This document shows positions 1 to 64,000 of a stretch of 64,000 nucleotides of DNA, in pieces (the first letter of the stretch is position 1; each line of letters starts with the position of its first letter). The stretch is from an uncultured Cellulomonas sp. GTDB lineage: Bacteria > Actinomycetota > Actinomycetes > Actinomycetales > Cellulomonadaceae. Below the pieces are notes generated by a model. The model saw nothing but the letters and a program-made list of their open reading frames with translations, did no database searches and was not told the DNA's origin. The DNA lies in contig NZ_CANLTL010000003.1 in assembly GCF_947494015.1 (NCBI RefSeq), positions 248,001 to 312,000 of the forward strand, given 5' to 3'. Position numbers and translations under genes: made by a program.

Positions 1-345
1 CGAACCGCGCTCGCCCAGGTGCCGGCGCAGGTTCGTGCCGTCGACGTACTCCATCGTCAGGTAGCTCGTGTCGCCGTCGATGCCCTGGTCGTAGACGCCG
101 ACCAGCCCCGGGTGGGTCAGGCGTGCAGCCGCGCGTGCCTCCCGCCGGAACCGGGCCACGAAAGCCGTCCCGCTGGCTCCCTCGGCCAGGTGGGGATGCA
201 TGACCTTGAGCGCGACCTCGCGGTCCAGCCGCCGGTCGACGGCCAGGTAGACGGTGGCCATGCCGCCACGCGCGATGCGGGAGACGACCTCGTAGCGCCC
301 GTCGACCAGGTGGCCGACCAGGGGATCGCTGATGGTGGTTCCCAC
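1..345 (-). CDS. pknL: PknL-type serine/threonine protein kinase, N-terminal part (cut by window edge)
   Basis: This is the first 115 codons of a Hanks-type kinase; the rest lies outside the window. The visible part holds the glycine-rich loop (IARGGMATVYLA) and the invariant lysine in VALKVM, followed by the hinge TMEYVDGTNL. The start is set at GTG 343-345 because a TAGGAT -10 box lies 7 nt upstream, giving a leaderless start; an in-frame ATG three codons earlier sits inside that box and is less likely. In M. tuberculosis PknL is encoded next to Rv2175c and phosphorylates it. Here the Rv2175c homologue lies 1.7 kb away, with a LysM transglycosylase gene between them, so the assignment as PknL rests on both sequence and neighbourhood. 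C-terminal membrane or sensor domains cannot be judged. Confidence 0.88.
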   Translation of the reverse strand, partial: MGTTISDPLVGHLVDGRYEVVSRIARGGMATVYLAVDRRLDREVALKVMHPHLAEGASGTAFVARFRREARAAARLTHPGLVGVYDQGIDGDTSYLTMEYVDGTNLRRHLGERGS

Positions 346-352
346 GGGCGTC

Positions 353-358
353 ATCCTA
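353..358 (-). promoter_or_regulatory. -10 box TAGGAT of the kinase gene (leaderless)
   Basis: TAGGAT on the minus strand ends 7 nt before GTG 345. This places the transcript start at or next to the start codon and decides between ATG 354 and GTG 345. Confidence 0.55.
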
Positions 359-395
359 CGGGCGACCGTCCCGCGGACCCGTCACGGCGCGTCGG

Positions 396-1787
396 TCAGC
401 GGAAGCGGCTCATGTGCGTCTGGACGCTCGCGACGTACCGACGGGTGTCGGCGAACATGCCGTTGCGCTTGACGGAGGACGCGCCCTGGTAGTAGCCGGC
501 GATGGCCGACGGCAGGTCCGGGCTGATCCGCAGGAGCTGGCGCAGGATGGCCACGCCCGCGGTGACGTTGTCGTCCGGGTCGAGCAGGTTGAGCTGGCGA
601 CCCACGAGGTCGCTGGCCCACACGCCCGAGGACGGGATCACCTGCATCGTGCCGATCGCGTTGGCGGGTGAGACGGCGGTCTGGTTGAAGCCCGACTCCT
701 GGAACGCGACCGCCTGCGCGAGCGCCGGGTCCACGCCCATCGCACGCGCCGTCTCGACGACCTTGGACTGCATGGCGGCCTTCGACGGCACGCCCATGGC
801 CAGCAGGCTGGCCTTGTTGGCGTTCGCCGAGGCGACGACCGAGTCCGCGTAGGTCCGTCCGGCGAAGGTGTTGCCGACGAGCTGGGTGGCGGGCGCCGGA
901 GCGGAGGCGGAGGCGGTCGCTCCCGGGACGGTGAGCCGCTGGCCGATGCGGATGGTGGCGCGGGCGTCCAGGCCGTTGGCGGCGACGACGGCGGCGACGG
1001 TGGTGCCGTGCTTGCGGGCGATGCCCGAGACGGTGTCACCCGGGACGACGGTGTAGCCGGCCGCCGCGGCCGGAGCCGGGGCTGCGGCCGGCGCGGGCGC
1101 GGCGGTGCCGGGGATGGTGAGCCGCTGGCCGATGCGGATGAGCGCCCGGGCGTCCAGGCCGTTGGCGGCGACGACGGCGGCGACGGTGGTGCCGTGCTTG
1201 CGGGCGATGCCCGAGACGGTGTCACCCGGGACCACGGTGTAGCCGGCTGCCGCTGCCGGGGCCGCTGTCGGGGCGGGGGCGGCGGTGCCGGCGGCGCCGG
1301 GGATGGTCAGCTGCTGGCCGATGCGAATGAGCGCCCGGGCGTCCAGGCCGTTGGCGGCGACGACGGCGGCCACGGTCGTGCCGTGCCGGTGCGCGATGGC
1401 CGAGACGGTGTCACCCGACCGGACGGTGTAGCCGACCGGTGCGGCGGCCGCGGGCGCCGCGGCGGCCGCCGACGGGATGGTCAGGGTCTGACCGATCCGG
1501 ATCCCGGCACTGCTGGGCAGGTTGTTCGCCCGGGTGATCGCCCCGACCGAGCTGCCCGTGCGCAGGGCGATGTGCGACACCGTGTCGCCCGAGCGAACCG
1601 TGTACTGCTCGTCCGCGTGCGCGGTGCCGGCGCCGGTGACGGACGCGACCGCCAGCGCGAGCGTCGCACCGGTACCCGCCGTCACCCGCCGGCGGGCCGA
1701 CCGCGAGAGGCCGCCGACATCCGTGGCGCTCGGCCGGTCGGCCGAGCGCGGGGTCGCGTCCTGGCGGGCGGTGGCGGGCTGCGTCAT
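396..1787 (-). CDS. Secreted lytic transglycosylase with four LysM domains
   Basis: This is a 463-residue exported cell-wall enzyme. A long charged N-region and a hydrophobic core end in a signal-peptidase site near AHA/DE (residue 58). Four LysM modules follow at about 62-105, 120-163, 183-226 and 245-288, separated by Ala/Pro linkers; each begins YTV.(S/P)GDTVS. The last two are almost identical, suggesting recent internal duplication. Residues 320-460 form an SLT-type transglycosylase domain with the probable catalytic glutamate in FQESGFNQ and an AIGTMQVIPSS motif. LysM binds N-acetylglucosamine polymers, so the protein should be tethered to peptidoglycan and cleave it, for example during growth or resuscitation. 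It lies 50 nt upstream of the kinase gene on the same strand, but the kinase has its own promoter. Confidence 0.93.
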   Translation of the reverse strand: MTQPATARQDATPRSADRPSATDVGGLSRSARRRVTAGTGATLALAVASVTGAGTAHADEQYTVRSGDTVSHIALRTGSSVGAITRANNLPSSAGIRIGQTLTIPSAAAAAPAAAAPVGYTVRSGDTVSAIAHRHGTTVAAVVAANGLDARALIRIGQQLTIPGAAGTAAPAPTAAPAAAAGYTVVPGDTVSGIARKHGTTVAAVVAANGLDARALIRIGQRLTIPGTAAPAPAAAPAPAAAAGYTVVPGDTVSGIARKHGTTVAAVVAANGLDARATIRIGQRLTVPGATASASAPAPATQLVGNTFAGRTYADSVVASANANKASLLAMGVPSKAAMQSKVVETARAMGVDPALAQAVAFQESGFNQTAVSPANAIGTMQVIPSSGVWASDLVGRQLNLLDPDDNVTAGVAILRQLLRISPDLPSAIAGYYQGASSVKRNGMFADTRRYVASVQTHMSRFR

Positions 1788-1857
1788 GTCGGTCCTCGCG
1801 TGTGAGTGATGAGAAAACTGGGGCAGCAGTGACTGCTGTGACTGCTGGGACTGCGCT

Positions 1858-1867
1858 GAACGTATCG
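1858..1867 (-). promoter_or_regulatory. Candidate -10 region of the LysM transglycosylase gene
   Basis: The minus strand reads CGATACGTTC about 70 nt before the start codon. The identical 10-mer occurs at the corresponding place upstream of the c-di-GMP riboswitch (8112-8121). No convincing -35 was found. Confidence 0.35.
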
Positions 1868-1994
1868 GAGGCCCAGGCGGGTGGAAAGCAGAGCCGGCGA
1901 ATTCCGACGGTGTGATTCACCCGGACGTCCGCAGCTCGCCGGTCGTGGACGCCCGGACGCCGGCCGGACGACCCGGGTACGGGGCCGGGCTGCG

Positions 1995-2000
1995 TACGCT
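1995..2000 (+). promoter_or_regulatory. -10 box TACGCT of the Rv2175c-type gene (leaderless)
   Basis: TACGCT ends 6 nt before GTG 2007. It supports that start over any upstream codon in the same frame. Confidence 0.5.
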
Positions 2001-2006
2001 GGCGCC

Positions 2007-2426
2007 GTGACGGACACCGCTGCTCTCGATGCCCTCGTCCCGGACTGGCTCACGCTCCCGGATGTCGCCGACCGGCTCGGGATCGACGTCGGCAAGGTGC
2101 GCCGGCTGCTCCAGGAGGGGCGGCTGGCCGCGGTCCGACGGGGCGACCCGCCGGTCCTGTCCGTGCCGGCCGACTTCCTCGTGCCGGTGCACCTGGCCAA
2201 CCCCGCCGCTCCCGCTGCGGCGTCGACCGCCCCCGACTCCCCGCAGTGGGCCGTGCTCACGGCGCTGCGGGGGACGCTGACCGTGCTGGGCGACGCGGGC
2301 TTCGACGCCGCCGAGTCCGTCGAGTGGCTGTTCTCGCCCGACGACGTCCTGGGCCGCGCGCCGATGCAGGCTCTGCGCGCCGGCTCCAAGAGCGAGGTGC
2401 GCCGCCGCGCTCAGACCCTGGTCTGA
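2007..2426 (+). CDS. Rv2175c-type winged-helix DNA-binding protein
   Basis: This 139-residue protein has an N-terminal helix-turn-helix (WLTLPDVADRLGIDVGKVRRLLQEGRL, here in two overlapping pieces around residues 14-40) and a C-terminal region typical of Rv2175c (VEWLFSPDDVLGRAPMQAL). The M. tuberculosis homologue is a DNA-binding substrate of PknL, and phosphorylation in its flexible N-terminus abolishes DNA binding. The N-terminus here (VTDTAALDAL) contains one candidate threonine. The start codon is fixed by a -10 box 6 nt upstream. It is transcribed divergently from the LysM gene and converges with the polyprenyl synthase gene. Confidence 0.87.
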   Translation: MTDTAALDALVPDWLTLPDVADRLGIDVGKVRRLLQEGRLAAVRRGDPPVLSVPADFLVPVHLANPAAPAAASTAPDSPQWAVLTALRGTLTVLGDAGFDAAESVEWLFSPDDVLGRAPMQALRAGSKSEVRRRAQTLV

Positions 2427-2541
2427 CGGCGCCCGGGCCCTCGCCCCGGCGGCCGGCCTCCCGTGCCCCGGTCCGGGGCGTCCGCGTCGCGCGCGCAGGT
2501 CCGGGCGACCGCCTCCCGCCGGGCGGTGCGTCGTGGCCCGG

Positions 2542-3651
2542 TCAGGCCGCGCGGTCGACCGCGGCGTGCGCGAGCTCGGTGATCATGGACTTGCCCGGCT
2601 CGGCGAGCGGAGCGCTCCGCAGTGCGCCGAACGCCGTGGCGGACAGGCTCGCGATCAGCGCCTCCACCGCATCGTCCGCACCCGTGCCCCGGATCACCCG
2701 CGCCACCTCGGCGACGTCGTCGTCGGACAGGTCACGCACGCCGAGCCGCGACCTGAGGGTGGCCCGCTGGCTGTCGTCCGCCGCCGCCATGGCCCGCGCC
2801 ACCAGCACCGTCCGCTTGCCCTCCCGGACGTCGTCGCCTGCGGGCTTCCCCGTCGCCGCGGGGTCACCGAAGACGCCGAGCAGGTCGTCGCGCAGCTGGA
2901 ACGCCTCGCCCAGCGGCAGGCCGAACGCGGTGCACGCGCGGCGGGCGGGCTCGTCCGCGCCGGCCAGCGCGGCACCCAGCACGACCGGGTGCTCGACGCT
3001 GTACCGGGCCGACTTCGCACGGATCACCTCGCGAGCACGGGTCTCGTCCGCCTCGGGGTCCAGACCCCACGGCAGGGCCTGGGCCAGCACGTCGAGGTAC
3101 TGCCCGGCCGTCACCTCGGTGCGCATCAGGTCGAACACGTCCCGTGCCGCGGCGGCGATCGACGGGTCGAGCACAGCGGTCGCCCGGCTGAACTGCGACT
3201 CGCTCGCGACCAGCGTGAGGTCGCCGAGCAGGATCGCCGCGGCCTCGCCGAACCTCTCGTGGCTCCCCGACCAGCCCGACCGCTCGTGCAGGTCCGCGAA
3301 GCTGCGGTGCGCGGCGGGCAGGCCGCGCCGCGTGTCGGAGTCGTCCATGACGTCGTCGTGGAAGAGCGCGGCCGCCTGGAAGAGCTCGAGCGCCGCACCC
3401 ACGCGCAGCACGGCGTCGGCCTCGGGGGTCCCCGGCCGGCCGCCGTGCGCACGGAAGGACCAGTAGCAGAACGCCGCACGCAGCCGCTTTCCACCCGTCA
3501 GCATCCGGGCGACGGCGTCGGTGAGCACGGCGCTGTCCGGGCCGAGCTCCGTCAGGACCGCCCGTTCGGCGGCGACGTACTCGGCCAGCAGGGCGTCGAC
3601 GTGCGGTCGCACGCCCTCGACGTCGACCAGGGCGGCGGCGGTTCGGCTCAC
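2542..3651 (-). CDS. idsA: Polyprenyl (geranylgeranyl/farnesyl) diphosphate synthase, IdsA type
   Basis: This 369-residue all-helical trans-prenyltransferase condenses isopentenyl diphosphate onto allylic diphosphates. The first aspartate-rich motif is FHDDVMDDSDTRRG, the second is LRDDLLGVFGD, and GGKRLR binds IPP. Bulky residues before the first motif would set product length, but the product cannot be assigned by eye. The GTG start at 3651 lies 7 nt after TAGGCT, a leaderless arrangement. In M. tuberculosis idsA2 sits in the same neighbourhood as Rv2175c and pknL, which supports orthology. Its IPP would come from the MEP pathway, whose first enzyme Dxs is encoded at 46574. Confidence 0.9.
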   Translation of the reverse strand: MSRTAAALVDVEGVRPHVDALLAEYVAAERAVLTELGPDSAVLTDAVARMLTGGKRLRAAFCYWSFRAHGGRPGTPEADAVLRVGAALELFQAAALFHDDVMDDSDTRRGLPAAHRSFADLHERSGWSGSHERFGEAAAILLGDLTLVASESQFSRATAVLDPSIAAAARDVFDLMRTEVTAGQYLDVLAQALPWGLDPEADETRAREVIRAKSARYSVEHPVVLGAALAGADEPARRACTAFGLPLGEAFQLRDDLLGVFGDPAATGKPAGDDVREGKRTVLVARAMAAADDSQRATLRSRLGVRDLSDDDVAEVARVIRGTGADDAVEALIASLSATAFGALRSAPLAEPGKSMITELAHAAVDRAA

Positions 3652-3832
3652 GCGGGGCAGCCTACGGGCGCTCCGGGGCCCCGAGCCGAGCCCACGCGCG
3701 ACCCGACGCTGGCGCCCGCCCGCGCGGACACCCGGCGCGAGTGCCGACCCCAGGCATCGACACGGCGGTCGCGTCCACACGGCCCCCCCGTCGCCGGTCC
3801 GGCGAGCCGGCGGTGCCGGTTCGCTCGTGTCC

Positions 3833-5110
3833 ATGGACGCCACCACGATCCGGGTCCGCGAGCCCCGCGAGCTGCTCGCCCTGCTGCCGTACCAGCTGGG
3901 CTTCCGGCCCGAGCGGAGCGCCGTCGCCGTGGCGCTCCGCCCACCGCGTGGTCGGGTCGGGCTCATCGCCCGGGTGGACCTCGCCGACCTCGCCGACGCG
4001 TGCCTGGGCCCCCAGCTCGCCCGGCGCCTGGTCACCCACCTGGTGGGTGACGGCGCGGCGCAGGCCGTGCTCGTGCTGTACGCCGACGTCGATCCGCGCG
4101 CCCTGCCGTCGCGGCCGTCCCTGCCGTCGCGGTCATCCCCGTCATCTCGTCCGGCCGAGCGCGGCGCGACGGGGGCGCCCGGGGACGCGGCGGGCGCGGC
4201 CGTCCCGGCCGGTGTGGTCCGGCCGGCGGGACCCGGGGGCACGCCGGACCCTGCCCCACAGGCGCTGGCTGCCGTCCGGACGTTTCGGCAGGCCGCCACG
4301 GCCTTCCTCGGCGACGTCGCGGTGTGGGTGGTCGCACCCACGGGCTACCTGTCGCTGGACTGCCTCGACGTCGACTGCTGCCCGCCCGGAGGGCGACCGC
4401 TGCGGGACCTGGAGTCGACGGAGGTGGGTGCGCACATGGTGCTCGCCGGTGCGATGGTCGCCGACTCCCGCGAGGCGCTCGTCCCGGACGTCCCGGCAGG
4501 TGCCGCCGCCCGGCGCAACGCCGCGCGGGCCGCGGCGCGTCGCACGGTCCGACGGGCCGTGGCGCAGGAGCAGGGGCCCGCGGCGCTCGGGCGGTGGCGG
4601 GCCGACGGTCTGCTGTCGTGGCGTCGTGAGCTGGAGGAGGTGCGGCGTGGAGGGCGCGGTCCGGGCGCCGCCGCGCTCGGGCGGCTGGCCGCGGACCTCG
4701 GCGACGTCCCGGTGCGCGACGCCGTCCTGCTGACGCTGGTGCCGGGCGCGGCCGATCTGCCGGAGCGATCGCTGCACCCGTCGGCGGTCGGCGCCGTGGG
4801 GTTCGGCACGGAGGTGGCGCGGGTGCTGGCGGCCGTGGTCAGCCCGCGCGACGGCGTGCCGCCCGATCCCGACGTGCACCTGCCCGCGACGCTGCTCCTG
4901 GAGCAGGTGGTCGGCCACTCGGCCGGGGCGGCCAGGGCCCCGGCGCTGACGCTCCTGGGCCTGCTGGCGTGGTGGGGCGGCGACGGTGCCCGGGCGGGTG
5001 TGCTGATCGACCGTGCGCTCGCCGCGGATCCCGGACACCGGCTCGCGCACCTGCTCGCCGAGGCTGTCGGCGCCGGCCTGGCACCGGGATGGGTACGCAT
5101 GAGCGGCTGA
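3833..5110 (+). CDS. DUF4192 family protein
   Basis: This is a 425-residue actinobacterial protein of unknown function. The N-terminal block (RVREPRELLALLPYQLGFRP...SAVAVALR) is the usual opening of DUF4192 proteins. The C-terminal part (LLEQVVGHSAGAARAPALTL, then LLAWWGGDGARAGVLIDRAL) resembles a helical repeat-like tail. A Pro/Ser/Gly-rich linker of about 45 residues (around 88-135) separates an N-terminal alpha/beta part from the rest. No catalytic motif was recognised. The start could be ATG 3833 or GTG two codons upstream; no clear ribosome-binding site decides. It is transcribed divergently from idsA. Confidence 0.82.
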   Translation: MDATTIRVREPRELLALLPYQLGFRPERSAVAVALRPPRGRVGLIARVDLADLADACLGPQLARRLVTHLVGDGAAQAVLVLYADVDPRALPSRPSLPSRSSPSSRPAERGATGAPGDAAGAAVPAGVVRPAGPGGTPDPAPQALAAVRTFRQAATAFLGDVAVWVVAPTGYLSLDCLDVDCCPPGGRPLRDLESTEVGAHMVLAGAMVADSREALVPDVPAGAAARRNAARAAARRTVRRAVAQEQGPAALGRWRADGLLSWRRELEEVRRGGRGPGAAALGRLAADLGDVPVRDAVLLTLVPGAADLPERSLHPSAVGAVGFGTEVARVLAAVVSPRDGVPPDPDVHLPATLLLEQVVGHSAGAARAPALTLLGLLAWWGGDGARAGVLIDRALAADPGHRLAHLLAEAVGAGLAPGWVRMSG

Positions 5111-5205
5111 GGCCGGACCGGCGCTGACGCCACCCATCGGCTCCGGTACGGTCGACCGACCGCGGCCCATCGGAGGGACGTGCGGGCGAGCGCAGCGGAG
5201 GACGC

Positions 5206-5637
5206 ATGACCATCGTCGTCGGGTACCTGGCCACACGCGAAGGTCGAGCAGCGCTCGACGCGGCGATCGCCGAGGCGGGGCGTCGCTCCACCCGGCTGCT
5301 CGTGGTGCAGAGCGCGAAGCCGGCCCCGCCGTCGGAGCAGGCGACGGCCGACGCCGCACGTCAGCTCGAGGACCTGCGCCGCGAGCTGGACGCGACCGGT
5401 GTGCCGTACGACGTGCGTGAGTCGTCCGAGGGGCGCGACGTCGCCGAGGACCTCATCGGCGCCGCCGAGGAGAGCGACGGGACGCTGATCGTGATCGGGC
5501 TGCGCCGGCGCAGCCCGGTCGGCAAGCTCATCCTCGGGGTCAACGCCCAGCGGATCCTGCTCGACGCACCCTGTCCCGTGCTCGCGGTCAAGCCCGGGGG
5601 GAATGACGACGCGGAGCCGACGGTTAGGTCGTCGTAA
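5206..5637 (+). CDS. Universal stress protein (UspA family)
   Basis: This 143-residue single-domain Usp begins [16 protein letters not shown] and ends with [18 protein letters not shown]...PCPVLAVKP. The ATP-binding signature G-2x-G-9x-G(S/T) is altered: it reads [18 protein letters not shown], so nucleotide binding is uncertain. A GGAGG ribosome-binding site lies about 7 nt before ATG 5206. A TACGGT hexamer near 5147 could be its -10 box. It sits between DUF4192 and sigA. Confidence 0.88.
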
Positions 5638-5705
5638 CCCGCCCGTCCGGGCGCCCAGCCCCCGATCGAGGCGCACGCGAGCCCGTCGTGAGGGGCCTCG
5701 GCCGG

Positions 5706-5711
5706 TACAAT
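5706..5711 (+). promoter_or_regulatory. -10 box TACAAT of sigA
   Basis: TACAAT is the best housekeeping-type -10 in the window and lies about 55 nt before the sigA start, giving a leader of roughly 45-50 nt. No convincing -35 hexamer was found. Confidence 0.55.
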
Positions 5712-5765
5712 AGATGTGTACCCCCGGGGCTCGACGTCCGAGCCTGCGCTGCCGAAAGGTCGTTC

Positions 5766-7334
5766 GTGTCATCCCTCTCCCCGAATCCTGCACTACCGCG
5801 CGAGTTCGAGCACCCCGCACTCCAGGAGCTGGTGGTGCACGGACGTACGCACGGCACGGTGGACGCTGAGGCGTTCCGTGCTGCGTGCGAGTCCGCGGAG
5901 GTCAACGACGCCAAGCGGCTGAAGGTCGTCTACCGCGGCCTCGCGGCCGCCGGTGTCACCGTCGCGGAGCCGGTGACCGGCACGGTCAAGGTCGCTGCCG
6001 CCACCACCACCGCCCGCAAGGGCGCGAGCGCGACGGTCGACCCCGAGACGCCCGCCCCGGCGAAGCGCCGCACGCCGGCCAAGAAGGCCACCGCGGCCGA
6101 GGGCGACCCGGCCGACGCCAAGCCGGCGACCAAGCGTGCGAGCGCCGCCAAGACGACGGCAGCCAAGGCCAGCACCGCCAAGGCCTCCACCGCCAAGTCC
6201 GCCGCTGCCGCGAAGGCCGCGGCCGCCGATCCGGGCGCCGTGACCGACGCGCCGGACCCGGAGGACGTCGCCGTCGAGGACGTCGACGCCGCGGTGGTCG
6301 GCGACGACGCCGTGGTCGACGGTGCAGCCACCAAGCCGGGCGAGGAGACCGAGGAGGGTGTCGGCTTCGTCTACTCCGACGCCGACGACGACGACGCCCC
6401 GGCGCAGCAGGTCGTCACCGCCGGTGCCACCGCGGACCCGGTCAAGGACTACCTCAAGCAGATCGGCAAGGTCGCCCTCCTCAACGCCGAGCAGGAGGTC
6501 GAGCTCGCCAAGCGGATCGAGGCCGGCCTGTTCGCCGAGGAGCGGCTGAACTCCGGGACGAAGCTCGAGCCGAAGATGCGGCGCGAGCTGGAGTGGATCG
6601 CGGGCGACGGCCGTCGCGCCAAGAACCACCTGCTCGAGGCCAACCTGCGCCTGGTGGTGTCGCTGGCCAAGCGCTACACCGGTCGCGGCATGCTCTTCCT
6701 GGACCTGATCCAGGAGGGCAACCTCGGCCTGATCCGTGCGGTCGAGAAGTTCGACTACACCAAGGGCTACAAGTTCTCGACCTACGCGACGTGGTGGATC
6801 CGCCAGGCCATCACCCGCGCGATGGCGGACCAGGCGCGGACCATCCGCATCCCGGTGCACATGGTCGAGGTCATCAACAAGCTCGCCCGCGTCCAGCGGC
6901 AGATGCTCCAGGACCTGGGCCGCGAGCCCACGCCGGAGGAGCTCGCCAAGGAGCTCGACATGACCCCGGAGAAGGTCGTCGAGGTCCAGAAGTACGGTCG
7001 CGAGCCGATCTCCCTGCACACCCCTCTCGGCGAGGACGGCGACAGCGAGTTCGGTGACCTCATCGAGGACTCCGAGGCGGTCGTGCCTGCGGACGCGGTC
7101 AGCTTCACGCTGCTGCAGGAGCAGCTGCACCAGGTGCTCGACACCCTGTCCGAGCGCGAGGCCGGCGTCGTGTCCATGCGGTTCGGCCTGACCGACGGCC
7201 AGCCCAAGACGCTGGACGAGATCGGCAAGGTGTACGGGGTCACGCGCGAGCGGATCCGTCAGATCGAGTCCAAGACGATGTCCAAGCTGCGTCACCCCAG
7301 CCGTTCGCAGGTGCTGCGCGACTACCTCGACTGA
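5766..7334 (+). CDS. sigA: Primary RNA polymerase sigma factor SigA/HrdB (RpoD)
   Basis: This 522-residue group 1 sigma-70 directs housekeeping transcription. Residues 1-65 correspond to region 1.1. Residues about 80-165 are an Ala/Lys/Thr-rich, histone-H1-like segment with repeated TAKAS and AAKAA units, followed by an acidic stretch. Region 1.2 starts at [16 protein letters not shown], region 2 contains [20 protein letters not shown] and [16 protein letters not shown], and region 4 contains [19 protein letters not shown] and ends LRDYLD. GTG 5766 is preceded by GAAAGG. The gene ends in a strong hairpin terminator. The TANNNT -10 boxes seen throughout the window match promoters this sigma should read. 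Confidence 0.97.
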
Positions 7335-7351
7335 CGCCGAGCTCGAGCTGC

Positions 7352-7397
7352 ACCGTGGGCCCTGTCCCGACCACCCGGTCGGGACGGGGCCCACGGT
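7352..7397 (+). terminator. Terminator of sigA
   Basis: An inverted repeat begins ACCGTGGGCCC and closes with GGGCCCACGGT around the loop ACCC, giving a stem of about 21 bp with one mismatch or wobble. It starts 17 nt after the sigA stop. There is no long T-run, as is usual in actinobacteria. Confidence 0.85.
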
Positions 7398-7519
7398 CGT
7401 CCCGGGCCTCGCGTCCCGGACGGGGGCGTCGTCCCGTGGCCCACCCGCCGCGGGGCCCGACGGGAACGGGGCCGGAACCGCCCGACGCCGTCAGGCGTGC
7501 GGGTGCGCGGACCGGCGGG

Positions 7520-7768
7520 TCACAGGTGCAGGGGGCGGCGGGCCCGCACCCGCCACGCCGGCTGGTGCCGGACGTCACGCGCCCGCACGAAGCGCAGGTC
7601 ACCCGGGCGGGTGCTGTCCGCCGGCCGCTGCACCTCGTACTCGACCTCGAGCACCGCGTGCCCGACGTCGACCAGGGCGACCTTGACCGGACGACCTCGG
7701 CGCGGCAGTCGCCGCCAGCGGAAGGATCGTCCTTCGAGCGGGCCATCCACGCACACGTAGGTCGACAC
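7520..7768 (-). CDS. Conserved-looking small protein of unknown function
   Basis: This is an 82-residue protein (VSTYVCVDGPLEGRSFRW...). The first part looks like a small beta-sheet domain (VALVDVGHAVLEVEYEV), followed by a very basic tail rich in Arg and His. I do not recognise a family. GTG 7768 is chosen because GGAGAGG lies 8 nt upstream; a longer in-frame start exists at 7858 but would add a low-complexity N-terminus. The coding bias fits a real gene. It points towards the sigA terminator and lies next to the riboswitch region, but is transcribed away from it. Confidence 0.6.
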   Translation of the reverse strand: MSTYVCVDGPLEGRSFRWRRLPRRGRPVKVALVDVGHAVLEVEYEVQRPADSTRPGDLRFVRARDVRHQPAWRVRARRPLHL

Positions 7769-8046
7769 GGTGACGTCCTCTCCGACCGGTCCCGGCACAC
7801 CGGGCTCGCGGCCACTATCACGGCGAGGCGTGAACGTGTGGTGACGACGGCCGATCACCCGGGTGAAGTTCTGCCTGAGCGTACCGGGAGGTCGCAGGAC
7901 CGGCTCGTCGAGAGGGGGCCGTCACCCGTCCGTGGACGCGTGCCGTCGCCGCCTGGTCCGGTGGCCGCCCCGGCTCGAGGGATCGGGTCGACGGCCCGGC
8001 GTCGTCCGCGGCGTCGACGTGCCGCCGGCACCGGGGGCGCGCCCGG
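7769..8046. other. Intergenic stretch without recognised gene
   Basis: About 280 nt between the start of the minus-strand small gene and the control region of the riboswitch unit. I see no ORF with good codon bias, no tRNA and no clear hairpin. It may hold the promoter of the 7520-7768 gene. Confidence 0.4.
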
Positions 8047-8067
8047 TTGCACCCACCGGGGGTGCAA
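8047..8067. promoter_or_regulatory. Inverted repeat TTGCACCC-N5-GGGTGCAA upstream of the riboswitch unit
   Basis: A perfect 8-bp inverted repeat with a 5-nt spacer lies about 45 nt upstream of the candidate -10 region. Its position suggests a protein operator more than a terminator. No cognate regulator is known. Confidence 0.4.
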
Positions 8068-8111
8068 GCGGGTGAAAACCGGGCACCACCGGCGGACTTG
8101 CCCGATTCGTG

Positions 8112-8121
8112 CGATACGTTC
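8112..8121 (+). promoter_or_regulatory. Candidate -10 region of the riboswitch transcript
   Basis: CGATACGTTC contains TACGTT (8115-8120), so transcription would start a few nucleotides before P1 of the riboswitch. The same 10-mer precedes the LysM gene. No convincing -35 lies 16-18 nt upstream. Confidence 0.4.
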
Positions 8122-8124
8122 TGG

Positions 8125-8210
8125 GTCGTCAGCGAGAAGGGCAAACCCGTCGAGAGGCGGGGACGCAAAGCCACGGGACCCCCGAGGGGTCAGCCGGGTC
8201 ACCGAACGAC
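8125..8210 (+). promoter_or_regulatory. Cyclic di-GMP-I (GEMM-I) riboswitch
   Basis: The segment carries the conserved GEMM-I core. AGGGCAAACC is followed by a helix capped with a GAGA (GNRA-type) tetraloop at 8151-8156, then GGGACGCAAAGCC, which holds the tetraloop-receptor side. A second helix, GACCCC/GGGGTC, has a short loop, and the 3' strand AGCCGGGTCACCG matches the class signature AGCxGGGTxACC. P1 closes by GTCGT 8125-8129 pairing with ACGAC 8206-8210. The P1 3' strand is followed with no gap by the Shine-Dalgarno AGGAG at 8211-8215 of the next gene. This fits translational control by c-di-GMP, although the on/off sense cannot be read from sequence alone. Confidence 0.87.
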
Positions 8211-8221
8211 AGGAGCGACAG

Positions 8222-8422
8222 ATGTCCGACTACACCACCCCCTCCCGCGCGGGCATGACCGGCGACGGCGTGCCGTCCTCGGAGCAGGGCCCCCACCTGA
8301 CGCTGTCGCCGACGGGGCCGCAGCGACCGGAGGCCGGGTCCGCGCTGGAGCGGCTCCTGCGCCGCCAGACCATCACGACCGGAGCCACCCTGCTCGGCTT
8401 CGTCCCGGCCCAGGTGCGCTGA
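8222..8422 (+). CDS. Orphan 66-residue protein under c-di-GMP riboswitch control
   Basis: The ORF starts at ATG 8222, 6 nt after AGGAG, directly behind the riboswitch, and ends before a strong terminator, so it is the only gene of its transcript. The protein has a polar, Ser/Thr/Gly/Pro-rich N-terminal half and a C-terminal 26 residues that may form a helix (ALERLLRRQT) followed by a hydrophobic segment (TGATLLGFVP). It has no cysteine, no signal peptide and no recognised domain. It could be a small effector of c-di-GMP signalling or a leader peptide; the clean ribosome-binding site and isolation argue for a real product. I do not recognise a family. Confidence 0.68.
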   Translation: MSDYTTPSRAGMTGDGVPSSEQGPHLTLSPTGPQRPEAGSALERLLRRQTITTGATLLGFVPAQVR

Positions 8423-8473
8423 CCGCGCGTCCCCCCGGGATCGCGGGGGCGAGGAGCAACCCGGACCGCAGCA

Positions 8474-8511
8474 CGACGAAGGGCCCGACCGGATGGTCGG
8501 GCCCTTCGTCG
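8474..8511 (+). terminator. Terminator of the riboswitch unit, bidirectional
   Basis: A perfect 17-bp stem, starting CGACGAAGGGCCC and ending GGGCCCTTCGTCG, encloses the loop GGAT. It lies between two convergent genes: it ends the riboswitch transcript and also lies downstream of the DUF7455 gene. Confidence 0.88.
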
Positions 8512-8552
8512 CGGGGGTCGCGGGTCGCAGGGGACCCGCTGCCCGGTCCGGC

Positions 8553-8774
8553 TCAGCGGACCGCCGCGGCGCCGGCGCCGTGCTCGGCGAGGAGGCGGTC
8601 GGTCTCGTCCTGGACGTGGGTCGCCAGGGCGGTGAACTTCGGGGCGTGCTCTCGGGCGTGGTGGGCGCAGAACAGGAGCTCGCCGCTCGGCATCACCACA
8701 CGGACATAGGCCTGGGCGTTGCAACGGTCGCAACGGTCTGCCGCGGTCAGGGGTTCGGTCGTCGTTGCTGTCAC
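8553..8774 (-). CDS. DUF7455 small zinc-ribbon-like protein
   Basis: This is a 73-residue protein. Two cysteines in DRCDRCNAQAYVRV and the later FCAHHAREH form a probable metal-binding Cys2-Cys/His cluster. Proteins of this kind are commonly found near hrdB/sigA and the second gyrB-like gene in actinobacteria, as here. Function is unknown; a role in transcription is only a guess from its zinc-ribbon look and location. The GTG start at 8774 has no clear ribosome-binding site. Confidence 0.85.
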   Translation of the reverse strand: MTATTTEPLTAADRCDRCNAQAYVRVVMPSGELLFCAHHAREHAPKFTALATHVQDETDRLLAEHGAGAAAVR

Positions 8775-9038
8775 GAGAACATGTAACCATCCGACCGCAG
8801 GATGCATGCCGTCGGGGAACCGCAATTCGCTCACCGCGAAGCCGGGACCACCCGACCGGCGGTGTGGACCCCGACCGGGGCGTCGGCACCACCGCCGGCG
8901 CCGCGGTCCGCACCACGGCCGGCACCCGGCCGCACCGCGGCGCGGAGACCGCGCCGACACGCCTGCGCGCGCCGCCCGGGCGGGCTCGACGGCATGGCGC
9001 CGCGGGGGGCGGCGGTGCAACGACTAGGCTCGGACCTC

Positions 9039-11165
9039 GTGTCGACCGCTTCCGCTGAGTCCAGCTACACCGCCCGGCACCTGTCGGTGCTCGAGGGCCT
9101 GGAGGCGGTGCGCAAGCGCCCCGGGATGTACATCGGCTCGACCGACTCCCGGGGCCTCATGCACTGTCTGTGGGAGATCATCGACAACTCCGTCGACGAG
9201 GCGCTGGCCGGGCACTGCTCGATCATCGACGTGATCCTGCACGAGGACCAGTCCGTGGAGGTGCGTGACGACGGGCGTGGCATCCCGGTCGACGCGGAGC
9301 CCAAGACCGGGCTCAGCGGCGTCGAGGTCGTCTTCACCAAGCTGCACGCGGGCGGCAAGTTCGGCGGTGGCTCGTACGCGGCCTCGGGCGGCCTGCACGG
9401 GGTCGGGTCGAGCGTCGTCAACGCGCTCTCCGCGCGCCTGGACGTCGAGGTGGACCGCGGCGGCCGGACGCACCGCATGACGTTCCACCAGGGCGAGCCC
9501 GGCGTGTTCGACGACGGCGTCGCCGGCCCGCGCCCGGACGCGCCGTTCCGGCCGTTCGTCGACAACTCCGAGCTCGCCGTCGTCGGCAAGGTCCCGAGGG
9601 GGCGCACGGGGACGCGGGTGCGCTACTGGGCCGACCGGCAGGTCTTCCCGAAGACCGCCGTCTTCTCCTACGACGAGCTCGTCACCCGGATCCGGCAGAC
9701 CACCTTCCTGGTGCCGGGCCTCGCGATCACCGTGCGCGACGAGCGCCGCCTGCCCGGCACGCCCGGTGCAGACGGACCGCACGAGGAGTCCTTCGTCCAC
9801 CACGGCGGCACGCGCGACTTCGTGGAGTTCCTCGCGCCGGACGCCCCGGTCACCGACACCTGGCACCTGACCGGCTCGGGCAGCTTCACCGAGACGGTGC
9901 CCGTGCTCGACTCCCGCGGTCACCTCAGCCCGCAGGAGGTCACCCGCGACTGCGAGGTCGACATCGCCCTGCGGTGGGGGACCGGCTACGAGACCGAGGT
10001 GCGCAGCTTCGTCAACGTCATCGCGACGCCGAAGGGCGGCGCCCACCTGGCGGGCTTCGAGACCGGGCTGCTGCGCACCGTCCGCAAGGCGGTCGATGCG
10101 AACGCGCGCCGGCTCAAGGTGTCCACCAAGGACAACGAGCGCATCGAGAAGGACGACGTGCTCGCCGGGCTGACCGCCGTGCTGACGGTCCGGCTCGCCG
10201 AGCCGCAGTTCGAGGGCCAGACCAAGGAGGTGCTGGGCACCGCGCCGGTGCGCGGCATCGTGGCCAAGGTCGTCGACACCGAGCTCGGGGCGCTGCTCAC
10301 CTCCACGAAGCGGGACGAGAAGGCGCAGGCGAGCCTGCTGCTGGACAAGGTCGTCGCCGAGATGCGCGCCCGGATGAGCGCACGCAAGCAGAAGGAGATC
10401 TCGCGCCGCAAGAACGCGCTTGAGAGCTCGTCCCTGCCGGCCAAGCTCGCGGACTGCCGCAGCGACGACGTCGACCGCTCCGAGCTGTTCATCGTCGAGG
10501 GGGACAGCGCGCTGGGGACGGCGAAGCTCGCGCGCAGCTCGGACTTCCAGGCGCTGCTGCCGATCCGCGGCAAGATCCTCAACGTCCAGAAGGCGTCGAT
10601 CACGGACATGCTCAAGAACGCCGAGTGCGCCGCGATCATCCAGGTGATCGGGGCCGGCTCCGGTCGCTCGTTCGAGCTCGACGCCGCGCGCTACGGCAAG
10701 ATCGTGCTGATGACCGACGCCGACGTCGACGGCGCCCACATCCGCACCCTGCTGCTGACGCTCTTCTTCCGGTACATGCGCCCGCTCATCGATGCCGGCC
10801 GGGTGTACGCGGCGGTGCCGCCGCTGCACCGGGTGGAGGTGATCGGCGCCGGCTCGCGCAAGAACGAGTACATCTACACGTACTCCGAGGCGGAGCTCGT
10901 CGCGACGCTCAAGCGGCTGGACCGGGCCGGCAAGCGCTACAAGGAGGACATCCAGCGCTACAAGGGCCTGGGGGAGATGGACGCCGACCAGCTCGCGGAG
11001 ACCACGATGGACCCGCGGCACCGGACCCTGCGCCGCGTCCGGATGGAGCACGCCGAGGCCGCCGAGCGGGTGTTCGAGCTGCTGATGGGCACCGACGTCG
11101 CACCGCGCAAGGACTTCATCGTCGCCGGGGCGCACCACGTCGACTCGAGCCGCATCGACGTCTGA
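9039..11165 (+). CDS. parE: DNA topoisomerase IV subunit B (ParE, GyrB-like)
   Basis: This is the 708-residue ATPase subunit. The GHKL ATPase motifs are EIIDNSVDEALAGH, DDGRGIPVD and GGLHGVGSSVVNAL. The transducer domain follows, then the Toprim domain with VEGDSALGTAKLAR and DADVDGAHIRTLLLT. The LGTAKLAR/DFQALLPIRGK form is the one seen in actinobacterial ParE rather than GyrB (EGDSAGGSAK). TAGGCT lies 8 nt before GTG 9039, so the mRNA is probably leaderless. Its partner ParC is encoded convergently at 12417-14897. Together they would decatenate replicated chromosomes. Confidence 0.95.
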   Translation: MSTASAESSYTARHLSVLEGLEAVRKRPGMYIGSTDSRGLMHCLWEIIDNSVDEALAGHCSIIDVILHEDQSVEVRDDGRGIPVDAEPKTGLSGVEVVFTKLHAGGKFGGGSYAASGGLHGVGSSVVNALSARLDVEVDRGGRTHRMTFHQGEPGVFDDGVAGPRPDAPFRPFVDNSELAVVGKVPRGRTGTRVRYWADRQVFPKTAVFSYDELVTRIRQTTFLVPGLAITVRDERRLPGTPGADGPHEESFVHHGGTRDFVEFLAPDAPVTDTWHLTGSGSFTETVPVLDSRGHLSPQEVTRDCEVDIALRWGTGYETEVRSFVNVIATPKGGAHLAGFETGLLRTVRKAVDANARRLKVSTKDNERIEKDDVLAGLTAVLTVRLAEPQFEGQTKEVLGTAPVRGIVAKVVDTELGALLTSTKRDEKAQASLLLDKVVAEMRARMSARKQKEISRRKNALESSSLPAKLADCRSDDVDRSELFIVEGDSALGTAKLARSSDFQALLPIRGKILNVQKASITDMLKNAECAAIIQVIGAGSGRSFELDAARYGKIVLMTDADVDGAHIRTLLLTLFFRYMRPLIDAGRVYAAVPPLHRVEVIGAGSRKNEYIYTYSEAELVATLKRLDRAGKRYKEDIQRYKGLGEMDADQLAETTMDPRHRTLRRVRMEHAEAAERVFELLMGTDVAPRKDFIVAGAHHVDSSRIDV

Positions 11166-11175
11166 CCCGCCATAT

Positions 11176-11198
11176 CCGGTCGCGGCGCCCGCGACCGG
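11176..11198 (+). terminator. Hairpin after parE
   Basis: CCGGTCGCGG and CCGCGACCGG form a perfect 10-bp stem with the loop CGC, beginning 11 nt after the parE stop and ending before the -10 box of the next gene. Confidence 0.6.
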
Positions 11199-11216
11199 GT
11201 CGATAGCGTGCAGCGC

Positions 11217-12290
11217 ATGACCGACACCTCGACCCAGCCTTCGCCTGCGCCGACGCTGCGCCCGATCGCCGAGCGGGCCCAGCCGCCCGCCACCCTCAGC
11301 GAGCCGCCCCAGGCGCTCGGGCTGCGGTGGCGCCCGCTCGAGCGCGCCGACGCCGGCGAGCTGCACGGGCTCGTCGCCGCGATCGAGGACGCCGACCAGC
11401 CGCCCACCCGCACGGACGTCGACGAGGTCGCCGAGAAGTTCGACGGCGACTGGAAGGACATGGCCCGCGACTCCCTCGCCGGGTGGGACGCCGACGGCGT
11501 CCTGCGCGCCTACGGGACCGCCGAGGTGCGACCGGGCGACTCCAGGACGGTGCGCGCATTCCTCGACGGCGGCGTGCACCCGCAGTGGCGCGGCCGGGGC
11601 ATCGGTCGTGCGCTGTTCGCCTGGCAGCTCGGCCGGGGCCGGCAGAAGCTCGCCGAGTCCGGCAAGGAGCTGCCCGCCCGGCTGGCCGCGTACGCCGAGG
11701 AGGACGCGGCCGGGACCCGCCGGCTCCTGGCCGCGGCGGGTCTCGAGCCGCGCCGGTACTACCGGACGATGCGCCGGGACCTGGCCGGCGAGCTGCCCGT
11801 CGTGGAGCTCGACGCCGGCCTGCGGGTCGTGCCGTGGTCGCCGGAGCTCGACGAGGCGGTCCGGTTCGCGCACAACGACGCGTTCCGCGACCACTGGGGC
11901 AGCGAGCCGGCGACCGCGGAGAGCTGGAGCACGGGCCGGTCCAAGTTCGCCCCGGAGTGGAGCTTCCTCGTGCTCGACGAGGCCGCCGAGCCCGTCGACG
12001 GCGCCCCGGTCGTCGCCGCGTACGCGATGACGGGCCGGTACGAGCAGGACTGGGCGGTGGCGGGCTACACGAGCGGGTACACCGAGATCCTCGGGGTGCG
12101 CCGGGCCTACCGCGGCCGGCGGCTCGCCCCCGCGCTGCTCGCCGCGTCGATGGCGGCGTTCCGCGCAGACGGGATCCAGTACGCCGAGCTCGACGTCGAC
12201 ACCGAGAACCCGTCCGGTGCCCACGGCCTGTACGAGCGCCTGGGGTACGAGGTGCGGCACGGCTCGGTGATGTACTCCATCGAGCTCTGA
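11217..12290 (+). CDS. Tandem-domain GNAT acetyltransferase
   Basis: This 357-residue protein has two GNAT domains, residues about 35-190 and 200-357, each with the acetyl-CoA pyrophosphate-binding motif: RGRGIGRALF in the first and YRGRRLAPALLAASM in the second. Double-GNAT architecture recalls mycothiol synthase, but the motifs are not close enough to assign that reaction; the substrate is unknown. TAGCGT lies 7 nt before ATG 11217, which suggests a leaderless transcript separate from parE despite the short gap. Its placement between parE and parC is notable, and no link to topoisomerase function can be read from sequence. Confidence 0.88.
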   Translation: MTDTSTQPSPAPTLRPIAERAQPPATLSEPPQALGLRWRPLERADAGELHGLVAAIEDADQPPTRTDVDEVAEKFDGDWKDMARDSLAGWDADGVLRAYGTAEVRPGDSRTVRAFLDGGVHPQWRGRGIGRALFAWQLGRGRQKLAESGKELPARLAAYAEEDAAGTRRLLAAAGLEPRRYYRTMRRDLAGELPVVELDAGLRVVPWSPELDEAVRFAHNDAFRDHWGSEPATAESWSTGRSKFAPEWSFLVLDEAAEPVDGAPVVAAYAMTGRYEQDWAVAGYTSGYTEILGVRRAYRGRRLAPALLAASMAAFRADGIQYAELDVDTENPSGAHGLYERLGYEVRHGSVMYSIEL

Positions 12291-12343
12291 GAGACCCCGG
12301 CGACCGAGCGCGCCCGCCGAGCGCACCGGCGCCCGGGGCGTGT

Positions 12344-12379
12344 CGGCCGGCCGCCCCCGGGCCCGGGGGCGGCCGGCCG
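12344..12379. terminator. 36-bp perfect palindrome, bidirectional terminator
   Basis: The 36 bases starting CGGCCGGCCGCCCCC are a perfect palindrome of only G and C, centred between the convergent GNAT and parC stops. As RNA it folds into a stem of about 16 bp from either strand. Confidence 0.75.
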
Positions 12380-12416
12380 CGTGTGCGGTGCGCGATGCGG
12401 GGGCCTGTGCGGGCGC

Positions 12417-14897
12417 TCAGCCCACCGCGTGCACGGGGGCCGGCAGCACGACGCCGGACCCGTCGCGGCGCCGGTCCACCGGGGGCAGCTCGACCGGCTG
12501 CCCCGCCGAGCCGGTGGCCCGCGGCGGGGTCGGACCGACCCACGCCAGCACGAGCGAGTCCTCGCCCTTGAGGAAGCGGTGCGCGCGGACGCCGCCGGTC
12601 GCCCGCCCCTTGCCGGGGTACAGCCCGAACGGTGTGGTCTTGGCGCTGCCCACCTCCGTGCCGGGCAGTGCCGCGGACGAGCCCGCGATCGTCACCACCG
12701 CGAGACCGCCGTCGTCGTCGGCGGCGTCGTCGGTGGCGGAGGTCGGGGGGGAGACGACACCGAAGAACACCACGCGCTGCCCCGGCGTGAGCTTCATCCC
12801 GGCCATGCCACCCGCCGACCGGCCCTGCGGGCGGACCGCGGAGGCGGCGAAGTGCAGCAGCGACGCGTCCGAGCTCACCAGCACGAGCTCGTCGCCGTCC
12901 GCGGCGGGGGCGGCGCCGACCACCTCGTCGCCGTCCTTGAGCGCGATGACGTCCCACGACTCGCGGGCCGGCACGTCGCCGGGGGCCACGCGCTTGACGA
13001 CGCCGGCCGCCGTCCCCAGGGCCAGGGTCGCGGCGCCGGGGTCGAGCGAGGCCAGCGAGACGAGGGTCTCGCCGGCGGCCAGCGCGACGAGCTCGCCGAC
13101 CGGGACGCCCCCGGACAGGCTGGGCGCGCCCTCGGTCGGCGGCAGGGACGGCAGGTCCAGCACCGGCACGCGCACGAGCCGGCCGCGGTTGGTGACCGCC
13201 GCCACCTCGCCGCGGGCGGTGGCGGGGACGGCGGCGCGCAGCACGTCGTGGCGGTGCCGGGCGCCCGCGCGGGACGGGCGCGCGTCGTCGGTGGTGCGGG
13301 CCAGCAGCCCGGTCGCCGAGAGCAGGACCCAGCACGCGGTGTCCTCGATCTCCAGCGGGGCCGCCGTCCGGCGGGTGACGGCGGCCTCGCCGCCGGCGGA
13401 GTCCAGCAGGATGGTGCGGCGGGGGGTCCCGTGGGCGCGGGCGACCTCGGCCATCTCGTCGGAGACGACGTCGCGCAGCCGGGCCTCGTCGTCCAGGATC
13501 GCGCGCAGCGCGGCGATCTCCTCGAGCAGCCCGGCCTGCTCTCTCTCGAGCTCGATCCGGGAGAACCGGGTCAGCCGACGCAGCCGCAGCTCGAGGATGT
13601 ACTCGGCCTGCGGGTCGGTCAGGTCGAAGACGTCCCGCAGCCGGGCCTTGGCGACCTCGGCGTCGTCCGACGTCCGGATCACCTGGATCACCTCGTCGAT
13701 GTCGGTGATCGCGACGAGCAGACCCTCGACCAGGTGCAGACGGTCGGTCCGCTTGGCCAGCCGGAACCGGCTGCGGCGCCGCACGACGTCGACCCGGTGG
13801 TCCACCCACACCCGCAGCAGCTCGACCAGGCCCAGGGTGCGCGGCTGGCCGTCGACGAGCGCGACGTTGTTGATGTTGAACGACTCCTCCAGCGGCGTGT
13901 ACCGGTACAGCTGCTCGAGCACCGCCTCGGGGTTGAAGCCCGTCTTGATCTCGATCACCAGCCGCAGGCCGTTGGTGCGGTCGGTCAGGTCCATCACGTC
14001 GCTGATCCCGGCCAGCTTCTTGGCCTGCACGCCCTCCTTGATCTTCTCGATCACCTTCTCCGGGCCGACCATGTAGGGCAGCTCGCTGACGACGATGCCC
14101 TTGCGCTTGGCGGTGACGCTCTCGATCCGCGTCGTCGCCCGGGTCCGGAACGCGCCGCGGCCGGTGCGGTAGGCGTCCCGGACGCCGTCGAGCCCGACGA
14201 TCTTGCCGCCGGTCGGCAGGTCCGGCCCGGGCACCAGGCGCATCAGGTCCTCGAGCGTCGCGTCCGGGTGGGTGACCAGGTGGCGGGCGGCGGCGATCAC
14301 CTCGACCAGGTTGTGCGGGGCCATGTTCGTGGCCATGCCGACGGCGATCCCGGACGCGCCGTTGACCAGCAGGTTCGGCAGGGCCGCGGGCAGGACGTCG
14401 GGCTGGGTCAGCTTGTTGTCGTAGTTCGGCACGAAGTCGACGACGTCCTCGTCCAGGCCCGCCGTCATGACCAGCGCCGCCGGCGCCATCCGGGCCTCGG
14501 TGTACCGGGAGGCCGCCGGGCCGTCGTCGAGCGAGCCGAAGTTGCCGTGGCCGTCCACGAGCGGCACCCGCAGCGCCCACGACTGCGCCAGCCGCACCAG
14601 GGCGTCGTAGATCGACGCGTCGCCGTGCGGGTGCAGCTTGCCCATCACCTCGCCGACCACGCGCGCGGACTTCACGTGCGCGCGGTCCGGACGCAGCCCC
14701 ATGTCCGCCATCTGGTACACGATGCGTCGCTGGACCGGCTTGAGCCCGTCGCGCGCGTCCGGCAGGGCCCGGGTGTAGATGACCGAGTACGCGTACTCGA
14801 GGAACGACCCGCGCATCTCCTCCGAGACGTCGATGTCGACGATGTGCTCGGCGAAGTCCTCTCCGGCCGGGGGCGGGGTGGCCGTGCGTCGCGCCAT
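12417..14897 (-). CDS. parC: DNA topoisomerase IV subunit A (ParC, GyrA-like)
   Basis: This 826-residue DNA-cleaving subunit has the catalytic tyrosine in AASRYTEAR and the winged-helix/tower region up to about residue 480, followed by a six-bladed beta-pinwheel C-terminus. A canonical GyrA box (QRRGGKG) is not visible; the nearest blade reads VRPQGRSAGGM, which fits ParC rather than GyrA. The quinolone-determining region reads HPHGDASIYDALVRLAQ, with alanine at the position of E. coli GyrA Ser83. ATG 14897 begins MARRTATPPP. It converges on the GNAT gene and diverges from the Pat gene. Confidence 0.94.
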   Translation of the reverse strand: MARRTATPPPAGEDFAEHIVDIDVSEEMRGSFLEYAYSVIYTRALPDARDGLKPVQRRIVYQMADMGLRPDRAHVKSARVVGEVMGKLHPHGDASIYDALVRLAQSWALRVPLVDGHGNFGSLDDGPAASRYTEARMAPAALVMTAGLDEDVVDFVPNYDNKLTQPDVLPAALPNLLVNGASGIAVGMATNMAPHNLVEVIAAARHLVTHPDATLEDLMRLVPGPDLPTGGKIVGLDGVRDAYRTGRGAFRTRATTRIESVTAKRKGIVVSELPYMVGPEKVIEKIKEGVQAKKLAGISDVMDLTDRTNGLRLVIEIKTGFNPEAVLEQLYRYTPLEESFNINNVALVDGQPRTLGLVELLRVWVDHRVDVVRRRSRFRLAKRTDRLHLVEGLLVAITDIDEVIQVIRTSDDAEVAKARLRDVFDLTDPQAEYILELRLRRLTRFSRIELEREQAGLLEEIAALRAILDDEARLRDVVSDEMAEVARAHGTPRRTILLDSAGGEAAVTRRTAAPLEIEDTACWVLLSATGLLARTTDDARPSRAGARHRHDVLRAAVPATARGEVAAVTNRGRLVRVPVLDLPSLPPTEGAPSLSGGVPVGELVALAAGETLVSLASLDPGAATLALGTAAGVVKRVAPGDVPARESWDVIALKDGDEVVGAAPAADGDELVLVSSDASLLHFAASAVRPQGRSAGGMAGMKLTPGQRVVFFGVVSPPTSATDDAADDDGGLAVVTIAGSSAALPGTEVGSAKTTPFGLYPGKGRATGGVRAHRFLKGEDSLVLAWVGPTPPRATGSAGQPVELPPVDRRRDGSGVVLPAPVHAVG

Positions 14898-15077
14898 GGG
14901 TGGGGCAGCCTCTCGGTGGTGCGGTGTGCGCCCCGGGGGCCGACGGCGGTCGGGTGGGGCGGTGCGTGCGGTCGGCCGCGTGGGCGTGCGGGCACGCCGG
15001 GCGGCGGCCCTATTGTCCCGCCTGCGCGCGCCGGTCCGGCACCCGGCGCGCCCGGCGCACCCCCTAGCCTGGGGCCC

Positions 15078-17888
15078 ATGGCCGGACCGACCGATCCTCG
15101 CCCGCAGTCCGACGCCCCCTACCCCGAAGGCTGGGAGGCCGACGTCGTCCTGCGGGACGGCGAGACGACGCACATCCGGCCGATCACCCCGGCCGACGCG
15201 CCCGCGCTGCAGGCTTTCCACGTCGCGCAGTCCGAGCGGTCGACGTACATGCGGTTCTTCGCCGCCCTGGAGCGGCTGCCCGAGCGGGACCTGGCCCGGT
15301 TCACCACCGTCGACCACGTCGACCGGGTGGCGCTGATCGCCGTGCGCGCCGTGCCGCCGCAGGAGCCGGGGGAGACCGCCGCGGCCGACGCCGCGACGGA
15401 GCAGATCATCGGGGTCGCGCGGTTCGACCGGATCACCACCGACGAGGCGGAGGTGGCGTTCAACATCGCCGACGCCCACCACGGCCGCGGACTGGGGTCG
15501 GTGCTGCTCGAGCACCTCGCGGCGGCGGCCCGCGAGGTCGGCGTCCGACGCTTCACCGCCGAGGTGCTGCCCCAGAACGGCCGGATGATCGCGGTGTTCC
15601 GCGAGGCCGGCTACGAGGTGTCCCAGACCGTGGACGACGGCGTCGTGACGGTGGTCTTCGACATCGACCCGACCGACAAGTCGCTCGCGGTGACCGCCGA
15701 CCGCGAGCACCGCGCCGAGGCTCGCAGCGTCCAGCGGCTGCTCGGGGCGCGCTCGGTCCTCCTGGTCGGTGCCGCACGGGCCCCGCACGGCTCGGTGCTC
15801 GACCTGCTGGTGCGGCGCGCGTTCGCGGCGCTGGCCGGCAGCAGCACCCGCGCGCTGCACGTGGTGGGACTGCCGGAGACCACCGGGCACGACGGGCTGC
15901 CGCTGCAGACGTGGTGGTCCGGGCCCGGCAGTGCCGACGGCGAGGCGACCCTCGTCGAGTACTGGGACCGGCTCGCGGACGTCCCCGGCCCGGTCGAGCT
16001 CGCGGTCGTCGCGCTGCCGCCGGCCGACGTCGTGTCGGTCGTGCGCCGGCTCGGGCCGCTCGGCGTGCGCAGCGTGGTGATGCTCTCCACCGGGTTCGCC
16101 GAGACCGGCGAGGCGGGGCTCGCGCTGCAGCGCGAGCTCGTCCGGTCCGCGCACGCGGCCGGGATGCGGCTCGTGGGCCCGGCGTCGTACGGCTTCTTCG
16201 ACGCCGCGGCCGGCCCGCCGATGAACGCCTCGCTCGCCGAGGAGCTGCCGCGCCCCGGCGTGCTGGGGCTGTTCTGCCAGTCCGCGCCGATGGCGGTGCC
16301 GATCCTGGCCTCGGTCACGAACCGGGCCCTCGGCGTGTCCTCGTTCGTCTCGGCCGGCCACCGCGCCGACGTGTCGGGCAACGACCTCATGCAGTTCTGG
16401 GAGGAGGACCCGGCCACCGAGGTCGTGGGCCTGTACCTGGAGTCCATCGGCAACCCCCGCAAGTTCTCCCGCATCGCCCGCCGGCTCTCGGCGGTCAAGC
16501 CGGTCGTCGTGGTGACCGCGGGGCAGTCGGGCCCCGTCGTGCCGCCGGGCCACGCGGTGCGACCCACCCGCTCCTCGCGCCGCACCGTCGAGGAGGTGCT
16601 GCGCCAGTCGGGCGTGGTGCGGGCCGCCAACACCCACGCGATGCTCGACATCGCCCAGCTGTTCGCCAGCCAGCCGCTGCCGCGCGGGCGCCGGGTCGGG
16701 ATCGTGGCCGGCTCCTCGTCGACGGCGGCGATCGCGACCGAGGCGGCCGCCGCGGCCAAGCTGGAGACGACGGGCCGTGTGGTCACCTTCGACGAGGACA
16801 CGACCGACGAGGCGCTCGGCGCGGCCCTGCGCGCGCTGTACGCGGACGGCGAGTGCGACGTGGTGATCGCGGTGCACGTGCCGACGGTCGGCGGCGCCTC
16901 GACCCGGCTGGCGCGCGCGGTCGCCGAGGCGGCCGCCGGGTCCGGCGCGACGACCGTCGCCTGCGTGCTGGGCCTGCACGGACTCACCGACACCCTGACC
17001 GCCACCGACGGCGACGGGCGGGCGTGGACGGTCCCGGCCTACTCCACCCCCGAGGGCGCCGTGGCCGCACTAGGCGCGGTGGTCGGGTACGCGGCCTGGC
17101 AGCAGAAGGACCACGGGCAGCCCGTGGTCCCCTCGGGGATCGACCGCAACCGTGCGCGCCGGGTGATCCGGGCGCACCTCGACGCGGCGGGCGGCGACGG
17201 TCCGGTCCGGCTGTCCCGGGCCGAGGCCGCCCAGCTCCTGGGGCTGTACGGGATCGAGCTGTGGCCGGCGCGCACGGTGACCGGGCCGGACGAGGCGGTC
17301 GCCGCGGCGCAGGAGCTCGGCTGGCCGGTGGCCCTCAAGAGCACGGCGTCGCGGCTGCGCCACCGCGCGGACCTCGGCGGGGTGCGGCTGGACATCGACA
17401 CGCCCGAGGGCCTGCGCGGTGACGTCCAGCAGCTCCAGGAGCGCGCGGCCCACCTGGGTGCGCACTACGCACCGCTGGAGGTGCAGCGGATGGCGCCGGC
17501 CGGGGTGGCCTGCGTCGTCCGCTCGACCGAGGACCCCCTGTTCGGGCCCGTGGTGTCGTTCGGGCTCGCCGGGGACGCGAGCGAGCTGCTCGGGGACATC
17601 TCCCAGGCCATCCCGCCGCTGACCGACGTCGACGTCGCCGAGCTCGTGCGGTCGGTGCGCGCCGCGCCGCGGCTGTTCGGCTACCGCGGGCTGCCGCCGG
17701 CCGACGTCACCGCGCTCGAGGACGTGATCGCCCGCGTGTCGGTGCTCGCGGCCGACCACCCCGAGGTGCGGACGCTCGAGCTGCACCCGGTCGTCGTCGC
17801 CGAGAGCGGGGCGGCCGTGCTCTCCGCCCGGGTCGAGCTCGCGGTCGCGAGCCGGACCGACACGTCACGACGCTCGCTGCCGGCGTGA
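15078..17888 (+). CDS. Pat-type protein acetyltransferase: GNAT fused to acyl-CoA synthetase-like domains
   Basis: This is a 936-residue fusion. Residues about 20-195 are a GNAT domain (HHGRGLGSVLLEHLAAAA), and 215-936 resemble NDP-forming acyl-CoA synthetase: a CoA-binding Rossmann domain, a succinyl-CoA-ligase-like domain (SFVSAGHRADVSGNDLMQFW) and a C-terminal ATP-grasp domain (PVALKSTASRLRHRADLGGV). The catalytic SHTG histidine motif expected in active synthetases is absent; the region reads GHAVRPTRSSRRTVEEV. This matches enzymes such as PatZ and streptomycete Pat, in which the synthetase part is a sensory module and GNAT acetylates lysines of metabolic enzymes such as acetyl-CoA synthetase. 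The GNAT is N-terminal, the actinobacterial order. TAGCCT lies 7 nt before ATG 15078. Confidence 0.9.
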   Translation: MAGPTDPRPQSDAPYPEGWEADVVLRDGETTHIRPITPADAPALQAFHVAQSERSTYMRFFAALERLPERDLARFTTVDHVDRVALIAVRAVPPQEPGETAAADAATEQIIGVARFDRITTDEAEVAFNIADAHHGRGLGSVLLEHLAAAAREVGVRRFTAEVLPQNGRMIAVFREAGYEVSQTVDDGVVTVVFDIDPTDKSLAVTADREHRAEARSVQRLLGARSVLLVGAARAPHGSVLDLLVRRAFAALAGSSTRALHVVGLPETTGHDGLPLQTWWSGPGSADGEATLVEYWDRLADVPGPVELAVVALPPADVVSVVRRLGPLGVRSVVMLSTGFAETGEAGLALQRELVRSAHAAGMRLVGPASYGFFDAAAGPPMNASLAEELPRPGVLGLFCQSAPMAVPILASVTNRALGVSSFVSAGHRADVSGNDLMQFWEEDPATEVVGLYLESIGNPRKFSRIARRLSAVKPVVVVTAGQSGPVVPPGHAVRPTRSSRRTVEEVLRQSGVVRAANTHAMLDIAQLFASQPLPRGRRVGIVAGSSSTAAIATEAAAAAKLETTGRVVTFDEDTTDEALGAALRALYADGECDVVIAVHVPTVGGASTRLARAVAEAAAGSGATTVACVLGLHGLTDTLTATDGDGRAWTVPAYSTPEGAVAALGAVVGYAAWQQKDHGQPVVPSGIDRNRARRVIRAHLDAAGGDGPVRLSRAEAAQLLGLYGIELWPARTVTGPDEAVAAAQELGWPVALKSTASRLRHRADLGGVRLDIDTPEGLRGDVQQLQERAAHLGAHYAPLEVQRMAPAGVACVVRSTEDPLFGPVVSFGLAGDASELLGDISQAIPPLTDVDVAELVRSVRAAPRLFGYRGLPPADVTALEDVIARVSVLAADHPEVRTLELHPVVVAESGAAVLSARVELAVASRTDTSRRSLPA

Positions 17889-17934
17889 CCTGCGTGGGTA
17901 CGCGTCGGTGCGCACCGGATGGAAAGATGGCGCG

Positions 17935-18510
17935 GTGACCGGAGCAACCACCGACCTGCAAGCCGACCTCCACCGCGCCGGGTACTACCCCGAGCTCGTC
18001 GCCGACGTCCTGGACGTCGCGCTCGCGGACGAGCCGGTCCTCGCCCACCTGGTGCACCCGGAGACCACCTTCGACGCCAACGAGGTGCGGCGCCACGTCA
18101 CCGTGCTCGTGCTCACGGGCACCCGGCTCGTGGTCGCCCACGTCGACGACCACCCGGCCGACAGCGAGCACCCCGCCACCAGCGCGTCGGCCACCACCGA
18201 GTCCGTGCCGCTGTCGGAGCTGCGGTCGGTCGCGCTCACCCACGTCATCACCAACCCCGAGCAGCACATCGCCGGCGTGGTCGCCGCCGAGCTCACGCTC
18301 GCGGTCGGCTGGGGTGCGGTGTCCCGCATCGACCTGGAGCCGGCGAGCTGCCCGGACCCGTCCTGCGAGGCCGACCACGGGCTCACCGGCACCATGACGC
18401 CGGACGACATCGTGGTCCGGATCAGCTCGGGCGCGGAGGGCCCGGGGGCGGTGCGTGCCGCGGCGGAGTTCGCCCGCCGGCTCTCGGCCGCCAGCGCGCG
18501 CACCCGATGA
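17935..18510 (+). CDS. DUF5998 family protein
   Basis: This 191-residue actinobacterial protein of unknown function begins with a helical segment (ADLHRAGYYPELVADVLDVAL) and continues with PH-like beta strands (RRHVTVLVLTGTRLVVAHVDD; VPLSELRSVALTHVI). It has the conserved cysteine-containing patch ASCPDPSCEADHG. It starts at GTG 17935 and overlaps the next gene by 4 nt (ATGA), so translation of the phosphodiesterase is coupled to it. Confidence 0.83.
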   Translation: MTGATTDLQADLHRAGYYPELVADVLDVALADEPVLAHLVHPETTFDANEVRRHVTVLVLTGTRLVVAHVDDHPADSEHPATSASATTESVPLSELRSVALTHVITNPEQHIAGVVAAELTLAVGWGAVSRIDLEPASCPDPSCEADHGLTGTMTPDDIVVRISSGAEGPGAVRAAAEFARRLSAASARTR

Positions 18511-19703
18511 CGGCCCCGGCCGCCGGCACCACGCTGGTGCCGGGCTTCCGTGAGGCCGGCCTCGTCGCCCCCCGGTACACGGGCGAGAGCCTGGGTGCGG
18601 TGCTGCCCGCGGTCGCCGACGCGGTCGGCGTGCCGCTCGGCGACGGGCTCTCCGCGCGGTCCAGGGCGGACCTCGGGCTGCCCCGGGTGGACCGGGTCTG
18701 CCTCGTGCTGGTCGACGGGCTGGGGTGGGAGAACCTGTCCGAGCGGGCCGGTCACGCCCCGTTCCTGCGCTCGCTGCTCGCCGACGGGCGGCGGCTCGTC
18801 ACGGGGTACCCCTCGACCACCGCCGCGTCCCTCGGGCTGCTCGGCACGGGCCGCGGACCGGGGCGCACCGGGATGGTGGGCTACACCGCGCGCCACCCGG
18901 GGACCGGGGCGCTGGCGAACCTCGTGTCGTGGACGGACGTCGGCCCCGCCCGGCAGTGGCAGCGCGAGCCGACCGTCTTCGAGCAGGTCGACGCCGGCGG
19001 CGTCCCCGTCACGACCGTCGGGCCCGCCCGCTTCGCAGGGTCGGGGCTCACCGAGGCCGTCCTGCGCGGTGGCGCGTACCAGCGTGCGGAGAGCCTGGCC
19101 GACCGGGTCGACGCCGCCGTGTACGCCCTGATGGGACCGGCGCTCGTCTACCTGTACTGGGGCGACGTCGACAAGACCGGCCACCACCACGGGGTCGGGT
19201 CGTGGCAGTGGGGCGAGGCGCTGGCCGAGCTGGACCGTGAGCTCGCTCGGCTCGCCCGGATGCTGCCGCCGGGCACCCTGCTGGCCGTGACGGCCGACCA
19301 CGGGATGGTGGACGTCGACCTGTCGAGCCGGTGGGACGTCGCCACCACCCCCGCGCTCGCCGAGGACGTCGAGCTGGTCGCGGGCGAGCCGCGCGCGCTG
19401 CACGTCCACACCCGCGGCACCGGTGCGGAGCACGTCGAGGCGGTCGCCGCCCGGTGGCGTGCCACGCTCGGACCCGCGGCCGTGGTGGCGACCCGCGACG
19501 AGGCGATCGCCGCGGGGTGGTTCGGACCGATCGCCGACCACGTGCGGCCCGTGCTGGGCGACGTCGTCGTGGCGACGACGGGACGCAGCACCGTGGTGGA
19601 CTCGCGGACCCAGAGCGCCGCGTCGCTGGACCTGATCGGCGTGCACGGGTCCTTCACCCCGGCCGAGATGACCGTGCCCCTGCTGACCGTGCACAGCCGC
19701 TAG
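18507..19703 (+). CDS. Alkaline-phosphatase-superfamily phosphodiesterase / nucleotide pyrophosphatase
   Basis: This 398-residue protein has the metal-binding motifs of the superfamily: LVLVDGLGWENL (first Asp), YPSTTAASLG with the probable nucleophile threonine, YWGDVDKTGHHHG and TADHGMVDV, and a late histidine in IGVHGSFTP. No signal peptide is visible, so it is probably cytoplasmic. It should hydrolyse a phosphodiester or pyrophosphate bond; the substrate is unknown. Its ATG overlaps the DUF5998 stop (ATGA), and thymidine kinase follows after 9 nt, so the three form an operon. Confidence 0.88.
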   Translation: MTAPAAGTTLVPGFREAGLVAPRYTGESLGAVLPAVADAVGVPLGDGLSARSRADLGLPRVDRVCLVLVDGLGWENLSERAGHAPFLRSLLADGRRLVTGYPSTTAASLGLLGTGRGPGRTGMVGYTARHPGTGALANLVSWTDVGPARQWQREPTVFEQVDAGGVPVTTVGPARFAGSGLTEAVLRGGAYQRAESLADRVDAAVYALMGPALVYLYWGDVDKTGHHHGVGSWQWGEALAELDRELARLARMLPPGTLLAVTADHGMVDVDLSSRWDVATTPALAEDVELVAGEPRALHVHTRGTGAEHVEAVAARWRATLGPAAVVATRDEAIAAGWFGPIADHVRPVLGDVVVATTGRSTVVDSRTQSAASLDLIGVHGSFTPAEMTVPLLTVHSR

Positions 19704-19712
19704 GGGGCCGGG

Positions 19713-20360
19713 GTGGCCGAGCTGGCGTTCTTCTCCGGGACCATGGACTGCGGCAAGTCCACGCTCGCGCTCCAGATGGACCACAACCACGCCGCGCGCG
19801 GTCGTGGTGGCGTGATCTTCACCCGCGACGACCGGGCCGGCACCGACGTGCTGTCGTCCCGGCTGGGCCTGCAGACCCGTGCCCACGAGGTCCACGACAC
19901 GACCGACTTCTGGCACGAGGTGGTCGAGCGGCGCATGCGCGGCGAGCGGGTGGACTACGTCATCTGCGACGAGGCGCAGTTCTACACGCCCGCGCAGGTC
20001 GAGCAGCTCGCCCGGCTGGTCGACGAGATGGGGGTGGACGTCTTCGCGTTCGGCATCACCGCGGACTTCCGCACCCGGCTGTTCCCGGGCTCGCAGCGGC
20101 TGATCGAGCTGGCCGACCGGGTGGAGGTGCTCCAGGTCCAGGCGCTGTGCTGGTGCGGGGCCCGGGCGACGCACAACGCGCGCACCGTCCGCGGGATCAT
20201 GGTGGTGGAGGGCGAGCAGGTCGTCGTCGGCGACACCGCCCCGCACGACGACGACGTCGCCTACGAGGTGCTGTGCCGCCGGCACCACCTGCGCCGGATG
20301 ACGGCGGCCGCCGCCCGGTCCGCCTCGCCGTCGCCGGACACCCTCACGCTCGACGTCTGA
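19713..20360 (+). CDS. tdk: Thymidine kinase
   Basis: This 215-residue type II thymidine kinase converts thymidine to dTMP (salvage). The P-loop is SGTMDCGKST (residues 8-17), the DEAQF motif with the catalytic glutamate is CDEAQFYT, and the lasso region holds a cysteine pair (LCWCGARATHNAR) plus a later Cys/His, suggesting a partly altered zinc site. GTG 19713 follows the upstream stop by 9 nt with AGGGGG as ribosome-binding site. With dUTPase at 23760 this window carries two dTMP-supplying enzymes. Confidence 0.95.
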   Translation: MAELAFFSGTMDCGKSTLALQMDHNHAARGRGGVIFTRDDRAGTDVLSSRLGLQTRAHEVHDTTDFWHEVVERRMRGERVDYVICDEAQFYTPAQVEQLARLVDEMGVDVFAFGITADFRTRLFPGSQRLIELADRVEVLQVQALCWCGARATHNARTVRGIMVVEGEQVVVGDTAPHDDDVAYEVLCRRHHLRRMTAAAARSASPSPDTLTLDV

Positions 20361-20362
20361 GC

Positions 20363-20380
20363 ACGGCCCGACCGGGCCGT
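20363..20380 (+). terminator. Hairpin between tdk and sepH
   Basis: ACGGCCC-GACC-GGGCCGT forms a 7-bp perfect stem immediately after the tdk stop, between convergent genes. Confidence 0.5.
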
Positions 20381-20404
20381 CCGGCCGGTGGCCTCAGGGG
20401 CCGG

Positions 20405-21487
20405 TCACTCCGGCTTCGCGCCGAACACGATCTCGTCCCAGCTCGGCACGCTCGCGCGGCCCCGGCGCCCGCGCGGCCGCTCGGCGAGCGGCGGCGGGGT
20501 GTCGTCGTCGGGCAGCGGCTCGTCGGGCTCGAGCGCGACCGGGGTCGGCGGCTCGGGCAGCCGTCGCGGTCCGGTCGGCTGCGGCAGCACGGTGTCGTCG
20601 GTCGCGGCGCCCGGGTTGGAGTGCGCCGGGTGCGCCGCGGGCGGCTCGTCCATCCCGGAGAAGTCGAACGCGTGCTGCGGCCCGAAGCCCTCGAACTCCT
20701 CGAGGTCGCCCTCGTCGAGCTGCTGGCGGATGCCCCGCTTGGTGCGCAGGTCGTCGAGCAGGGCCGCGGTGGCCTCCGCGGGGTCCGGCTCGGGCTCGGG
20801 CTCCGGCTCCAGGACGAAGCCGTCGTCCAGCGGGGTCAGCGGGCGCACGGCGCCGTCCGCCCCGACGTCGAAGACGACGTCGCGGACCGAGGCCAGGTGC
20901 CGGCGGGGGATGACCTCGTCGGCGATCTCCGTCTCGGACAGCCAGCGCGCCTCGTCCTCGATCGCCTGCACCACCCGGGCCTGTGTGTCGAACGTCCACA
21001 GCGCCTCACGGGGGGCGTCACCGGCGACGAACCGGACCACGACCGTCCAGGGCGCCGAGCCCTCACGGAAGGCGTCCCATTCGATCGAGTCCAACGCGAC
21101 CCCTCGCGCGGCGAGCCGGTCGGGCACGAGGTCGCCGAGCACCGGGGCGCCGCTGTCGCGCCCGACCCGGGTCGCGCGGGCCAGCCCCGCGACGTGCTCG
21201 CGCTCGGCGAGCACCGGACCCTCGTAGCGACGGACCTGCTCGACGGCGATGCCCGCGCTGTCGGCGACCGCATCGGCCGTCTGACCGGCTCGGATGCGCG
21301 CCTGGATCTCCCGCGGCGCCAGCGACCCGTAGCGCTCGGCGCGCAGCTGCTCGAGCTGCGGCCGGTCGCGACGGACGGCCGCGCGCAGCGGCTCGTCGAT
21401 CCGCAGCCGGAACCGCTGCCCGTCCGGTCCGACCAGGACGACGTGCTCGCCGTCCTCGTGCAGACCCACCAGCTCAAGCTCACCCAT
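20405..21487 (-). CDS. sepH: SepH, FtsZ-assembly regulator (DUF3071)
   Basis: This is a 360-residue cell-division protein. The N-terminal DUF3071 domain begins ELELVGLHEDGEHVVLV and contains a helix-turn-helix-like segment (PREIQARIRAGQTADAVADS). Residues after about 225 are a disordered Pro/Glu/Asp-rich tail with a short conserved end (RGRRGRASVPSWDEIVFG). In Streptomyces and Mycobacterium SepH binds FtsZ and promotes filament assembly. ATG 21487 is preceded by GGGAGG. Confidence 0.93.
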   Translation of the reverse strand: MGELELVGLHEDGEHVVLVGPDGQRFRLRIDEPLRAAVRRDRPQLEQLRAERYGSLAPREIQARIRAGQTADAVADSAGIAVEQVRRYEGPVLAEREHVAGLARATRVGRDSGAPVLGDLVPDRLAARGVALDSIEWDAFREGSAPWTVVVRFVAGDAPREALWTFDTQARVVQAIEDEARWLSETEIADEVIPRRHLASVRDVVFDVGADGAVRPLTPLDDGFVLEPEPEPEPDPAEATAALLDDLRTKRGIRQQLDEGDLEEFEGFGPQHAFDFSGMDEPPAAHPAHSNPGAATDDTVLPQPTGPRRLPEPPTPVALEPDEPLPDDDTPPPLAERPRGRRGRASVPSWDEIVFGAKPE

Positions 21488-21606
21488 GACGTACCTCCCG
21501 GCTCCAGTGACGAGGGTGCCATCTGCGCCGCCCGATCGGTGACATCTGACCCGGTGCGCCGCCGCCTCGGGACGTGCCCCGCGGTCCGCTGGGGTTGGAT
21601 GGGCCG

Positions 21607-22503
21607 GTGAGCACAGCCCCCACGCCGGGGACCCCCGGCCCCGCCGCCCTGCCCGACGCCGCCCTGCCCGACGCCGCCCTGCCCGACGCCGCAGCGACCG
21701 CCCGGCTCGTCGACCTCGCGGCGGACCTCGCGCGGCAGGCCGGGGACCTCGTCCGCGAGGGACGCCCGGACCGCGTGGACGTCGCGGCGACCAAGTCCAG
21801 CCCGGTCGACGTCGTCACCGAGCGGGACCTCGCCTCCGAGGCGCTGCTGCGCTCGCTGCTGGCCCGCGAGCGGCCCGACGACGGCATCCTGGGCGAGGAG
21901 GGCGAGCCGGTCACCGGGACGTCCGGGCTGACCTGGGTGCTCGACCCCATCGACGGCACCGTCAACTACCTGTACGGCATCCCGGCCTACGCCGTGTCGG
22001 TCGCCGTCGTGGCCGGACCGGCCGTCCCCGAGCGGTGGACGGCGGTGGCCGGTGCGGTGCACGGCGTGGCGGACGGGCGCACGTACACCGCCGGCCGGGG
22101 GCTGGGTGCGGCCTGCGACGGCCGGCCGCTGCGCGTCAACGCGGCCCGGCCACCCGCCGAGTCGCTGGTGGCGACGGGGTTCGCCTACACCGCGCAGCGC
22201 CGCGGGGAGCAGGCCCAGCTGCTCGCCGAGCTCATGCCGCACATCCGGGACGTGCGCCGGATCGGGTCGGCCGCGCTGGACCTGTGCGCCGTGGCGGCGG
22301 GCAACCTCGACCTGTACTACGAGCGAGGGCTCAAGCCGTGGGACCTGGCGGCCGGTGCGCTCGTGGCCACCGAGGCCGGGGCGCGGGTGTGCGGCCTGCG
22401 CGGCGAGCCGGCCGGTGAGCCGATGACGGTCGCCGGCCCGCCGGAGTCCGTCGAGTGGCTGGTGGCGTTCCTCGAGGAGCGACGGGCGACGTCGGGCGCC
22501 TGA
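21607..22503 (+). CDS. Inositol monophosphatase family protein (SuhB type)
   Basis: This is a 298-residue Mg-dependent, Li-sensitive-type phosphatase. Metal sites are in LGEEGEP, LDPIDGTVNYLYGIP and KPWDLAAGALVATEAGA. It probably dephosphorylates inositol-1-phosphate, feeding phosphatidylinositol and mycothiol synthesis; other sugar phosphates are possible. M. tuberculosis suhB is in the same neighbourhood near sigA. GTG 21607 is chosen by homologous start and by a TTGGAT box 6 nt upstream, a weak leaderless signal. The N-terminus carries three exact copies of a 15-bp unit encoding ALPDA. Confidence 0.9.
   Translation: MSTAPTPGTPGPAALPDAALPDAALPDAAATARLVDLAADLARQAGDLVREGRPDRVDVAATKSSPVDVVTERDLASEALLRSLLARERPDDGILGEEGEPVTGTSGLTWVLDPIDGTVNYLYGIPAYAVSVAVVAGPAVPERWTAVAGAVHGVADGRTYTAGRGLGAACDGRPLRVNAARPPAESLVATGFAYTAQRRGEQAQLLAELMPHIRDVRRIGSAALDLCAVAAGNLDLYYERGLKPWDLAAGALVATEAGARVCGLRGEPAGEPMTVAGPPESVEWLVAFLEERRATSGA
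21646..21690 (+). repeat. Three exact 15-bp repeats inside the inositol monophosphatase gene
   Basis: The unit GCCCTGCCCGACGCC occurs three times head to tail and keeps the reading frame, adding (ALPDA)3 before the folded domain. Confidence 0.9.
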
Positions 22504-22739
22504 CGCCACGGTCGGCGGGTGGCGCACGGACGGGCGCCGCGCGGGGAGTGCGGCGACGGCGGAAATGAGGCACAATCCGCAGCGCCCGGCGGGGAACAAA
22601 CCAGTGCGCCCGTGCATTGAGTCCGTACCTCATCACCGATGCTGCACCGCCGCACCACCCAGTCCCACCGGCCGGCCTCTCGTCGGCCGGGGCGCCTGGA
22701 CCTACCGACCGACGAACGACACGGAGTGTGACCACACAG

Positions 22740-23039
22740 ATGGCAACCGACTACGACGCCCCGCGCAAGACCGAGGAGGACCTCAGCGAGGACTCCCTCG
22801 AGGAGCTCAAGGCGCGCCGCTCCGACAAGAGCTCGGGAGTCGTGGACGAGGACGAGACCGAGGCGGCCGAAGGGTTCGAGCTCCCGGGCGCGGACCTGTC
22901 CGGCGAGGAGCTGTCCGTCCGCGTCCTGCCCCGCCAGGCCGACGAGTTCACCTGCTCGAGCTGCTTCCTGGTGCACCACCGCAGCCAGCTCGCCTTCGAG
23001 AAGAACGGGCAGCCGGTCTGCACCGAGTGCGCCGCCTGA
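22740..23039 (+). CDS. DUF4193 protein with C-terminal zinc ribbon
   Basis: This is a 99-residue protein. The acidic N-terminal half (EEDLSEDSLEELKARR...DEDETEAAE) is followed by a four-cysteine zinc ribbon (FTCSSCFLVHHRSQL...PVCTECAA). It is orthologous in type and location to M. tuberculosis Rv2699c, conserved across actinobacteria; function unknown. The 236-nt upstream region holds its promoter; a CACAAT hexamer at 22571 is a weak -10 candidate. A strong terminator follows. Confidence 0.92.
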   Translation: MATDYDAPRKTEEDLSEDSLEELKARRSDKSSGVVDEDETEAAEGFELPGADLSGEELSVRVLPRQADEFTCSSCFLVHHRSQLAFEKNGQPVCTECAA

Positions 23040-23120
23040 CCCCTCGCGTCTGACCTGGCGACGGGTCCGACCGGCTGCTGCGCGACCCGCCGGTCCGACC
23101 GCACGGCCGACCCGACGTGC

Positions 23121-23163
23121 CCGGCCGGTGGCGCGGGACTACGTGTCCCGCGCCACCGGCCGG
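23121..23163. terminator. Bidirectional terminator overlapping the DUF3093 stop
   Basis: A perfect 19-bp stem starts CCGGCCGGTGGCGCGGGAC, and its loop TACGT contains part of the DUF3093 stop codon. It serves the DUF4193 gene from one side, while from the other side it includes the last codons of DUF3093. Confidence 0.85.
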
Positions 23164-23624
23164 TCGCGTCCGGCTGCCACGGCTGCGGCGAGCTCGGCCG
23201 GGTGCCGTGTGGACACCAGCCAGTACGGCGTCGGGTCCTGCGGGTCGAGCAGCTCCACGCGCACGGCCGTGCGCGCCCACGCGCGCAGGCAGACGTGCGC
23301 GCGCGCGTCCAGCCGCGGCCCGAGCTCGGCCCGGGTGGCCTCGCGGTCGAGCGCGGTGACCTCGCCGACGACCGCCAGCGGCAGGTGCGCGGAGCCGGCC
23401 CACAGCTCGCCGTCGGTCACCCGCACCGGGGTCGCCCAGGCCCGGGCGACCAGCAGGCCGACCACCAGGACGACGACGCCGCCGGTGACGGCGACCGTCG
23501 TCCCGACCGGGTACAGCACGACGACCGCCCCCAGCGCGAACGCGACCACCGCGACCCAGCCCGCAGGGCCGAACCAGAGTCGCTCGTCGTGGGTGGTGGC
23601 AGGGGTGGCGGGACGGGCGACCAT
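23139..23624 (-). CDS. DUF3093 membrane protein
   Basis: This 161-residue protein has two adjacent transmembrane segments near the N-terminus (WVAVVAFALGAVVVLYP and VAVTGGVVVLVVGLLVA) and a cytoplasmic domain with VRVTDGELWAGSAHLPL and LLDPQDPTPYWLVSTRHP, typical of DUF3093 (Rv2698 type). Function unknown. The start is ambiguous between ATG 23624 and ATG 23636. It is divergent from dut, as in mycobacteria. Its last codons lie in a terminator stem. Confidence 0.87.
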   Translation of the reverse strand: MVARPATPATTHDERLWFGPAGWVAVVAFALGAVVVLYPVGTTVAVTGGVVVLVVGLLVARAWATPVRVTDGELWAGSAHLPLAVVGEVTALDREATRAELGPRLDARAHVCLRAWARTAVRVELLDPQDPTPYWLVSTRHPAELAAAVAAGRDRPVARDT

Positions 23625-23690
23625 GCCGTCCAGCATCCCAGGTCGCCACGGGTGCCCCGCGCAGGCCGCGGCCGGCCGGGCGCGCGGGTG

Positions 23691-23733
23691 CGGGGCTCGC
23701 ACGGGGCTCGCACGGGGCTCGCACGGGGCTCGG
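23691..23733 (+). repeat. Four tandem 11-bp repeats between DUF3093 and dut
   Basis: CGGGGCTCGCA occurs three times exactly and once with its end altered, in the divergent intergenic region just upstream of the dut -10 box. Confidence 0.85.
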
Positions 23734-23759
23734 TGCGGGCGGGGCTAGAGTCCTGCCCC

Positions 23760-24224
23760 GTGGCTCCCCCCGACCTCGAGGTCCTGCTGGTCATGCTCGA
23801 CGACGAGCTGCCGGTCCCGGCGTACGCCCACGCGGGTGACGCGGGTGCCGACCTCGTGACCCGGGTCGACGTCGAGCTGCCGCCGCAGGGCCGGGCGACC
23901 GTGCCCACCGGCGTCTGCCTCGCGCTGCCGGACGGCTACGCCGCCTTCGTGCATCCCCGGTCGGGGCTCGCGAGCCGGCACGGGCTGACGGTCGTCAACG
24001 CTCCCGGCACGGTCGACGCCGGGTATCGCGGCGAGATCCAGGTGACGTTGCTCAACACCGACGCGACCGAGCCGATCCGGCTGCGCCGGGGCGACCGCAT
24101 CGCGCAGCTCGTGGTCCAGCGGGTGGAGCGGGCACGGTTCGTGCGGGCCGAGCGCCTGCCCGGCTCCCACCGCGGCCGGTCGGGGCACGGCTCCACCGGC
24201 GGGTGGAAAGCGCCGGGGGAGTAG
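23760..24224 (+). CDS. dut: dUTP diphosphatase (dUTPase)
   Basis: This 154-residue trimeric dUTPase hydrolyses dUTP to dUMP, keeping uracil out of DNA and supplying dTMP synthesis. The five motifs are present: AHAGDAGADL, HPRSGLASRHGL, NAPGTVDAGYRGEI, RRGDRIAQLVVQ and the C-terminal RSGHGSTGGW, which closes over the active site with Trp in place of the usual Phe. TAGAGT lies 8 nt before GTG 23760, so the mRNA is probably leaderless. Confidence 0.96.
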   Translation: MAPPDLEVLLVMLDDELPVPAYAHAGDAGADLVTRVDVELPPQGRATVPTGVCLALPDGYAAFVHPRSGLASRHGLTVVNAPGTVDAGYRGEIQVTLLNTDATEPIRLRRGDRIAQLVVQRVERARFVRAERLPGSHRGRSGHGSTGGWKAPGE

Positions 24225-24328
24225 GTCGGCCCCCGACGGGGCTATTAGTGTCGACATGGTGCACCGGCGCGCAGGCACGTCCGTCCCGGACGGTCCGCGC
24301 CATGGCCGAGCAGCGAAGGAGAGCACAC

Positions 24329-25225
24329 GTGGGTCTGTTCCGACGTGGAGCGAACGTCCGCGACACCGGGGCCGTCCAGGCGACCGACGACGCCGGGACC
24401 ACCTCGGGGGACGCGACGCCCGCCGACGACGTCGCCGCACCCGCCGCGACCGACGAGCGCGGGTTCGACGCGCCGGGGACCGACGGGCCGGTGGACCCTG
24501 CGACGGCCGAGGACGCCCCGACCGATGACGGGACCGCCGAGGACACCGGGACCGGCGACGAGGTCACGACGACCGGCACGGGCCCCGTCCCGTCCCCGCT
24601 GGACCGTCCCCGCCCGGGCGGGCCGTGGGACGAGTCCGCCGTCGAGGGCGTCGGCCGCCGGCTCGACCTGGGCTCCATCTGGCTGCCCGGAGTGGTGGGC
24701 ATGGAGCTGCGGATGGAGGTGGACAAGGCCTCCAACCAGGTGACCGGCGTCGCGGTGACCCTGGCCGGGTCCGCGCTGCAGGTGCAGGCGTTCGCCGCCC
24801 CCCGCACCGAGGGCATCTGGGACGAGATCCGCGCGGAGATCGCGCAGTCCGTGACCAAGCAGGGTGGCGCCGTCGACGAGGTCCCCGGACCGTTCGGCCG
24901 CGAGCTGCTCGCCCGCCTGCCGGTCCGGACGCCGGAGGGCCGCACGGGGCACCGCCCGGCCCGCTTCATCGGGTACGACGGCCCACGCTGGTTCCTGCGC
25001 GGCGTGCTCACCGGCGCTGCCGCCGTCGACCCGCAGCGGGCGGCCACCCTCGAGGCGCTGTTCGCCGACATCGTCGTGGTCCGGGGGACCGAGGCGCGTG
25101 CGCCCCGGGACCTGCTCGCGCTGCGCCTGCCCGGTCAGCGCCCGGGGGCGCCCGCCGCACCGGCGGCCGCGGCGCCCACGCTCGACCCCCTGACCCGGGG
25201 GCCGGAGATCACCGAGATCCGCTAG
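24329..25225 (+). CDS. DUF3710 family protein
   Basis: This is a 298-residue conserved actinobacterial protein (Rv2696c type). A low-complexity Asp/Thr/Pro-rich segment (residues about 15-100) precedes the DUF3710 domain, which includes LGSIWLPGVVGMELRMEVD, DEIRAEIAQSVTKQGG and RFIGYDGPRWFLRGVLTG. Function unknown. GTG 24329 is preceded by AAGGAG at 24316-24321. The OB-fold gene follows after 11 nt and DUF3159 overlaps that, so the three form an operon. Confidence 0.9.
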   Translation: MGLFRRGANVRDTGAVQATDDAGTTSGDATPADDVAAPAATDERGFDAPGTDGPVDPATAEDAPTDDGTAEDTGTGDEVTTTGTGPVPSPLDRPRPGGPWDESAVEGVGRRLDLGSIWLPGVVGMELRMEVDKASNQVTGVAVTLAGSALQVQAFAAPRTEGIWDEIRAEIAQSVTKQGGAVDEVPGPFGRELLARLPVRTPEGRTGHRPARFIGYDGPRWFLRGVLTGAAAVDPQRAATLEALFADIVVVRGTEARAPRDLLALRLPGQRPGAPAAPAAAAPTLDPLTRGPEITEIR

Positions 25226-25236
25226 GGACGACGGAC

Positions 25237-25611
25237 ATGGACAAGCTGGACGTCAAGGGTGCGCTGCACCGCGCGCTGGCCTCGCAGGCCGAGCTCGAGG
25301 CCGACGAGGAGCGCACGGAGTCGCACCGCCACGGGTGCACGCCGGTCGCCGAGCTGCCCGAGCGCCGTCGTGCGACCGTGCACGGCGTCATCCGGTCGAT
25401 CACGCTGCGACCGCGCCAGGGTGTCCCGGCGCTCGAGGCCGAGCTGTACGACGGCACCGGGACGCTGGACCTCGTGTGGCTCGGCCGGCGCGAGATCAGC
25501 GGCATCGAGCCGGGCCGGCGCGGCTCGTTCGAGGGCCTGGTGTGCGGGGTCGGCGGCCGCCGCACCGTGTACAACCCCCGCTACGAGCTCCAGCCCCGAC
25601 CCGGTGAGTGA
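25237..25611 (+). CDS. OB-fold nucleic-acid-binding domain protein
   Basis: This 124-residue protein carries one OB-fold (RATVHGVIRSITLRP...LEAELYDGTGTLDLVWLGRREI..IEPGRRGSFEGLV), like the anticodon-binding/RecG-type OB of Rv2694c. It probably binds nucleic acid; partner unknown. It overlaps the start of DUF3159 by 8 nt. Confidence 0.88.
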   Translation: MDKLDVKGALHRALASQAELEADEERTESHRHGCTPVAELPERRRATVHGVIRSITLRPRQGVPALEAELYDGTGTLDLVWLGRREISGIEPGRRGSFEGLVCGVGGRRTVYNPRYELQPRPGE

Positions 25612-26332
25612 GCCCGGCGGGGCCGGGCCCCGCGGCCCGGTCGGGGACCCGGTGCGTGAGCCGACCGGCGGCGCGGACGCCGCCGCACCCCGCGGTGTCG
25701 GGGCGGTCCTGGGTGAGGACTTCTCGGTCGCGGACGCCGTCGGCGGGGTTCGCGGACTGGTGGAGTCGGTCGCCCCCGGGATGGTGTTCGTCGTCGCCTA
25801 CGTCGCCACGTCGTCGCTGACGCCGGCGCTGGTCGCGTCGGTCGCGGTCACCCTCGCCGCGGTCGTCCTGCGCCTCGTGCAGCGCACACCCGTCACCCAG
25901 GCGCTGGCCGGCGTCGTCGGCGTGGCCATCGGCGTGTTCTGGGCGTGGCGGTCGGGGGAGGCGCAGGACTACTTCGCGTACGGCCTGTGGACCAACGCGG
26001 CGTACCTCGTCGCGTGCGTCGTGTCGGTGCTGGTGGGCTGGCCCCTGGTCGGCGTCGTCGTGGGCCTGCTGCGCGGCGAGGGCACGGCGTGGCGCGCGGA
26101 CCGCACGCAGCGTCGGCGCTACGCGCTGGCGACCTGGGTCTGGGTCGCGATGTTCGGCGTCCGGCTGGTGGTCCAGGTCCCGCTGTACCTGGGCGCATCG
26201 GTGGGCTGGCTCGGCACGGCGCGGCTGGTGATGGGCGTCCCGCTGTGGGCGCTGACGCTCTGGGTCACCTGGTTGCTGGTCCGGACCCCAGGATCTTCTC
26301 CAGCTCGGTCTCGTCCGCCAGCCGCCCCGTGA
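25604..26332 (+). CDS. DUF3159 membrane protein
   Basis: This is a 242-residue polytopic protein with about six hydrophobic segments (for example VAPGMVFVVAYVATSSL, TQALAGVVGVAIGVFWAW, WPLVGVVVGLLRG and VWVAMFGVRLVVQVPLYL). It corresponds to Rv2693c; function unknown. Its GTG lies inside the OB-fold gene (8-nt overlap). Its 3' end runs 68 nt into the convergent trkA gene, so either the last 22 residues are encoded on both strands or the family's C-terminus is variable. Confidence 0.86.
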   Translation: MSEPGGAGPRGPVGDPVREPTGGADAAAPRGVGAVLGEDFSVADAVGGVRGLVESVAPGMVFVVAYVATSSLTPALVASVAVTLAAVVLRLVQRTPVTQALAGVVGVAIGVFWAWRSGEAQDYFAYGLWTNAAYLVACVVSVLVGWPLVGVVVGLLRGEGTAWRADRTQRRRYALATWVWVAMFGVRLVVQVPLYLGASVGWLGTARLVMGVPLWALTLWVTWLLVRTPGSSPARSRPPAAP

Positions 26333-26939
26333 CGAACATGAGCTCGTCGCGCTCCTCCAGGGTGTCGTCCGCGCTCGGTGCGATCGGCTGGTCCCCGCGC
26401 ACGATGCAGGCCAGCACGGTGTCCGTCGGCCACTGCACCTGACCCACGCGGGCGCCGGCGAGCGGGGACCCCTCGGGCAGGGTGAGCTCGAGGATGTCCG
26501 CTCCGGACTGGTGGAAGGTGAAGATCCGCACCAGGTCCCCGACCGCGACGGCCTCCTCGACCATCGCGGTCATGATGCGCGGGGTGGACACCGCCACGTC
26601 CACCCCCCACGCCTCGTCGAACATCCACTCGTTCTTGGGGTTGTTGACCCGCGCGACCGTGCGCGGCACCCCGTACTCGGTCTTGGCCAGCAGCGAGATG
26701 ACGAGGTTCGCCTTGTCGTCACCGGTCGCCGCGACCACCACGTCGCACTCGTCGACCTTGGCCTCGGTGAGCGTCGGCAGCTCGCACGCGTCGGCGAGCA
26801 GCCAGTCCGCGTCGGCCACCTGGGCGATGCGCATCGCGCTCGGCTGCCGGTCGATGATCGTGACCTCGTGGCCGTGCCCGAGCAGCTCGCGCGCGATGGA
26901 CCGCCCCACGGAGCCGGCACCGGCGATGACGACGCGCAT
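26265..26939 (-). CDS. TrkA-type RCK potassium-regulatory protein (second of pair, CeoC type)
   Basis: This 224-residue protein has an RCK_N Rossmann domain (MRVVIAGAGSVGRSIARELLGHG, binding NAD or ATP) and an RCK_C domain (residues about 140-220; LELTLPEGSPLAGARVGQVQWP). Such subunits gate potassium transporters, and RCK_C domains are frequent c-di-AMP sensors. Its ATG shares one base with the stop of the first TrkA gene (TGATG), so the two are translationally coupled. No TrkH/KtrB channel gene is present; the nearest K+ transporter is the divergent KimA-like permease. Confidence 0.92.
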   Translation of the reverse strand: MRVVIAGAGSVGRSIARELLGHGHEVTIIDRQPSAMRIAQVADADWLLADACELPTLTEAKVDECDVVVAATGDDKANLVISLLAKTEYGVPRTVARVNNPKNEWMFDEAWGVDVAVSTPRIMTAMVEEAVAVGDLVRIFTFHQSGADILELTLPEGSPLAGARVGQVQWPTDTVLACIVRGDQPIAPSADDTLEERDELMFVTGRLADETELEKILGSGPATR

Positions 26940-27601
26940 CAGGAGACCTCCGGGGCCCGGGTCAGGATCCGCTCGACGGCGGCGGTGTCGGCGGCGCGGA
27001 CCAGGACGTGCAGCACGTCGTTCTCCTGCAGGACGCCGTCCGGCGGCGGCAGCACGCCCTCGCCGTAGCGCTGCAGGTAGGCGATGCGCGCCCCCGTGGC
27101 CGACTCGACGGTGCGCAGCGGGGTGCCGACCCAGCCGGGGTGGACGTCCGCCCGGATCAGGTGGATCTGACCGGACTCGTCGCGGTACTCGTCGGTGGCG
27201 CCCATCGGGAGCATGCGGCGCAGCACCTGGTCCGACGTCCAGCGCACCGTCGCGACGGTCGGGATGCCCAGGCGCTGGTAGATCTCGGCCCGGTGCGGGT
27301 CGTAGATGCGCGCGACCACGTTGGCCACCCCGAACGTCTCGCGCACCACCCGGGCGGCGAGGATGTTGGAGTTGTCCCCGTCGGAGACGGCCGCGAACGC
27401 GTAGGCGTCCTCGATGCTCGCCTGCCCGAGTGTGTCGCGGTCGAAGCCGAGGCCGGTGACCTTCTTGCCCGCGAAGTCCGGCTCGAGCCGGCGGAACGAG
27501 TCGGGATTCTGGTCGATCACGGCCACGGAGTGCCCGCTGGCCTCCAGGGTCGCGGCGAGCGTCGCGCCCACGCGACCGCAGCCCATGATGACGAAGTGCA
27601 C
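26939..27601 (-). CDS. TrkA-type RCK potassium-regulatory protein (first of pair, CeoB type)
   Basis: This 220-residue protein has an RCK_N domain opening MHFVIMGCGRVGATLAATLE (Rossmann GxGxxG) and an acidic strand end VIDQNPDSF, then an RCK_C domain (residues about 135-215). Its GTG start lies 8 nt after TAGCGT, indicating a leaderless transcript. Only 74 nt separate it from the divergent KimA-like gene, a head-to-head layout that suggests co-regulation. Confidence 0.92.
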   Translation of the reverse strand: MHFVIMGCGRVGATLAATLEASGHSVAVIDQNPDSFRRLEPDFAGKKVTGLGFDRDTLGQASIEDAYAFAAVSDGDNSNILAARVVRETFGVANVVARIYDPHRAEIYQRLGIPTVATVRWTSDQVLRRMLPMGATDEYRDESGQIHLIRADVHPGWVGTPLRTVESATGARIAYLQRYGEGVLPPPDGVLQENDVLHVLVRAADTAAVERILTRAPEVS

Positions 27602-27675
27602 AGGCGTGAACGCTACCCCGCGGGCGGGGGGCGGGTCGCGTCGGCGCGGCGGGCCAGTGCCTAGAGTGGTGCCTC

Positions 27676-29679
27676 GTGTCTGACATCGCGGACGCCGCCA
27701 AGCGGCTCCTGCTCGGTCGTCCCATGCGCAGCGACCGGCTGGGTCACACCCTGCTGCCCAAGCGCATCGCCCTGCCGGTGTTCGCGTCGGACGCGCTGTC
27801 GTCGGTCGCGTACGCGCCGGACGAGATCCTGCTCACCCTCGCGCTGGCCGGCCTGGCCGCGACCGTGGTGTCCCCGTGGGTCGGGGTGGCCGTCGTCCTG
27901 GTCATGCTCACCGTCATCGCGTCCTATCGGCAGAACGTGCACGCCTACCCCTCGGGTGGCGGGGACTACGAGGTCGCCACCGTGAACCTGGGCCGCACGG
28001 CGGGGGTGTCGGTCGCCAGCGCGCTGCTGGTCGACTACGTGCTCACCGTGGCCGTGTCCGTGTCCGCCGGTGCGCAGTACGCCGCCTCGGCGCTGCCGGC
28101 GCTGCGCGGGCACGAGTCGGCGTTCGCGATCGCCGTCGTGGCGGTGCTGACGCTGGCGAACCTGCGCGGGGTGCGGGAGTCGGGCGCGGCGTTCGCCGTC
28201 CCCACCTACCTGTACATGGTCGCCGTGGGGTCGGTCGCGGTGGTCGGGTTCATCCGGTACCTCGCCGGCGACCTGCCGCAGGCCGAGAGCGCGTCGCTGG
28301 AGATCGTGCCGCAGTCCGGGCTGGAGCAGGGGCTGACCGGGCTGGGCGGGGCGTTCCTCATCCTGCGGGCGTTCGCCTCGGGGTCCGCGGCGCTCACCGG
28401 TGTGGAGGCGATCAGCAACGGCGTGCCGGCCTTCCGCAAGCCCAAGTCGCGCAACGCGGCGACCACGCTGGCGCTGCTGGGCGGCCTCTCGATCACCTTC
28501 ATCATGTCGATCCTCGTGCTCGCCCGGGCCACCGGGGTGCACTACGTGGAGGACCCCACGACGCAGCTGCTGCGCGACGGCGTCCCGGTGGGCGAGGAGT
28601 ACGTCCAGCACCCGGTGATCGGCCAGCTCGCCGAGACGATCTTCGCGGGGTACCCCGTGGTGTTCGTGTCGATCGCCGTGATCACCGGGGTCATCCTCGT
28701 GCTGGCCGCCAACACCGCCTTCAACGGCTTCCCCGTCCTGGGGTCGATCCTGGCCAAGGACGGCTTCCTGCCGCGCCAGCTGCACACGCGCGGGGACCGG
28801 CTCGCCTTCTCCAACGGGATCATCGCGCTGGCCCTGGCCGCGGTCGCGCTGATCTGGGCGTTCGACGCGCAGGTGACCCGGCTCATCCAGCTGTACATCG
28901 TCGGCGTCTTCGTCTCCTTCACGCTCAGCCAGCTCGGGATGGTCCGGCACTGGACCCGCGAGCTGCGCACCGCCCCGGACCCCGACGACCGGCGCCGGAT
29001 GCTGCGCTCGCGGGTGATCAACACGGTCGGCTTCGGCATGACGGGCGTGGTGCTGGTGATCGTGCTGGTCACCAAGTTCCTGCTCGGCGCGTGGATCGCG
29101 ATCCTGGCGATGGCCGTGGTGTTCGCGCTGATGAAGGGGATCCGCAAGCACTACGACCTCGTCAACGCCGAGCTCGCCCTGGGTGACGACCCGACGGCGG
29201 CGCGCGCGCTGCCCAGTCGCGTGCACGCGCTGGTGCTGATCTCACGCCTGCACAAGCCCACCATGCGGGCGATCGCCTACGCGCGGGCGTCCCGGCCCCA
29301 GGTCCTCGAGGCGGTCACCGTGGGGGTCGACCCCGAGGACGTCGCCGCGCTGCGGGCGCAGTGGGACGCGCTGGACCTGCCGGTCGCCCTGAAGGTGCTG
29401 GACTCCCCGTTCCGGGAGATCACCCGGCCGGTGATCACCTACGTGCGGTCCATCCGCCGCGAGAGCCCGCGGGACCTCGTCGTGGTGTACATCCCGGAGT
29501 ACGTGGTGGGGCACTGGTGGGAGCAGCTGCTGCACAACCAGAGCGCGCTGCGGCTCAAGGGCCGGCTGCTGTTCACGCCGGGCGTCGTCGTCGCGTCGGT
29601 GCCGTGGCAGCTGTCCTCCAGCGAGGGGCAGACCGGCCTGGAGGATCCGGTGCGGGGTACCGTGCCGGGTGCCTTCTGA
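27676..29679 (+). CDS. KimA-like high-affinity potassium transporter (APC superfamily)
   Basis: This 667-residue protein has about 12 transmembrane helices and a cytoplasmic Usp-like C-terminal domain from about residue 515 (VHALVLISRLHKPTMRAIAYA). Residues known to coordinate K+ in Bacillus KimA appear kept: Asp and Tyr in SDALSSVAYA, Asp-Tyr-x-x-Thr in LLVDYVLTVAVS, Thr and Glu in ALTGVEAISN, and Tyr in LYIVGVFVSFTLSQ. These positions were compared from memory. KimA imports K+ and is inhibited by c-di-AMP. TAGAGT lies 8 nt before GTG 27676, so no ydaO-type riboswitch can precede it. It is divergent from two TrkA/RCK genes. Confidence 0.87.
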   Translation: MSDIADAAKRLLLGRPMRSDRLGHTLLPKRIALPVFASDALSSVAYAPDEILLTLALAGLAATVVSPWVGVAVVLVMLTVIASYRQNVHAYPSGGGDYEVATVNLGRTAGVSVASALLVDYVLTVAVSVSAGAQYAASALPALRGHESAFAIAVVAVLTLANLRGVRESGAAFAVPTYLYMVAVGSVAVVGFIRYLAGDLPQAESASLEIVPQSGLEQGLTGLGGAFLILRAFASGSAALTGVEAISNGVPAFRKPKSRNAATTLALLGGLSITFIMSILVLARATGVHYVEDPTTQLLRDGVPVGEEYVQHPVIGQLAETIFAGYPVVFVSIAVITGVILVLAANTAFNGFPVLGSILAKDGFLPRQLHTRGDRLAFSNGIIALALAAVALIWAFDAQVTRLIQLYIVGVFVSFTLSQLGMVRHWTRELRTAPDPDDRRRMLRSRVINTVGFGMTGVVLVIVLVTKFLLGAWIAILAMAVVFALMKGIRKHYDLVNAELALGDDPTAARALPSRVHALVLISRLHKPTMRAIAYARASRPQVLEAVTVGVDPEDVAALRAQWDALDLPVALKVLDSPFREITRPVITYVRSIRRESPRDLVVVYIPEYVVGHWWEQLLHNQSALRLKGRLLFTPGVVVASVPWQLSSSEGQTGLEDPVRGTVPGAF

Positions 29680-30997
29680 TCGCCGTCGCCCCCGCAGCCC
29701 TCGTCCCGTCCCCCGGACCCCTCGCACCGGCGAGGCGGACGGCCGCCTGGTCGAGCTGACGGTCGGCCCGGTCGCCCACGGCGGCCACTGCGTCGCCCGC
29801 CTCGACGACGACGGCGCCGCCGGCGGGCGCGGCCGCGTGGTGTTCGTCCGGCACACGCTGCCGGGCGAGCGCGTCCGGGTGCGGCTGACCGAGACGGCCG
29901 CCGACGCCTCCTTCTGGCGCGCGGACGCGGTCGAGGTGCTCGAGGCGTCACCGGACCGGGTTCCGTCGGCCTGGCCGGAGGCCGGCCCGGGCGGCGTCGG
30001 GGGCGGCGAGCTCGCGCACGTCGCGCTGCCCGCCCAGCGGGCGTGGAAGGCCGCCGTCGTCGCCGAGCAGCTGCAGCGGCTGGCGAAGCTGGACCGGCAG
30101 GTCGTGGTCGAGGCGGCGCCGGGCGACGACGAGCGCGGTGGCCTCGGCTGGCGCACGCGCATCGACCTGGTGGCCGACCCGTCCGGGCGCGCCGGCATGC
30201 TCGGTCACCGCTCCCACACCGTGCACCCGTTGACCACGATGCCGCTGGCCAGCGAGGCGATCGCCGACCTGGACCTGTGGGCCCGCACCTGGCGGCCCGG
30301 CGCGCGGATCGAGGCCGTCGCGCCGGTCGGCGAGGCGCCGCTGGTGCTGGTCGACGGCGTCCCGCACGTGGGCGGCCGCGCCGACACGCGCCCCAACGCC
30401 CGCAGCACCGTGCGCGAGCACCTGCGCCTGGGCGACCGCGAGTACACCTACCGCGTCGCCGCGGACGGCTTCTGGCAGGTGCACCGCCAGGCGCCGGGCG
30501 TGCTGGCGCGGGCCGTGCTGGACGGCCTGGGCGACGTGGACGGCGCCACGGTGCTCGACCTGTACGCCGGTGCCGGGCTGTTCACCCTGCCGCTCGCCGA
30601 CGCCGTCGGGTCCACCGGCGAGGTCGTCAGCGTCGAGGGTGACGAGCGCGCGGTGCGCGACGCCCGGCGCAACGTGCACGACCGGCCGCAGGTCGAGCTG
30701 CACGCCGGTGAGGTCGCGCGGGTGCTGTCCGGCGCGGTGGACGCGGACTCCGACGTCGTGCACGCCGACGCGGTCGTGCTGGACCCGCCGCGGGTGGGCG
30801 CCGGCCGGAAGGTGGTCGCCGCGATCGCCGAGCTGCGCCCCGAGCGCATCGTCTACGTCGCGTGCGACCCCGCGGCGCTCGCGCGCGACGTGTCCTACCT
30901 CGGCGAGGCCGGGTACGCGCTGAGCGGGCTGCGCGCGTTCGACCTGTTCCCGATGACGCACCACGTCGAGTGCGTGGCCGTGCTCGAGCGCGGATGA
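29669..30997 (+). CDS. TRAM-domain RNA (uracil-5-)methyltransferase, RumA/TrmA family
   Basis: This is a 442-residue SAM-dependent methyltransferase (Rv2689c type). The N-terminal TRAM domain covers about residues 22-85. The catalytic domain has the SAM motif VLDLYAGAGLFTLPLADAVG, the PP motif VVLDPPRVGAGRKV, and the catalytic cysteine in VYVACDPAALARD. It should make m5U in rRNA or tRNA. The [4Fe-4S] cysteines of RumA are not evident. GTG 29669 lies inside the permease gene (11-nt overlap), so it is co-translated with the potassium transporter. Confidence 0.92.
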   Translation: MPSDRRRPRSPRPVPRTPRTGEADGRLVELTVGPVAHGGHCVARLDDDGAAGGRGRVVFVRHTLPGERVRVRLTETAADASFWRADAVEVLEASPDRVPSAWPEAGPGGVGGGELAHVALPAQRAWKAAVVAEQLQRLAKLDRQVVVEAAPGDDERGGLGWRTRIDLVADPSGRAGMLGHRSHTVHPLTTMPLASEAIADLDLWARTWRPGARIEAVAPVGEAPLVLVDGVPHVGGRADTRPNARSTVREHLRLGDREYTYRVAADGFWQVHRQAPGVLARAVLDGLGDVDGATVLDLYAGAGLFTLPLADAVGSTGEVVSVEGDERAVRDARRNVHDRPQVELHAGEVARVLSGAVDADSDVVHADAVVLDPPRVGAGRKVVAAIAELRPERIVYVACDPAALARDVSYLGEAGYALSGLRAFDLFPMTHHVECVAVLERG

Positions 30998-31088
30998 CAG
31001 CCGGGCCCTGGCCGTGACGCGCCGTCGGGCATAGCGTCGAGGGGTGGCGCCCGCGCCCCGCGGGCGACCGACGCGAAGGGGTGCAGCC

Positions 31089-31283
31089 GTGGCAGACACC
31101 GACGAGCTCGAGACCGCCCAGCGACGCTACGTCGAGGCGGGCCGCATCGCGGCGGCCGAGGCCCGCAAGGCCGGGACGCCCGACTACGACCACCGGGCGC
31201 ACGACCGCGCCGTCGAGCACGAGCGCAAGGCGGCGGAGGCGCTCGCGGCGGTCCAGGCCGGCACAGCCGCGCCGACCGGCTGA
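31089..31283 (+). CDS. Small charged helical protein of unknown function
   Basis: This 64-residue protein is rich in Ala, Glu, Arg and Lys and probably forms one or two long helices (DELETAQRRYVEAGRIAAAEARK; HDRAVEHERKAAEALAAV, written here in parts). GTG 31089 is preceded by GAAGGGG at about 8 nt, and TAGCGT near 31034 may be its -10. It is upstream of acn on the same strand but has its own leader. Not a recognised family. Confidence 0.6.
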   Translation: MADTDELETAQRRYVEAGRIAAAEARKAGTPDYDHRAHDRAVEHERKAAEALAAVQAGTAAPTG

Positions 31284-31320
31284 GGGCCGCCTCCGGCGTG
31301 TGCCGCCCCCGCGGAGCGGG

Positions 31321-31326
31321 TACGAT
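31321..31326 (+). promoter_or_regulatory. Candidate -10 box TACGAT of acn
   Basis: TACGAT would start transcription near 31333, inside the palindrome at 31328-31345, leaving a leader of about 90 nt. Confidence 0.5.
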
Positions 31327-31327
31327 G

Positions 31328-31345
31328 TATCTTGACGTCAAGATA
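31328..31345. promoter_or_regulatory. Perfect 18-bp palindrome, probable repressor operator of acn
   Basis: TATCTTGACGTCAAGATA is perfectly symmetric and overlaps the expected transcription start of acn. Its TCTTGA half-site resembles MarR-family boxes. A repressor bound here would block initiation. No regulator gene lies next to acn in this window. Confidence 0.7.
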
Positions 31346-31423
31346 TTCGGGCCCTCGCGGGAGGCGCCCACGCCCGGTGGCGGTGCCTGAGCGCCGCCGG
31401 GCCGTCGCAGCGAAGGAGCAGAT

Positions 31424-34249
<2,826 letters not shown>

Positions 34250-34278
34250 CCCGCGCGGCCGCGCCGCCCCGGCCCGAC

Positions 34279-34319
34279 GACGCCGGCACTCACCCCACCT
34301 CGGGGTGGGTGCCGGCGTC
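34279..34319 (+). terminator. Terminator of acn
   Basis: GACGCCGGCAC and GTGCCGGCGTC, with an inner CACCCC/GGGGTG stem, form a long interrupted hairpin starting 30 nt after the acn stop. Confidence 0.8.
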
Positions 34320-34376
34320 CGTGTGCCGACCGACGAGCGTGTCGGCGGCCGGGCGTAGCCTCGGCGCGGGGCACGA

Positions 34377-34474
34377 CCCCGGCCGGACGAGACCGGTCGA
34401 ACCACACCGGCCGAACCGCACCGGTCGAACCGCACCGGCCGAACCACTCCGGCCGGACGGGACCGGCCGGACGA
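34377..34474 (+). repeat. Seven tandem 14-bp repeats upstream of the DUF2200-DUF1801 gene
   Basis: Seven head-to-tail copies of a 14-bp unit, consensus (g/c)aCCGGYCGRACSR, with 1-4 changes each. The array ends 18 nt before the start codon, just before its GGAGGG ribosome-binding site. Confidence 0.88.
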
Positions 34475-34492
34475 GAGCCTGGAGGGCACGCC

Positions 34493-35332
34493 ATGACGGG
34501 GCATCGGATCTTCGCCACCAGCTTCGCGAGCATCTACCCGCACTACGTCGCCAAGGCGGAGCGCAAGGGGCGCAGCAAGGCCGAGGTCGACCAGGTGATC
34601 ACCTGGCTCACCGGGTACGACGCGGCCGGCCTGGAGCAGGTGCTGGCCGCCGACGTCGACCTGGAGACGTTCTTCGCCCGGGCACCACGGTTCAACCCGC
34701 ACGCGTCGCTGATCACCGGGGTGATCTGCGGGCACCGCGTGGAGGACATCGAGGACCCGCTGATGCAGCGGATCCGCTACCTGGACAAGCTGGTCGACGA
34801 GGTCGCTCGCGGCAAGCGGATGACGGCGGTCCTGCGGGGCGGTGAGGTCGACGGTGGGCCCGCGGCGGCGGGCGGCACCGACGCGGCCACCGGACGCGCG
34901 ACGTCGCGCGACCGGCGTGCGGTGACGACCGTGCCGAACGACGCTGACGTGGCGGGGTTCCTCGCGGCGGTCGAGCACGACGTCCGGCGTCGCGACGCGG
35001 CGACCCTGGTCGAGCTCCTGGGGCGGGTGACCGGTGAGCCGCCGCGGATGTGGGGACCGTCCATCGTGGGCTTCGGCCGGTACCACTACCGGTACGACAC
35101 CGGTCGCGAGGGCGACATGGCCGCCGTCGGCTTCTCCCCGCGCAAGGCGGCGACCACGGTGTACCTGGTGGACGGGTTCGACGCCTACGGCGACCTGCTC
35201 GAGCGGCTGGGGCCGCACACCACCGGCCGGTCGTGCCTGTACCTCAAGGACGTCGCGGCCGTGGACCTCACCGTGCTGGAGGAGCTGCTGCGCCGGTCGT
35301 ACGCGGCGACGACCGGCGCCGACGGCGGCTAG
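34493..35332 (+). CDS. DUF2200-DUF1801 fusion protein
   Basis: In this 279-residue protein, residues 1-115 match DUF2200 (HRIFATSFASIYPHYVAKAERKG written in part; FFARAPRFNPHASLITGVIC). A linker of about 35 residues follows, then a DUF1801/YdhG-like domain (TLVELLGRVTGEPPRMWG; VGFGRYHYRYDTGREGD; YLKDVAAVDLTVLEELL). Both domains usually occur as separate small proteins; DUF1801 relatives include a Bacillus frataxin-like iron chaperone. The combined function is unknown. It has a good ribosome-binding site and is preceded by a tandem repeat array. It converges on DUF4349 with 4 nt between stops. Confidence 0.85.
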   Translation: MTGHRIFATSFASIYPHYVAKAERKGRSKAEVDQVITWLTGYDAAGLEQVLAADVDLETFFARAPRFNPHASLITGVICGHRVEDIEDPLMQRIRYLDKLVDEVARGKRMTAVLRGGEVDGGPAAAGGTDAATGRATSRDRRAVTTVPNDADVAGFLAAVEHDVRRRDAATLVELLGRVTGEPPRMWGPSIVGFGRYHYRYDTGREGDMAAVGFSPRKAATTVYLVDGFDAYGDLLERLGPHTTGRSCLYLKDVAAVDLTVLEELLRRSYAATTGADGG

Positions 35333-35336
35333 CGGG

Positions 35337-36248
35337 TCACGTCGCGGACGCGTCCGAGGACGACGGCGTCGGGGCGCCGGTCCGGCCACGCACGCGGCGG
35401 CGTCGCGCGGCCAGCCACACCGCGCCCAGCACGCCGGCCAGCGCCGCCCACGGCAGCAGCACCCCCGTGACCAGCAGCGCGGCGGACAGCGTGGTGACCA
35501 GCGACCGCCAGCCGGTGACCAGCCCGCCCCAGAAGCCCGCGGACTCGATCACCGGGATCGTCTCGTCCGGCTCGGCGCGCAGCTCCAGCGCGAGGGTGGA
35601 CATCTGGACCTGGTCGGCGAGCCGGGCACGCTGGGACTGCAGCGCCTCGAGGTCGGACTGCCGCTGGGTCAGGCTGCTCTCGGCGGCGACGAGGTCCGCG
35701 GTGGACTCGGCGCGGGAGAGCAGGTCCTCCAGCCGGGCCACGGAGATCTGCAGGGCCCGGATGCGGGCGTCGAGGTCCTGCGCCTGACCGGTCACGTCCG
35801 TGCTGCGCAGCTGCACGTCCTCCACGGTCCCCAGCCGCTCGAGCTCGGACAGCACCGGGGTGAGGGTGTCCGACGGGATGCGCACCACCAGGCGCGCGGA
35901 GGCTGGCTGCTCCTCGGTGGCCGCCTGCTCGACCCGCTCCTGAACCCTCCCGCCGGACTGCTCGACGAGCGCGGCGACGTCGTGCACGGCGGCCCGCGGG
36001 TCGTCCACCGTGAGCACCACCGTGCCCTCGGTGATCACCTGGCGCTGCTCGTCCGCGACGGGGGCGCCCAGGCCCGCGGTGTCCACCGCGGCACCACCCT
36101 CGGCGCCGCCCTGGGCGGGCTCCGCACCGCTCAGCCCGCCGCCGTCGGCCACGGCGGCTTCGTCACCGCTCGCGCTGTCGCCGCCCGCGGCGGTGCAGCC
36201 GGCGAGCAGTGCGACGAGCAGGACCAGGGCGGCGGCGAGGCGTCTCAT
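35337..36248 (-). CDS. DUF4349 lipoprotein
   Basis: This 303-residue surface protein has a lipoprotein signal peptide with lipobox LLAGC (Cys18), a DUF4349 domain beginning QRQVITEGTVVLTVDDPRAA, a coiled coil at about 165-225 (ARLEDLLSRAESTADLVAAE), and one C-terminal transmembrane segment with a basic tail (WLAARRRRVRGR). It is thus anchored at both ends. Function unknown. TACGGT lies 6 nt before ATG 36248, giving a leaderless start. Confidence 0.9.
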   Translation of the reverse strand: MRRLAAALVLLVALLAGCTAAGGDSASGDEAAVADGGGLSGAEPAQGGAEGGAAVDTAGLGAPVADEQRQVITEGTVVLTVDDPRAAVHDVAALVEQSGGRVQERVEQAATEEQPASARLVVRIPSDTLTPVLSELERLGTVEDVQLRSTDVTGQAQDLDARIRALQISVARLEDLLSRAESTADLVAAESSLTQRQSDLEALQSQRARLADQVQMSTLALELRAEPDETIPVIESAGFWGGLVTGWRSLVTTLSAALLVTGVLLPWAALAGVLGAVWLAARRRRVRGRTGAPTPSSSDASAT

Positions 36249-36434
36249 GCGACCACCGTAGGAACCCGGCGCCCGGGCACCGGCGGGCCGGGGCGTCCGT
36301 GACCGGATCGTGCCCGACCGCGCCGATCCGGTGCCGTTCCGTGACCTGGCGGCGCCCCGACGGCACCTCGTCGGCGCCCCGGACGGGCACGGGCCGGACC
36401 GGGCGCAGCGCGGTGCGCTGCGAGTGGCGGTCGC

Positions 36435-37322
36435 TCAGCCCGCCAGCACCTGGGCCATCGCGTCCCGGCCGAGCGCGGCGAAAGTCGGGTCGTCGTCGGA
36501 GTGCGCGAGCAGCGCCGACGCCATGCACAGGGCCCACCCGCGGGCCCGGGCCCACGTCGCGTCGTCCACGCCGGTCGCGGCGGTGACCTGCCGGCGCAGC
36601 CGGCGCCGGCCGTCGGCGTCGAAGGTCAGCCACGCCGTGGCCAGGTCGGTCGCCGGGTCCCCGGCGGTGAGATCACCGAAGTCGAGGACGGCCGCGAGCC
36701 CGCCGTCCGGGGTGAGCAGCAGGTTGCCGGGGTGCAGGTCCCCGTGCACCCAGACCGGCGGACCGGCCCACCGCGGGACGCTGACGGCCTCCCGCCACAG
36801 GTCGAGCACCCGGTCCGCGTCGGGGACGTGGCCGGACGCGAGCCGGTCCCGGACGGCGTCGTCGCGCGTGGCCAGCGGCACGCCGCGCACCGGGTTGTGG
36901 GGCGCGCCGGCGGGCGCGGGGACGCCGAGGGCCACCAGCACGCGGCCGAGCGGCGCCACCAGCCCGCCGCGGGCGGCGGGCGGGACGGTGGTCGCCGGGC
37001 GGCCGGTGAACCAGGGCACGACGCTCCAGGCCCACGGGTACCGCCCGGACGGCGCCCCGACCCGCACCGGGACCGGCACCGGGACGGCCAGCGCCGGCGC
37101 CAGCACGGGCAGCCAGCGCTGCTCGTGGCGCACCAGCTCGGCGGCTGCGGCACGGCGGGGCACCCGCACGGCGAGGTCGTCCCCGAGCCGCAGCACGGCG
37201 TTGTCCCACCCGCTGGCCGCGACTCGCAGCGGCAGTCCGGCCAGGTCGGGGTGCTGGTCGCGCAGCAGGTCGCGCACGAGGTCGCCGGTGACGTCGACCT
37301 CGGCGGGCGGACGGGTCGCCAC
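36435..37322 (-). CDS. APH/choline-kinase family phosphotransferase
   Basis: This 295-residue kinase-fold protein has the catalytic loop VWVHGDLHPGNLLL and the metal-binding DFGDLTAGDPATDL. The N-terminal lobe (LRLGDDLAVRVPRR) carries ATP-binding features. The small-molecule substrate is unknown; membership of the aminoglycoside phosphotransferase family does not imply resistance. GTG 37322 is 2 nt from the Nudix stop, so it is the third gene of the guaB1-nudix operon. Confidence 0.88.
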   Translation of the reverse strand: MATRPPAEVDVTGDLVRDLLRDQHPDLAGLPLRVAASGWDNAVLRLGDDLAVRVPRRAAAAELVRHEQRWLPVLAPALAVPVPVPVRVGAPSGRYPWAWSVVPWFTGRPATTVPPAARGGLVAPLGRVLVALGVPAPAGAPHNPVRGVPLATRDDAVRDRLASGHVPDADRVLDLWREAVSVPRWAGPPVWVHGDLHPGNLLLTPDGGLAAVLDFGDLTAGDPATDLATAWLTFDADGRRRLRRQVTAATGVDDATWARARGWALCMASALLAHSDDDPTFAALGRDAMAQVLAG

Positions 37323-37324
37323 GG

Positions 37325-38032
37325 TCAGACCGGCGCCGGCACGGTGCGGCGGCGGTCCCACGGCTCGGTCCAGCCCACCGCGTCGAACACCCGGTCCAGC
37401 ACGATCGCGGTGAAGCCCCACACGAGGTGCTCGCCGGCGAGGAACGCGGGGGAGCGGTACACCGCGCCGCCGGTCCGGTGCTCGGTGACCCGGCGGTTCG
37501 CGGGGTCGAGCAGGTCGGCGACCGGTGCCCGGAACACGTGCGCCGACTCCCCGGCGTCGACCACGCCGACCGGGGACGGCCGCGACCACCAGGCCAGCAC
37601 GGGGGTCACCAGGTGATCGCTCACCGGCACGGCGACCTCGCCGAGCGTGCCCAGGACGTCGACGCCGCCCGCGTCCAGCCCGGTCTCCTCGACCGCCTCG
37701 CGCACGGCGGCGTCCTGGGGTCCGGCGTCCCCGGGGTCCACCCGGCCGCCGGGGAAGGCCACCTGGCCCGAGTGGTGCCGCAGGGTGGCGGCGCGGCCGA
37801 CGAGCAGCACGTCGAGGTCGGCGGGGACGGCGTCGGCGGCGTGCAGCCCCGGCCGCGTGTCCAGCACGCCGAACAGGACGAGCACCGCGGCCGGGCGGGC
37901 GGACGGACCGGCCACCCGCCCCAGGTGACCCTGCCAGCTCACCCCGCGCGCGGCCAGCGCCAGGAGCTGCTCGCGTGCGGTGGCCGCCGAGGGCGCGGCG
38001 GCGTCCCGGTGCGCGGCCGGCCCGTCCGTCAT
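37325..38032 (-). CDS. Nudix hydrolase, CoA-pyrophosphatase-like
   Basis: This 235-residue protein has the Nudix box GGRVDPGDAGPQDAAVREAVEETG (here GGRVDPGD plus REAVEETGL), with the REVEETG-type catalytic helix intact. The preceding HHSGQVAFPGGR is typical of NudL/YeaB-type CoA diphosphatases. It probably hydrolyses CoA or another nucleoside diphosphate derivative. It lies 7 nt downstream of guaB1. Confidence 0.9.
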   Translation of the reverse strand: MTDGPAAHRDAAAPSAATAREQLLALAARGVSWQGHLGRVAGPSARPAAVLVLFGVLDTRPGLHAADAVPADLDVLLVGRAATLRHHSGQVAFPGGRVDPGDAGPQDAAVREAVEETGLDAGGVDVLGTLGEVAVPVSDHLVTPVLAWWSRPSPVGVVDAGESAHVFRAPVADLLDPANRRVTEHRTGGAVYRSPAFLAGEHLVWGFTAIVLDRVFDAVGWTEPWDRRRTVPAPV

Positions 38033-38039
38033 GCCGGGC

Positions 38040-39548
<1,509 letters not shown>

Positions 39549-39570
39549 TCAGGCCCCGAGGCCGGCGCTG

Positions 39571-40491
39571 CTACTCCTTCACGGCCCCGGTGACGGTGTT
39601 CATGATCCGGCGCTGGAACACGAAGAACAGGATCGCCACCGGCACGGTCATCAGCGCCGCCGCGCCGAGCTTGAGCGGGAACTGGCTGCCCTGCCCCAGG
39701 CCGCCCGCCGCCAGCCCGGCCACGCCCTTGGTCAGGGTGGCCAGCTCGGGTGACTGCGCGGCGACGATGAAGTGCGACAGCTCGTTCCACGACCCCTGGA
39801 ACGACAGGATGACCAGGGTCACCAGGGCCGGGGTGGCCATCGGCAGGACGATCGACCAGTAGGTCCGGAACGTCCCGGCGCCGTCGATGCGTGCCGCCTC
39901 CTCGACGCTGCGCGGGATGGACTCGAAGAAGTTCTTCATGATGAAGATCCCGGCCGCGTCGGCGAGCAGCGGGATGATCAGGCCCGCGTAGGAGTCGTAG
40001 ATGCCGAGCTGGTTGAGCACCAGGAACTTCGGGATGAGCAGGACGACGCCCGGGACGGCCATCACCGCGACCAGCAGCGCGAAGACGACACCCCGGCCGC
40101 GGAAGTGCAGCCGGGCGAGGGCGTAGCCCGCCAGCGAGTCGATGAACACCCGGCCCAGCGTCACGCAGACGGTCACCACGACCGAGTTGGTGAACCACAG
40201 GGGGAAGTCCGAGCGCAGGAAGAGCCGCTCGTACGCCGCCGTCGTCCAGGTCTGCGGCACGAGGGACAGCGGCGACGCCACGGCCTCGGTGTCGGTCTTG
40301 AACGAGGTCACCACCTGGACCAGGAACGGGTACAGGTACAGCACGACGAAGCCGAGCAGGATCGCGTAGACCACCACGGTGCCCCGGCTGCGCCGCCGGG
40401 AGGACCGGTCCGGACGCACCGGCCCACGGGCCGAGGCGGCACCGGCACCGGCGCGGTCGCCGGTGCCGGCGACGGTGGGTGCGGCGGTCAT
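39571..40491 (-). CDS. Carbohydrate ABC transporter permease (MalG type)
   Basis: This 306-residue protein has six transmembrane helices and the EAA cytoplasmic loop EEAARIDGAGTFRTYWSIVLP, here in its usual MalG position near residue 210, which contacts the ATPase. The disordered N-terminus is Arg/Ala/Gly-rich. Its ATG overlaps the stop of the partner permease by 4 nt (ATGA). It is the last gene of the lacI-SBP-permease-permease operon. Confidence 0.93.
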   Translation of the reverse strand: MTAAPTVAGTGDRAGAGAASARGPVRPDRSSRRRSRGTVVVYAILLGFVVLYLYPFLVQVVTSFKTDTEAVASPLSLVPQTWTTAAYERLFLRSDFPLWFTNSVVVTVCVTLGRVFIDSLAGYALARLHFRGRGVVFALLVAVMAVPGVVLLIPKFLVLNQLGIYDSYAGLIIPLLADAAGIFIMKNFFESIPRSVEEAARIDGAGTFRTYWSIVLPMATPALVTLVILSFQGSWNELSHFIVAAQSPELATLTKGVAGLAAGGLGQGSQFPLKLGAAALMTVPVAILFFVFQRRIMNTVTGAVKE

Positions 40492-41702
40492 CGCTCCTCC
40501 TCCGGCTCGGTGGTGCGGCGGTCGGTGGCCGCCACCGCGGCGCCCGAGTCGGGTGCGCCGCCCGCGCCACGCGCGCTGGTGGCGGCCGCGACGCCGGTCG
40601 GCACGAAGCGCCGGCGCCGCGGGACCGTCGTCCGCTCGCGCAGGACCCACCGCTGGAAGGCCGCGAACGCGACGATGATGCCGAACAGGACGAACGCGAT
40701 CGCGGCCCCGCGGCCCCAGTCCTGCTGCTCGAAGGACGCCTGGTAGGACAGGTACGCCGGGGTCAGGGTCGTCTTGGCGGGACCGCCCTGGGTGGCGGTG
40801 TAGACCTGGTCGAACACCTGCCAGCAGCCGATCAGCCCCAGGGTCAGCACGGTGAACAGGGTCGGTCGCAGCATCGGCAGCGTGACGAGGCGGAACCGCT
40901 GCCAGGCGGTGGCGCCGTCCATCATGGCCGCCTCCTCCACGTCCCCGGAGATCTGCTGGAGCCCGGCGATGAAGAGCAGCATGAAGGTGCCGGACGTGGT
41001 GAACACGGCCATGAGGACGAGCACGCTCATCGCGATGCTCGGACCGCTCAGCCACTCCCACCAGGTGATGCCCAGGAAGCCGTGGCCGGTGAGCGCCGCC
41101 GGTCCGCTGTCGACGCCGACCGCGGACAGGGCCAGGTGCACCACGCCCCGTGCGTCGGCGAACCAGTTCGGCCCGTCCACACCCAGGAAGCCGACGAACC
41201 GGTTGACCGCCCCGGACGCCGAGAACAGGAACAGGAACAGCACGGTGATGGCCACCGAGCTGGTCACCGACGGGAAGTAGAACGCGGTCCGGAACGCCCC
41301 CCGGCCGCGCAGCACCTTGCGGTTGACCAGGACGGCCAGGAACAGGGCGAGCGTCGTCTGCAGCGGGACGACCAGCAGGACGTACCAGGCGTTGTTGCGC
41401 AGCGCCGTGCCGAAGTCCTGGGTCGCGAGCCCGCCGCCGGCCACGAGCTGCCGGTAGTTCTCCAGCCCGACGAAGTCCACCTCGGACGACAGCGGGCTGC
41501 CCCGGCCGGACCAGTCCGACACGCTGACCCACGCCGCCATGAGGATGGGGACGGCGAGGAAGAGCCCGAGGATCACGACCATCGGCGTGATGAAGGTCCA
41601 CCCGGCCGCACCCTCGCGGCCGTGGATCCGTGACCGGCGGGTGCGTCCGCCGTCCGGCGCGGGTGCCGGGCGGGGCACCCGCGCGGTCGTGGCGGTGGAC
41701 AT
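40488..41702 (-). CDS. Carbohydrate ABC transporter permease (MalF type)
   Basis: This is a 404-residue permease with about six to eight transmembrane helices, the EAA loop EEAAMMDGATAWQRFRLVTLP and a periplasmic-side insertion between helices. It pairs with the MalG-type permease. ATG 41702 shares one base with the stop of the binding-protein gene (TGATG). The C-terminal 45 residues are polar and probably cytoplasmic. Confidence 0.93.
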   Translation of the reverse strand: MSTATTARVPRPAPAPDGGRTRRSRIHGREGAAGWTFITPMVVILGLFLAVPILMAAWVSVSDWSGRGSPLSSEVDFVGLENYRQLVAGGGLATQDFGTALRNNAWYVLLVVPLQTTLALFLAVLVNRKVLRGRGAFRTAFYFPSVTSSVAITVLFLFLFSASGAVNRFVGFLGVDGPNWFADARGVVHLALSAVGVDSGPAALTGHGFLGITWWEWLSGPSIAMSVLVLMAVFTTSGTFMLLFIAGLQQISGDVEEAAMMDGATAWQRFRLVTLPMLRPTLFTVLTLGLIGCWQVFDQVYTATQGGPAKTTLTPAYLSYQASFEQQDWGRGAAIAFVLFGIIVAFAAFQRWVLRERTTVPRRRRFVPTGVAAATSARGAGGAPDSGAAVAATDRRTTEPEEER

Positions 41703-42967
41703 CAGCCGGCGGAGTCGAGGGCGGCCTGCATGTTGGTCTGCACGGAGGCCAGCATGCTGGTGATGTCGGCCGTGCCGAGGCCCTCGATCTGACCGTTGAG
41801 GTCGGCGATCACCTCGGACGCGCCCTGCGCGGTCGGCGGCCCGACGGCGAACTCGGCGCTGTCCAGGAAGGCGACCTGGTCGGGGAACAGGCTGCGGAAG
41901 TCCTCCGCCGCCGACTCCACCGACGGCATGACCCCGAACGCCTCGGCGAACTCGACCTGCTGCTCGGTGGAGGTCAGGGCGTCCACGAGCTCGACCGCCG
42001 CCTCCTGGTTGTCGCTGTCGGCGGCGATGCCCCAGCAGTTGGTGAACTGCAGCGTGCCCCGGCCGGCCGGGCCCGCGGGCAGCGGGACGACCTGGTAGGC
42101 GACGTCGGGGAAGTCGTTCTGCAGCGCGCCGACGATCCAGTTGCCCTCGATGGTCATGGCGGCGCGACCGGTGCCGAACGCCTCGCCGCCCCACCCGGCG
42201 TCGATGTCCGAGGGGAACTGCACGATGCCCTCGGTGTACATGTCCTGCACGAACGTCAGCGCCTCGACGTTCTCGGGGCTGTCGGCGACGGCCGTGGTGC
42301 CGTCCTCGTCGACGAGCCCGCCGCCGGCCTGCTCCATGAACGCCCCCAGCCGCTGGTACTCCGGACCGAAGCTCAACCCCACCTGGTCGCCGGTGGTCAG
42401 GGTCCGGGCGACCTCACGCAGACCCTCCCAGTCGGTCGGGATGTCGGCGTCGGTCAGGCCGGCGGCCTCCCAGGCCGCGGTGTTGATCACCAGGGCGAGG
42501 GTCGAGAAGTCCTTCGGGGCGCAGTAGAACTCCCCGTCGACGGTGAAGTTGTCCCGCAGCGAGGGGTAGAAGTCGTCGGCCGCGGCGACCTGGTCGCCGT
42601 AGGGGTACAGGGACCCGTTGGCGACGTAGCCGGCGAGCTGGTCGGTGCTCACGTAGAAGACGTCCGGCGGGCTGCCGGCGGCGAAGCCCTGGGCGAGCTC
42701 CTGGTTGAGGTCCGTGGCGACGTTGACGCTCGCCTCGACGCCGGACTCCTGCGACCACGCGTCCACGGCGGCGGTGACGGCGTCGGTCTCGGCGTCGCCG
42801 CTGGAGCCGATCAGGACGGACAGCTCGCCGGTGGCGGCGTCGTCGCCGCCGGCGCCGGTGTCACCGGCCGGGTCGTCGTCGAAGCCGGAGCCACCGCACG
42901 CCGACAGGGCGAGGACGCCCGAGGCGAGCAGGGCGGTCAGGGTGGTGGTGCGGGCGGGGCTGCTCAT
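41702..42967 (-). CDS. Sugar-binding lipoprotein of the ABC importer
   Basis: This is a 421-residue family 1 extracellular solute-binding protein. The lipobox LSAC gives Cys24, followed by a Gly/Asp-rich linker. The ligand sugar cannot be assigned, but the neighbouring debranching-type glycosidase suggests an alpha-glucoside or similar oligosaccharide. CAGGAG precedes the ATG. No ATPase gene is in the operon, so a shared MsiK-type ATPase elsewhere is likely. Confidence 0.93.
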   Translation of the reverse strand: MSSPARTTTLTALLASGVLALSACGGSGFDDDPAGDTGAGGDDAATGELSVLIGSSGDAETDAVTAAVDAWSQESGVEASVNVATDLNQELAQGFAAGSPPDVFYVSTDQLAGYVANGSLYPYGDQVAAADDFYPSLRDNFTVDGEFYCAPKDFSTLALVINTAAWEAAGLTDADIPTDWEGLREVARTLTTGDQVGLSFGPEYQRLGAFMEQAGGGLVDEDGTTAVADSPENVEALTFVQDMYTEGIVQFPSDIDAGWGGEAFGTGRAAMTIEGNWIVGALQNDFPDVAYQVVPLPAGPAGRGTLQFTNCWGIAADSDNQEAAVELVDALTSTEQQVEFAEAFGVMPSVESAAEDFRSLFPDQVAFLDSAEFAVGPPTAQGASEVIADLNGQIEGLGTADITSMLASVQTNMQAALDSAG

Positions 42968-43039
42968 GGGGTGTCTCCTGAGGGGCGCGGATGGACGGGT
43001 CGAGCGCGGGTCGGGTGCGACCGGGTCAGGGTCGGGTGG

Positions 43040-44128
43040 TCAGGTCGGGGGGCGCCGGTGCGCGCTGGAGTCGCGCACGACGAGGCGGGGGTTGAGCAGG
43101 ACGGCGCGGTCGGCGGGCTCGCCGCCGGCGCGGTGCTGGTCGGTCAGCTGCGCGAGGAGCAGCTCGAAGGCCCGGCCGGCCGCCTCGGTGAGCGGCTGCG
43201 CGACCGAGCTCAGGCCGACCGCGCGGGCCACGGGCGTGTCGTCGAAGCCGACGACGGCGGGCTGGTCCCCGGACGCCGCCGCGGCGAGCGTCCGTGACGC
43301 CGACAGGGCACCGAGCGCGAGGGAGTCGCTCGCGCAGACGAACGCGGTGGGCTGCGCGCGGGAGAGCAGCCGCTCGGCGGCCAGGACGCCGGTCCCCACG
43401 CCGTCGACCACGCTGATCGAGAGCCGGTCCAGCTCCTCGTCGCCGGTCGCGCCGGCGGCGCGCATGGCCCGTTCCCAGCCCCGGCGCCGGTCGTCGCCGA
43501 CGTCGGAGCCGGACGGCCACCCGATGAAGGCGATGCGCCGGTGCCCGAGGTCGAGCAGGTGCTCCACGGCGGCGCGGGTGCCGACGGCGCCGTCGACGTC
43601 GACCCAGGCGTGGTCGGCGACGTCCGCCGGGTCGCGGTCGTCGGCGGACGTGGTCGCCCACGGCCGGCCGAACGTCACGAACGGCACGTCGCTCGCGCTG
43701 AGCCAGCGCGTGCGCGGGTCGCCGTGATGGGTGGACGTCAGCACGAACGCGTCGACCCCGAGCACGTCGACCAGCTCGCCGTACTGGTCGATCTCCGCGT
43801 CGTCGTCGGCGGCCGTGAACAGCATGACGCGGTAGCCACGCAGCTGGGCCTGCTCGGTGACCGAGTGCAGGAAGCGGTCCAGGACGGCGCCGCTGATGCC
43901 GTCGGCGGTGGGCTCCAGCCGCAGGCCGACCACCCCGGACCTGCGGGTGCGCAGCTGGCGCGCGGCGCCGTGCGGGCGGTAGCCCAGCTCCGCGACGGCG
44001 CCCAGCACCCGCTCGAGCGTCTCCGGGTGGACCAGGTGCGGGGCGTTGAGGGCGTTGGACACCGTCTGGCGGGAGACGGCGGCCCGCGCGGCGACGGTGG
44101 CCAGGGTGGGACGGCGGTCGTCGCTCAC
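43040..44128 (-). CDS. LacI-family transcriptional regulator
   Basis: This 362-residue protein has an N-terminal helix-turn-helix (LATVAARAAVSRQTVSNAL) with the hinge helix region PHGAARQLRT, then a periplasmic-binding-like effector domain (VDAFVLTSTHHGDPR; GHRRIAFIGWPSGSDVGDDR). It is the first gene of the importer operon (72 nt before the binding protein) and divergent from the glycosidase. GTG 44128 follows GGAGG. Two GATCGATC-centred sites in the divergent region are its likely operators. Confidence 0.93.
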   Translation of the reverse strand: MSDDRRPTLATVAARAAVSRQTVSNALNAPHLVHPETLERVLGAVAELGYRPHGAARQLRTRRSGVVGLRLEPTADGISGAVLDRFLHSVTEQAQLRGYRVMLFTAADDDAEIDQYGELVDVLGVDAFVLTSTHHGDPRTRWLSASDVPFVTFGRPWATTSADDRDPADVADHAWVDVDGAVGTRAAVEHLLDLGHRRIAFIGWPSGSDVGDDRRRGWERAMRAAGATGDEELDRLSISVVDGVGTGVLAAERLLSRAQPTAFVCASDSLALGALSASRTLAAAASGDQPAVVGFDDTPVARAVGLSSVAQPLTEAAGRAFELLLAQLTDQHRAGGEPADRAVLLNPRLVVRDSSAHRRPPT

Positions 44129-44227
44129 GGCGCCTCCGGGTCCGGTGCGGCCGATGACGTCCTCGTCACCGGGTGGTGCTGTGCGTGGCCGGCCCGGCCG
44201 GTGCGGAGCGGGACGGGTGCGGCTGTT

Positions 44228-44241
44228 CTGGATCGATCAAA
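44228..44241. promoter_or_regulatory. LacI-type operator 1 (imperfect)
   Basis: CTGGATCGATCAAA matches the perfect site at 44261-44274 at 12 of 14 positions. Its centre is exactly 33 bp from that of the second site, about three helical turns. Confidence 0.6.
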
Positions 44242-44260
44242 CCCGCTACCGTGGCGGGCC

Positions 44261-44274
44261 TTGGATCGATCCAA
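44261..44274. promoter_or_regulatory. LacI-type operator 2 (perfect palindrome)
   Basis: TTGGATCGATCCAA is a perfect 14-bp palindrome with a central CG, the usual LacI-family operator form, in the lacI/glycosidase divergent region. Confidence 0.72.
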
Positions 44275-44373
44275 TGACAGTGTCAGAGTGGATCCGCGTG
44301 TCGAGTGCTGTCAAGACGAGCGGCGCAGGTGCGCATCACGGATCGGTCACGCGTCGAGGACGAGGGGGACCCC

Positions 44374-46509
44374 ATGGAGCGTCAGCCGCTGCTGCACGAC
44401 CTGCTGGTGGCCACGATGGCGCCGAGCCAGGCGTGGTCCGGCCCGGACGGGCAGATCCGCCCGGGCGGGGCGCAGGGGTACTTCTACGGTGACCTGCGGA
44501 CCCTGTCCCGCGCCGTGCTCACGGTGGACGGGGAGGAGCCCGAGACCATCGCCGGCGGGCCGGCCGGTCCCGGCGCGGTCGAGGTGCTCGGCCTGCTGCG
44601 CGGGGTCGACGAGGACGGCGCCGACCCCACCGTGCAGCTGCGCCGCCTGCGCCGGGTCGACCCCGGGCAGGTCCACGAAGACCTGGAGGTCACCGCCGCC
44701 ACGCGCGAGCCGGTCACGCTGACGTTGCGGCTGGAGGTGGCGTGCGACCTGGCTGCCGTCGAGGCGGTCAAGCAGGGGCGCGCGACCTGCGAGCTCCCCG
44801 GCGCCGTCGCCGCGCACGGCGGGTCGGTGCGCTGGTCGGGCCCCGACGGGACGAGCGTGACCCTCACGGCGCCCGGCGCGCGGATCACCGCCGACGACCC
44901 CGCCCGGCCGCGGCTGGAGTGGGACGTCGTCGTGCGTCCCGGGGCGACGACGGCCGTGGGCTGGGGCGTCACGGTGACGGCCGCGGCCACGACGGTCGGT
45001 CCGCCGGTGGCGACCGCGCCCGAGTGGTCCGTGCCCGCGGTCGCCGCCGACGACCGGCGGCTCGCCGCGCTGCTCGACCAGGCGCTCGCCGACCTGACGA
45101 CGCTGCGGATGACCGCGGACTTCGCCCCCGGCGACACCTTCCTGGCCGCGGGTGCGCCCTGGTTCTTCACGCTGTTCGGGCGCGACTCGATCTGGGCGGC
45201 GCGGATGCTGCTCCCGCTGGGCACCGAGCTGGCCGCCGGGACGCTGCGGGTGCTCGCGGCCCGGCAGGGCACCGTCGCCGACCCCGAGACCGCCGAGCAG
45301 CCGGGCAAGATCCTGCACGAGGTGCGGGCCCAGCCGCTCGACCTCGGCGGCGAGGGCCGGGTGCTGCCGCCGGTCTACTACGGGACGGTCGACGCGACCC
45401 CGCTGTGGGTCTGCCTGCTGCACGACGCCTGGCGCTGGGGGATGCCGGCCGAGCAGGTCCGGGCACTGCTGCCGGCCATGGAGCGCGCCCTGGACTGGAT
45501 GACCGACCACGGCGACGCCGACGGCGACGGGTTCCTGGAGTACATCGACACCACGGGACGCGGCCTGGCGAACCAGGGCTGGAAGGACTCCGGGGACTCG
45601 GTGCAGTGGCGCGACGGGTCGCTGGCCACCGGTCCGATCGCGCTGTGCGAGGTGCAGGCGTACGCGCACGAGGCTGCCTTGGGCGGCGCCGCGCTGCTGG
45701 AGGCGTTCGGCCGCCCGGGCGCGGACCGCTGGCGGTCCTGGGCCGCCGACCTCGCCGCGCGGTTCCGGCGCAGCTTCTGGGTGGCCGACGACGACGGCGG
45801 CTACCCGGCGATCGCGCTGGACGCCGACAAGCGACCGGTGGACACGCTGACCAGCAACATCGGCCACCTGCTGGGCACCGGCCTGCTCGACCCGGACGAG
45901 GAGCGCCAGGTGGCCCGGCGCCTGGGTGCCCCCGACATGAGCTCGGGCTACGGGCTGCGGACGATGTCCACGACGTCCGGCGGCTACTGGCCGTTGCGGT
46001 ACCACGGGGGCGCCGTGTGGGCGCACGACACGGCGATCACGGTCGCCGGCCTGGCCCGCAGCGGGCACACCGACGTCGCCGCCGCGCTGGTGGACGGACT
46101 GCTCGCCGCCGGGGACGCGACCGGGTACCGGCTGCCCGAGCTGTACTCCGGCGCTGCCCGCGGCAGCGTCCCGACCCTCGTGCCGTACCCCGCCGCGTGC
46201 CGGCCGCAGGCGTGGTCGGCCGCCGCGGCCGTCGCGGTGCTGTCCGCGACGCTGGGGCTGGACCCCGACGTCCCCGGGGGAACGCTACGGGTGACGCCGG
46301 TCGCGCCGTCGCCGGTCGGGGCGGTGCGGGTCTCGGGACTGCGGCTCGACGGCCGGCCGCTCGCGGTCGAGGTCGACGCCCGCGGTGCGGTCGTCGGGGT
46401 GGACGCCGGCGGCGCGGTCCGGGTCGACGCCGGTGCGGGCGGGGCGGCGGCGGCCACGGTCGGGGCGGTCCCCGCGCCGCCGGGCACGGCCGGGCCGGCG
46501 GCGACCTAG
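44374..46509 (+). CDS. Glycogen-debranching-type alpha-glycosidase
   Basis: This is a 711-residue cytoplasmic enzyme. An N-terminal glycogen-debranching beta-sandwich domain (residues about 1-215; [19 protein letters not shown]) is followed by an (alpha/alpha)6 barrel with [56 protein letters not shown] (in parts) and VWAHDTAIT. Acidic residues in the GWKDSGD and GRDS blocks are candidate catalytic residues. It would hydrolyse an imported oligosaccharide inside the cell. It is divergent from lacI and the ABC importer and shares their operator region. ATG 44374 follows GAGGGGG. Confidence 0.88.
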
Positions 46510-46512
46510 ACT
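46507..46512 (+). promoter_or_regulatory. -10 box TAGACT of dxs, overlapping the upstream stop codon
   Basis: TAGACT begins with the TAG stop of the glycosidase gene and would start transcription near 46519, giving a leader of about 55 nt that contains the dxs ribosome-binding site. Confidence 0.5.
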
Positions 46513-46573
46513 GGGGGGCGCCATCCGGCGGCAGGGCATCGGTGTGGCGACGACGCCGCACGAGGAGGAACAG

Positions 46574-48466
46574 ATGGGCATGCTCACCCGGATCGGGTCC
46601 CCGTCGGACCTCAAGCGGCTGCGCCCGGCGGAGGTCGAAGGGCTGGCCCAGGAGATCCGCGACTTCCTCGTCCGGTCGGTCTCGCGCACCGGCGGCCACC
46701 TCGGCCCCAACCTCGGCGTCGTCGAGCTCACGCTGGCGATGCACCGGGTGTTCGACTCCCCACGGGACACCCTGGTGTTCGACACCGGGCACCAGGCCTA
46801 CGTGCACAAGCTCCTCACCGGCCGGCAGGACTTCACCGCGCTACGCAAGCGCGACGGCCTGTCCGGCTACCCCAGCCGGGCCGAGTCCGTGCACGACGTC
46901 GTGGAGAACTCGCACGCGTCGACCGCGCTGAGCTGGGCGGACGGCATCGCCAAGGCCAACGTGGTGCGCGGGCTGACCGACCGGCACGTCGTGGCGGTGA
47001 TCGGCGACGGCGCCCTGACCGGCGGGATGGCCTGGGAGGCGCTGAACAACATCGCCGAGGGGCACGACCGGCGGCTGGTGATCGTGGTCAACGACAACGG
47101 CCGGTCGTACGCCCCCACGATCGGCGGGCTCGCGTTCCACCTGGACACCCTGCGCACCACGCGCGGCTACGAGAGCTTCCTGACCTGGGGCAAGCGCGCG
47201 CTGCACCGCTCGGGCATGCCGGGCCGGTTCGCCTACGACGCCCTGCACGGGCTGAAGAAGGGCATCAAGGACGTCGTCGCGCCGCAGGGCATGTTCGAGG
47301 ACCTGGGCATCAAGTACGTCGGCCCGGTGGACGGGCACGACGCCGCGGCGGTCGAGCACGCGCTGAGCCGCGCCAAGGCGTTCGGCGGCCCGGTGATCGT
47401 GCACGTCATGACCGAGAAGGGCCGCGGCTACTCCCCGGCCGAGCAGGACGTCGCCGACCGGTTCCACGCGGTCGGGCAGATCCACCCCGAGACCGGGCTC
47501 CCGGTCGCCCCGTCCCGGTTCGGCTGGACCAAGGTGTTCGCCGACGAGATAGTCGCCATCGGTCGACGGCGTCCCGACGTCGTGGCGATCACCGCCGCGA
47601 TGCTGGCGCCGGTCGGGCTGGCGCCGTTCGCGGCCGAGTTCCCGACCCGGACCTTCGATGTCGGCATCGCCGAGCAGCACGCGGCGACGTCGGCGGCCGG
47701 GATGGCCTTCGCGGGCCTGCACCCGGTGGTGGCCGTGTACGCCACGTTCCTCAATCGCGCGTTCGACCAGGTGCTCATGGACGTCGCGCTGCACCGCGCC
47801 GGCGTGACGTTCGTGCTGGACCGCGCCGGCATCACCGGCGACGACGGCGCGAGCCACAACGGCATGTGGGACATGGCGATGCTCTCGGTCGTTCCGGGGC
47901 TGCGGCTGGCCGCGCCGCGCGACGAGACGACGCTGCGCGAGGCGCTGCGGGCCGCGGTCGACATCGACGACGCCCCGAGCGTCGTGCGGTACCCCAAGGG
48001 TGCGCTGACCGACCCGATCGAGGCCCTCGAGTCCGTCGACGGCGTCGACGTGCTGGCCCGGCACGGTGGCCCGGGCGACGGTCCTGACGGTGAGGTGCTG
48101 GTCGTCGGGATCGGCGCGATGGTACCGACCGCGCTCGAGGCGGCCGAGCTGCTGGCGGCGCACGGCCTGCGGGTCACGGTCGTCGACCCGCGGTGGGTGC
48201 TGCCGGTCCCGCCGGCGCTGGTCAAGCTGGTGGGAGAGCACACGCACGTGGTGACGCTCGAGGACGGGCTGGTCGACGGCGGCGTCGGTGCGCTGCTCGG
48301 GCAGCGCGCGCGCGAGGCCGGCATCAGCACACCCGTGCAGTCCATCGGGATCCCGTCGGGCTTCCTCGACCACGCGACCCGGGAGCAGATCGTGGGCCAG
48401 CTGCGGCTGCGCCCGCAGGACGTCGCACGCGACGTGCTCACCGCCCTGGCCGGTCCCGCCGCCTGA
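46574..48466 (+). CDS. dxs: 1-deoxy-D-xylulose-5-phosphate synthase
   Basis: This 630-residue thiamine-diphosphate enzyme makes DXP from pyruvate and glyceraldehyde-3-phosphate, the first step of the MEP isoprenoid pathway. ThDP motif [16 protein letters not shown] (about residues 140-155), transketolase-like histidines in [12 protein letters not shown] and [11 protein letters not shown], and the pyrimidine domain ([17 protein letters not shown]) are present. AGGAGG at 46564-46569 serves ATG 46574 or ATG 46580. The linkage of dxs with the RNase D-like and DUF3000 genes is conserved in actinobacteria, although here about 8.7 kb separates dxs from the RNase D gene. Confidence 0.97.
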
Positions 48467-48482
48467 CCCGGCCGGCCGGGTC
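48465..48482. terminator. Palindrome after dxs
   Basis: GACCCGGCCGGCCGGGTC is a perfect 18-bp palindrome beginning inside the dxs stop codon; as RNA it gives a short GC stem. Confidence 0.45.
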
Positions 48483-48537
48483 GCCCTGCCGTGGCGTGCC
48501 GGACGACGACGGCTCGCCGGCCTGGCACCATCGTCGC

Positions 48538-49005
48538 GTGACCGCGCTGACCTTCTCGGACTCCCTCGTCGTCCCCGCGACACCCGACGAGCTGTACGAC
48601 CTCGTCTCGGACGTGACGCGGACCGGCCAGTGGAGCCCGGTCTGCACCGGGTGCTGGTGGGACGAGGGGCACGACGCCCGGGTCGGCGCCTGGTTCACCG
48701 GCCGCAACGAGGTCCCCGGTCGCGTGTGGGAGACACGCAGCCAGGTGGTGGTCGCCGACCGGGGACGGGAGTTCGCGTTCGTCGTCGGCGGCGACCGGGT
48801 CCGGTGGGGCTTCACCTTTACGCCGGCGGCCGAGGGGACCCGCGTCACGGAGTCGTGGACCTTCCTGCCCGCGGGCCTCGCGGCGTTCCGCGAGCGGTAC
48901 GGCCAGGACGCGCAGCGGCAGATCGACGACCGGAGCCGCGCCGCGCACGAGGGCATCCCGGCGACCCTGGCGGCGATCGCCAGGATCGCTCGGGGCGGCG
49001 CCTGA
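48538..49005 (+). CDS. SRPBCC (START-like) family protein
   Basis: This 155-residue protein has the typical opening SDSLVVPATPDELYDLVSDVTRTGQWSP and ends with an amphipathic C-terminal helix, a helix-grip fold that holds hydrophobic ligands. The specific motif GCWWDEGHDARVGAWFTGRNE belongs to a common actinobacterial subgroup. Ligand unknown. GTG 48538 has no clear ribosome-binding site. Confidence 0.85.
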   Translation: MTALTFSDSLVVPATPDELYDLVSDVTRTGQWSPVCTGCWWDEGHDARVGAWFTGRNEVPGRVWETRSQVVVADRGREFAFVVGGDRVRWGFTFTPAAEGTRVTESWTFLPAGLAAFRERYGQDAQRQIDDRSRAAHEGIPATLAAIARIARGGA

Positions 49006-49148
49006 GCGCGGGAGTCGCGACGAGCACGTCGGCCACCACGAGATCGGCGACGAGGGGACCGGCCGCGATGAGATCGGCGGGTGCGGGCGGTCCACCCCGT
49101 GACGGGCCCGCCGACCGGCGGGTCACGAGGCGGCGGAGGGTGCGCACC

Positions 49149-49481
49149 ATGGCGACGTTCGTGACGATCGGCTACGGCGATGCGGAGGGCTATCGGCGCA
49201 CGGCCCCCGAGGTGCGGGACGCGGCGCACGCGCACGACGCCGACCTCCGCCGACGTGGGGTCGTGATGGGCACGGCCGGAGCTCCGGTGCAGGTGCGCAA
49301 CCCCGACGCGGCCGGGACCACGACGCTGCCCGGGGCCTTCGCGACCTTCGGCCTGCCCCTCGCCGGGTTCGCCGTTCTGGAGGCGGCCACGCTCGAGGAC
49401 GCGATCGCGATGGTGTCGGCCACGCCGTGCGCGGTCGCCCACGGCGTGGTCGAGGTGTGGCCGCTGCAGGTCGCGCCGTAG
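49149..49481 (+). CDS. YciI-like (DGPF) dimeric alpha/beta-barrel protein
   Basis: This is a 110-residue protein of the YCII/DGPF-like fold (MATFVTIGYGDAEGYRRT..FGLPLAGFAVLEAATLEDAIAMV, in parts). The family includes small proteins of unknown function linked to sigma factors. GGAGGGTG precedes ATG 49149. The 143 nt upstream hold repeated GAGATCGGCG-like words but no gene. Confidence 0.78.
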   Translation: MATFVTIGYGDAEGYRRTAPEVRDAAHAHDADLRRRGVVMGTAGAPVQVRNPDAAGTTTLPGAFATFGLPLAGFAVLEAATLEDAIAMVSATPCAVAHGVVEVWPLQVAP

Positions 49482-49524
49482 CGCCGAGCCGGCCCGTCCG
49501 TCGCCGGGAGGGGCGGCGCGTGGA

Positions 49525-50124
49525 TCACCCGGGCGCCGGCCCGCGCTGCGGGTAGGGCGTCTGTCCCGACTCCAGCATCGCGACGTACTGGGCGATGCGG
49601 CGGGCGCGGGTGTCGGGCCGCACCGCCGTCACGACCCGGTGCAGCACGGCGTAGCGGTTCTGGCCGTTCAGCGTGGCGAACGCCGCCTGCGCCGCCGGGC
49701 TCGCGGCGAGCGCCGTCGCGAGGTCCGCGGGGACCTCGATCGTCGCCGGGCCGGCGTAGGCGGCGTCCCACCGCCCGTCGGCGCGGGCCCGGTCGACCTC
49801 GGCCAGCCCGGCGGGCTGCATGCGGGCCTCGGCCGTCAGCCGTGCGACGTGCTCGACGTTGCGCCGGGACCACATGCTGCGCGCGCGACGCGGCGTGAAC
49901 CGCTGACGGTAGGTCGCCGCGTCGATCGTGCGGGCCTGGCCGTCGATCCACCCCTGGCACAGCGCCTCCTCGAGCGCCTGGGCGTAGGTGAGGCTGGTCG
50001 GGTGGGTGGTCCCCTTCTTGGCCAGCACGAGCCACACGCCGGTCTGCTCCGTCACGTGCTCGGCGAGCCACGCCCGCCACGCGTCGACGTCGGCGACGAG
50101 GAGCTGGGGGGCGTTGGGGGCCAT
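49525..50124 (-). CDS. YdeI/OmpD-associated family protein
   Basis: This 199-residue protein has the YdeI/BOF-like N-terminal part (WRAWLAEHVTEQTGVWLVLAKKG; ALEEALCQGWIDGQAR; YRQRFTPRRARSMWSRRN) and a C-terminal DUF1905/YdeI helix-rich domain (VPADLATALAASPAAQAAFATL). Function unknown; some relatives protect against antimicrobial peptides. ATG 50124 lies 6 nt after CAGGCT, a weak -10. Confidence 0.85.
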   Translation of the reverse strand: MAPNAPQLLVADVDAWRAWLAEHVTEQTGVWLVLAKKGTTHPTSLTYAQALEEALCQGWIDGQARTIDAATYRQRFTPRRARSMWSRRNVEHVARLTAEARMQPAGLAEVDRARADGRWDAAYAGPATIEVPADLATALAASPAAQAAFATLNGQNRYAVLHRVVTAVRPDTRARRIAQYVAMLESGQTPYPQRGPAPG

Positions 50125-50235
50125 CGGTCGAGCCTGGCAGAGCGCGTGCGCCACCGGTAGGTGCCCCGTCCCGAACCGGCGCCGGGCGTGGCTCGCGGGG
50201 CGATGAGTTCGGGCCGCCGGCCCGGTCCACCGGGG

Positions 50236-50625
50236 ATGACCACCACGACGGCCTCGAGGGCCCACCTCGCCACTGCCATCTTCACCGTCTCGGACCAGGA
50301 CGCCGCCCTGGCCTTCTACACCGGCCGGCTCGGCTGGGAGGTCCGCGGCGACGCCCGGTTCGGGCCCGACGGGGAGAGCCGCTGGCTCGAGGTCGCACCG
50401 TCCGGGTCGGTCGCGCGGCTCGCGCTCAACGCGCCGATGGGCGGCAGCCCGGGTGGGTCGGCGGTCGTCGTCGAGGTCGACGACGTGCCGGCCGAGCACG
50501 CCCGCCTGACCGCGATCGGCGGCGTGGACCTGGACCCCGCGCCCACCCGGGCCCCGGGGGCCCCGCTGCTGTTCTCGCTGCGCGACCCGGACGGCAACCA
50601 CATCTGGGTGACCTCCGAGGGGTGA
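50236..50625 (+). CDS. VOC (glyoxalase/bleomycin-resistance fold) family protein
   Basis: This 129-residue protein has two beta-alpha-beta-beta-beta modules: ATAIFTVSDQDAALAFYTGRLGWEV and LFSLRDPDGNHIWVTSEG. Metal ligands cannot be fixed confidently. The start is ATG 50236 (MTTTTASRAH); upstream in-frame starts would add a basic non-homologous tail. Confidence 0.87.
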   Translation: MTTTTASRAHLATAIFTVSDQDAALAFYTGRLGWEVRGDARFGPDGESRWLEVAPSGSVARLALNAPMGGSPGGSAVVVEVDDVPAEHARLTAIGGVDLDPAPTRAPGAPLLFSLRDPDGNHIWVTSEG

Positions 50626-50632
50626 GCGCGGT

Positions 50633-51622
50633 TCAGCCGCCGACGGCGTCGTCGTGCGCGTCGTCCCACCAGGCCAGCACCCGGGTGCCGTACAGGGTCA
50701 GCCACGGCGACGGCTCACCCGGCGGCGCGTCGACCTCGAACCACGCGCGGCCGGGGTACCGGTGCTCCTGCAGCCAGGTGCCGTCGGCACGGCGCGCTGC
50801 CCGGACCACCTCGACGGCGTCCGCCAGCCGCGGATCGGGCGCCACGCCGTCGTGCTGAGCGGCCGCCCGGAAGTGCTCGAGCGCCTTCAGCGCGCTGTAG
50901 GGCCAGCGGAACGGGTACGCGAACCGGGTCGCCCACGGGCCGACAGGCTCCCCGGTCGACCGCCTGCGCAGCAGCCGGCGCTCGAGCAGGTACTCCTCGC
51001 CGCCCCGGCGGGCGATGCGGACGTCGGGGTCCCCGGTCGCGACCTCGAAGTCGAGCAGCCCCCGCAGCGAGTTGAGCGTCGAGTGGAACGAGGACCTGGT
51101 CGCGCCGGCCACCCACTCGCAGTTCCAGCCGCCGTCGGGCAGGCGGTGCTCGACGAACCACCGCGCGATCCCGGTGACGTCCGCGCCCAGCCACACCCCG
51201 TTGGCGAGCGTGTAGCCGTTGATGCAGCAGTCGACCTCGCCGCCCCAGTAGGGCAGGTCGTCGTACTCCCAGCGGCTGTGGGCGGCCAGCGCCTGCGCCG
51301 TGCCGGCCAGCGCGGACGCGTCGAGCCCCCACTCGCGCAGCGCGTTGAGCGTCCAGGTCGTCGCGGTCCACGGCTGCCCGGCGTCCGCGGCCGCCTCGGG
51401 CCCGTCGACGTCGAACCCGGCGGGGAAGTAGGCGCCACCGGCCCACTGGCCGTCGGCGTCCTGCAGGGCGAGCAGCCGGGCGCCGAACCCCTCGGTCGCG
51501 ATCCGTGCCCGGGTCGCCTGCCACACCTGCGGCGGTGCCCCGGCGAGGTCGCGCTCGACCTGCCAGCGCAGGGCCGGGTCGGTGTCCAGCAGCCAGTCGA
51601 GCAGTGCGCCGTCGATCGCCAT
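50633..51622 (-). CDS. Prenyltransferase/squalene-cyclase-like alpha-barrel repeat protein
   Basis: This 329-residue protein consists of QW-like helical repeats (LQDADGQWAGGAYFP; LPDGGWNCEWVAGATRSSFHSTL, in parts; RRADGTWLQEHRYPGRAWF), the alpha/alpha-toroid fold of squalene cyclases. It is too short to be a full cyclase, and the DxDD catalytic motif is not visible, so enzymatic activity is doubtful. TAGCGT lies 6 nt before ATG 51622. Confidence 0.85.
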   Translation of the reverse strand: MAIDGALLDWLLDTDPALRWQVERDLAGAPPQVWQATRARIATEGFGARLLALQDADGQWAGGAYFPAGFDVDGPEAAADAGQPWTATTWTLNALREWGLDASALAGTAQALAAHSRWEYDDLPYWGGEVDCCINGYTLANGVWLGADVTGIARWFVEHRLPDGGWNCEWVAGATRSSFHSTLNSLRGLLDFEVATGDPDVRIARRGGEEYLLERRLLRRRSTGEPVGPWATRFAYPFRWPYSALKALEHFRAAAQHDGVAPDPRLADAVEVVRAARRADGTWLQEHRYPGRAWFEVDAPPGEPSPWLTLYGTRVLAWWDDAHDDAVGG

Positions 51623-51679
51623 GTCGACACGCTAGCCAGGGGGACCGACACGACCGCGCGACCGGAGCGGCAGCCGCGG

Positions 51680-51778
51680 TCAGGCGGGTGGCACCGGCTG
51701 CCTCAGGATCGTGCGCAGCCGCTGCGGAGCCGTCCGGCGCGGGTGGCTGAGGTAGATCCGCGTGAGACGGGTCGTCAT
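51680..51778 (-). CDS. Possible 32-residue basic microprotein
   Basis: A short ORF (MTTRLTRIYLSHPRRTAPQR...) fills part of an otherwise empty 246-nt gap. It is strongly basic with no domain. There is no clear ribosome-binding site. It could be chance. Confidence 0.22.
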   Translation of the reverse strand: MTTRLTRIYLSHPRRTAPQRLRTILRQPVPPA

Positions 51779-51868
51779 GGCTGCCATCGTGCTGCGGCCC
51801 GGTGGGCCGCCGCCATGGTGCGGGTCAGGCGTGGCTCGATGACCGCCCACGGCTGCCGGGCCGGCCCG

Positions 51869-53488
51869 TCACCGCAGACCGATCACCTCGTGCCCGGTCA
51901 CCGCGACCAGGCCGTGGTCCACCACGGCGACCGACACGGTGCCCGCGGGCGCCGGGGTGCGCCAGAGCACGCGCCCGTCGGCGACCCGGTACCCGGCGAG
52001 GTGCAGGATGCCGTCGTCGGCGCGGACCGGCAGGACCACCACGTCGCCGTCCGTGACGGCGGCGTCCCCGGTCGCCTCCGGGTCGACCGGGGCGCGCCAG
52101 ACGGTCTCGCCGGTGCCGACCCGCAGCGCGGTCACGGTGGCGCCGTCGTCCAGCAGCAGGGCGCCGTCCACCACGCCCGTGGCGACCGCCGTGGGGGCGC
52201 CCGGGTACGGCAGGGACCACCGGGTCCGTCCGCTGCGCAGGTCCACCCCGCGCAGCCGGTCCCGCCCGGCGGTGCGCACGACCAGCACCGAGTCGCCCGA
52301 GCCGTCCGTGACGGCCGGTGCCAGCGGGGGGCCGGGCAGCGAGAACCGTGCACCGGCGGTGCCGCCGGTGACCGCTCCCCGGCCGGAGGTGCCCTCGCGG
52401 TGCCACGCCCAGATGGCCCGCGCGCCGCCCGGGAGCACGTGCTGCTCATACGGGTACGGCTGCGTGCTCACCCGCTGCGCGTCGACCGCCTCGCCGGTCG
52501 CGAGGTCGACGGCGAAGGTGCCGACGGTCAGCGTGTCGGGCCGACGTTCGACCGCAGGGGCCCCACCCGCAGGGGTCCCACCCGCGGGGTGCACGGGCTG
52601 GGGGCTGCGGACGTCCCACCGCGGGGTGCCGGTCGCCAGGTCCCAGCGGGTCACCCGGACGGTGGCGTCGGGGAGCGCGGTGGCCAGCAGCAGGTCCCGG
52701 CCGACCGGCTCGGCGAGCAGCAGGGCGCCGTCCGCGGCGACGGCCTGCCGGGTGCGCCCGGTCGTGGAGTCGACGACGACCACGTCGACGCCGGTCGTCG
52801 CCTCGCCGACGGACCCGCCCACGGACCCCGTCCCGTCCGGGGACGCGCCGGCGACGCAGGCGACCAGACCACCGGGTCCGGTCCCCGCCTCGACCGGTGC
52901 CCGGTCCGGTCGGAGCGACTCGTCCACAGCGAAGCAGTCACCGGTGCCGGCCGCGCGCGCGGCCGCCGCCGACGCCGTCCACGTCGTCGTCCCCGTCGCC
53001 GGGTCCACCGACCGCAGCGCCGCGTCGTCGACCACGAGCAGCGTGTCGTCCCCGTCGCCCACCACCCGTCCCGGGATGCGCCACACCTCGGCCAGCGGTC
53101 CGGACGTCTGCGCCAGGACCGCCGGCATCGCCTCGAACGCCGCCACCCGGGCCGCGGTCCGGCGGGCGTCGACGACCGCCGTCGTGGCCGCCACCAGCAC
53201 GACCAGCACGCCGACGGCGACCGCCCGCCGGCGGTACCGGGCGACCAGGCGGCGGGCCAGGCCCGTGGGCACCGGGCCGGCGACGACGACGTCGACGCCG
53301 ACCTCGGCGTCGGGCCGGAGCGGACCCAGGTCCCGCGCCCACATCGCGCGCCGGGCCATCGCCTCCAGCGCCAGCTCGTGCAGCACCGCGCGGACCTCGT
53401 CCGCGGCCACGTCGTCGTCGTCGTCGTCGACGAGGAGGACGTCGACCACGTCGAGGCCCGGAGCTGGCCGCGACCGGGATCGGCGCAT
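51869..53488 (-). CDS. Membrane-anchored PQQ-like beta-propeller protein
   Basis: This is a 539-residue protein. The N-terminal cytoplasmic part contains an acidic run (DDDDDD) and helices; one transmembrane segment sits near residue 100 (AVAVGVLVVLVAATTAVV). An extracytoplasmic WD/PQQ-like propeller follows, with repeats of the type SVDPATGTTTWTAS, RWDLATGTPRWDV, GVDLRSGRTRWSL and ALRVGTGETVWRA. It is probably a structural or sensory surface protein; no PQQ-dehydrogenase catalytic residues were recognised. ATG 53488 is chosen because TACGCT ends 6 nt upstream; a start 9 codons earlier would overlap that box. Confidence 0.85.
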   Translation of the reverse strand: MRRSRSRPAPGLDVVDVLLVDDDDDDVAADEVRAVLHELALEAMARRAMWARDLGPLRPDAEVGVDVVVAGPVPTGLARRLVARYRRRAVAVGVLVVLVAATTAVVDARRTAARVAAFEAMPAVLAQTSGPLAEVWRIPGRVVGDGDDTLLVVDDAALRSVDPATGTTTWTASAAAARAAGTGDCFAVDESLRPDRAPVEAGTGPGGLVACVAGASPDGTGSVGGSVGEATTGVDVVVVDSTTGRTRQAVAADGALLLAEPVGRDLLLATALPDATVRVTRWDLATGTPRWDVRSPQPVHPAGGTPAGGAPAVERRPDTLTVGTFAVDLATGEAVDAQRVSTQPYPYEQHVLPGGARAIWAWHREGTSGRGAVTGGTAGARFSLPGPPLAPAVTDGSGDSVLVVRTAGRDRLRGVDLRSGRTRWSLPYPGAPTAVATGVVDGALLLDDGATVTALRVGTGETVWRAPVDPEATGDAAVTDGDVVVLPVRADDGILHLAGYRVADGRVLWRTPAPAGTVSVAVVDHGLVAVTGHEVIGLR

Positions 53489-53494
53489 GCCATC

Positions 53495-53500
53495 AGCGTA
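53495..53500 (-). promoter_or_regulatory. -10 box TACGCT of the propeller gene (leaderless)
   Basis: TACGCT on the minus strand ends 6 nt before ATG 53488 and decides the start of the propeller protein. Confidence 0.5.
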
Positions 53501-53521
53501 GCCGCGCTCCCGCACGCCGGG

Positions 53522-53581
53522 CCGTCGCTCACGCCGGTGGAGCGCGGCCCTGGGCAGCGAGCTGTCCGTCGCTCACGCCGG
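53522..53581 (+). repeat. Two 16-bp direct repeats 44 bp apart
   Basis: CCGTCGCTCACGCCGG occurs at 53522-53537 and 53566-53581 in the gap between the propeller gene and the FadB-like gene. Confidence 0.7.
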
Positions 53582-53613
53582 CCGGCGTCGCAGCCCCGGC
53601 AGGCGCGCGGAGG

Positions 53614-55794
53614 TCAGCCCCGCGGCACGTCCGCGACCCCGGGCGGCAGCAGCCGCCGGCCCAGCACCCGCTCGGCCCACCCGCTGCGGTCCAGGTACGG
53701 CGTGATGCCCCCGAGGTGGAACGGCCACCCCGCGCCGAGGATCATCGCGAGGTCGATCTGCTCAGGTGACCCCACGACGCCCTCGTCGAGCATGAGCCCG
53801 ATCTCCTCGGCCAGGCCCCCGAGCACGGCGTCGCGCAGGCCCGCCTCGTCCAGCGACCCCGGACGCCCCGGCGTGCCGAAGACGTCCTGGATGTCGGGAT
53901 CGACGGCGTGCTCGGCGCCGCGGCCGTCGGGCCGGGGGACGACCCGGCGCCCCTCGGACGACAGCCGCTCGAGCCCCGGGGACAGCGGGTAGCGGTCACC
54001 GAGGTCCTCGTGCAGCGAGCGCAGCACGTGCAGGGCCACCGGCAGGCCGACCAGCTGGATCAGCGCGAACGGGCTCATCGGCAGACCCAGCGGCCGCAGC
54101 GCGACGTCGGCGACGCGCACCGGGGTGCCGCCCTCGACCGCCGCCGCCACCTCCGCCAGCATGCGCAGCAGGAGCCGGTTCACCACGAACCCCGGGCGGT
54201 CGCCGACCCCGACCGCCGTCTTGCCCAGCGCCTTCGCGACCGCGAACGCGGTCGCGACGGCCCCGTCCGACGAGCGGCCGGTGCGGACGACCTCCACCAG
54301 CGGCATCTGCGCGACCGGGTTGAAGAAGTGCAGGCCGACGACGCGCTCGGGGTGGCGCAGGTGCTCCGACATCTGCCCGACCGACAGCGCCGAGGTGTTC
54401 GTCGCGAGCACGGTGTGCTCACCGACGAGCTCCTCCAGCTGGGCGAACACCCGCTGCTTGATCGCCATGACCTCGGTCACCGCCTCGATCACGAGGTCGG
54501 CGCCGGCGAGCGTGCCGAGGTCGGTGCTCACCGTGATCGAGGCCAGCACCCGGTTGCCCTCGTCGGTGGACAGCCGCCCCTTGCTCACCAGGCCCTCGAC
54601 CTGCGACCGCACCCCGGCCAGGCCGGCGGCGACGCGCTCGTCGTCGACCTCGCGCATCGCGACGGGCACCCGCAGCCGCCGCGCCATGAGCACGGCGAGC
54701 TGCCCGGCCATCAGGCCGGCGCCGACGATGCCGACCGAGCGGACCGGGACCGCGAGGTCCTCGGCGGGGGCCCCGGCGGGCCGGCGGGCCTTGCGGGTGG
54801 TGAGGTCGAAGGCGTAGAGCCCGGCGCGCAGCTCGTCGGACATGAGCAGGTCGGTCAGGACGTCGTCCTCGGCGGCGAAGGCGGTGTCCCGGTCCGCCGT
54901 GCGCGCGGCGGCGACGAGCTCGAGCGCGCGGTAGGGCGCCTGCCGGGCACCGTGCAGCCGGGCGTCGAGCTGAGACCGCGCGGCGGCGATGGTGGCGTCC
55001 CAGGAGGCGTCGTCCTCCGGCTCGGGACGACGGACCGCCACCCGCCCGGCGAGCACGTCGGCGGTCCACACCAGCGACTGCTCGAGGAAGTCGGCCGGGT
55101 GCAGCAGCACGTCGGCGACGCCCATCTCAACCGCCTGCGCGGCCGTGGTCATCCGGTTGTTGGCCAGCGGCCGGGTCAGGATCAGGTCGAGCGCGGGGCG
55201 CAGGCCGATCAGCCGGGGCAGCAGCGAGCACCCGCCCCAGCCGGGCACGAGGCCCAGGAAGGTCTCCGGCAGCGCGATCGCCGACACATCCGAGGCGACG
55301 GTGCGGTACGTGCAGTGCAGGGCCAGCTCCAGGCCGCCACCCAGGGCGGCACCGTTGATGTAGGCGAACGTGGGCACGTCCATCTCGCCGAGCAGCCGGA
55401 GCGCGGCGTGACCGAGCTCGGCGATGGCGCGCGCGTCGCGCCGGTCGGCGATGGCGGCGACCGCCGTCAGGTCGGCTCCGGCGGCGAGGTAGTACGGCTT
55501 GCCGGTCACGCCGACGGCGACGACCTCGCCCGCGGCGGCCCGGTCGCGGACCCCCTCCAGCGCCTCGGCGATCCCGGCCATGCCGGCCGCGCCGAGCGTC
55601 GTCGGCTTGGTGTGGTCCAGGCCGTTGTCGATGGTCACCAGCGCCAGCGTCCCGGCGCCGCCGGGCAGGGCGACGTCGCGGACCAGCGCCCGGGCGACCC
55701 GCTCCGGTCGTGGGGTGGTCGCGGCGCCCGAGCCCGCCGGGGGGCCTGAGCCGGCCGAGGTGGTCGCGGTGGCCGGGGTGGTGGGCGTGGTCAT
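53614..55794 (-). CDS. fadB: FadB-like multifunctional beta-oxidation enzyme (enoyl-CoA hydratase / 3-hydroxyacyl-CoA dehydrogenase)
   Basis: This is a 726-residue protein. The N-terminal crotonase domain (INGAALGGGLELALHCTYR; ALPETFLGLVPGWGGCSLLPR, in parts) carries the CoA oxyanion hole and a glutamate in PETFLG. It continues with an NAD-binding domain (VGIVGAGLMAGQLAVLMARR) and two C-terminal 3-hydroxyacyl-CoA dehydrogenase domains (VVGLHFFNPVAQMPLVEVV; RPGFVVNRLL). It should hydrate and oxidise acyl-CoA intermediates. The ATG shares one base with the thiolase stop (TGATG), so both subunits of the complex are translated together. Confidence 0.94.
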   Translation of the reverse strand: MTTPTTPATATTSAGSGPPAGSGAATTPRPERVARALVRDVALPGGAGTLALVTIDNGLDHTKPTTLGAAGMAGIAEALEGVRDRAAAGEVVAVGVTGKPYYLAAGADLTAVAAIADRRDARAIAELGHAALRLLGEMDVPTFAYINGAALGGGLELALHCTYRTVASDVSAIALPETFLGLVPGWGGCSLLPRLIGLRPALDLILTRPLANNRMTTAAQAVEMGVADVLLHPADFLEQSLVWTADVLAGRVAVRRPEPEDDASWDATIAAARSQLDARLHGARQAPYRALELVAAARTADRDTAFAAEDDVLTDLLMSDELRAGLYAFDLTTRKARRPAGAPAEDLAVPVRSVGIVGAGLMAGQLAVLMARRLRVPVAMREVDDERVAAGLAGVRSQVEGLVSKGRLSTDEGNRVLASITVSTDLGTLAGADLVIEAVTEVMAIKQRVFAQLEELVGEHTVLATNTSALSVGQMSEHLRHPERVVGLHFFNPVAQMPLVEVVRTGRSSDGAVATAFAVAKALGKTAVGVGDRPGFVVNRLLLRMLAEVAAAVEGGTPVRVADVALRPLGLPMSPFALIQLVGLPVALHVLRSLHEDLGDRYPLSPGLERLSSEGRRVVPRPDGRGAEHAVDPDIQDVFGTPGRPGSLDEAGLRDAVLGGLAEEIGLMLDEGVVGSPEQIDLAMILGAGWPFHLGGITPYLDRSGWAERVLGRRLLPPGVADVPRG

Positions 55795-57068
55795 CAGCGC
55801 TGCTCCTGCGTCGTCGCGGCGGGGGAGGTGGTGCCCGAGGCGGCCGGGCGCGGGCCGTCGTAGTCGCGGTGGTGCGGGTTCTCCCAGACCACCGAGCCGC
55901 CCTGCCCGAGGCCCACGCACAGCGTGGTCAGCCCGTAGCGGACGTCCGGCCGGGCGGCGAAGTGTCGGGCGAGCTGGGTCATGAGCCGCACGCCGGACGC
56001 CGCGAGCGGGTGCCCGACGGCGATCGCCCCGCCGTCCGGGTTCACGCGCGGGTCGTCGTCGTCGATCCCGAACGCGTCCAGGAACGCCAGCACCTGGACG
56101 GCGAACGCCTCGTTGATCTCGACCAGGCCGATGTCGTCGATGCCGAGCCCGGCCCGCGCCAGCGCCCGCTCGGTCGAGGGCACCGGGCCGAGCCCCATGA
56201 CGGCCGGGTCGACGCCGGCGTAGGCGAACGTGACCATCCGCATCCGCGGCGCGAGCCCGAGCTCGGCCGCGGTGTCCTGCGCGGCGAGCAGGCACATCGC
56301 CGCGCCGTCGGTCAGCGGGGCCGACGTCGCCGCGGTCACCCGCCCGCCGGGGCGGAACGGGGTGGGCAGCCCGCGCACGGCGTCGAGCGTCGTGCCGGGC
56401 CGCGGCGGCTCGTCGGCGGTGGCCAGTCCCCAGCCGCGCTCGGGGTCCCGCACGGCGACCGGGACGAGGTCCGGTGCGATGCGGCCGGCGGCCAGGGCCG
56501 CGGCGTACCTCGCCTGGCTCGCCACGCCGTACGCGTCGGCGCGCTCGCGGGTCAGGGCGGGGTAGCGGTCGTGCAGGTTCTCGGCGGTCCGGCCCATGAG
56601 CAGCGCGTCGCCGCTGACCAGACGCTCGGAGGCGAAGCGTGGGTTGGGATCGGCGTCGAAGCCCATCGGGTGCCGGCCCATGTGCTCGACGCCGCCGGCC
56701 AGTGCGACGTCCTGCGCGCCGACGCCGATCGCGGCGGCGGTCGAGGTGACCGCGGTCATCGCCCCGGCGCACATCCGGTCGACGGCGTACCCGGGGACGC
56801 TGCGGGGCAGGCCCGCGAGCACCCCGACGGTGCGGCCCAGGGTGAGCCCCTGGTCGCCGGTCTGCGTGGTCGCCGCGATGGCGACCTCGTCGACGCGCTC
56901 GGGCGGCAGCTCGGGATGGCGGCGCAGCAGCTCGCGGACCGCCTTGACCGCCAGGTCGTCGGCGCGGGTGTGGGCGTACAGCCCGTCGGCCCGCGCTCGA
57001 CCGAACGGTGTGCGCACCCCCTCGACGAACACGGTGGGGCGGACGGTACGTGGCGATGCGCTGGGCAT
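55794..57068 (-). CDS. fadA: Acetyl-CoA acyltransferase (beta-oxidation thiolase, FadA)
   Basis: This is a 424-residue thiolase. The nucleophile is Cys100 in VDRMCAGAMTAV; the other catalytic residues lie in NEAFAVQVLAFL, GGAIAVGHPLAASG and LCVGLGQGGSVVWE. It cleaves 3-ketoacyl-CoA to acetyl-CoA and a shortened acyl-CoA. It is first in the operon with fadB. ATG 57068 follows AGGAGG. A FadR-like palindrome lies about 90 nt upstream. Confidence 0.95.
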   Translation of the reverse strand: MPSASPRTVRPTVFVEGVRTPFGRARADGLYAHTRADDLAVKAVRELLRRHPELPPERVDEVAIAATTQTGDQGLTLGRTVGVLAGLPRSVPGYAVDRMCAGAMTAVTSTAAAIGVGAQDVALAGGVEHMGRHPMGFDADPNPRFASERLVSGDALLMGRTAENLHDRYPALTRERADAYGVASQARYAAALAAGRIAPDLVPVAVRDPERGWGLATADEPPRPGTTLDAVRGLPTPFRPGGRVTAATSAPLTDGAAMCLLAAQDTAAELGLAPRMRMVTFAYAGVDPAVMGLGPVPSTERALARAGLGIDDIGLVEINEAFAVQVLAFLDAFGIDDDDPRVNPDGGAIAVGHPLAASGVRLMTQLARHFAARPDVRYGLTTLCVGLGQGGSVVWENPHHRDYDGPRPAASGTTSPAATTQEQR

Positions 57069-57158
57069 CGGACCTCCTGGCGTGGACGGCGGTGTCCTGG
57101 CGTCCGGGGAGCGGGCGCCGGTGGCGGACGGTCCCGGCGGGAGCCGTCCGCCGGCGAT

Positions 57159-57177
57159 GTTACTGGTCGGTAACCAG
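57159..57177. promoter_or_regulatory. FadR/TetR-like operator overlapping the stop of the RNase D gene
   Basis: Two nested symmetric elements overlap: GTTACTGGTCGGTAAC (GTTAC-N6-GTAAC) and CTGGTCGGTAACCAG (CTGGT-N5-ACCAG). This is the form of TetR-family fatty-acid regulators. It lies upstream of fadA-fadB and contains the TAA stop of the RNase D-like gene. Confidence 0.6.
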
Positions 57178-58419
57178 TGCCTCGGCGAGCAGGGGGGCCG
57201 TCAGGGTGACCTGCCACGGGCGGGCCCCGCCCGTGGCGAGGAACTCGCCGACCGTCTCGGGGGTGAGCTCGTCCGGCGGCGTCCAGCACAGGCGACGCAG
57301 CAGGTCCGGCTGCAGCAGGTTCTCCACCGGCACGGTGTGCCGGTCGGACAGCTCGGCGACCACCTCGCGGGCCGCGGCCAGGCGGGCGGCAGCCGCCGGG
57401 TCCCGGTCGGCCCAGGCGCGCGGCGGCGGCGGCGCGTCGCTGCGCGGGCCGCGGACCGACGGCAGCTCGGCCTCGGGCACGGCCAGCCCGCGCTGGACGG
57501 CCGCCTGCCAGACCGTGATCCGCCGGCGGGCGCCCTTGCCGGAGAAGGCGGGCAGCGCGGACAGCGCCTCGACCGACCGGGGCAGCGCCTGCGCGGCCGC
57601 CACGATCGCGGCGTCCGGCAGCACGCGCCCGGGGGAGATGTCGCGCTCGCGGGCGTTGCGGTCGCGCGCCTCCCACAGCGCGCGCACGACGGCGAGACGG
57701 CGGGCGTCACGGACTGCGTGCAGGCCGGACACCCGGCGCCACGGCTCGGCCCGGGGCGGCGGTGGCGGGGTCAGTCGCACCGCCTCGAACTCCTCGGCCG
57801 CCCAGGCGGCCTTGCCCGCCTCGGCGAGCCGGTCGGCCATCACGGCGCGCAGCTCGACGAGCACCTCGACGTCCAGCGCGGCGTAGCGCAGCCACTCGGT
57901 CGGCAGCGGGCGGGTGGACCAGTCGACCGCTGAGTGCTCCTTGGCCAGACCCAGGCCGAGCAGCTCGGCGACCACCGCGGCCAGCCCGACCCGCTCCAGG
58001 CCCAGCAGTCGGGCGCCGAGCTCGGTGTCGAAGACCCGGCTGGGCCGCATGCCCTGCTCGGCCAGGCCCGGCAGGTCCTGCGACGCGGCGTGCAGCACCC
58101 ACTCCACGCCGACCAGTGCCTGCGACAGCGCCGACAGGTCGGGCAGGGCGATCGGGTCGATCAGCGCCGTGCCGGCGCCCTCGCGTCGCAGCTGGACCAG
58201 GTAGGTGCGCTGCCCGTAGCGGTAGCCGGACGCGCGCTCGGCATCCACCGCGACGGGGCCGGTGCCCGCGGCGAACGCCTCGACCACCCGGGCGAGCTCG
58301 TCCGGCGTGGTCAGGACGGGCGGGACACCGTCGGCCGGCTGCACGAGGGGGACGACGTCGAGCTCCGGCGGCACCGCCTCCACGTCGGTCGCGGTCGCGG
58401 TGGACTGCTCAGACTCCAT
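57160..58419 (-). CDS. RNase D-like 3'-5' exonuclease with HRDC domain
   Basis: This 419-residue protein (Rv2681 type) has a DEDDy exonuclease domain at residues 40-215: VAVDAERASGYRYG, DLPGLAEQGMRPSRVFDTE and LRYAALDVEVLVEL. It continues with one HRDC domain (about 235-310; RALWEARDRNARERDISPG) and a C-terminal helical region. It is probably involved in 3' trimming of structured RNAs. TACGGT lies 6 nt before ATG 58419. The stop lies within a fatty-acid operator. The neighbourhood with DUF3000 and dxs is conserved. Confidence 0.93.
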   Translation of the reverse strand: MESEQSTATATDVEAVPPELDVVPLVQPADGVPPVLTTPDELARVVEAFAAGTGPVAVDAERASGYRYGQRTYLVQLRREGAGTALIDPIALPDLSALSQALVGVEWVLHAASQDLPGLAEQGMRPSRVFDTELGARLLGLERVGLAAVVAELLGLGLAKEHSAVDWSTRPLPTEWLRYAALDVEVLVELRAVMADRLAEAGKAAWAAEEFEAVRLTPPPPPRAEPWRRVSGLHAVRDARRLAVVRALWEARDRNARERDISPGRVLPDAAIVAAAQALPRSVEALSALPAFSGKGARRRITVWQAAVQRGLAVPEAELPSVRGPRSDAPPPPRAWADRDPAAAARLAAAREVVAELSDRHTVPVENLLQPDLLRRLCWTPPDELTPETVGEFLATGGARPWQVTLTAPLLAEALVTDQ

Positions 58420-58487
58420 GGGGCAACCGTAGGCTCTCCGCCGGTCGCCTCCGCGCGCACCCGTCGCGCGGCGCGGGGGCTCGGCGC

Positions 58488-59048
58488 TCAGGCGATGCGG
58501 CCCGCGCGGATGACGATCGCCACGAGCTCGGCGCGGTCGCCAGTGCCCAGCTTGCGCGAGATGCGCGCGAGGTGGCTCTTGACGGTGAGCGCCGACAGGC
58601 CGAGCTCCTCGCCGATCATGCGGTTGGTGCGGCCGGCCGCGACGAGCTCGAGCACACCGAGCTCGCGCGCCGTCAGCTCGGGCAGGTCGCGCCCCGGCGC
58701 CTCCTCGACCTCGGGCTCCGGTGCCACCTCGGCCTGCTGCACGCGCAGCGCCCGCTGGGCGAACGCGGCCTGCATGCGGCGCGGGTCGGCGGTCACGCCG
58801 CCGCGCAGACCGCCCGCGAGCAGCTGGACGACGTCGCGGCGGGCGGCCTGGCGGGCGAGCAGGATGACGCGGGTCGACCCGCGGCGGCCGAGGTTCTCGA
58901 CCAGCGTCGTGCCGCCACCCTCGGCGAGCTCGTTGACCACGATGCACATCTGGGCGCCCGCCGCCGGACGGCGCGCGGGTCCGGCGGGGGCCACCACACG
59001 CGCGGCGTGGGTGGGGGTGCGCAGGCTCTCGATGGTCACGGTGGTCAC
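58488..59048 (-). CDS. LuxR-type helix-turn-helix transcriptional regulator
   Basis: This is a 186-residue protein. The C-terminal GerE/LuxR helix-turn-helix (LTARELGVLELVAAGRTNRMIGEELGLSALTVKSHLARI, in parts, residues about 122-180) is complete. The N-terminal part (residues 15-115) is not a typical receiver: it lacks an obvious phosphorylatable aspartate and contains a VNELAEGGGTTLVENL segment resembling a degenerate receiver. It probably acts without phosphorylation. GTG 59048 is the likeliest start. Target genes are unknown. Confidence 0.87.
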   Translation of the reverse strand: MTTVTIESLRTPTHAARVVAPAGPARRPAAGAQMCIVVNELAEGGGTTLVENLGRRGSTRVILLARQAARRDVVQLLAGGLRGGVTADPRRMQAAFAQRALRVQQAEVAPEPEVEEAPGRDLPELTARELGVLELVAAGRTNRMIGEELGLSALTVKSHLARISRKLGTGDRAELVAIVIRAGRIA

Positions 59049-59180
59049 ACTTTCGCCAGGTGGGATGTCTCTCCCGTGATATCGGGACACGCCACCCGCA
59101 CTGTGAGGATTTCGGGCGCGTCGCTTGAGGTCGGGGCCGCCCGCGACAGCGGTCGCCCGCGCACGGGGATGTGCCGCTCG

Positions 59181-59252
59181 GACGTGCCGGTGTACGACGT
59201 GCCGGTGGGACGTGCCGGTCGGACGTGCCGGTGGGGACGTGCCGGTGGGACG
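59181..59252 (+). repeat. Six tandem 13-15 bp repeats
   Basis: GACGTGCCGGTGG and near variants occur six times head to tail between the LuxR-type regulator and DUF3000, with a degenerate copy just before. The array ends 9 nt before the DUF3000 stop. Confidence 0.85.
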
Positions 59253-59261
59253 TGCCGGGGG

Positions 59262-59837
59262 TCAGTGCCGGCGGCCGAGCACCGTGACGCCGTCGGGCAT
59301 CGGGGGCAGGCCCGCCGTCGTGCACAGCAACGTGGACCACGCGGCCAGGTGCGGGCCGAGGTCGCCGTCGGCCGGCGTCCAGGACGCGCGGATCTCCACC
59401 TCGACCTCGTCGGGGCGGTCGGCCAGCGCACCGAAGCTCTGGGACAGCACCCGGGTGACGGTGCCTCCCGCGGCGTGCGCGACGATCCCGGCGCCGGCGA
59501 GCGCGTCCTCGAGCCAGGTCCAGGCCACCTGCGCGAGCAGGCCGTCCGTCGCGACCTCCGGCTCGAGCGTCCCGCGCACCAGCGTCACCACCCGGAACGT
59601 GCCGTCCCACGCCTCCTGCCCGGCCGGGTCGTGCAGGACGACGAAGCGCCCCGCCGCGAGGTCCTCCTCGTCACGCGGCAGGCGGACGTCGGCGGTCAGC
59701 GCGACCGAGTACGGCGCGATCCGGCCGGGACCGGGCACCTCCTCCAGGTGCACCTCCGGCCGCAGCCGGGCCGCGCGCAGCGAGTGCAGCGCACGCAGGA
59801 ACTCCGCCGGGACGTCCCCCGGGCCGGTCGTCATCAC
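59262..59837 (-). CDS. DUF3000 family protein
   Basis: This is a 191-residue conserved actinobacterial protein (Rv2680 type). It begins with a helix (FLRALHSLRAARLRPEVHL) and continues with a beta-rich domain (FVVLHDPAGQEAWDGTFRVV; VEVEIRASWTPADGDLGPHL). Function unknown. TACGCT lies 7 nt before GTG 59837, consistent with a leaderless start. It is on the same strand as and upstream of the regulator and RNase D genes. Confidence 0.9.
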   Translation of the reverse strand: MMTTGPGDVPAEFLRALHSLRAARLRPEVHLEEVPGPGRIAPYSVALTADVRLPRDEEDLAAGRFVVLHDPAGQEAWDGTFRVVTLVRGTLEPEVATDGLLAQVAWTWLEDALAGAGIVAHAAGGTVTRVLSQSFGALADRPDEVEVEIRASWTPADGDLGPHLAAWSTLLCTTAGLPPMPDGVTVLGRRH

Positions 59838-59907
59838 GCCTGCGAGCGTACGGGCGCGGCCCGCGTCCCGAGGTGTGGCGCGCCGATCGGCGACGGCGGC
59901 GCGCGAC

Positions 59908-59913
59908 TAGGGT
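59908..59913 (+). promoter_or_regulatory. -10 box TAGGGT of gnd
   Basis: TAGGGT is followed by a leader of about 33 nt that contains AAGGAG at 59938-59943, the gnd ribosome-binding site. Confidence 0.5.
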
Positions 59914-59952
59914 GACGCGCGACAGATCCCCGTGGTGAAGGAGTACCGACCC

Positions 59953-61389
59953 ATGTCCGCAGCTGCACAGATCGGTGTGACCGGCCTGGCCGTGATGGGC
60001 CGGAACCTGGCTCGCAACTTCGCCCGGCACGGGTACACGGTGGCGGTGCACAACCGGTCGTACGCCAAGACGCGGTCGCTGGTGGCCGATCACGGGGATG
60101 AGGGCACGTTCGTGGCGTCGGAGTCGATGGGCGACTTCGTGGCGTCGTTGGAGCGGCCGCGCAAGGTCGTGATCATGGTCAAGGCCGGTGGGCCCACGGA
60201 CGCGGTGATCGCCGAGCTGGTGCCGCTGCTGGAGGAGGGCGACATCGTCATCGATGCCGGCAACGCCCACTTCCCGGACACGATCCGCCGTGAGCGGGAG
60301 CTGGCGGCTCACGGCCTGCACTTCGTGGGGTCCGGGGTGTCGGGTGGTGAGGAGGGGGCGTTGAACGGGCCGTCGATCATGCCCGGGGGGTCGCGGGAGT
60401 CCTACACGGTGCTCGGGCCGATCCTGGAGGACATCTCGGCGAAGGTCGACGGGACCCCGTGCTGCACGTACATCGGTCCGGACGGTGCCGGGCACTTCGT
60501 GAAGATGGTGCACAACGGCATCGAGTACGCCGACATGCAGCTGATCGCCGAGGCGTACGACCTGCTCAAGCAGGGGCTGGGGGCGTCGGCTGCCGAGATC
60601 GGGCAGATCTTCGCGGACTGGAACACCGGGGACCTGGAGTCGTTCCTGATCGAGATCACCGCCGAGGTGCTGGCGCACGTGGACGCCGCCACGGGGCGGG
60701 CGTTCGTCGACGTCGTCGCCGACCGCGCCGAGCAGAAGGGCACCGGGCGGTGGACGGTGCAGAACGCCCTGGACCTGGGGGTGCCGATCACCGGCATCGC
60801 CGAGGCCACGTTTGCCCGGGCCCTGTCCGGGTCGACCCCGCAGCGGTCGGCGGCGGTGGGGGTGCTGCCGGCGCACACCTCGACCTGGGACGTCACCGAC
60901 CGGGACGCGTTCATCGAGGACGTGCGCCTGGCGCTGTACGCCTCGAAGGTCGTGGCGTACTCCCAGGGGTTCGACCAGATCGCGGCCGCGTCGGCGGAGT
61001 TCGGGTGGGACATCGACCGGGGGGCGATGGCGCGGATCTGGCGCGGGGGCTGCATCATCCGGGCCCGGTTCCTCAACCGGATCACCGAGGCCTACGAGCG
61101 CACCCCCGACCTGCCCCTGCTGCTGGCCGACGAGTACTTCACCGGCGCGGTCGGCAACGGCGTCGCGGCCTGGCGGCGCATCGTGGCCTCCGCCGCGCAG
61201 AACGGGGTGCCGGTGCCGGCGTTCTCCTCCTCGCTGGCCTACTACGACGGGGTCCGCGCCGAGCGGCTGCCGGCCAACCTCATCCAGGCCCAGCGCGACT
61301 TCTTCGGCGCCCACACCTACGCCCGCACCGACCGCCCCGGCACCTTCCACACCGAGTGGACGCTCGACCGCACCGAGACCGCCCAGTGA
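59953..61389 (+). CDS. gnd: 6-phosphogluconate dehydrogenase (decarboxylating)
   Basis: This 478-residue enzyme converts 6-phosphogluconate to ribulose-5-phosphate with NADPH formation (oxidative pentose phosphate pathway). The NADP-binding motif is GVTGLAVMGRNLARNFARHG; substrate residues are in GSGVSGGEEGALNGPSIMPGG (in part) and KMVHNGIEYADMQLIAEAYD (catalytic Lys and Glu nearby). The C-terminal tail QRDFFGAHTYARTDRPGTFH completes the dimer partner's site. Full length for the family. It overlaps the next gene by 4 nt (GTGA). Confidence 0.97.
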   Translation: MSAAAQIGVTGLAVMGRNLARNFARHGYTVAVHNRSYAKTRSLVADHGDEGTFVASESMGDFVASLERPRKVVIMVKAGGPTDAVIAELVPLLEEGDIVIDAGNAHFPDTIRRERELAAHGLHFVGSGVSGGEEGALNGPSIMPGGSRESYTVLGPILEDISAKVDGTPCCTYIGPDGAGHFVKMVHNGIEYADMQLIAEAYDLLKQGLGASAAEIGQIFADWNTGDLESFLIEITAEVLAHVDAATGRAFVDVVADRAEQKGTGRWTVQNALDLGVPITGIAEATFARALSGSTPQRSAAVGVLPAHTSTWDVTDRDAFIEDVRLALYASKVVAYSQGFDQIAAASAEFGWDIDRGAMARIWRGGCIIRARFLNRITEAYERTPDLPLLLADEYFTGAVGNGVAAWRRIVASAAQNGVPVPAFSSSLAYYDGVRAERLPANLIQAQRDFFGAHTYARTDRPGTFHTEWTLDRTETAQ

Positions 61390-62648
61390 CGCAGGCGCGC
61401 CCCGACGAGGACGAGGCCCTGCTCCAGCCGGTCATCCTCGGCGCGGACATCGGCGTGTACGCGCTGGCGCGCTCCTTCCACGAGGCGTACGGCGTCCGGT
61501 CGATCGTCGTCAGCGGCGCGGCGCTCGGCCCGGTGGCTCGCTCCAGCATCATCGACAACGTGCTGCTCGGTCCCGGCGCCACCCCGGACGACATGGTCGA
61601 GCGGCTGGTGTCGCTGGCCGGTGAGCACCCCGGCAAGCGGCTGATCCTGCTGGCGAACTCGGACTGGCTGGTGCGCGTCGTGGTCCGGCACCGGGCCCGC
61701 CTCGAGAAGCACTACGTCGTGCCGTTCCTGTCCGAGAACCTGCTCGGCCGGATCTCGGACAAGGCGACGTTCGCCGGGATCTGCACCGGACTCGGGATCT
61801 CGGTGCCGCGGACCGTCGTGCAGGACTTCGCCGGGGCGGCCGAGCCGGGCTGGCGGCCGGTGCCGGTCGACGTCCCCTACCCGCTGATCGCCAAGGCGGC
61901 CAGCAGTGCGGACTACCAGGACGTGCACTTCGAGGGCAAGAAGAAGGTCTTCGAGATCGCCACGCCCGCCGAGCTGGACGCCCTGTGGGTCTCGCTGCGC
62001 GACGCGGGGTTCCGCGGGCGGTTCGTCGTGCAAGAGCTCATCCCCGGCGACGACACCCAGATGCGGTCCATCACCGCGTACGTCGACAACGGCGGGATGA
62101 TCACGCTGCTGTGCACCGCGCACGTGCTGCTCGAGGAGCACACCCCGTCGGGGCTGGGCAATCCTGCGGCGATGATCACCGGACGCTCGGACGAGATGCT
62201 CGACCAGGCCCGGCGGTTCCTGGACGCGACCGGCTACGTCGGGTTCGCGAACTTCGACGTCAAGGTCGACCCGCGCGACGGCTCGTACCGCTTCTTCGAG
62301 GTCAACCCGCGCATCGGCCGGAACAACTACTACGTCACCGCGGCGGGCGCGAATCCCATGCGGTTCCTGGTCGACGACCGCGTGCACGGCCGCACCGTCG
62401 ATCCGGTCGTGGTCGACCGCGAGGTGCTGTACTCGATCCTGCCGCACCGGCTGCTGCTGCGGTACGTGCGCGAGCCCGCGCTGCGGGCCAAGGTGCAGGG
62501 CCTGATCCGGGCGGGCGCCGTCGCGCACCCGCTGCGCTACGCGGCGGACGCGTCCCTGTCGCGCCGGGCGTACGTCGCCACGGCGATGCTCAACCAGGTG
62601 CGCAAGTTCCGCACCCACTACCCGAGGCCGACCGACACCGGCTTCTGA
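61386..62648 (+). CDS. ATP-grasp ligase, probable D-aspartate/D-glutamate ligase of peptidoglycan cross-bridge synthesis
   Basis: This is a 420-residue ATP-grasp enzyme. The N-terminus reads PVILGADIGVYALARSFHEAYGVRS and the ATP-grasp body includes VVQELIPGDDTQMR, CTAHVLLEEHTPSGLGNPAAM and RFFEVNPRIGRNNYYVTAAG. These blocks closely resemble what I remember of the enterococcal D-aspartate ligase Asl, which activates D-Asp as an acyl-phosphate and joins it to the side-chain amine of the peptidoglycan stem. Cellulomonas-type bacteria have ornithine linked through D-Asp or D-Glu (A4beta), so such an enzyme is expected. Its GTG overlaps the gnd stop (GTGA), and TRP-like metabolic coupling is not obvious. 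Other carboxylate-amine ligase roles cannot be excluded. Confidence 0.72.
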   Translation: MTQARPDEDEALLQPVILGADIGVYALARSFHEAYGVRSIVVSGAALGPVARSSIIDNVLLGPGATPDDMVERLVSLAGEHPGKRLILLANSDWLVRVVVRHRARLEKHYVVPFLSENLLGRISDKATFAGICTGLGISVPRTVVQDFAGAAEPGWRPVPVDVPYPLIAKAASSADYQDVHFEGKKKVFEIATPAELDALWVSLRDAGFRGRFVVQELIPGDDTQMRSITAYVDNGGMITLLCTAHVLLEEHTPSGLGNPAAMITGRSDEMLDQARRFLDATGYVGFANFDVKVDPRDGSYRFFEVNPRIGRNNYYVTAAGANPMRFLVDDRVHGRTVDPVVVDREVLYSILPHRLLLRYVREPALRAKVQGLIRAGAVAHPLRYAADASLSRRAYVATAMLNQVRKFRTHYPRPTDTGF

Positions 62649-62685
62649 CCGCGCGCGCCGGGGCCGGCCACCTCCCGCGTGGGAG

Positions 62686-63219
62686 TCAGCCGACCTCGCT
62701 GGTCCCGGCGTACAGGTGCAGGACCGGCACACGCAGCTCCTCGCGCGCCCGGGACGCCCAGTCACGGTGGAAGGTGTCCTCGACCGCGTGCGGGTAGGTC
62801 ACCACGACGATCTCCCGGACGCCGCCGCGGGCCACCTCCGCCGCGAGCACCGGGATCGGGTCGTCGCCGACGACGTCGCCCTCCGCGGTCGCGCCGGCGG
62901 CGGTGAGCACCTGCAGGCTGCCGGCGAGCTGCTCGGCGGCCTCCGCCCTGGCCTCAGCGGGCCGCGGCTCACGACCGAGCACCTCGTCGAGCGCCTCGCG
63001 CAGCTCACCCAGCCCGAGGTGGTCGACCACGGACACCAGCAGGTTGCGCTCGGTGTCAGCCGGGACGAGCACCCGGTAGTCGACGTCGACCTGGGTGTGC
63101 AGGGCGGTGATGTGCTGGGCGTCGGCCGGCGTCAGGGTGTCCTCGGTGAGGACGACGACGGTGCGGGCGAGCGGGTCGGCGGGGCCCGGGGCGGCCGGGC
63201 CGGACGTGGGTGCGGTCAC
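62686..63219 (-). CDS. Conserved actinobacterial protein of unknown function, possibly Usp-like fold
   Basis: This 177-residue protein reads as alternating beta strands and helices: ARTVVVLTEDTLTPADAQHI, VDYRVLVPAD, GGVREIVVVTYPHAVEDTF and LRVPVLHLYAG, consistent with a Rossmann-like or Usp-like fold. No catalytic motif was recognised. GTG 63219 is chosen because TAGGGT lies 7 nt upstream; another GTG two codons earlier is too close to the box. It is 10 nt downstream of the RibD-C gene. Confidence 0.72.
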   Translation of the reverse strand: MTAPTSGPAAPGPADPLARTVVVLTEDTLTPADAQHITALHTQVDVDYRVLVPADTERNLLVSVVDHLGLGELREALDEVLGREPRPAEARAEAAEQLAGSLQVLTAAGATAEGDVVGDDPIPVLAAEVARGGVREIVVVTYPHAVEDTFHRDWASRAREELRVPVLHLYAGTSEVG

Positions 63220-63226
63220 CCGCACG

Positions 63227-63232
63227 ACCCTA
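63227..63232 (-). promoter_or_regulatory. -10 box TAGGGT overlapping the RibD-C stop (leaderless)
   Basis: On the minus strand TAGGGT begins with the TAG stop of the RibD-C gene and ends 7 nt before GTG 63219, deciding that start. Confidence 0.45.
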
Positions 63233-64000
63233 GTCGAGCGTGCGCGGCTCGACGGCCCGGGCCCCGGGCGCGGTGAGCAGCCAGCGGCCGAGCAGCACGC
63301 CGTCGCTGTGCAGCAGGTGGGCGCAGCGTGCCGTCTCCGGGGGAGCCAGCCAGTCGTCGCGGTCCACCACGCGCCGAGCGGTGCCGCCGACCAGGCACGG
63401 GGTCGTCGTCAGGCACAGGTCGTCGACGAGCCCGGCCGCCAGCAGGTCGCCGAGCAGGCGCGGGCCGCCCTCGGTCAGCACCCGCGGCAGTCCCCGTGCG
63501 GCCAGCAGGCGCAGCGCCGCCGCCAGGTCGACATCGCCCACGCCGGCCGCCAGCACACGCTCGGCGCCGACACGGCGCCGCAGCGCGTCCAGGTCGGGCC
63601 GGTCCTCCACGGTGAGCACCCACGGCGGACGGCCGGCGTCCAGGAGGTGGTCGGGGAGCGCGCCGGAGCGGGTCACCACCGCGAGCTCGAGCTCCGGGCG
63701 CTGCCCGCGGTCGGCCCGGGCGCGACGCAGGTCGTCCCGGACCGGCAGCTCGCCGTACCCCTCGGCGCGGACCGTGCCCGCACCCACCAGGACGACGTCG
63801 GCGAGCGACCGGAGCACCGCGAAGACGCGGTGGTCCGCGGGCCCGTTGATGGACCCCGACCGGCCGTCGCTGCCGGTCGCCGCGCCGTCGAGCGTCCCGA
63901 TCATGTTGGCGCGCACCCATGCCCCGGCCCCGGCCGGGGCGGGGTGCGCGTAGAGCTCGGTCAGGACCGGCTCGCCGGGCTCCACCTCGACCCGTGGCCG
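63230..64000 (-). CDS. RibD C-terminal-domain (pyrimidine/dihydrofolate-type) reductase, partial
   Basis: At least 256 codons are visible; the frame stays open to the window edge. A GTG at 63985 could be the start, but homologues usually have a few more residues, so the true start may be outside. The family signature WVRANMIGTLDGAATGSDGRSG, the Rossmann part VLVGAGTVRAEGYGELP, and the C-terminal VLTEGGPRLLGDLLAAGLVDD match stand-alone RibD-C reductases, which use NAD(P)H on a ribosylamino-pyrimidine or similar substrate. No deaminase domain is fused. The actual substrate is unknown. Confidence 0.87.
   Translation of the reverse strand, partial: RPRVEVEPGEPVLTELYAHPAPAGAGAWVRANMIGTLDGAATGSDGRSGSINGPADHRVFAVLRSLADVVLVGAGTVRAEGYGELPVRDDLRRARADRGQRPELELAVVTRSGALPDHLLDAGRPPWVLTVEDRPDLDALRRRVGAERVLAAGVGDVDLAAALRLLAARGLPRVLTEGGPRLLGDLLAAGLVDDLCLTTTPCLVGGTARRVVDRDDWLAPPETARCAHLLHSDGVLLGRWLLTAPGARAVEPRTLD

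Follow-up and report, generated by a model that had tools for sequence, protein, structure and literature searches.

Why would a c-di-GMP-I riboswitch control a single gene of only 66 codons, and what might the small product of such a gene do? This question is raised by a locus in a stretch of 64,000 nucleotides (hereafter, the window) from the genome of an uncultured Cellulomonas sp. When the whole window was searched with cmscan, the only Rfam match at gathering scores was a c-di-GMP-I riboswitch aptamer on the forward strand at positions 8131-8207 (RF03167, 63.1 bits, gathering threshold 59, E = 1.5e-12). In the genome search, the same aptamer (G000:C3:256130-256206) scored 65.0 bits with RF01051 (gathering threshold 35, E = 3.0e-12), so that it matches both of these models, which form part of one Rfam clan. 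The preliminary description of this DNA had reported a nearly canonical c-di-GMP-I core and proposed a search with the RF01051 covariance model; the significant score of that search and the core itself bear out the claim. From the sequence and the Rfam alignment, the core consists of GGCAAACC, a GAGA loop of the GNRA type, GGGACGCAAAGCC and AGCCGGGTCACC, and the motifs that hold the ligand-contacting residues, AGGGCAAACC, ACGCAAAGCC and ACCGA, are all present. We take these contacts to be G20, A47 and C92, by a mapping of the numbers onto the present sequence that is our own. Judged by these features, the element is almost certainly a genuine c-di-GMP-I riboswitch. It resembles the other RF01051 systems in sequence, structure, score and canonical contact positions, and its sister copies likewise precede exported proteins and c-di-GMP enzymes; it differs from them in that the only target here is a microprotein without a family entry, and in that no separate expression platform was seen: the aptamer would open the transcript, and it reaches right up to the Shine-Dalgarno sequence.

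The microprotein gene (P0001, 66 codons) occupies positions 8222-8422 on the forward strand, from the ATG at 8222 to the TGA that ends at 8422, stop codon included. Neither Pfam nor NCBIfam gave a match to its product at E<=1. The AlphaFold2 model (m841b9faae30a), which is of low confidence (mean pLDDT 63.1, pTM 0.31), contains one helix, predicted for codons 41-55 (8342-8386), and is otherwise unstructured; the C-terminal tail, LLGFVPAQVR (codons 57-66, 8390-8419), resembles the C-terminus of BldC. Downstream, a perfect 17-bp hairpin (8474-8511), a putative shared terminator, separates the gene from a convergent DUF7455-type gene. The region 8420-8530 has a fold z-score of -5.5, and the hairpin itself is as previously described. 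However, no terminator-like site with a T-run was detected in the scan; what had been called a “17-bp terminator” lacks a U-tract and would be no more than an atypical terminator that also serves the convergent gene. The transcript would be about 390 nt long and, with the hairpin and the convergent gene coming next, it appears to carry a single small ORF, as had been claimed.

Upstream of the riboswitch lies sigA (5688-7334, forward strand), a name taken from the preliminary description, with which a sub-cut-off TIGR02479 match of 113.6 bits (G000:C3:254696-255295) agrees in pointing to a sigma factor. The DUF7455-type gene (8553-8786, reverse strand, in an ORF that runs on to 9020) and parE (8802-11165, forward strand, with the true start probably near 9040) owe their names to the same source. 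All 5 genomes of the genus have orthologues of the three genes, and each shows the order sigA-riboswitch-microprotein-DUF7455-parE at one locus. Among the 148 loci examined, only these five, all from the genus of the window, have the sigA/DUF7455/parE neighbourhood, and none from other genera; the suggestion that this neighbourhood is conserved thus holds within the genus, and beyond it the neighbourhood was not seen.

The gene itself, described previously as an orphan, turned out to belong to a family. We read the first ORF behind each of 264 aptamer cores found by pattern (repeats included), which gave 67 unique short proteins that carry P.Q in their tail; after L137 and L139 were set apart as BldC-like, 65 unique members of 38-66 aa remained, from Cellulomonas, Actinotalea and relatives, all behind the same riboswitch but at other genomic places. 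The P.Q tail belonged to the filter, so that its invariance in the 65 members is partly built in; L354, detected by profile without this filter, also carries P.Q. Within the genus of the window, the members with 62 and 65 residues have the same sequences as the proteins found in ‘Cellulomonas fimi strain SB’ (L203) and in Pengzhenrongella frigida (L164). The aptamer is present in 116 of the 221 family genomes and in 7 of the 25 genera.

We built a profile (A1) from 41 aptamer-linked members, one of them the window protein; in 111 family genomes, it yielded 40 matches at E<=0.01. All 27 matches at E<=1e-5, which fall in five genera (g1, g8, g13, g16 and g20), lie behind an aptamer, 25 by coordinates and two by inspection of the locus. 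The window microprotein itself is a weak match (E = 5e-4). Five of the 13 weaker matches are located behind an aptamer (three from the genus, one in G071 and one in G101) and eight have no demonstrated aptamer, including G004:C1:1843995, where inspection found none. The first protein search had produced matches at E<=0.01 in 10 of 121 genomes; five of these were those of the genus, and the other five (L010, L012-L015), which are aptamer-free, were taken as chance. The order-level profile search gave matches at E<=1e-4 in 8 of 297 genomes, seven from the family and one false: L356 (E = 9e-5, outside the family) overlaps longer ORFs on the opposite strand, has no aptamer and was rejected. Given that the order-level search missed the window's own genome, diverged members elsewhere could have been missed as well.

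Every one of the 5 genus genomes has a homologue of the microprotein, as do relatives, so that the ORF behind the riboswitch is conserved in related genomes, one of the points on which the preliminary description had made its case depend. In the five members from the genus, the C-terminal L-x-F-V-P-x-Q-x-R is identical whereas the remainder of the protein drifts. In hhalign, the Actinotalea-type and MDQ-type subgroups matched with a probability of 91.7 %, and the window's group matched the rest at 59 % (E = 9e-5 for one comparison); the window's group is a probable diverged member of the family.

The leaders of the family have features of their own. The pattern TANNNT-N5-8-GTCA occurs in 59 of the 67 unique microprotein-class leaders, a set that takes in the BldC-like L137 and L139 (10.6 expected from shuffling), and in none of the 55 bldC leaders (2.2 expected). 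In the window, the putative -10 element is TACGTT (8115-8120, forward strand), 7 nt upstream of the GTCA of P1. Because this conserved box lies 5-8 nt before P1, transcription probably starts at the aptamer, with a predicted start near 8125-8128; the scan recognised no promoter with a -35 hexamer. The closing helix P1 (8128-8210, forward strand), delineated from the sequence, the Rfam alignment and folds with and without the aptamer constraint, pairs GUC 8128-8130 with GAC 8208-8210 and then CG 8133-8134 with CG 8203-8204, although a competing register, GUCGU 8125-8129 with ACGAC 8206-8210, is possible. Related P1 strands are present in homologous leaders as well. The 3' arm of P1 touches the Shine-Dalgarno sequence AGGAG (8211-8215, forward strand), in agreement with the earlier statement that P1 ends at this element, and the ATG follows at 8222.

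The platform around the Shine-Dalgarno sequence differs between leaders. In some leaders, P1 is able to extend into it; in others, including that of the window, P1 stops short, and the modelled folds of homologous leaders contain no conserved alternative fold that would sequester it. The modelled accessibility of the Shine-Dalgarno sequence in the window is unchanged between open (0.49) and closed P1 (0.51). Among 40 microprotein leaders, closure of P1 raised the modelled accessibility by over 0.2 in 9 and lowered it in none; among 48 bldC leaders, the corresponding numbers are 13 and 2. The design of the model itself leans towards a rise, since most of what closing P1 does is to set bases free. 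An ON-switch hairpin between the P1 3' arm GAC and a GUC before the ATG, noticed by eye in some Cellulomonas leaders, is not general. Highly similar GEMM-I aptamers are reported to act as either ON or OFF switches (PMC9262584). The position of the aptamer in the window suggests translational control by the riboswitch, in either direction.

The microprotein shares this riboswitch class with genes of several kinds. The window's own genome contains five aptamers, one ahead of bldC (L005/L020, G000:C3:151509-151583), one ahead of the microprotein and three ahead of proteins that look exported; the bldC co-target was identified as such by NF033787 (101.7 bits, cut-off 77). Behind 129 aptamers from 36 genomes, a count from which two further aptamers were left out, the first gene is bldC in 46 cases, a member of the microprotein class in 34 (L137 and L139 included) and, by a crude hydrophobic-stretch test, an exported protein in 26. 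The remaining first genes are 14 short leader ORFs, 3 EAL genes and 6 others, one of which, L032, is also an EAL gene by eye. Membership of the microprotein in a c-di-GMP/BldC regulon appears to us highly likely. On a 6.5-kb contig of the same genome (G000:C30), two divergent aptamers (L001 and L003) each precede an exported-looking protein, one of which contains PKD-like repeats by eye; the two ends of this contig hold the same stretch in inverted orientation.

Short ORFs of other kinds follow some of the aptamers. In L202, L215, L250, L251, L268 and L279, of which L202 and L215 are from Arthrobacter, the aptamer is followed by an ORF of 36-46 aa ending in HE, with a stop codon that overlaps the start of a response-regulator gene, which makes translational coupling likely. 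The unit in the window resembles these Arthrobacter leader-peptide units in the succession of a c-di-GMP-I aptamer and a small ORF, but their ORF overlaps the response-regulator gene, whereas that of the window stands alone and is conserved. In genus g8, the aptamer is followed by a leader ORF of 23-43 aa, in several cases ahead of an exported-looking gene (L040, L070, L079, L085, L087, L089, L091, L098, L107, L108, L109, L112, L133 and L138).

BldC and the microprotein are encoded in the same genomes, each behind a riboswitch of this class, and their C-termini are alike, LLGFVPAQVR in the microprotein and LLGGVPEQR in the BldC of the same genome, that is, a shared LLGxVPxQ tail. In other genera, the microprotein also contains the RWA helix, and in the Actinotalea-type members the order of RWA and tail is that of BldC. 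When these two blocks, RWA (or WA) and the tail, were compared with BldC, the profile of the whole family scored 18.7, against 10.7 (sd 1.2) for column shuffles, a lenient control, none of which scored as high in 300, and 9.7 for the reversed profile; three subgroups scored 16.9-18.5, with 4, 2 and 1 of 300 shuffles as high. For the window's group, 296 of 300 shuffles were lower, but the first block is meaningless there and the tail alone counts: RWA is absent in the genus of the window, and the W is missing in 7 of the 65 members, including all five of the genus. The microprotein differs from the BldC family in showing no sign of a winged helix-turn-helix, with no Pfam match and a single helix in the low-confidence model, and in having no significant profile match. 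Neither P0001 nor the two other members searched matched NF033787 at its cut-off of 77, and the family profile found nothing significant among solved structures, where BldC (6ama) appeared by its tail at E = 4.5, below chance hits.

The tail motif has a counterpart in FliA. In Cellulomonas marina (L211, from 2345 onward), a c-di-GMP-I aptamer lies directly upstream of a gene for a FliA/WhiG-type sigma factor. The N-terminal extension of this protein carries VIPAQR and drew our attention to the motif. The strict form, [VILMF]P.Q, is present in 11 of 20 FliA N-termini from genera with the riboswitch (0.72 expected; 10 of 19 without L211) and in 0 of 11 from riboswitch-free genera (0.43 expected). 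FliA of the window's own genome is among the nine without the strict motif and has LPEPR only. In the looser form V-P-x-[QP], such motifs are frequent in FliA N-terminal extensions of the riboswitch genera (L211, L293-L297, L299, L301-L312 and L314). A fusion of the microprotein with FliA in L211 was considered and dropped because FliA of genus g16 (L297, L299 and L301) has a similar extension, ..VTAPxGVVPQPH.., and no aptamer core was found near 30 FliA loci (about 1.5 kb on each side); more likely, the L211 extension is a normal FliA N-terminus. From the BldC-like tail of the microprotein and the VPxQ-type motif of FliA, we propose a docking tail common to these proteins.

The following mechanism would bring these findings together. 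The riboswitch would extend from the inferred transcription start to the ribosome-binding site of an mRNA with a single gene, and binding of c-di-GMP would close or strengthen P1 beside AGGAG, altering translation of the microprotein, ON or OFF. The product, probably a protein that is largely disordered apart from a single short helix and ends in a conserved tail (F-V-P-x-Q-x-R in the genus), would be part of a Cellulomonadaceae regulon, where riboswitches of this class also lie ahead of bldC, exported proteins and EAL phosphodiesterases. It could act as a protein-protein adaptor or competitor, with a tail that mimics the C-terminus of BldC and docks onto a putative partner of BldC, perhaps FliA, and c-di-GMP would thereby set the balance between BldC (perhaps also the flagellar-type sigma factor FliA) and the microprotein. 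The aptamer, the gene, its conservation, its linkage to the riboswitch and the shared regulon emerge from the sequence analysis; c-di-GMP as the ligand in this organism, control at the level of translation and action through the tail are steps that we infer. Taken as a whole, an explanation by which the riboswitch sets the microprotein level and the tail mediates competition with BldC is possible, and we adopt it tentatively; the tail-competition mechanism as such we regard as doubtful. The most far-reaching version, whereby one riboswitch class controls BldC together with a dedicated microprotein that has the BldC tail (and, in sister genera, the Trp31 interface helix), and this microprotein competes with BldC or caps the DNA-bound BldC oligomer and links it to FliA, seems improbable.

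Several other explanations have to be weighed against this one. The aptamer might sense a different cyclic dinucleotide, as a GEMM-I aptamer of the 3',3'-cGAMP type or by recognising the ligand of the GGC variant class, but this we consider very unlikely. The notion draws on the success of RF03167 (c-di-GMP-I-GGC) in the cmscan clan competition, with a score slightly over its gathering threshold, and on the single change G20A, which gives the GEMM-I aptamer form studied with cGAMP (PMC6274999). However, RF01051 has the higher bit score, and in a set of 214 unique aptamers retrieved by pattern, 204 have G at position ‘20’ and 7 have A there, and 213 have A at position ‘47’, a count partly preset by the 119 loci among the sources that were chosen by a pattern with this A fixed. 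In the window, position ‘20’ is G, not the A of the cGAMP type. Furthermore, the window has A where the RF03167 consensus has G in GGGACGC-x-AAGCC, a residue that is presumably among those for which the GGC variant is named. The canonical look of the mapped contacts makes c-di-GMP the likely ligand in the host organism; EAL phosphodiesterase genes that follow this riboswitch in relatives also speak for it, and the genome is rich in GGDEF domains (34 PF00990 matches, some of them pieces of one domain). A different objection is that the ORF might be translated into a dispensable product, with the unit working as a riboswitch-controlled regulatory RNA or leader, or with the gene decaying. Other aptamers indeed precede short ORFs, without noticed mutual similarity, that lie ahead of a real gene (Actinotalea-type, Arthrobacter), the N-terminal half of the microprotein is poorly conserved, and pN/pS over all 65 members is 0.97 (pN<pS in 1099 of 2080 pairs), a value that is uninformative at such divergence. 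Within groups, however, purifying selection is apparent, with pN/pS of 0.32-0.78 in seven subgroups and pN<pS in 78 of 79 pairs; tail-bearing homologues have been retained in five genera, and the unit in the window contains no downstream gene. We consider a dispensable product unlikely, and the gene is very probably translated and conserved.

As a further alternative, the microprotein might derive from an old duplicate of the riboswitch-bldC unit that lost the wing, kept the recognition helix (Arg30-Trp31) and the tail, and now caps or poisons the BldC oligomer, much as plant-type microProteins do. The R and W of TRWA are, we assume, Arg30 and Trp31 of BldC. Apart from the order of RWA and tail in the Actinotalea-type microproteins, this view is favoured by decayed or truncated BldC-like ORFs that occur behind the riboswitch in genus g8 (genomes G098 and G050). 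One of these, L137 (1611, reverse strand), matches NF033787 at 49.6 bits, below the cut-off of 77, and Pfam HTH_17 at E = 0.015; the other, L139 (1611, forward strand), is BldC-like by eye and has no Pfam match; both end in PTQVR. BldC itself oligomerises head to tail, with Trp31, Phe21 and Leu43 as the interface core and Arg30 reading DNA (PMC5859096). However, hhalign did not support homology with BldC (probability 1.8-7.8 %, E = 0.004-0.03 for one comparison), the W is absent in the genus of the window, and two short blocks may be convergent. The likeness is suggestive of descent from BldC, but an origin and poisoning mode of this kind we judge rather unlikely.

Under the most far-reaching version, improbable as it seems, the locus would be a case of a riboswitch-made microProtein in a bacterial lifestyle switch, and V-P-x-Q-R would be a new short docking motif common to BldC, FliA and the microprotein. 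To our knowledge, c-di-GMP output has been little explored in Micrococcales relative to Streptomyces. A search of the open-access literature, with subscription papers outside it, found no paper that joins BldC with a c-di-GMP riboswitch and none that joins Cellulomonas, or Actinobacteria, with a c-di-GMP(-I) riboswitch. As far as can be read from the genomes, a single class of RNA sensor connects BldC, a developmental regulator, with phosphodiesterases, surface-type proteins and a small protein of five genera, and the linked microprotein family, which has no library entry, occurs in genomes where the same, canonical riboswitch class controls bldC. Neither Pfam nor NCBIfam has a match for the members that were scanned, yet every one of the strong homologues sits behind the aptamer. 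Because this pairing of sensor and microprotein recurs where the same sensor often serves BldC, we see in the microprotein a good candidate for a new component of the c-di-GMP/BldC circuit.

An additional element was noticed in a few leaders. GCCGAT[AC], which we take to be a sigma-28-like -10 element, is found ahead of P1 in 8 of 214 leaders (0.45 expected). In L018, L019, L020 and L031, which are bldC and exported-protein leaders from the genus of the window, GCCGAT lies 8 nt upstream of the P1 GTC (counted after the seventh base), and the microprotein leaders L028 and L064 contain one GCCGAT[AC] each, at a different distance from P1.
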